This document shows positions 1 through 21,448 of a DNA stretch of 21,448 nucleotides, piece by piece; position 1 is the stretch's first letter; every line of letters starts with the position of its first letter. A program made the translations under genes and the position numbers. A model generated the notes under the pieces. That model did not search any database, was not told where the DNA came from, and was given only the letters and a program-made list of their open reading frames with translations. This stretch comes from a virus, in IMG/VR virus record IMGVR_UViG_3300031951_001396, positions 1-21,448 of that record, one strand, 5' to 3'.

Positions 1-11
1 CGTAGAGCCAG

Positions 12-452
12 ATGGCGATAAAGCGTAGAGCAAACGGCGAAGGCGACACGGACCACCAAGGCTATGTGTGGGTTTCCGTAGAAGGGGAACAGCGCCGCCA
101 GCATGTCCTTGTTGCTGAAAAGGCGATGGGGCGTCTGTTGCCTGCGGGCGCCCAGGTGCACCACATCAACGGGAACAGAGCGGACAACCGGAACGAAAAC
201 CTTCTGGTGTGTCCCTCGGCGGCTTACCACAACGAGATCCACCGAAAGATGCGCGTTCGGTCCATGGGCGGCGATCCCTGGACCCAGCGTTGGTGCGGCA
301 AATGCCAGCGCCTTCTGAGTGAGTCGATGTTCGCAAAGAAGTACGCGACGAGGTTTCGAAGCCCGTGTCGCGAGTGTGGATTGGCTTCGTCGAAGACGCG
401 CTCGACAGCGTGGCGGCTGGCGAGGAAAACGCAAGCCCCGGCCGGCTTCTGA
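12..452 (+). CDS. HNH endonuclease with C-terminal zinc ribbon
   Basis: This 146-aa protein is a probable DNA nicking or cutting enzyme of the HNH family. The core is visible at residues 49-77: a VHHINGN motif (H50, H51, N55), then N59/N63 and H73/H77 as metal and catalytic ligands. Behind it sits a CxxC...CxxC pair (C95, C98, C119, C122) that looks like a zinc ribbon, an arrangement common in free-standing phage HNH proteins. The ATG at 12 is the only reasonable start. The GC content (about 61% by hand count over positions 61-420) is lower than the next gene (about 73% in one line), which fits a mobile or recently acquired gene. The stop codon lies in the loop of a strong hairpin. The family is clear; the cleavage target and whether it acts as a homing enzyme are unknown. 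Confidence 0.85.
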   Translation: MAIKRRANGEGDTDHQGYVWVSVEGEQRRQHVLVAEKAMGRLLPAGAQVHHINGNRADNRNENLLVCPSAAYHNEIHRKMRVRSMGGDPWTQRWCGKCQRLLSESMFAKKYATRFRSPCRECGLASSKTRSTAWRLARKTQAPAGF

Positions 453-466
453 GACCGGACCGGGGC
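435..466 (+). terminator. Strong hairpin over the HNH stop codon (possible terminator)
   Basis: Positions 435-445 (GCCCCGG then CCGG) pair with 455-466 (CCGG, a bulged A at 459, then CCGGGGC), giving an 11-bp GC-only stem with one bulge and a 9-base loop that contains the TGA stop of the HNH gene. No T-run follows, so it is not a textbook intrinsic terminator. It could insulate the HNH gene, stabilise the 3' end of its message, or be a processing site. Confidence 0.45.
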
Positions 467-494
467 CAACCAGCCGCAGTGGAGGCGGCCAGAC

Positions 495-839
495 ATGACC
501 ACCGTAGCACGAATGGGATTCGGCGAGTTTTTGGGGGCGTGCCGCGACGCGGCGCAGAAGGGTGCCAACGTGATCGACTTCCCGGCGCCGGAGCCTGACG
601 AATCCTGGCTGACGCAGGAGCGCATCGAGGCGTATTACGTCGCGCTGTCCTTCATGCCGGCCATCGTGGACGCCTCGCCGCTGGCGCGGGATGCGGTCAT
701 CGACAAGATGCTGGCCGGCCTGCGGGCGGCGCGGAAGCTCGACGACGCGCTCGACGCGAAGGGCCGCGAGCAGTGCATCGCCCTGATGCGCTACGACGCT
801 GAGCAGCGGGCCATTCGGATCGCGAAGGGGGGCTGGTGA
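495..839 (+). CDS. Hypothetical phage protein (114 aa)
   Basis: I do not recognise this protein. The start ATG at 495 is preceded by a good ribosome binding site (GGAGGCGG at about 480-487). The N-terminus (residues 1-30) is mixed, with a VIDFPAPEPDE stretch; residues 35-110 look entirely helical and rich in Ala, Asp and Arg. There is no signal peptide or membrane segment. Its TGA stop overlaps the next ATG (839), so it is the first gene of a tightly coupled group leading into the Bet recombinase. A role accessory to recombination or early takeover is plausible from position only. Confidence 0.7.
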   Translation: MTTVARMGFGEFLGACRDAAQKGANVIDFPAPEPDESWLTQERIEAYYVALSFMPAIVDASPLARDAVIDKMLAGLRAARKLDDALDAKGREQCIALMRYDAEQRAIRIAKGGW

Positions 840-1069
840 TGGCGATCGACACGCGCAACAAGGACGCGAGCTGGCGCACGCGCACCGACAGCAACCATTT
901 CATGGTCCCCCAGTACTACCAGAGGGGTTCGCTGGCCGTGCTGATGGACATCCGCGACGAGCTGAAGCGCCTGAACAAGCTGCTGCACTGCTCCAACTTC
1001 GTGCAGATTCCGGCCACGCTGCGCGGCCTACGGCCCGACATCGCGAAGCTGAAGAAAGAGGCGAAGTGA
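839..1069 (+). CDS. Small conserved-type phage protein (76 aa)
   Basis: This basic 76-aa protein has a helical middle (residues 31-48, DIRDELKRLNKLLHC) followed by a CSNFVQIPATLRG stretch and a Lys-rich tail. The CSNF-xxIP-xTLR pattern resembles small uncharacterised proteins in many phage early regions; this is recalled resemblance, not a search result. The ATG at 839 overlaps the upstream TGA (TGATG); an in-frame GTG directly before it (836) is an alternative start adding one residue. It sits between two other small genes upstream of the Bet gene and is probably co-translated with them. Function unknown. Confidence 0.7.
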   Translation: MAIDTRNKDASWRTRTDSNHFMVPQYYQRGSLAVLMDIRDELKRLNKLLHCSNFVQIPATLRGLRPDIAKLKKEAK

Positions 1070-1302
1070 TGGCGACTCGCAGCGTCACGGGGCTTCCCGA
1101 CAACGACTTCGATAACGACACCGTGAGCGGCAACGCGGGCCGGAGCACGGCCGCCGAGCCGGTGCGCGAACTGAGCTACGGCGAGACGTTCGCCGCGCTC
1201 AACGACGTGATGGCGCGACTCCGCGCCAAGTATCCCGACCAGTTCAAGACGCAGGCCGACGACCCGCAGGGGCTCGTCGCCAGACTGTGGGACCAGCGAT
1301 GA
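1069..1302 (+). CDS. Hypothetical phage protein (77 aa)
   Basis: This small protein is not recognised. Residues 1-35 are polar and probably disordered (Asp, Asn, Ser, Gly rich). Residues 36-77 look like a short helical domain containing an aromatic, charged stretch ([17 protein letters not shown], then AKYPDQFK). The start ATG at 1069 overlaps the upstream stop, with a tandem in-frame GTG at 1066. Its own TGA (1300-1302) overlaps the Bet ATG at 1299, so translation of the two is likely coupled. Proximity suggests a helper of the annealing protein, but nothing in the sequence proves this. Confidence 0.65.
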
Positions 1303-2177
1303 CTTCCGCACTCGTGACGGCGCCGCATACCGGCGGCGCGATGACGCCCGAACAGGTGGAGCTGATCAAGCGGACGATCGCGGTCGGTGCCACCAATGAC
1401 GAACTAGCGCTATTCCTCGCGCAGTGCGCGCGGACCGGCCTTGACGCCTTCGCGCGGCAGATCTACTTCATCAAGCGCGGGGGCAAGGGCTCCGTGCAGG
1501 TGTCGATCGACGGCTTCCGCGTGGTGGCCGAGCGCACCGGCGAGCTGAACGGGCAGGATCTCGCGTGGTGCGGGGAGGATGGCGTCTGGCGGGATGTGTG
1601 GCTCTCTAAGGAGAACCCGGCCGCCGCGCGCGTCATCGTCTACCGGAAGGGCTGCGATCACGGCTTCCCCGGCGTGGCGCGGTGGAGCGAATACCAGGCC
1701 GGTGGTCCGATGTGGCAGAAGATGCCGGCCACGATGCTGGCGAAGTGCGCCGAGGCGCTGGCGCTTCGCAAGGCGTTCCCACATCAGCTCTCCGGGCTCT
1801 ACACGCCCGACGAGATGGATCAGGCGAGCAGCGGGGCCAGCGCGAAGCCGGCGCCTGAGATCATCCGCCCGCTCGAGGAACTGCCGCAGGATGGCCAGTG
1901 CCGCATCGCGGAGATCCAGCGCGCCGAGACGAGCCGGGCGGGCATCTTCCGCTCGCAGATCACCTTCGTCGATGGGCGCGTGGCCTACACGATTCAGGAG
2001 TCGCTGCACACGCTGTGCGCGGAGCTGTGCCAGCACGGCGAGCCGGTGGCGCCCCGCATCACGGAGGGGAAGTACGGCCCGACGCTGCAGGAGATCGCCC
2101 GTGTGGGCGTCATCGAGGCCGAGACGGTCACGCCGGCCGGCGCTCCGGCCATCAACGCGGCCGACATTCCGTTCTGA
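1299..2177 (+). CDS. bet: Bet/RecT-family single-strand annealing protein
   Basis: This 292-aa protein matches the Redbeta/RecT recombinase pattern: it would bind single-stranded DNA and anneal complementary strands during phage recombination. The conserved core covers roughly residues 15-175: [12 protein letters not shown], then an ECARTGLDPF-type block (here [19 protein letters not shown]), [16 protein letters not shown], and the typical [23 protein letters not shown] and LYTPDEM ending. The C-terminal third (about 176-292) is variable, as in the family. The ATG at 1299 is chosen over an upstream GTG at 1287 because it gives the usual ATGA overlap with the preceding stop. Lambda-type systems pair Bet with a 5'-3' exonuclease; none is adjacent here. 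The gene symbol is by family resemblance. Confidence 0.9.
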
Positions 2178-2185
2178 GGTGCGTC

Positions 2186-2647
2186 ATGGGTGCAGACATC
2201 GGCTATCAGATGAATCGGGAGGCGCTCCTGTTGGGCGCGGGCGGCATCGAGGCGTGCGACGCCTTCCGCATCGAGGCGGGCGGCTCTCGGCATCGGTGCG
2301 CGGACTGCGATGAGTCCATCGCCGCGCATATCGTCGTGGCGCTGCGGGCCAGACTGGCAGAGAACTGCGGATCGTGCGCGCACGGGAACGATCGTGATGC
2401 GGTCGTTCCGTCGCTGAACACGTGCTGCACCAAGCGGCTCGGGTTCTTCAACGGCAAGCCGATGCCGAAGACCGCCCGGTGTGAGTCTTGGGCGAAGGCG
2501 CCAGAGTGCCGCGAGTGCGAGGACACGGGCGCCATCGACGTGACGTTCAACAGCGACCCTACGCGCGACTTCCGCATGGCCTGCGACAAGTGCGATCGCG
2601 GCAAGGCGATGGCTGCGGCTGGGCTCGCGCGTGAGGCGGGGCGATGA
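2186..2647 (+). CDS. Cysteine-rich protein with DnaJ-type CxxC pairs
   Basis: This 153-aa protein has at least a dozen cysteines arranged in pairs: C38/C41, C61/C64, C80/C81, C99, C108/C111 and C133/C136. The last two pairs (CRECEDTG and CDKCDRG) resemble the CxxCxGxG units of DnaJ zinc fingers, so it probably binds two or more zinc ions. The residues between are not otherwise recognised. The ATG at 2186 lies 8 bases after the Bet stop, with GAGG at 2176-2179 as a weak ribosome binding site. Its stop overlaps the next start. It may be a nucleic-acid- or protein-binding partner of the recombination block, an inference from position only. Confidence 0.75.
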   Translation: MGADIGYQMNREALLLGAGGIEACDAFRIEAGGSRHRCADCDESIAAHIVVALRARLAENCGSCAHGNDRDAVVPSLNTCCTKRLGFFNGKPMPKTARCESWAKAPECRECEDTGAIDVTFNSDPTRDFRMACDKCDRGKAMAAAGLAREAGR

Positions 2648-2847
2648 CGCGCGCCGAGCACTTCCGGGCCACGGTGGTGGATGCGGACCTGTCGGCGCGT
2701 CGTGCGCGGTTCGAGGCGCTGCTGGCGAAGGAGCGGCGGCGCATTGCCGAGGCGCAGCAGGCGCGGGCCGATGCTGAGATCGTCGCGGCGCGTGAGGCGC
2801 GGATCGTGGCCCAGCGGGCGATTGCCGGCGCGCGGGAGACGGTGTGA
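2644..2847 (+). CDS. Small helical coiled-coil-like protein
   Basis: This 67-aa protein is almost wholly helical and charged, with Arg, Ala and Glu dominating from residue 18 to the end (RRARFEALLAKERRRIAEA and onward). It could form a coiled coil or contact nucleic acid. It is not recognised as any named family. ATG at 2644 overlaps the upstream stop by 4 bases and its own TGA overlaps the methyltransferase start, so it sits in a chain of translationally coupled genes. Low-complexity composition means homology-based naming would be unreliable. Confidence 0.6.
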   Translation: MTRAEHFRATVVDADLSARRARFEALLAKERRRIAEAQQARADAEIVAAREARIVAQRAIAGARETV

Positions 2848-3596
2848 TGCGGCCTTACTACGACGACGCGGGCGTGACCATTTACCACGGGGATTGCCGG
2901 GAGGTGCTGCCGACGCTCGGCCCCGTGGAGCACGTCATCACGGACCCGCCGTATTCGGAGCACGTCCACGCGAAGAGCCGCGCAGGCGCTCGCGTGCTCG
3001 CAGCCGACGGGCACGCGGCAAGTTTCTCGAGGGCCGCCGACTTTGGCTTTGAGGCCATGACGGAAGCGCTGCGCATCGAAGTTGCGCGCAACGTGCATCA
3101 CCTCGTTAGGCGTTGGGTGTTGGTGTTTTCGGACGTGGAGTCCTCGCATTTGTGGCGTGATCGGTTGACGCAGACCGGGCTGGACTACTGCCGAACAGGC
3201 GCATGGGTGAAGGTCGGTGCAACGCCGCAGTTCACGGGCGACCGCCCTGCGGCTGGCTTCGAGGCCATCACCATCTGCCACCCGAAAGGCAAGAAGCGCT
3301 GGAACGGCGGCGGGTCTCACGCGGTGTGGTCCGTGCCGATCGTGCTCAACCGTGGAGGCAACGATCCGAGGCTACATACCACGCAGAAGCCGGAGGCGTT
3401 GATGCTGTCGTTGGTCAGCCTATTTAGCGACGACGGCGAGACGATTCTCGACCCGTTCATGGGCAGCGGCACAACGCTTGCGGCGGCGAAGCGGATCGGA
3501 CGCCGGGCCATCGGTATCGAGCGGGATGAACGTTACTGCGAGGTTGCCGCGAAGCGTTTGGCGCAAGGCGTTCTCCCGATGGGTGCGAGCGCATGA
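2847..3596 (+). CDS. DNA methyltransferase, beta-class N6-A/N4-C type
   Basis: This 249-aa enzyme would transfer a methyl group from S-adenosylmethionine to an exocyclic amino group of adenine or cytosine in DNA. The catalytic motif DPPY is at residues 33-36, and the AdoMet-binding motif DPFMGSGTT is near the C-terminus (about 202-210), followed by RAIGIERDERYCEVAAKRL. Catalytic motif first and cofactor motif last is the order of the beta class, with the variable target-recognition region between. The length is typical of phage orphan methyltransferases, and no partner restriction gene is present, so self-protection is the likely role. ATG 2847 is preferred; GTG 2844 is in frame. Parts of the gene are about 58-60% GC, below its neighbours, suggesting exchange. 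Confidence 0.92.
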   Translation: MRPYYDDAGVTIYHGDCREVLPTLGPVEHVITDPPYSEHVHAKSRAGARVLAADGHAASFSRAADFGFEAMTEALRIEVARNVHHLVRRWVLVFSDVESSHLWRDRLTQTGLDYCRTGAWVKVGATPQFTGDRPAAGFEAITICHPKGKKRWNGGGSHAVWSVPIVLNRGGNDPRLHTTQKPEALMLSLVSLFSDDGETILDPFMGSGTTLAAAKRIGRRAIGIERDERYCEVAAKRLAQGVLPMGASA

Positions 3597-4105
3597 GCAT
3601 TCCAGCCCCGAAGGGCCAGACGGACGTGCCGGAGTTCTCAATGCGGCTGACCGAAGACGGCCGCGTGTCCTTCGTGCATCTCGCACAGGCGCGTGGCTAC
3701 CTGCGGCGGCTGTTCCGCCAGTGCGGTGAGCATATCGTCGGCCAGTTCTACGAGTTCCAGGCGCAGCGCAGCGGGCGCCAGAATCGCGCCTATCACGCGC
3801 TCTGCAACGAGTGGCTGCTGCACAAGCCGGGGTGGCGGATCGGCGCGCTCAAGCTGTTCGGGCTCGGGGAAGTGTTCGGCTACCTCGAAGTGCCGCATCC
3901 GGTCACGGGTGAGGTGCTGCTCTTCCCGGCTGAGACGAGCACGGCGAAGCTCAGCGTGGGCAAGTTCTGCCAGTTGATCGAGTGGGTGCTGGAAGCGGCA
4001 GCCGAGCAGGATGGCGTCGTGCTCCAGAGTCCGGATGAGTACCGGCGCGCAAAAGAGGCCGCCGCGAAGAAGGCGGCACGCGCCGCCAGAAAAGAGGCCG
4101 CGTGA
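3593..4105 (+). CDS. NinB-like recombination protein
   Basis: This 170-aa protein resembles lambda NinB, a single-stranded-DNA-binding recombination accessory protein. The two shared signatures are an RSGRQNRAYHALCNEW block (residues 59-74), comparable with the RS-x-x-QN region of NinB, and STAKLSVGKFCQLIEWVLE plus EQDGVVL (residues 116-144), comparable with the STS-x-M-x-x-x-EF-x-ELLEL region. The final 20 residues are a Lys/Ala/Arg-rich tail not needed for the match. ATG 3593 forms an ATGA overlap with the methyltransferase stop. Placement after Bet and near HNH genes fits a nin-like recombination cluster. The match is by eye and rests on short motifs. Confidence 0.6.
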   Translation: MSIPAPKGQTDVPEFSMRLTEDGRVSFVHLAQARGYLRRLFRQCGEHIVGQFYEFQAQRSGRQNRAYHALCNEWLLHKPGWRIGALKLFGLGEVFGYLEVPHPVTGEVLLFPAETSTAKLSVGKFCQLIEWVLEAAAEQDGVVLQSPDEYRRAKEAAAKKAARAARKEAA

Positions 4106-4707
4106 ACGACGATGCCACCCGCTACCCGCTATCGTGGCCGACCGGCTGGAAGCGCACGCCGAGCTACCAGCGGCAGCGTGCGCGGTTCCAGTCCGGCGGC
4201 GCAGCTCTGACGGTCCACCGAGCGATCACGCGCCTGTCGGGTGAACTGGCCCGCCTTGGCGCCCGTGACGAGATCCTGTCGACGAACATGCAGACGCGGC
4301 TCGACGGCCTGCCGTATTCGGGCCAGAGCGAGCCCGCCGATCCCGGCGTGGCCGTCTACTTCACGCTGAAGGGGCAGGCGCGCTGTCTCGCCTGCGACGC
4401 GTGGACGCGCACGGCCGACAACATCGCGGCCATCGCGCAGCATATCGACGCGCTCCGGCGCATCGACCGCTACGGCGTGGGCACGCTCGATCAGGCGTTC
4501 GCCGGCTACGCGCCGCGCCTGCAAGCCGCACCGTCCGAGTGGTGGATCGTCTTCGGCATCTCGCGCAGTTCGACCCGCGCGGCGGTCGAAGAGGCGTTCA
4601 CGCGGCTGGCGAAGACGGCGCACCCGGACGCGGGCGGCAGCCACGACGCGATGGCGCGACTGACCGAGGCAAAGACCGCCGCGCTGCGTGAGGTGGCGGC
4701 GTCATGA
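4102..4707 (+). CDS. J-domain (DnaJ-like) protein
   Basis: This 201-aa protein ends in a J-domain. Residues 147-200 run WWIVFGISRSSTRAAVEEAF, then RLAKTAHPDAGGS, with the HPD tripeptide at 174-176 that J-proteins use to stimulate Hsp70 (DnaK) ATPase. The N-terminal 140 residues form a separate part with a VAVYFTLKGQARCLACDAW segment (C95, C98) and a helical IDRYGVGTLDQAFAGYA block. Phage and prophage J-proteins of this general shape are familiar; recruitment of host DnaK to replication or head assembly would be the inferred role. It starts with GTG at 4102, overlapping the NinB-like stop, and overlaps the next gene by 4 bases. Confidence 0.8.
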   Translation: MNDDATRYPLSWPTGWKRTPSYQRQRARFQSGGAALTVHRAITRLSGELARLGARDEILSTNMQTRLDGLPYSGQSEPADPGVAVYFTLKGQARCLACDAWTRTADNIAAIAQHIDALRRIDRYGVGTLDQAFAGYAPRLQAAPSEWWIVFGISRSSTRAAVEEAFTRLAKTAHPDAGGSHDAMARLTEAKTAALREVAAS

Positions 4708-5129
4708 GCCATCTGCACAGCAGCGCCCTCCCGCGCTACGCGCCGATCCCGAAGACGGTCAACGGCCGCACGCGCGCCGAAGAGAAGCACGTCCGCGACA
4801 ACGCCAAGGATGCCGAAGAGGCGCGCTGCTACGCCCTGGTAGACGCCCGCGACGAATTGCGGGACCGGGTGACGGGCAAGCTCCTGTCGAAGCGTGGCGG
4901 GCTCACCACGCGGGTGGAGCGGCACCACATGAAGGGTCGCGGGGCCGGGGGCAAGCACGAGACGAGCAACGTGGTCACGGTGAGTCCTGAGACGCACGCG
5001 GAGATCGAAGTGAAGGGCACGCTGCGCCTGAGCGGTGATGCGGACGCGCGCGACGATCGCGGGCGGCTGTGTGGCGTGAAAGTCGAGCGGCTACAGAACG
5101 ACGTCTGGCGCGTCGTGGGGTGGGTGTGA
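4704..5129 (+). CDS. HNH-type endonuclease
   Basis: The central part of this 141-aa protein carries an HNH signature: residues 70-100 contain RVERHHMKGRG, then HETSNVV and PETHAEI, giving H74/H75, N89 and H98 as likely metal and catalytic residues. No zinc-binding cysteine pairs flank it, so it differs from the HNH gene at the start of the window. The N-terminal 60 residues are basic and helical; the C-terminal 30 look like a small beta segment. The ATG at 4704 forms an ATGA overlap with the J-domain gene. A nin-region type nuclease that trims recombination or replication intermediates is plausible. A promoter-like region follows, so this is the last gene of the first transcription block. Confidence 0.75.
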   Translation: MSHLHSSALPRYAPIPKTVNGRTRAEEKHVRDNAKDAEEARCYALVDARDELRDRVTGKLLSKRGGLTTRVERHHMKGRGAGGKHETSNVVTVSPETHAEIEVKGTLRLSGDADARDDRGRLCGVKVERLQNDVWRVVGWV

Positions 5130-5135
5130 GAGGGC

Positions 5136-5164
5136 TTGACATTCGCCAGGACGTAGAATCTACT
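5136..5164 (+). promoter_or_regulatory. Candidate promoter (TTGACA box)
   Basis: TTGACA at 5136-5141 is a perfect sigma-70 type -35 hexamer and the only intergenic copy I found. At a 17-base spacer the -10 would be TCTACT (5159-5164), matching TATAAT at 4 of 6 positions. A better-looking TAGAAT (5154-5159) is only 12 bases away, too close for a normal spacer. It sits just after the HNH stop, ahead of the replication genes, where a promoter is expected. Confidence 0.5.
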
Positions 5165-5168
5165 ACGT
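5151..5168. promoter_or_regulatory. Operator-like 18-bp dyad
   Basis: ACGTAG at 5151-5156 and CTACGT at 5163-5168 are perfect inverted repeats around a 6-base centre; a second dyad, GTAGA-A-TCTAC (5153-5163), is nested inside. It overlaps the expected -10 region of the candidate promoter, where a repressor would block polymerase. No repressor gene is seen in this window, so the binding protein is unknown. Confidence 0.5.
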
Positions 5169-5180
5169 GGGCGAACAATC

Positions 5181-5237
5181 ATCGACGGGATAGGGTAGCC
5201 CCCGAACGGACGACTTCTCACCGTCCTTCCCGTCGAT
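5181..5237 (+). ncRNA. Candidate structured leader RNA (three-way junction)
   Basis: A 10-base perfect inverted repeat, ATCGACGGGA (5181-5190) and TCCCGTCGAT (5228-5237), closes a 37-base interior. The interior holds a short GGG/CCC hairpin (5193-5195 with 5199-5201 or 5201-5203) and a GGACG/CGTCC hairpin (5208-5212 with 5222-5226, 9-base loop), giving a three-way junction downstream of the candidate promoter. It is in the untranslated leader of the replication genes. It does not match a riboswitch or ribozyme I know. It may be a regulatory leader, a small RNA or an attenuator. Confidence 0.45.
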
Positions 5238-5265
5238 TCTCATGTGAGAGCCGCTAGAGAGGCGG
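5238..5265 (+). promoter_or_regulatory. Hairpins overlapping the ribosome binding site of the 5268 gene
   Basis: TCTC-ATGT-GAGA (5238-5249) can form a 4-bp hairpin, and CCGC (5251-5254) pairs with GCGG (5262-5265) around a TAGAGAG loop. The purine-rich Shine-Dalgarno candidate AGAGAGG (5256-5262) lies in that loop and stem, directly ahead of ATG 5268. Folding could limit ribosome access. The stems are short, so the effect may be modest. Confidence 0.35.
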
Positions 5266-5267
5266 AT

Positions 5268-5438
5268 ATGCCGAACACGCTGCCGGGCGTTGGCCCGGTT
5301 CTTCCGCGTAATCCCGTCGACCGGGGCAAGCTGCTGCTGGCCCGCACGCGCGAGCTGATCGAACTGCGCGGCAAGGTGCGCCAGGTCGAGCACGAGTGCA
5401 AGGCGATCATCGACTCGCTCTGCGAAGGGCAGGCGTAG
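5268..5438 (+). CDS. Small hypothetical protein before the replication gene
   Basis: This 56-aa protein has a Pro/Gly-rich start (PNTLPGVGPVLPRNPVD) and a charged helix from residue 20 on (KLLLARTRELIELRG, then VRQVEHECKAIIDSL). I do not recognise it. ATG 5268 is preferred to an in-frame GTG at 5244 because a purine-rich ribosome binding site lies 6-12 bases before it and the GTG falls inside a hairpin. It is the first gene after the candidate promoter and leader and precedes the DUF1376 gene by 2 bases, so whatever controls the leader controls this gene first. Confidence 0.6.
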   Translation: MPNTLPGVGPVLPRNPVDRGKLLLARTRELIELRGKVRQVEHECKAIIDSLCEGQA

Positions 5439-5440
5439 CG

Positions 5441-6358
5441 ATGGCGCAGCCCCCGTCCTTCCCGTTCTACGCTGGCGACTGGATCGCCGGCACGGCGACC
5501 CTCAGCCTTGAGGCGAAGGGGGCGTATATCGACCTGCTGGCGCATCAGTGGAACAGCCATGAAGGTGTGCCAGGCGCCGATCCGGTGGCACTGTCTCGCA
5601 TCATTCGGGCGTCAAAAGCGGACGCGAAACGCGTGTGGGCGGAACTGTCGGGCAAGTTCGTTTTGCAGCCGGACGGGACGTATCGGAACGCGCGCGTTGA
5701 GCGTGAGCGCGAAGCCAAGGCGCGTTATCACGAGGCAAAACGCAGGAACGGCGAGAAGGGCGGGCGTCCTCGGTCAACCGAACAACCGACCGAAGGAAGA
5801 ACCGACAGGGTAACCGAGACGAAACCTACCGGTTATCCCCCATCACCATCTCCATCTCCATCTGTTCCTACGGAACAGAGAGACGCGCGCGCTGATGCGC
5901 CGACGCGCACAGAGCGGGCATCGAGGCCAAATCCCTACGCCCACGCTCAGGTCAAGGCCCCGAACGGGCGCGTGTTCTGGGAGGGGCCGATCTTCGACAT
6001 CCCGGATGGGTGGGCCGTGAAGGCGCTCAAGGCCAGCAACGGCAAGGCGGTTGGGTCGGACGTGGTGAAGTTCGCGCAGGCGCTCACGGCGAAGCTCGAA
6101 CGCGACGGCGCGGAGGCTCCGGCGCAGGGGTTCCTGGCGTGGCTCGATGCGGAGTGGGCGGCGTATCGGCAGCCGGCCGTGCGTGACGGCTACCGGCCGG
6201 CGTCGGAGTTCATCGAGGAGCAGAAGCGCGTGGCGGCCGAGGTCGCGGCCGAGGAAGCTGCGGCGAAGGCGAACGGCACGTATCGGTCGCTGGCGCAGAT
6301 CATGGCGGACGCGCGGGCGGCTCGCGCGGCCGAGCGGAAGGCGGCGACGCATGGCTGA
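5441..6358 (+). CDS. DUF1376/YdaU-type replication protein
   Basis: This 305-aa protein begins with a DUF1376 (YdaU-like) domain: FPFYAGDWIAGTATLSLEAK at residues 7-26, then GAYIDLLAHQWN and a helical DNA-binding-like region to about residue 100. Such proteins sit where lambda has its O gene and are thought to act in replication initiation. A low-complexity linker (about 105-165, including PSPSPSPS) joins it to a second region (170-250) and an Ala/Glu-rich tail. ATG 5441 is chosen over the longer frame from 5396 because it starts exactly at the FPFYAGDW domain. It overlaps dnaB by 8 bases. The linker-coding DNA has non-codon-phased repeats and could hold the origin. Confidence 0.8.
   Translation: MAQPPSFPFYAGDWIAGTATLSLEAKGAYIDLLAHQWNSHEGVPGADPVALSRIIRASKADAKRVWAELSGKFVLQPDGTYRNARVEREREAKARYHEAKRRNGEKGGRPRSTEQPTEGRTDRVTETKPTGYPPSPSPSPSVPTEQRDARADAPTRTERASRPNPYAHAQVKAPNGRVFWEGPIFDIPDGWAVKALKASNGKAVGSDVVKFAQALTAKLERDGAEAPAQGFLAWLDAEWAAYRQPAVRDGYRPASEFIEEQKRVAAEVAAEEAAAKANGTYRSLAQIMADARAARAAERKAATHG
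5776..5868. other. Candidate phage replication origin (iterons plus pyrimidine tract)
   Basis: AACCGA occurs four times at 5776, 5784, 5800 and 5812 (spacings 8, 16 and 12, not multiples of three), and an inverted CGGTT is at 5830. Four tandem CCATC(A/T) hexamers follow at 5840-5863 inside a pyrimidine-rich tract. GC is about 55% over 5771-5880 by hand count, against about 65-70% around it. Iterons followed by a strand-biased AT-rich stretch inside the initiator gene mirrors lambda ori inside O. Confidence 0.45.
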
Positions 6359-7703
6359 GCGCGTCTCGCCGCACGACCTGACGGCCGAACGCGCGGTCAT
6401 CGGCGCCGTGCTGCTCGAGCCGGAGATGTTCGACGTGGCCGAGGGCTGCGGGCTCAAGGCGCGGATGTTCTTCCGGCCGGCCCACGCGCGGCTGTGGGAG
6501 GCGATCACGCGGGTCCGTGGGTCCGGAGTCATCCCCGACGCCGTGACGCTCAGGAGCGACCTGGAGACGGCCGGGCAGCTCGACGAGGTGGGCGGGATGC
6601 TCTACATCGCCGGCCTGACGGACGGCGTGCCACGGTCCAGCAACGTCGAGGGCTACGCGCGGATCGTCTGCGAGAAGGCGCAGCTGAGGGATCTCATCGC
6701 GCAGGCGAACCGGACCATCGAGGAGGCGTACGACGGGTCGGACGTCGAGGAAGTCATCGACCGGGCCGAGGAACGACTGATGTCGGTGGGCCGGGACGCG
6801 GCGCGCGGGGACTTCCTGTTGGCGTCGGACTGGATGTCCGAGATGTATCGCGCGGTCGAGAAAGCGAACCACGAGAAGCGCGGCGTGACGGGCGTGCCGT
6901 GCGGGCTGGCGTCGATCGACAACCTGACGCGGGGCTGGCAGCCGAGCGACCTGATCGTGATTGCTGGCCGGCCGAGCGACGGCAAGACGGCGCTGATGAT
7001 GCAGTTCGCGCTGGAAGCCTCGCGGCACACGTTCGCGGCGGTCTGCTCGCTCGAGATGTCGCGGCTGTCGGTGGGGTTCCGGGCGGTGGCGCTGGAGGCG
7101 CGCGTCGATGCGTTCAAGCTGATGACCGGGCAGCTCGTGGCGCACGAGATGGGGCGCGTGGGCGATGCCCTGAGCCGTCTCGGGGAGCGCCGGCTGGCGA
7201 TTGACGACGCGGGGGGGCAGTCGGTGTCAGGGCTGTGCGCGAAGGTGCGCCGGCTGTCGGCCAGGTATGGCTCGGGGATCGTGTTCGTGGACTACCTGCA
7301 GCTTCTGCACGGGAACGGCGCCGAGAACCGCACGCAGGAGATCACGCAGATTTCCGGGCGGCTCAAGGCGCTGGCGAAAGAGCTGAGCGTGCCGCTGGTC
7401 GTGCTGTCGCAGCTCACGCGCGACAACGCGAAGGGCGGGCCGGCGTCTCGGCCGCAGTTGCATCACCTCCGCGATGGCGGGTCCATCGAGCAGGACGCGG
7501 ACGTGGTGCTGCTCATCCATCGGCCGAACAAGGCGACGGACTCGGGGCGGTTCCAGCACGGGGAGATCGTCGAGATCATTCTGGCGAAGCAGCGGAACGG
7601 CCCGGCCAATCGCACGCTCGAAATGCAGTGGGACGGCCCGACGATGCGGTTTACCGATCTCGACCGTGAAGCCTCTGCGCCGAGACAGGAGCGGCTGGCA
7701 TGA
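6351..7703 (+). CDS. dnaB: Replicative DNA helicase, DnaB family
   Basis: This 450-aa protein is a full-length DnaB-type hexameric helicase that would unwind the phage fork in 5'-3' direction. Residues 1-110 are the N-terminal domain (PHDLTAERAVIGAVLLEPEMF). The RecA-like domain has Walker A GRPSDGKTA at about 206-214, CSLEMSRLSV, Walker B VFVDYLQLL at about 310-318, then LSQLTR and the LRDGGSIEQDADVVLLIHRP block characteristic of DnaB. ATG 6351 is chosen over an upstream extension of 68 mostly Arg-rich residues, which is antisense-like composition inside the preceding gene. No helicase loader is recognisable nearby; the DUF1376 protein or host factors may load it. Confidence 0.95.
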   Translation: MAERVSPHDLTAERAVIGAVLLEPEMFDVAEGCGLKARMFFRPAHARLWEAITRVRGSGVIPDAVTLRSDLETAGQLDEVGGMLYIAGLTDGVPRSSNVEGYARIVCEKAQLRDLIAQANRTIEEAYDGSDVEEVIDRAEERLMSVGRDAARGDFLLASDWMSEMYRAVEKANHEKRGVTGVPCGLASIDNLTRGWQPSDLIVIAGRPSDGKTALMMQFALEASRHTFAAVCSLEMSRLSVGFRAVALEARVDAFKLMTGQLVAHEMGRVGDALSRLGERRLAIDDAGGQSVSGLCAKVRRLSARYGSGIVFVDYLQLLHGNGAENRTQEITQISGRLKALAKELSVPLVVLSQLTRDNAKGGPASRPQLHHLRDGGSIEQDADVVLLIHRPNKATDSGRFQHGEIVEIILAKQRNGPANRTLEMQWDGPTMRFTDLDREASAPRQERLA

Positions 7704-7888
7704 CCGCGCACACCCTCGCCGCGCAGCTGCTCTCCCGGCCCGACGTGCCGGTCACCGTGGCCGGGCATGGCGCGCTCCACGCGGTCACGCGCGCCGCCAA
7801 TGAAGACGGCCAGCCCGTGGTGGTGCTCTACGTGGTGGCGCCGGAGCCGCCAGAGTTCGTGCTGACGCCGGAGGCAGCGACACGATGA
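7700..7888 (+). CDS. Small hypothetical protein (62 aa)
   Basis: I do not recognise this 62-aa protein. It has a helical start (HTLAAQLLSRPDVPV) and then a beta-rich part (VTVAGHGALHAVTRAA, PVVVLYVVAPEPPEFVLT). The shape resembles tiny beta proteins common in phage replication regions. The ATG at 7700 overlaps the dnaB stop by 4 bases and its TGA overlaps the next start, so it is co-translated with dnaB and the winged-helix-like gene. No membrane segment or signal is seen. Confidence 0.65.
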   Translation: MTAHTLAAQLLSRPDVPVTVAGHGALHAVTRAANEDGQPVVVLYVVAPEPPEFVLTPEAATR

Positions 7889-8175
7889 CCCAACTCTCGA
7901 TGACCTACCCCTCGGCCGTCGTCTCCCGTCGCTCGGGCCTGCGTCGTGCGCGTCAGACCGGGGCGACGCTGCGGGACCTCTACCTGGCGCTGCTGGAGGC
8001 GCACCCGCAGGGCTTGACGGACCACGAGGCCGCGGCGCTGCTCGGGGTGCTCTCGACGACGGCGGGCGCGCGTCGTGGCGAGCTCATGGCGGCACGTCCG
8101 GGGCTGATCGAAGCGTGCGGGCGGGTGGCGCAGCCGCACATGGTGAGCCGCACGGTGTGGAGATTGGCGCGATGA
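7885..8175 (+). CDS. Winged-helix-like phage protein
   Basis: This 96-aa protein looks like a small winged helix-turn-helix domain: residues 29-49 (LRDLYLALLEAHPQGLTDHE) and the following AAALLGVLSTTAGARRGELMAA and GLIEACGRV segments match the helix, turn, recognition helix and wing pattern of small phage DNA-binding proteins. The C-terminal TVWRL fits the last wing strand. It could regulate transcription or assist replication. ATG 7885 overlaps the previous stop. It is the only DNA-binding regulator candidate in the window, so it might act on the dyads in the intergenic regions; this is inference. Confidence 0.55.
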   Translation: MTQLSMTYPSAVVSRRSGLRRARQTGATLRDLYLALLEAHPQGLTDHEAAALLGVLSTTAGARRGELMAARPGLIEACGRVAQPHMVSRTVWRLAR

Positions 8176-8441
8176 CCGGGAGAGTGCGCACGCAGCGGGA
8201 AGTCTTCATGCTCGGCCGTGGCCACTTCTGGGGTGGCGAGTGGCACTACACGGGTTGGGATGAGCCGTTCGCCACGCTCGACGCGGCGCAAGCGAGCATC
8301 CCCGGCGCGGTGTGGCTGAAAGACCCGGAGCGCCGCGTCTGGCGCACGGACCAGCAGGACATCATCAAGCGCCTGCCGTTGTCGCATGTGCCGCGCGTGT
8401 CGAAGCGCCGGCAGCGTGACGCCGAGAAGGAAGGCGCATGA
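8172..8441 (+). CDS. Hypothetical phage protein (89 aa)
   Basis: This 89-aa protein is not recognised. The first 60 residues are aromatic and beta-like (GRGHFWGGEWHYTGWDEPF, then VWLKDPERRVWR); the last 20 are strongly basic (RVSKRRQRDAEKEG). ATG 8172 is chosen over an upstream frame from 8115 because it forms an ATGA overlap with the preceding stop. The basic tail suggests nucleic-acid contact, but there is no named motif. It lies in a run of small replication-accessory genes. Confidence 0.6.
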   Translation: MTGRVRTQREVFMLGRGHFWGGEWHYTGWDEPFATLDAAQASIPGAVWLKDPERRVWRTDQQDIIKRLPLSHVPRVSKRRQRDAEKEGA

Positions 8442-8722
8442 GGCCGGTCTACGCGGCGCGTCGGGTCGATACCGCCTCGAAGCTGCTGGTGAAGGCGGCT
8501 CGGCAGCTTGGCGTGGACGTGGAGCCCTCTGGCGGCGCCGTGGACGCGTTCCTGTGGCTCGGCTCGGTCGTGCGGCTGGTGGATTGGAAGAGCCCCGGCA
8601 AGGCCGACCTGACGCCCTCACAGGCGAAGCTGATCGCCCGTGGCTGCCCGCTGCACTTCGTGTCCACGGTGGAGCAGTTGCAGGCGCTCATCGCGGGGAT
8701 GAAGCGTGAGGCTGGGCGATGA
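8438..8722 (+). CDS. VRR-NUC-like nuclease candidate
   Basis: This 94-aa protein has the compact PD-(D/E)xK pattern of VRR-NUC-type phage nucleases: D36 (GGAVDAF), then D49-W-K51 in RLVDWKSPGKA, then LTPSQAKLIARGCPLHFV, where the LTPSQ and G-x-P-x-x-x-V signatures are typical of the fold. Family members cut branched or looped DNA such as Holliday junctions or flaps. The Glu usual before the catalytic Lys is replaced by Asp with a Trp between (DWK), still compatible. It overlaps the neighbours by 4 bases on each side. It could resolve recombination intermediates together with Bet. Assigned by motif only. Confidence 0.65.
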   Translation: MRPVYAARRVDTASKLLVKAARQLGVDVEPSGGAVDAFLWLGSVVRLVDWKSPGKADLTPSQAKLIARGCPLHFVSTVEQLQALIAGMKREAGR

Positions 8723-8880
8723 CGCGCTGCGCGTGTGGGCGCCCGGTGCTGCAAGCCCGGTATCCCCGGTGTGCGGTGTGTCGGCGGCTGGCGCGGGCGG
8801 CTCGACAGACACCCGGCGGGCGGTTCGTGCGCTGGCTGCGCGTGTGGCGCGTGCGGCGCGGGATGGCAGCGGCAGCATAG
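8719..8880 (+). CDS. Tiny zinc-ribbon-like protein (53 aa)
   Basis: This 53-aa reading frame starts at ATG 8719, overlapping the VRR-NUC stop (ATGA), and ends with TAG at 8878-8880. It encodes MTRCACGRPV, then RYPRCAVCRR, so C4/C6 and C18/C21 could form a CxC...CxxC zinc knuckle, followed by an Arg/Trp-rich basic helix. The overlap, the cysteine pairs and the ribosome binding site for the next gene immediately after its stop (AGGGGGG at 8881) support it as real. Function is unknown; nucleic-acid binding is plausible from its charge. Confidence 0.6.
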   Translation: MTRCACGRPVLQARYPRCAVCRRLARAARQTPGGRFVRWLRVWRVRRGMAAAA

Positions 8881-8891
8881 AGGGGGGCGAC

Positions 8892-9164
8892 ATGGCGACG
8901 ACACACGAGGACCGGCTGCGGGAAGCAGCGGCGGATGGGGCGGACCGTTACTCACCGCCGCCGATTGTGACGGAATCGCTTGCCGCCGCCTGTCTGGCCG
9001 GGGCCGAGGCGCTGCGCCTGCTGCGGGAGTATCAGGAGACTACGGCGTTGGTCCGTGCGCTCAACGAGGACGGTGGCGGCTCAAGCCCGGAAGTGTTCGG
9101 GGCCGCGTGCGACCGATGCGATGCGGCCAAGGCCGCCCTGCTCGCCACGGAGGTGACGCGATGA
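8892..9164 (+). CDS. Hypothetical helical protein (90 aa)
   Basis: This 90-aa protein is unrecognised and mostly helical (LAAACLAGAEALRLLREYQET, then VFGAACDRCDAAKAALLA). Start ATG 8892 is chosen over a longer frame from 8706 because a very strong ribosome binding site (AGGGGGG, 8881-8887) lies just before it and the upstream part overlaps the zinc-ribbon gene. It overlaps the next start by 4 bases. It probably belongs to the same early operon as the genes before and after. Confidence 0.6.
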   Translation: MATTHEDRLREAAADGADRYSPPPIVTESLAAACLAGAEALRLLREYQETTALVRALNEDGGGSSPEVFGAACDRCDAAKAALLATEVTR

Positions 9165-9631
9165 CGCGAGACGAAGCCATCGAATCATGGAACCGCGTGA
9201 GCGCGGATGAGTCGTGGACGAATCCGCACGCGCACATCGAAAACCTGATCGCCGCAGGGGATCGGCTGCTCGCCGCCCTCTCCAGCCTCTCCCGCACACT
9301 GGCCGAGCGAGACGCGGAGATCGCTGACCGAGACGAGCGGCTAGCGGAACGTGACCGCGCCTGTATGCAGAACCTGATCGTGGCGGTGGGTCACGCTGAG
9401 CGCGCCAATCAGGCCGAGCGCGAACGCGACGAGGCCCGCGCCGCCCTAGCAGAACGCAACGCATGGCTGGCTGAATGCTACAAACTGACCGGCGCAGACC
9501 CGGACGGCAACGAGGACTGGCGGCTGGCCCCGCGTGCCGTGGCGGAAGTGAAACGGCTTCGGGAGGAACACGACGCCGATAGCGCCGCTCTCGCCGCTTA
9601 CGAGAAGGCCCACGCGAAGGCGCGGCCGTAA
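9161..9631 (+). CDS. Coiled-coil hypothetical protein (156 aa)
   Basis: This 156-aa protein is dominated by a heptad-like coiled coil of about 100 residues rich in Ala, Glu, Arg and Asp, including repeats of the type LAERDAEIADRDERLAERDR and ERDEARAALAERNAWLAE. The first 30 residues (TRDEAIESWNRVSADESW) resemble the start of Ead/Ea22-like phage early proteins, a class of nonessential accessory proteins, but the resemblance is weak. ATG 9161 overlaps the upstream stop. It is the last gene of the early block; a promoter-like gap and then the packaging genes follow. Confidence 0.6.
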   Translation: MTRDEAIESWNRVSADESWTNPHAHIENLIAAGDRLLAALSSLSRTLAERDAEIADRDERLAERDRACMQNLIVAVGHAERANQAERERDEARAALAERNAWLAECYKLTGADPDGNEDWRLAPRAVAEVKRLREEHDADSAALAAYEKAHAKARP

Positions 9632-9639
9632 TTCGTCGG

Positions 9640-9668
9640 CGCGTATGGTATACGTTCTGTCGTAGAAT
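9640..9668 (+). promoter_or_regulatory. Possible promoter/operator with CGTAGAAT
   Basis: CGTAGAAT at 9661-9668 repeats the 8-mer at 5152-5159, also in an intergenic gap. TAGAAT (9663-9668) is a reasonable -10 element but no good -35 lies 16-18 bases upstream. TACG (9651-9654) and CGTA (9661-9664) form a short dyad around a 6-base centre, the same centre length as the 5151 dyad. Weak but located where late transcription might start. Confidence 0.3.
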
Positions 9669-9711
9669 GTCCCGAGCGCCCCGCATGAGCCAATCCGGTG
9701 CCTATCCTGAC

Positions 9712-9750
9712 GGCCACGCCTGTCGGCCAGCCTTCCCGCGGCTGGTGGCC
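9712..9750 (+). promoter_or_regulatory. Hairpin abutting the small terminase start codon
   Basis: GGCCAC (9712-9717) pairs with GTGGCC (9745-9750), and CAGCC (9728-9732) pairs with GGCTG (9740-9744) directly inside it, with a 10-base 5' bulge and a 7-base loop. The structure ends 5 bases before ATG 9756 and covers the only purine-rich sequence that could serve as its ribosome binding site. It may control terminase translation, or act as a terminator of the early block without a T-run. Confidence 0.4.
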
Positions 9751-9755
9751 TAGCC

Positions 9756-10187
9756 ATGCCACGACACGCACCACGCGGTGCCATCAAGGGCAAGCCTGAC
9801 CCTTTGGACCTGTCGGACCACATGGATGAGCGAATCCGCTGCACTGCGCGGAGCAAGCGGAGCGGCAAGCAGTGTGGACGCGCGCCGATTCCTGGCGGGA
9901 CGGTCTGCTATATGCATGGCGGCGCGGCGCCGCAGGTCCAGGCCAAGGCGCGCGATCGGCTGATGGCGCTGCAGTTCCCGGCGATCGCCACGCTTGAGTT
10001 CCTGATGAAGAAGCGCGCGGAGTTCCCGTCCACGGCGTATGCCGCAGCCAAGGATGTGCTCGATCGGACCGAGGGGAAGCCGAAAGAGTCAATCGATATG
10101 AACGTGACCGGCGAGATTGCCTTGGTGCCGGAGCGCCTACAGGCGGCGCGCAAGCGTCTCGCGGAACGCGATCCGCAGAATCGTTAG
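9756..10187 (+). CDS. Putative terminase small subunit / HGG-motif protein
   Basis: This 143-aa protein carries a CCCH metal site: C29, C40, C51 and H54 in RCTARSKRSGKQCGRAPIPG and CYMHGG. Phage proteins with this HGG motif very often lie directly before the large terminase gene and are annotated as small-terminase-like, where they would recognise the packaging site. The remainder is helical (AKARDRLMALQFPAIATLEFL, then a C-terminal helix ERLQAARKRLAERD). ATG 9756 is the first start after the hairpin; its ribosome binding site is weak. The stop is 7 bases before the TerL start. DNA recognition has not been shown by sequence alone, so the name is a positional and motif inference. Confidence 0.6.
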   Translation: MPRHAPRGAIKGKPDPLDLSDHMDERIRCTARSKRSGKQCGRAPIPGGTVCYMHGGAAPQVQAKARDRLMALQFPAIATLEFLMKKRAEFPSTAYAAAKDVLDRTEGKPKESIDMNVTGEIALVPERLQAARKRLAERDPQNR

Positions 10188-10194
10188 CGATCTC

Positions 10195-11676
10195 ATGCCG
10201 GCCGCTGACCAGATCAACGCCGATCTCGCGGATTTCGTGGCGCAGTTCTACGATGACCCGCTCGGGTTTGTCCTGGCGGCCTACCCGTGGCAGGAGCCGG
10301 GACCGCTCGCGGACTTCGACGGCCCAGACCAGTGGCAGCGCGAGTTCCTGGCGTGGCTCGGTGCGGAGATCCGGGCGCGCAAGTTCGACGGGCAGCACGC
10401 GGTGGAGCCCATCCGGGCGGCCGTCTCGAGTGGCCACGGCATCGGCAAGTCCACGCTGCAGGCGTGGCTGGTGGACTGGATCACGGCCACGCGGCCCTAC
10501 TGCCGCGGCACGGTGACGGCGAACACGTCGACGCAGCTCGACACGAAGACGTGGGCGGCCATCATCTACTGGAAGAAACTGTCGATTACGGCGCACTGGT
10601 ACGAGATCAACACGCAACGGCTCTATTTCAAGGGGCATCGGGCCGATTGGTTCGTGGCGCCGCAGTCGTGTAAAGAGGAAAACTCGGAGGCGTTCGCCGG
10701 CCAGCACGCGGCCAATTCCACGTCGTTCTACATCTTCGATGAGGACTCGGCCGTCCCGGACAAGATCCACGAGGTGGCCCAAGGCGGCCTGACGGACGGC
10801 GAACCCATGTGGTTCCTGTTCGGGAATCCCACGCGGTCGCAGGGCGCGTTCCACCGGGCGTGTTTCGGGTCGGATCGTCATCGCTGGAAGGTCTGGACGA
10901 TCGACAGCCGGGACAGCCGCTTCACGAACAAGGCGCAGATCGCGGAGTGGATTCAGGACTACGGGGAAGACTCAGATTTCGTGCGGGTGCGCGTGCGGGG
11001 GCTGCCGCCGCGCGCCTCGGATCTGCAATTCATCGGGCAGCAGCTCGTGAGTGACGCGCAGACCCGGAATGTCTCGCCGCTCCCGGATGAGCCGCTGATC
11101 GCGGGGCTGGACCTGGCGCGTGGGGGGTCGGATGAGTGCGTGATCCGGTTCCGGCGTGGGCCGGACGCCCGAAGCATCCCGCCGATCCGCATCCCCGGCG
11201 AGAAAGCTCGGGATTCCATGCATCTGGTGACGATCACGGCGGACGTGCTGGCCAAGAACTACGGCGGCCAGATGGTCCGCACGCTGTTCGTCGATGCCAC
11301 GGGCGGGAGCATCGGGGGGCCGGTGGCGGATCGGCTGCGGCAGCTCGGGCACCGAAACGTTATCGATGTCCAGTTCGGCGGGGAATCCCCGGCGCCGCGG
11401 CTGGCCAATATGCGGGCGTTCATGTGGTCGCGAATGCGGGACTGGCTGAGCACGGGCGCGATCGATGCCAGCCCGGATCTCGAGATCGACCTGACCGGGC
11501 CCGGGTATCACCACGACAAGGGCGATCGGCTGGTGCTCGAGTCGAAGGAAAGCATGAAGAAGCGCGGGCTGGATTCGCCGGACGACGGGGACGCGCTGGC
11601 GCTCACCTTCGCGCAGACGGTGGCCGCGGCAGCCCCGGCGCCGATGCCGTACCGGCCCACGTCGGCTTGGGGGTAG
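10195..11676 (+). CDS. terL: Terminase large subunit
   Basis: This 493-aa protein is the DNA-packaging motor ATPase and nuclease. The N-terminal ATPase has a Walker A loop in SSGHGIGKST (about 78-87), and Walker B with the catalytic acid in FYIFDED (about 177-183), followed by the coupling motif region MWFLFGNPTR. The C-terminal RNase H-like nuclease shows acidic residues in GLDLARGGSDE (about 304-314), LFVDATGG (about 364-371) and DSPDDGDALALTFAQ (from about 459). Length is typical for TerL. ATG 10195 is preferred over a frame from 10117 that would overlap the preceding gene by 71 bases. It lies just before the portal block, the usual order. Confidence 0.93.
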   Translation: MPAADQINADLADFVAQFYDDPLGFVLAAYPWQEPGPLADFDGPDQWQREFLAWLGAEIRARKFDGQHAVEPIRAAVSSGHGIGKSTLQAWLVDWITATRPYCRGTVTANTSTQLDTKTWAAIIYWKKLSITAHWYEINTQRLYFKGHRADWFVAPQSCKEENSEAFAGQHAANSTSFYIFDEDSAVPDKIHEVAQGGLTDGEPMWFLFGNPTRSQGAFHRACFGSDRHRWKVWTIDSRDSRFTNKAQIAEWIQDYGEDSDFVRVRVRGLPPRASDLQFIGQQLVSDAQTRNVSPLPDEPLIAGLDLARGGSDECVIRFRRGPDARSIPPIRIPGEKARDSMHLVTITADVLAKNYGGQMVRTLFVDATGGSIGGPVADRLRQLGHRNVIDVQFGGESPAPRLANMRAFMWSRMRDWLSTGAIDASPDLEIDLTGPGYHHDKGDRLVLESKESMKKRGLDSPDDGDALALTFAQTVAAAAPAPMPYRPTSAWG

Positions 11677-11679
11677 GAC

Positions 11680-11709
11680 TTGCGGCGGCGCTACGTGTAA
11701 GCGCAGAAT
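11680..11709 (+). promoter_or_regulatory. Possible promoter with dyad after terL
   Basis: TTGCGG (11680-11685) and CAGAAT (11704-11709) are separated by 18 bases and match the -35 and -10 consensus at 4 of 6 positions each. Inside the spacer GCGCT (11688-11692) and AGCGC (11700-11704) form a dyad around ACGTGTA. This is one of few gaps in the late block (63 bp), ahead of the small gene and portal. The evidence is weak. Confidence 0.3.
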
Positions 11710-11739
11710 AGACGCCACGTCGAATGGAGGGCTGAGGGT

Positions 11740-11868
11740 ATGGCAAAGAAGACACCCGCACCGAAGAAGCCGGCGAAGGCCGCGACGCCCGAGACGGAAA
11801 GCCACGTGTACAACTTCCGGACCCGCAACAACCTGAAGCGCGGCGGCGGGAAGGCCACGGCGTGCTGA
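11740..11868 (+). CDS. Small basic protein (42 aa)
   Basis: This 42-aa frame begins at ATG 11740 behind a very good ribosome binding site (GGAGGGCTGAGGG, 11726-11738) and ends at TGA 11866-11868, overlapping the next ATG. The protein is Lys-rich and Ala/Pro-rich at the N-terminus (MAKKTPAPKKPAKAATPE) and polar later (NFRTRNNLKRGGGK). It could bind DNA or be a minor virion component. Start signal and coupling to the next gene make it a credible gene despite its size. Function is unknown. Confidence 0.65.
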   Translation: MAKKTPAPKKPAKAATPETESHVYNFRTRNNLKRGGGKATAC

Positions 11869-12086
11869 TGTTCCGACGCCTGACGAACGCGGCGCCTGCG
11901 CTGAGTCTGCGGCATACGCGGGCCGGTGTCTTGGTCCACGAGAAGGTGATCCGGGACGGCGTGATCCCGGCGCTGAAGGAAGCGGAAGCCCAGGTAGGCG
12001 CGATCGATGTCCGCGTGTCGGCGCTCGAGGCCGTGCGCGCGCGTGGATTCTGGGGCCGGCTGCGCTGGCTCCTGACGGGACGGTAA
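11868..12086 (+). CDS. Small protein before portal (72 aa)
   Basis: This 72-aa protein is not recognised. A helical central part (residues 25-56, VIRDGVIPALKEAEAQVGA and onward) looks like a short coiled coil, ending in an Arg/Trp-rich amphipathic stretch (RGFWGRLRWLLTGR) that could contact membrane or nucleic acid. ATG 11868 is preferred to GTG 11862 because it gives the TGATG overlap with the preceding stop. Three bases separate it from the portal start. A minor head or packaging accessory role is inferred only from position. Confidence 0.6.
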   Translation: MFRRLTNAAPALSLRHTRAGVLVHEKVIRDGVIPALKEAEAQVGAIDVRVSALEAVRARGFWGRLRWLLTGR

Positions 12087-12089
12087 CGC

Positions 12090-14369
12090 ATGGCGACCAC
12101 GACACGCGCGACGCGCACGCCTGAGCAGACCACGGCGCTCCTCAAGGAGATTCGGGACCGCTACGACGCCGGCATGGAGGCGTGGCGCACGGTCCGGGAC
12201 GAGGCCAAGACCGATATGCGGTACGTGGCCGGCGATCCGTGGGAACCGAAGGACCGCGAAGCGCGCAAGGCGGCGGGCCGGCCGTGCCTGAGTCTCGATG
12301 AGCTCGGGCAGTACTTCAACCAGGTGATCAACGACGTGCGCGCCAATCCGCGCGCGGTGAAGTTTTCGCCCACGGGGAACGGCGCGAACGATAAGACGGC
12401 CGAGTTCTATTCGGACAAGATGCGTGAGATCGAGTACCGCTCGCACGCTCAGATCGCGTATACGACGGCGTTCGAGAATGCCGTGCATCGGTCGTACGGC
12501 TGGCTGCGGCTGGCGACGGAGTATCGCTCCCCGCGGGCGATGACGCAGGAGATTGTGATCCGGGACATCCCGAACCCGGACATGGTGATCCCGGACCCCG
12601 AGTCCACGCGGCCGGACTCGTCGGACATGCGCTGGCTGTTTCATTTCGAGCGGTGGAAACAGTCGGAGTTCTCGCGCCGGTTCCCGAAGGCGGCGATCCA
12701 ATCGTTCGAGGACTACCGGGGGCAGGCGCCGGCGTGGATCTCGGACTCCACGATCGTGGTGGCCGAGTATTGGCGCGTCGAGAGTGAGCGCAAGCGGCTG
12801 CTGCTGCTCGAGGACGGCTCGACCGTGTTCGAGGACGAGCGCGCGGAGACGCAGGGGACCGGGATTCGTCGGCTGGCCGTGGCCATCGGTCTGGCCGCGC
12901 AGGCGCCGGCGGCGCCGGCGGTGGTGGACGCGCGCGAGGTGGACGTGCCGCGGGTCCGCATGTACCTGACGAACGGGCTTGAAATCCTCGAGGAACACGA
13001 TTGGGCGGGCAAGGCGATCCCGTTCGTGTCGTGCTACGGCAAGATCCTGTACGTCGATTCCGGGAAGGGCGCCGAGCGCACGATCATGAGCATGACGCGC
13101 CTGGCGCGCGATCCGTACATGCTCTACTGCTACTACCGGACCGGCCAGAGCGAGCTGGTGGGCATGACGCCGAAGTTCCCGTACTTCGTGTACGAGGGGC
13201 AGTTGGATCCGACCGAGCTGGTGAATCTGCAGAAGTCACTGCATGAGCCGGTGGCGGTCATTCGGGTGCGGCCGTACGTGGAAGGGATGCCGCCGGGCAC
13301 GCCGCTCCCGCCGCCGTCGCGTCAGCCGTATGAGCCTCCGATCGCGGCGCTTGAGATGGGCGCCGAGGCCGCGCGCCGGGCGATCCAGGCCGCGATGGGG
13401 ATCTCACCGCTGCCGACCTCGGCGCAGCGTCGGAACGAGAAGTCCGGGATCGCGCTGCAGCAGATTGAAGAAAGCCAGCAGCGCGGGACGTTCCACTTTG
13501 TCGATCATTACGACGACATGATCCGGCGCGTGGGTGAGCTGACCGAGGATCTGATCGACAAGGTGTACGACACGCCGCAGGACGTGGGCATTCGGGACAA
13601 GAACGAGCAGGCCAAGATCGTGCGGATCAACGATCCCGCCGATCCTGAGAGTGTCTCGACGAAGGGCGATCATCTGGTCACGATCTCGACCGGGCCGAGC
13701 TTTGAATCGGAGCGGACGGCGGGCATGGCGTTTGCCGATTCGATCGTGCAGAACCTTCCGAACATCGCGGCGATTTCTGGGCCGCAGGCGGCGGCCTCGA
13801 TTCTGGCCAAGGCGATCAAGCTGCAGAACATCGGCACGGTCGGCGATGACATCGCGGACATCATCCGGCCGCAGCCGATCCAGAACCCGGACGGCACGCC
13901 GCCCACGCCGGAACAGCTGCAGCAAGCCCTGGCGCAAGCGATGGGGCAGCTCGACGAGGCCAAGAAGCAGATCGGCGAGATGGGGAAGGCGCTCGAGACG
14001 GACGAGATCAAGGCGCAGCGGGATCTGCAGATCGAACAGGCGCGCCAGGCGGCCGAGACGGAGCGGGCCCGGGTCCGGGCCGAGGCCGAGATGGCGCGCA
14101 CGGCCGAGGACAACGCAGCCAAGCTGCAGCTCGAGCGCATGAAGATCGTGTCCACGCTGCTCCAGACGCAGGCCAAGCTGGACATGCAGAAGGCCGAGCT
14201 GCAGGTCGATGCGGCACTGCGGCAGCTCGATACGAGCGTGGCGGTGGCCGGCGCGGACGCGGATCGCGAGTTCCAGCGTGCGCAGGGCGCCGAAGGCCGG
14301 AGCTTCGAAGCCGAGCAGGCCGAGCGCGCACGGCAGGCCGAGGCCGAGCGGCCGGAGGCGGGCGCGTGA
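12090..14369 (+). CDS. P22-like portal protein
   Basis: This 759-aa protein is the dodecameric ring through which DNA enters and leaves the head. It resembles P22 gp1 (725 aa) in length and layout. N-terminal features include RYVAGDPWEPKDREARK and RPCLSLDELGQYFNQVINDV, followed by the NPRAVKFSPTG region typical of this family, a wing with IRDIPNPDMVIPDPES, a stem region, and SGIALQQIEESQQRGTFHFV (about 451-470). The C-terminal 160 residues are Glu/Gln/Ala-rich helix, matching the helical barrel of P22 portal. ATG 12090 starts 3 bases after the previous stop. Its TGA overlaps the GTG of a small downstream gene. Confidence 0.93.
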   Translation: MATTTRATRTPEQTTALLKEIRDRYDAGMEAWRTVRDEAKTDMRYVAGDPWEPKDREARKAAGRPCLSLDELGQYFNQVINDVRANPRAVKFSPTGNGANDKTAEFYSDKMREIEYRSHAQIAYTTAFENAVHRSYGWLRLATEYRSPRAMTQEIVIRDIPNPDMVIPDPESTRPDSSDMRWLFHFERWKQSEFSRRFPKAAIQSFEDYRGQAPAWISDSTIVVAEYWRVESERKRLLLLEDGSTVFEDERAETQGTGIRRLAVAIGLAAQAPAAPAVVDAREVDVPRVRMYLTNGLEILEEHDWAGKAIPFVSCYGKILYVDSGKGAERTIMSMTRLARDPYMLYCYYRTGQSELVGMTPKFPYFVYEGQLDPTELVNLQKSLHEPVAVIRVRPYVEGMPPGTPLPPPSRQPYEPPIAALEMGAEAARRAIQAAMGISPLPTSAQRRNEKSGIALQQIEESQQRGTFHFVDHYDDMIRRVGELTEDLIDKVYDTPQDVGIRDKNEQAKIVRINDPADPESVSTKGDHLVTISTGPSFESERTAGMAFADSIVQNLPNIAAISGPQAAASILAKAIKLQNIGTVGDDIADIIRPQPIQNPDGTPPTPEQLQQALAQAMGQLDEAKKQIGEMGKALETDEIKAQRDLQIEQARQAAETERARVRAEAEMARTAEDNAAKLQLERMKIVSTLLQTQAKLDMQKAELQVDAALRQLDTSVAVAGADADREFQRAQGAEGRSFEAEQAERARQAEAERPEAGA

Positions 14370-14542
14370 CGGCGGCGCAGTTGTTTGACGCGCTGACGCG
14401 ATCCGGAAAGCCGGTGACGCCGGCGCGGCTGGCCAAAGCGCGCGCGCGGGCCGACAGTCCGGAAGTCTGGGCCGAGGTGCAGGCGCGCCTGGCGGCCCAT
14501 GTGAGCGACACCAAGGAGCCACGAGCCAATGACCAGCCCTGA
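14366..14542 (+). CDS. Small protein between portal and scaffold (58 aa)
   Basis: This 58-aa frame starts with GTG 14366, sharing its last bases with the portal stop (GTGA), and ends at TGA 14540-14542, 14 bases into the scaffold gene. The protein (TAAQLFDALTRSGKPVTPAR, then ADSPEVWAEVQARLAAHVSD) looks like a compact pair of helices with an Arg/Ala-rich linker. The portal and scaffold candidates would otherwise be 159 bases apart in an otherwise packed genome, which supports it as real. The GTG start and short length lower certainty. Function is unknown. Confidence 0.6.
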   Translation: MTAAQLFDALTRSGKPVTPARLAKARARADSPEVWAEVQARLAAHVSDTKEPRANDQP

Positions 14543-15572
14543 AGCCACGAGTGAGACGCCCGCCGTTGATGTGCTGAGCGGGGGCGATGCGCCCAGTATC
14601 GATCTCGGCTCCCTGTCGGATGCGCAGCTGGATAGCTGGCGCTTGACGGGCGAGTTGCCGGCGGCTACACTGCCGGTGTCGACGACGGAGGGATCGACGC
14701 CTCCCGAGCCTGCCGCGCAGGCCGCATCAACGGATGCGAGTGCACCGCCCGTCTCGGAAACGGGCACGCCGGCGAGACCGAACGCCGAGACGCGCAAGGC
14801 AGCTCTCAAGGCCGAGATCGACACGCTGCTCCAGGAACGGGCCCGGTTGCGGGGCGAGCTGGACGGCATCCGATCCGGGACCGAACGACGCGCACCAGAC
14901 GCTCAACCTGCGGCCTCGTCGCCCGCTCCGCGCCCGACGGCTCCTGTTGCCGGGTTCCCCACGCTGGACGAGTTCTACGCCCAGCCCGAGAACGCCGGGA
15001 AGACCTACGAGGACTACACCCGCGCCCTCATCGTTCATACCCTCGAAGGTGAGCGGCAGCACGCACTGGCCCAGCAGCAGATCGCGGCCAAGGTCCAGGG
15101 CTTTTCGTCGCAGATCGAGAAAGTGATCGCCGAGGATCCGGCGTTCCTCACGTCGTTGGCGCCCGCGGTGCGTGATCTGGTCCCGGAGACCATGTTGACG
15201 CCCGGCGCGCCTGTCTACGCGGGGAACGTGGTGGCCCAGGTGGTGATGGACTCGGACGCGGCGCCGCTGTTGCTCAAGCATCTGTCGGATCATCCGGCGG
15301 TGCTCGATTCGATTCTGTCGCTGCCGTCGCGTGATGCGGTGGTGCGGCAGCTCGGACGCCTCGAAGGTGAGCTGACCGCCACGGTGCGGTCGCCCTCATC
15401 GGCGCCTGTCAGGTCTGTCGTATCGCAGGCGCCGCCGCCCGCGACGACGCTCGGCAGTCGTCCAGCCGGTCCCTCTGATTCGCTCGAGGCGGCGTTGGCG
15501 CGTGGGGACGCGGAGTCCTACATACGCGAAGCCAACGCCCGCGATGTGGCGAGGCGGAAGGCCGGCGGTTAG
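14529..15572 (+). CDS. Putative scaffolding protein
   Basis: This 347-aa protein lies between portal and coat, the place of P22 scaffold gp8. It is low-complexity and largely helical: an acidic, Ser/Thr/Pro/Ala-rich N-terminus (1-90), a coiled coil (RKAALKAEIDTLLQERARLR, about 90-112), a central folded-looking region (about 140-280), and a polar C-terminus ending with basic ARDVARRKAGG, comparable with the basic coat-binding tail of scaffolds. Sequence similarity to P22 gp8 is not obvious. Position, composition and basic tail are the evidence. ATG 14529 follows a GGAG site (14515-14518). Confidence 0.65.
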   Translation: MTSPEATSETPAVDVLSGGDAPSIDLGSLSDAQLDSWRLTGELPAATLPVSTTEGSTPPEPAAQAASTDASAPPVSETGTPARPNAETRKAALKAEIDTLLQERARLRGELDGIRSGTERRAPDAQPAASSPAPRPTAPVAGFPTLDEFYAQPENAGKTYEDYTRALIVHTLEGERQHALAQQQIAAKVQGFSSQIEKVIAEDPAFLTSLAPAVRDLVPETMLTPGAPVYAGNVVAQVVMDSDAAPLLLKHLSDHPAVLDSILSLPSRDAVVRQLGRLEGELTATVRSPSSAPVRSVVSQAPPPATTLGSRPAGPSDSLEAALARGDAESYIREANARDVARRKAGG

Positions 15573-15575
15573 GCT

Positions 15576-15596
15576 CCCCGAGCGGGGTCGCTCCCG
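15576..15596 (+). promoter_or_regulatory. Alternative hairpins in the coat leader
   Basis: Overlapping inverted repeats are present just after the scaffold stop: CCCCG (15576-15580) with CGGGG (15583-15587), GAGCG (15580-15584) with CGCTC (15589-15593), and GCGGG (15582-15586) with CCCGC (15593-15597). They are mutually exclusive. No T-run follows. The 56-base gap also holds the strong coat ribosome binding site (AAGGGGGG, about 15616-15623). An RNA processing site or a partial terminator separating scaffold from coat expression is possible. Confidence 0.4.
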
Positions 15597-15628
15597 CGTG
15601 CGTCGTGCGAATGTGAAGGGGGGCCGTG

Positions 15629-16867
15629 ATGGCTTCCAATTCCTTTCAGTACGTCGATTGGCTCTCGATGGAGAGTCTGCGTCTTCTGACGAACAAGCTC
15701 CAGGTCGCGCAGTTCTTCAACACGGACTACAACAAGGAGTTCACGAAGGAGTTCGCCGTTGGCGAAACGGTCCGCGTGAACTACCCGCAGCGGTTCCTGA
15801 TCCGTGATGGCCTCGGCTACAACCCGCAGGCGATCAACCGGATCCCGACCACGGTGACGGTCGATCAGATCTTCGGCGTGGACTTCGAATGGGACTCGGC
15901 CGAACAGGCGCTGCAGCTCGAGCGAGGCCGCGACAAGATCGCCAAGGAGTACCTCGAACCGGCGATGGCGCAGATCGCCCAGGAAATCGATTCCCGGGCG
16001 GCGCTCTACGCCAAGAACAACGTGTCGAACGTCGTCGGCGTGCTCGGCACGGATCCCACGTCGTTCGCGACCATGAATCAGGCGCGCCAGAAGATGGTGG
16101 AGCTGGCGGGCTGGACCGGAGCCAAGCGCGGCATGATCATCCCGCCGTCGGTCAACACGTCGCTCGTGAGCGCGGCGGTGCAGTACTTCAACCCGACCGA
16201 CGAGATCAGCCGGCAGTACAAGGAAGGCTCGATCGGCACCAACAGCGGCTTCGACTGGTACGAATCGATGTCGCTCTACGAGCACACGGCGGGCACGTGG
16301 GCGGGCACGGTCGAGTGCACGGCGGCGGTGGCGTCCGGTGCGTCGTCTCTGGTGCTGACGTGCACCAACGGCGACGTGTTCAACAAGGGCGACGTGGTGT
16401 CGATCGCGGGTGTGAACGCGGTCAACCCGATGACGCGGCGCTCGACGGGCTCCGCGAAAACGTTCGTGATCACCTCGGCGAGCCAGACGATCAGCGGCAC
16501 GTCGGCCACGGTGAGCATCTACCCGACGATCTACGGGCCGGGCTCGCAGTACCAGAACGTGGACGCCCTGCCGGCGGCCGGCGCCGATCTGACGCTGTTC
16601 CCGGGCACGGCCAGCCCGAACGGCAAGACGGGGTTCAACGGTCTGGCGATCAACCGGGACGCGCTGGCGCTGGTCGGCGTGAAGCTCGAAGTGCCGAAGG
16701 CGTGCGAGATGGCCTCGCAGTCGCGGGATCCGAAGACGGGGATCTCGGTGCGGTTCGTGCGGATGTTCGATCCGCAGCAGTCGAAGATGGTCAACCGGTT
16801 CGACGTCCTGATGGGCTTCGGCCAGCTCTACGCCGATCAGTGCGCCGTGCGCGTGCTGTGCGGCTAG
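15629..16867 (+). CDS. P22-like major coat (capsid) protein
   Basis: This 412-aa protein is the shell subunit of the head, close in length to P22 gp5 (430 aa). Recognisable stretches are DWLSMESLRLLTNKLQVAQF near the N-terminus, FNTDYNKEFTKEFAVGETVR, YEHTAGTWAG (about 215-224) and GDVFNKGDVVSIAGVNAVNP (about 249-268), the last matching the P22-type coat family in its inserted domain. The C-terminal third has DPKTGISVRFVRMFDPQQSK. ATG 15629 is used; GTG 15626 is in frame immediately before. A strong ribosome binding site fits a highly expressed protein. No acidic protease gene is visible nearby, consistent with P22, whose coat is not processed. Confidence 0.93.
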   Translation: MASNSFQYVDWLSMESLRLLTNKLQVAQFFNTDYNKEFTKEFAVGETVRVNYPQRFLIRDGLGYNPQAINRIPTTVTVDQIFGVDFEWDSAEQALQLERGRDKIAKEYLEPAMAQIAQEIDSRAALYAKNNVSNVVGVLGTDPTSFATMNQARQKMVELAGWTGAKRGMIIPPSVNTSLVSAAVQYFNPTDEISRQYKEGSIGTNSGFDWYESMSLYEHTAGTWAGTVECTAAVASGASSLVLTCTNGDVFNKGDVVSIAGVNAVNPMTRRSTGSAKTFVITSASQTISGTSATVSIYPTIYGPGSQYQNVDALPAAGADLTLFPGTASPNGKTGFNGLAINRDALALVGVKLEVPKACEMASQSRDPKTGISVRFVRMFDPQQSKMVNRFDVLMGFGQLYADQCAVRVLCG

Positions 16868-16886
16868 TCAGGGAGGACGCAGCATC

Positions 16887-17357
16887 ATGGCAATTCGACA
16901 GACCACGGTTTCACAGACCTACCCGCGTTTCCAGTCACTCGTGTTCCCCACGGTGACGCCGACGCTGGCCACGCTCACCACGGCCGGCGGCGCCCGCACG
17001 ATCACGCCGGCCGAGCTGCTCGGCGGCCTGCTCCTGCTCAACGTGGACGACGCGCAGACGGCCACGCTGCCGACGGCGGATCTGCTCTACGCCGCCTTGG
17101 CATCGCTGGGTGTCGGCGTCGGGACGGCGTTCGACTTCGACGTGATCAACACGGGCGATACCACGCTGACGGTGGCGGTGGGCACGGGTGGCACGGCGGC
17201 CACGGGCTCCAACTCCAAGAGTTCGGTGCTCACGGTCGTGGCGAACGCCTCGAAGCGGTTCACGCTGATCTTCACGTCGGTGCAGGCCGCGGACGGCTCG
17301 GGCAGCAACGCCTACCGGCTGATCGGTCACGGTTCGATCGCGGCGGCGGTGGCCTAG
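16887..17357 (+). CDS. Possible head decoration protein
   Basis: This 156-aa protein directly follows the coat and is almost all beta-strand-like with Thr, Ala, Gly and Val (TLATLTTAGGARTITPAELL, VINTGDTTLTVAVG, AADGSGSNAYRLIGHGS). Beta-rich proteins of this kind after a capsid gene are often decoration proteins or minor head fibres, but I cannot name a family. ATG 16887 follows a strong site (GGGAGG, 16872-16877). A terminator-like hairpin follows its stop, so coat and this gene may be expressed together at high level. Confidence 0.55.
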   Translation: MAIRQTTVSQTYPRFQSLVFPTVTPTLATLTTAGGARTITPAELLGGLLLLNVDDAQTATLPTADLLYAALASLGVGVGTAFDFDVINTGDTTLTVAVGTGGTAATGSNSKSSVLTVVANASKRFTLIFTSVQAADGSGSNAYRLIGHGSIAAAVA

Positions 17358-17368
17358 TCGCGCTCGAG

Positions 17369-17424
17369 ACGGGGGCGGCTCGGGGCTCGTGGCTCCGGGC
17401 GTCGGGTCCGCCTCCGTTCCTTTT
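17369..17424 (+). terminator. Probable intrinsic terminator after the coat block
   Basis: ACGGGGGCGG (17369-17378) pairs with CCGCCTCCGT (17408-17417) with one G-U wobble; an inner GGGGC/GCTCC stem lies in the loop. T-rich TTCCTTTT (17417-17424) follows immediately. This is the best stem-plus-T-tract in the window and would separate the highly expressed coat genes from the tail-connector genes. The long loop lowers certainty. Confidence 0.55.
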
Positions 17425-17440
17425 CACTGGAGCCAGCTCT

Positions 17441-17680
17441 ATGGACTTTCCGAGGATGCTCTACCGGGTCGGCGCGGAGGGGATGGCGTATCTGCGCGTG
17501 GCCAATGAGTCGGATCTGACGGAGGCGCTGGCCGGCGGGTGGCATCGGCGCCGGGTGGATGCGGAAGCGGCGGTCGCGCCGGCGGCGCCCGAGGCCGCGG
17601 CGGACGTGGCCGAGGCTGACGCTGACGCGCCGGCCGAGGAACCGAAGCGCCGCGGGCGCCCGCGCAAGGTGGCCGAGTAG
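17441..17680 (+). CDS. Small protein with AT-hook-like tail (79 aa)
   Basis: This 79-aa protein has a folded-looking N-terminal third (FPRMLYRVGAEGMAYLRVAN, then ALAGGWHRRRVD), a flexible Ala/Glu/Pro/Val linker (41-67) and a KRRGRPRK tail (69-76) matching the AT-hook core R-G-R-P that sits in the DNA minor groove. It could bind packaged DNA or be a head-completion factor. ATG 17441 lies about 8 bases after GGAG (17429-17432). It is placed between coat and gp4-like genes. Name from motif only. Confidence 0.6.
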   Translation: MDFPRMLYRVGAEGMAYLRVANESDLTEALAGGWHRRRVDAEAAVAPAAPEAAADVAEADADAPAEEPKRRGRPRKVAE

Positions 17681-17683
17681 CGC

Positions 17684-18412
17684 ATGGCCACGATCGCCGA
17701 CATCTGCCGGGACGCGGCCGAAGAAATCGGCGTCGTCGCGGCCGGCGAGACGCTGCACCCGAATGACGCGGCGGCGCTGCTCCGGCGTCTGAATCGCATT
17801 CTCGATCTGTGGAATGCGATCCAGCCGGCGTCGGTGGCGCAGCAGTTCGTGACGTACACGCTGGTGCCGAGTACGTCGCCGACCACGATCGGGCCGTCTG
17901 GCGCGACGTGGGCGCTGAACGTGCGCCCGGTGTCCATCGAAAGCGCCCAGCTCGTGATTGCCGGCACGCCGAACAGCTACCAGCCGATCACGTTGCGCGA
18001 TGCGCAGTGGTGGGCCGCGCAGCAGGTGCCGGCGCTGACGGACGGGTATCCGACCGATCTGTACTATGAACCCGCGTGGCCGAATGGCCGTCTCTACTTC
18101 TGGCCGGTGCCGAGCGCGGCACGAGATGTCCAGCTGCAGATCCGGCGCGTGATCGCCCAGGTGGCGCTCACCGACACGTTCGACATGGCGCCGGGGTATC
18201 AGGAGGCGCTGACGCTGACGCTGGCCGAGAAGGCCGCGGCGCTGTTCCTCAAGCCGGTGCCGGAGGGGCTGTCCCGTGAGGCGTCGTTGGCGCGGGCGCA
18301 GATCTTCGCCAACAACGTGGTCACGCCGAAACTGATCACGCGCGATGCCGGGATGCCGGCCCAGGGCGAGTCGGCGACCTTCCCCACGTTCAACTATCTG
18401 ATCGGGAGCTGA
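17684..18412 (+). CDS. P22 gp4-like tail accessory / adaptor protein
   Basis: This 242-aa protein matches the P22 gp4 tail-accessory pattern: an N-terminal helical part (ADICRDAAEEIGVVAAGETL, then DAAALLRRLNRILDLWNA), a middle LRDAQWWAAQQVPALTDGYP, then DLYYEPAWPNGRLYFWPVPS and a helical C-terminus. The protein plugs onto the portal ring and starts tail assembly. It is longer than P22 gp4 (166 aa). ATG 17684 is 4 bases after the previous stop. It is followed by the gp10-like gene, as in P22. Confidence 0.85.
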   Translation: MATIADICRDAAEEIGVVAAGETLHPNDAAALLRRLNRILDLWNAIQPASVAQQFVTYTLVPSTSPTTIGPSGATWALNVRPVSIESAQLVIAGTPNSYQPITLRDAQWWAAQQVPALTDGYPTDLYYEPAWPNGRLYFWPVPSAARDVQLQIRRVIAQVALTDTFDMAPGYQEALTLTLAEKAAALFLKPVPEGLSREASLARAQIFANNVVTPKLITRDAGMPAQGESATFPTFNYLIGS

Positions 18413-18416
18413 TCGG

Positions 18417-19550
18417 GTGGCCGTGCTCGCCAATTTCGTCGGCGGATCGAACCGAGTCCGCTCGAAGAATGTCAACGACGAGCAGACGATCAACTTCTAT
18501 CCGGAGGTGCCGCCGGGCTCGGCGAAGGTGCCGGGCTGGTTGGTCCCGACGCCGGGGCTCGAGCCGTTCGTGGTGCTCGACAACGCGCCGATCCGCGCCT
18601 TGTTCTCGCAGGATGGGCGGACGTTCGCGGTGTCTGGGACGAGCTTCTATGAGATCTTCCGGAATCGGACCGTGGCGCTGCGGGGCTCGACCACGCTCGA
18701 CGGCCGGCCGGCGACGATCTCCAGCAACGGCACGAACGGCAACCAGCTGTTTATCACGTCCGGCGGGGTCGGCTACATCTACGACCTGACCACGAACGTG
18801 ATCGCCCCGATCACGGATCCGGACTTCCCGAGTCCGGTGGAAATGGGGTGGTTCTCGGACGGCTACTTTGGGGCGCTCAAGCGGGGCACGAACCAGTTTC
18901 AGACCTCGGCGCTGTTCGACGGGACGGACTGGGACGCGCTGGACGTGTACCAGATCTCGACGACGAGTGATCTGGTGGTGGCGCAGGTACCGTTGCGGCG
19001 GGAGATCTACACGTTCGGGTCGCTCTATACGAGCGTGTGGCAGAACGTGGGCGCCTCGACGATCTATCAGCCGATCGCCGGCGTGTCCATTGAGCAGGGC
19101 GCCGGGGCGCCGTACGCCGCGGTGCCGCTGGACAATACGATCTACTTCCTGAGCCAGAACACGAACGGCACGCGGATGATCTTCCGGTTCAACGGCTACA
19201 CGCCGGAACGGGTGAGCAATCACGCGGTCGAGTTCGCGCTGAACCAGTGCCCGCGTGTGTCGGATGCGATCGCGTGGACGTATCAGGACGAGGGGCACAC
19301 CTTCTATGTGCTCTACCTGCCGGCGCCGCCGGTCGCGGGCTCGGGGGTGGACCATACGACGTGGTGCTATGACGTGGCGACGGGCCAGTGGCATGAGCGG
19401 GCGCACTGGTCGCCCGTGTCGATGGCGTGGTTCCCGCATGTGGGCCGGTGCCACTGCGCGGCGTGGGGGCTGCATCTGGTGGGCGCGCGCAATTCCGGCG
19501 CGATCTATCGCATGAGTCTGGATCTGGCCACGGAAACGCTGGTGATCTGA
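18417..19550 (+). CDS. P22 gp10-like packaged-DNA stabilization protein
   Basis: This 377-aa protein resembles P22 gp10 (472 aa), which closes the portal channel and holds the tail needle. The start MAVLANFVGGSNRVRS and NDEQTINFYPE with TPGLEPF are typical of this family, and the rest is beta-rich and propeller-like (FSQDGRTFAVSG, ITSGGVGYIYDL, WHERAHWSPVSMAWF). Translation begins at GTG 18417 with GGGAG just upstream. It is shorter than P22 gp10 at the C-terminus; a domain that in other phages I recall within gp10-like proteins is in the next gene. The stop forms TGATG with that gene. Confidence 0.85.
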   Translation: MAVLANFVGGSNRVRSKNVNDEQTINFYPEVPPGSAKVPGWLVPTPGLEPFVVLDNAPIRALFSQDGRTFAVSGTSFYEIFRNRTVALRGSTTLDGRPATISSNGTNGNQLFITSGGVGYIYDLTTNVIAPITDPDFPSPVEMGWFSDGYFGALKRGTNQFQTSALFDGTDWDALDVYQISTTSDLVVAQVPLRREIYTFGSLYTSVWQNVGASTIYQPIAGVSIEQGAGAPYAAVPLDNTIYFLSQNTNGTRMIFRFNGYTPERVSNHAVEFALNQCPRVSDAIAWTYQDEGHTFYVLYLPAPPVAGSGVDHTTWCYDVATGQWHERAHWSPVSMAWFPHVGRCHCAAWGLHLVGARNSGAIYRMSLDLATETLVI

Positions 19551-21244
19551 TGCCTGCGCCGACGAATCTCACCGCGGCGACGGCGCTCGGCATCGATACG
19601 CTGCCGTACAGTCTGTCGCTCGACGTGTCCGGGGCGGTGGCGCCGGACTATGACGTGTGGTGGTCGTTCGCGTCGGCGGTTGATGGCGTCGTGGGCTTCA
19701 AGGCCGCCGCGGCGTCTGGCGCGGTGACGTACGCGCCTGAGACCACGCTGTGGTATGGCGCGCCGTCGAGTCTCACACAGGTGACGACGATCGGATCCGG
19801 GTCCGTGTCGGCGATTGATCGGCCGATCTACTTCCCGGTGCTGGCCGGCGTCACGTACTACCTGCGGATCCGTAACTCGCTGGGGTCGGCGCCGGATGTG
19901 CTGCTCGAGGTGTCCGCGGCGGCGGCGCCGAATGGGGCGGTGGCGCCGGGGTCGCTGCTGATTTCGACGGTCGATGGCGATATGCCGATCATTGCGCTGG
20001 ATGCCGCGACGGGGGCCGTGTTGGGCTTCCCGGTGGTGGCGTTCCCGCCGGGCGGCGACTTCGCGGACATCCTGCCGTCGTCGGGGCGCTCGATCTGGCC
20101 GTTCGGGTCCAACGTGTTCCGGATCTACGATAGCGCCTTCGCGCTCGTGGCCGAGGTGTCGGGCTTCTCGGGCTTCGGGCCCGGGCAGGCGAAGCCGATC
20201 AGCACGAACCGAGACGCTACGTTCTATGTCTGCGCGGGTGGCTCGGGCGCCACGATGGCCAAGGTGCAGACGGTGAGTAACGCCGGCGTGATCGGCGGGA
20301 CGACGTGGACGCTGGGCCATGCGAGCGTGATCAGCATCGCGCCGAGTCTCGACGAGGCCACGCTGTACTACACGGTGGAGCTCACGAACGCGGTCTATGC
20401 GTGGAATCTGGGGACGAATGCGGCGCTGCCGACGTTTGCGACGCACAGCGGATCGAACTGGCGCGCGGTCCAGGTAATCGTGCTCGCCGACACGTCGGTC
20501 TTGGTGCTCTGGGCGCAGTTCGCTTCCCCGTTCGAGGTGGAAGTCATTCGCTACAACGCGGCCGGCGTGGTCCAGAATACTTTCACGTTTGGGGCGACGA
20601 CGCCGAAGCTGATCGCCCACGGCCCGGATGATCCCACGTCGTTCTGGATCTGGACCGTGGACAACTGGACGGCCACGTTTGAACGGGTGCGCGTGAGCGA
20701 TGGCGTGGCGCTGGCGTCGTTCACGACGGCGCTGCAGTCCGGCCAGGTCTACGCCCGGGCGGACTATGCGACCACGGCGGTGGCGGATGCGTTCGTGCCG
20801 TCGTCCACGTGTCCGTTCCTGCTGTGGTACGCCGCGCAGTCGCCGTTGCCGCCGATCTTCCCGCTGCCGCCTCCCGGGCCGTCGCCCTCGGGCTATACGA
20901 CGGAGACACTGATTCCGCGGCGGTTGCGGCGGGCGCCGCATCTCTCGCTCGAGCAACGGACGCGGTTCTATGGCACCGTCCAGGTCGATCTGGAGTGCGG
21001 CCGGGCCCTGGCGACGGGGCAGGGGCGCGATCCGCAGATCATGCTGCGCTGGTCGGATGACGGCGGCCATACGTGGTCGAACGAGCATTGGCGATCGGCC
21101 GGTCGGATGGGGCAGTACGCGCATCGGGCGCTGTGGCAGCGCGGCGGGCGCTCGCGGGATCGGATCTTCGAAGTGGTCGTCTCAGATCCGGTGCCGTGGA
21201 ACCTGCTCCAGATGATTCTGGACGTGCAGGAGGGCTTGAGCTGA
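19550..21244 (+). CDS. Tail protein: propeller-like body with SNEHW-type C-terminal domain
   Basis: This 564-aa structural protein has three parts. Residues 1-125 are beta-rich and lectin- or Ig-like. Residues 140-410 show repeated short strands (LLISTVDGDMPIIALDAATG, SIAPSLDEATLYYTVEL, RYNAAGVVQNTFTFG) that resemble a beta-propeller of the YVTN/PQQ kind. A Pro-rich hinge (about 433-450, PLPPIFPLPPPGPSPSG) leads to a C-terminal domain (460-564) with LRWSDDGGHTWSNEHWRSA and SRDRIFEVVVSDPVPWNLL, a domain I recall in gp10-like and related phage tail proteins. ATG 19550 overlaps the gp10-like stop. It may be a second tail-plug layer or an attachment part. Function is inferred. Confidence 0.6.
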   Translation: MPAPTNLTAATALGIDTLPYSLSLDVSGAVAPDYDVWWSFASAVDGVVGFKAAAASGAVTYAPETTLWYGAPSSLTQVTTIGSGSVSAIDRPIYFPVLAGVTYYLRIRNSLGSAPDVLLEVSAAAAPNGAVAPGSLLISTVDGDMPIIALDAATGAVLGFPVVAFPPGGDFADILPSSGRSIWPFGSNVFRIYDSAFALVAEVSGFSGFGPGQAKPISTNRDATFYVCAGGSGATMAKVQTVSNAGVIGGTTWTLGHASVISIAPSLDEATLYYTVELTNAVYAWNLGTNAALPTFATHSGSNWRAVQVIVLADTSVLVLWAQFASPFEVEVIRYNAAGVVQNTFTFGATTPKLIAHGPDDPTSFWIWTVDNWTATFERVRVSDGVALASFTTALQSGQVYARADYATTAVADAFVPSSTCPFLLWYAAQSPLPPIFPLPPPGPSPSGYTTETLIPRRLRRAPHLSLEQRTRFYGTVQVDLECGRALATGQGRDPQIMLRWSDDGGHTWSNEHWRSAGRMGQYAHRALWQRGGRSRDRIFEVVVSDPVPWNLLQMILDVQEGLS

Positions 21245-21448
21245 TGGCCTATCCGCTCGAGGGGCATCCGATCGTGGATCCACGCACGGGGCGCGTCACG
21301 CCGCCGTGGCTGGCGTTCTTCAACCTGCTGGCGACATCCGCGGGCGGTGGCGGGGGGGCGCTCACGGGGCTGTCGGGGCCTGTCACGACGCCGCTGGGCG
21401 GAGGCGTGCAGCCGACCACGATCACGCCGACCGGGGTGACGCCTGGCA
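21244..21448 (+). CDS. Tail-fibre-like protein, N-terminal fragment (cut by window end)
   Basis: The frame opens at ATG 21244, in an ATGA-type overlap with the preceding stop, and runs open to the end of the window (68 codons). The start YPLEGHPIVDPRTGRVTPPW and then LAFFNLL, followed by Gly/Thr/Pro-rich low complexity, is typical of virion-attachment ends of phage tail fibres. The receptor-binding end is outside the window, so fold and specificity cannot be judged. Confidence 0.6.
   Translation, partial: MAYPLEGHPIVDPRTGRVTPPWLAFFNLLATSAGGGGGALTGLSGPVTTPLGGGVQPTTITPTGVTPG

Follow-up and report, generated by a model that had tools for sequence, protein, structure and literature searches.

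The window analysed here, a 21,448-nt stretch of viral DNA (IMG/VR record IMGVR_UViG_3300031951_001396), contains a 138-nt gap between an HNH gene ending at position 5129 and a 56-aa gene starting at the ATG at 5268, raising the question of what role this leader plays ahead of a replication operon. An earlier note listed a TTGACA box, an ACGTAG-N6-CTACGT dyad, a 10-bp inverted repeat enclosing two hairpins and a CCGC/GCGG hairpin (5251–5254 with 5262–5265), all of which are present in the sequence, and proposed an undescribed regulatory RNA, an attenuator or a small RNA controlling replication. The comparison of relatives presented below bears out a regulatory RNA with conserved anatomy before the replication genes, and places it in a known family.

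Genomic context of the leader

The window covers part of a ~40-kb phage encoding a P22-like portal, RecT, a DUF1376 primosomal protein and DnaB. A near-identical contig (G001; 39,575 bases) looks complete because it carries a 69-bp terminal direct repeat at its ends, and its leader is identical to that of the window. The two sequences diverge at the end of the window, where identity between window positions 21074–21448 and G001 positions 16221–17200 drops to 88–91% and G001 is ~600 bp longer, marking a variable spot between two strains. Where the contig ends of G001 meet, an HNH gene on the minus strand faces the early genes, which run rightward, and the interval between the two may hold the early control region. 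We found no integrase gene in G001 and, for a repressor, nothing beyond a sub-threshold HTH_3 match, and therefore set aside a repressor/operator arrangement. The features of the locus are collected in Table 1.

Table 1 Features of the leader and the downstream operon in the window.
Feature	Positions	Strand	Basis
Candidate promoter (inference): TTGACA 5136–5141, 17-nt spacer, TCTACT	5136–5164	+	Direct reading only
Imperfect 12-bp dyad, TTCGCC-N3-ACGTAG-N6-CTACGT-N1-GGCGAA	5142–5175	.	Direct reading, fold
P1 5′ strand, outer stem of three-way junction, ATCGACGGGA	5181–5190	+	Direct reading, fold, Rfam and independent-model alignments
Conserved core UAGGGUAGCCCCCGAACGG: junction UAG, hairpin P2 (5193–5195 with 5201–5203), junction CGAA	5191–5209	+	Near-identical in L154, L156, L162; UAG and CGAA match RF02996
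Hairpin P3 (5208–5212 with 5222–5226), loop L3 5213–5221	5208–5226	+	Fold, Rfam alignment
P1 3′ strand, TCCCGTCGAT	5228–5237	+	Direct reading, fold, Rfam and independent-model alignments
Pseudoknot (decoy) strand GUGAGAG, partner L3 5215–5221 (UUCUCAC)	5244–5250	+	Pairing position covaries across relatives
SD hairpin H4: CCGCU 5251–5255 with GGCGG 5261–5265	5251–5265	+	Fold, comparison of relatives
First gene under the proposed control (56 aa, function unknown)	5268–5438	+	Family search: no family
DUF1376 / primosomal protein gene, same operon	5441–6358	+	Family search
DnaB-like replicative helicase gene	6351–7703	+	Family search

The leader is a divergent int-alpA RNA

When all Rfam families were scanned with permissive settings, positions 5183–5250 of the plus strand matched the int-alpA RNA (RF02996) over its full length (model positions 1–71 of 71; E 1.4e-6 for the stretch searched) at 37.0 bits, just 1.2 bits over the gathering threshold of 35.8. 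The match was missed by a default-filter Rfam scan of the window, and a search of G000, G001 and G002 with RF02996 using a fast first look returned no match, probably owing to that fast look. Among known ribozymes and riboswitches, nothing besides RF02996 rose above noise in the default and permissive scans of the window. The P1/P2/P3 three-way junction of the family is present, and the alignment shows that the conserved unpaired UAG, CGAA and CCU are all retained.

The canonical CGAAAAGCGG, a frequent letter pattern of family members that the Rfam threshold does not demand, is absent; the window has CGAACGGACG instead, and the stretch CGAACGG is common to the relatives L154, L156 and L162. 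The window RNA also lies between an HNH gene and a replication operon rather than between integrase and alpA genes, a location that gave the family its name, forms no part of the Rfam model and is not where most IMG/VR members are found. By these sequence features, the leader (5181–5267) is a divergent int-alpA member of a sister subtype, and belongs to a known family rather than an undescribed class.

A pattern built on the window core returned 13 places, four of which (G001, L154, L156 and L162) carry the whole anatomy. Their core, UAGGGU(A/C)GCCCCCGAACGG, is constant by selection, save four free letters (UAGC or UCGC). In L154, L156 and L162, the letters of P1, P3, L3, the pseudoknot and the SD hairpin differ, and complementary strands can be read in each: L162, for instance, has GCCGAG opposite CTCGGC, and the letters of L154 give ATCCAC opposite GTGGAT. 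L156 scores 48.3 bits against RF02996, and L162 35.0 bits, slightly under gathering. Directly after the SD hairpin of L162 (minus strand, ~6650–6672), a mini-ORF (ATG AGG AGA TAA) shares bases with the SD of the gene for the major head protein, so a leader peptide may mediate the action of the RNA there.

The family was reportedly first described in NAR in 2017. A literature search returned no functional study of int-alpA, which was named just as an Rfam sRNA match, and did not find the identifier RF02996. Rfam types the family as 'Gene; sRNA', and its model leaves the pseudoknot strands unpaired and stops before the SD hairpin; it is on the strength of this model alone that we call the pseudoknot absent from the known model.

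Relatives share one anatomy that ends at a start codon

Taken by itself, the window sequence is only mildly unusual. The fold of 5178–5267 has a predicted energy of −36.4 kcal/mol (z −2.4), the whole 138-nt gap has a z of −2.25, and a 10-bp inverted repeat such as P1 (5181–5190 with 5228–5237), which encloses two hairpins, is present in 0.9% of shuffled gaps, with no enrichment of 10-bp repeats in the window (3 versus 4.7 expected). By folding and repeat statistics alone, the finding would stay doubtful, so the view that the nested pairings are not accidental draws modest support from the single sequence, and the comparative evidence is decisive.

We assembled relatives from six annotated loci (E. 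coli islands and a Klebsiella phage; RF02996 scores of 58–69 bits) and about 65 further distinct members from two IMG/VR pattern scans, which specified P2 and junction letters only and made no use of P1, L3, the pseudoknot or the SD, so the search itself accounts for part of the conservation of P2 and junction letters among these sequences. One of the E. coli prophages bearing an int-alpA RNA, L068, also holds two C4 antisense RNAs and isrK (Rfam) inside Icd-like division-inhibitor genes at 4068–4773. A parsing script recovered a single anatomy in ~73 relatives, consisting of the P1/P2/P3 junction, a pseudoknot between L3 and a strand following P1, an SD hairpin and a start codon. The start codon lies 73–91 nt from the anchor (median 80; 78 in the window), and an ATG with SD and open reading frame occurs at this distance in 67/73 members versus 1.9% of random positions. 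In the aligned set, 11 of the 16 consensus pairs show changes on both sides.

With the window left out, 64 phage and prophage sequences were used to build an independent covariance model, which, run with filters off, recovered window positions 5180–5270 on the plus strand (E 5.2e-7; next best E 2.6), reaching the ATG. The same model gave no match in 46 other loci or in L003, the nearest phage relative (DnaB 76% identical), which has a leader at the equivalent place without the RNA. Direct phage relatives accordingly yielded no covariation, since L003/G002, the only informative one, is without the RNA and the G001 leader is identical; a DNA search of phage records with the window leader returned no match. 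Matches to Plasmid_R1162 and ncS16 in L003 were dismissed as noise. The orthologous leader of L003 (5730–5814) has an SD hairpin of its own (GCCCCCU with AGGGGGC), with a loop UCAGG complementary to CCUGA.

One loop is complementary to a decoy strand and to the SD

The earlier note proposed a covariation test, which succeeds in relatives of the int-alpA family: on the aligned sequences, the pseudoknot and the SD hairpin, both missing from the Rfam model, vary in a compensatory manner. Partners were swapped between non-redundant members in a permutation test; members come from partly related phages, and both this design and a 70–75% identity filter on the tested stretches reduce, but do not remove, the effect of shared ancestry on the values that follow. 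L3 matches the upstream (decoy) strand of its own member with a z of 17 (Watson-Crick run 5.6 versus 3.2; reached by 0/20000 permutations), or −15.8 by duplex energy, where the family mean is −8.2 kcal/mol and the window value −8.7 kcal/mol. With the window included, the 5′ strands of the pseudoknot comprise 58 distinct sequences in 72 relatives, and the SD hairpin was found in 70 of the 72, with a z of 8.5 for its flanks under member permutation and a moderate mean energy of −5.7 kcal/mol. At each pseudoknot and hairpin position, pair types are mixed (A-U, U-A, G-C and C-G).

In the window, the SD (AGAGAGG, 5256–5262) occupies the loop and 3′ arm of H4, ahead of the ATG (5268–5270). Two pairings missed by the earlier note converge on L3, as 5215–5221 pairs with 5244–5250 in the pseudoknot, and CTTCTC (5214–5219) is complementary to GAGAGG (5257–5262), that is, to the SD. 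For the window alone, this second complementarity is not significant (rank fraction 0.21). Across the family, member permutation gives a z of 10.9 for L3 against the SD region (−18 to −1) of the same member, 14.7 against the SD hairpin loop, and −8.0 by duplex energy over the strict −15 to −1 stretch (family mean −7.2 kcal/mol; window −8.3 kcal/mol). The upstream strand and the SD region have words in common beyond chance. Because the same loop bases serve both partners, the two pairings would exclude each other.

Many unrelated genes follow the RNA

The genes downstream of the RNA in relatives include nucleases (HNH, GIY-YIG and endonuclease VII-like), Rha, antirepressors, the major head protein in L162 and many genes of unknown function. 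Replication genes follow it in other phages as well, namely DnaB in L154, an initiator and then a helicase in L128, and a primosomal protein in L137. The emphasis of the earlier note on replication is thus partly justified: replication operons recur, yet they are one context of many. In related contigs, near-identical RNAs precede different genes, which argues against feedback from the downstream product and makes a general signal the likelier input. In a set of contigs, mostly 9–14 kb (L075, L078, L085, L086, L088, L089, L092, L102, L107, L109 and L110), nearly the same RNA is followed by a first gene that varies and, behind it, an 86-aa gene that does not, marking a cargo spot served by a single leader.

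A proposed translational switch and its alternatives

Considering these observations together, we think it probable that the int-alpA leader at 5181–5267 is a cis-acting translational switch for the replication operon starting at ATG 5268. In such a switch, the three-way junction would present L3, which, when bound to the decoy at 5244–5250, would leave the SD to its hairpin and the ribosome, free of L3, and, when bound to the SD at 5257–5262 inside H4, would mask it. Both L3 pairings are near-equal in predicted energy and use the same loop bases, so a signal (a metabolite, an ion, a protein or a ribosome state) sensed by the conserved junction core could tip the balance. A cellular role for the two pairings as a switch, the assignment of the on state and the existence of a ligand are matters we infer from sequence.

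An alternative that we hold unlikely is that a phage or host protein binds the leader as a translational operator, with neither a small-molecule ligand nor a true two-state switch, in which the L3–SD match would be a by-product of SD-like strands. The closeness of the pseudoknot to the initiation region, the conserved junction core and phage precedents such as T4 gp32 binding a pseudoknot (PMC3014915) are consistent with this. However, the downstream genes are unrelated across members, making simple self-regulation unlikely, and the L3–SD complementarity is significant under member permutation, which controls for general SD-like composition.

Distinctly less probable is that the leader only lowers or delays translation, as a passive RNA thermometer or by static masking of the SD. 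The SD does sit in a hairpin of moderate energy (the family mean given above), and HNH or GIY-YIG endonucleases are frequent among the downstream genes, leaders of this kind having been described for phage homing endonuclease genes; neither the conservation of the junction core nor the covariation of the pseudoknot that precedes the hairpin would then be explained.

We consider it very unlikely that the RNA is a stand-alone trans-acting sRNA whose place before a gene is incidental, as its Rfam type would suggest; a small RNA was also among the options of the earlier note. The fixed distance to the start codon and the SD in the last hairpin point to a leader acting on translation in cis and not to an sRNA, the SD hairpin and the L3–SD complementarity covary, and no terminator after the RNA was found in the window. 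An attenuator is similarly unlikely, as no intrinsic terminator (a hairpin followed by a U-run) was found in 4500–6500.

Finally, that the gap is a replication origin or DNA operator whose inverted repeats act as DNA is hardly credible: its position before replication genes and the 12-bp dyad would fit, but the dyad has no further copies, and the RNA family match is strand-specific and runs to the start codon.

The ACGTAG/CTACGT repeat (5151–5156 and 5163–5168), taken by the earlier note as an operator, is the centre of the longer imperfect dyad at 5142–5175 (p 0.01), and the fold of 5130–5182 has a z of −2.8 (p 0.01). A search across the window found a single occurrence, with no second copy beyond chance, and the dyad is possibly an operator or an extra hairpin. 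The TTGACA box would place a transcription start at ~5171, immediately 5′ of the RNA; the −10 element is poor, and a sigma-70 promoter scan called no site at 5136–5164.

Turning from this leader to the whole family, we see an even chance that int-alpA RNAs are a widespread class of phage and prophage translational switches and not trans-acting sRNAs, possibly a riboswitch for a signal common to many hosts, in which one loop selects either the true SD or a decoy resembling it, and which phages have joined to replication, nuclease, antirepressor and cargo genes alike. The proposal gives a family typed as sRNA in Rfam a testable mechanism in which loop, decoy strand and SD are named base by base and, if true, would describe a portable phage control element common to replication genes, mobile endonucleases and accessory genes.

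Comparison with known systems

The window RNA resembles the int-alpA family (RF02996) in its full-length match, three-way junction, UAG and CGAA, and in having the pseudoknot strand at the 3′ end of the model. It differs in its P2 sequence and junction CGAACGG, where canonical members have CGAAAAGCGG, and in its position before a replication operon instead of the name-giving integrase-alpA gap; the present alignment also includes a pseudoknot and an SD hairpin, whereas the Rfam model has neither.

Translational riboswitches with pseudoknot expression platforms combine a folded domain with a strand common to two pairings, one of which masks the SD. The leader shares with them a conserved folded domain and has one strand complementary to two sites, at one of which pairing would mask the SD; in contrast, it has no known ligand, and its downstream genes point to no metabolite.

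In the T4 gene 32 leader, gp32 binds a pseudoknot located 67 nt upstream for self-regulation (PMC3014915). Both T4-type gene 32 leaders and the window have a phage leader pseudoknot upstream of the initiation region, but the window has a three-way junction and predicted SD pairing by the same loop, and the downstream genes of its family are unrelated. In the phage homing endonuclease genes mobE and I-TevI, the SD is masked by simple hairpins (PMC3014915). An SD held in a hairpin is common to both, and many int-alpA relatives precede HNH or GIY-YIG genes; in the int-alpA leader, however, a conserved junction domain and a predicted alternative pairing lie ahead of the hairpin.
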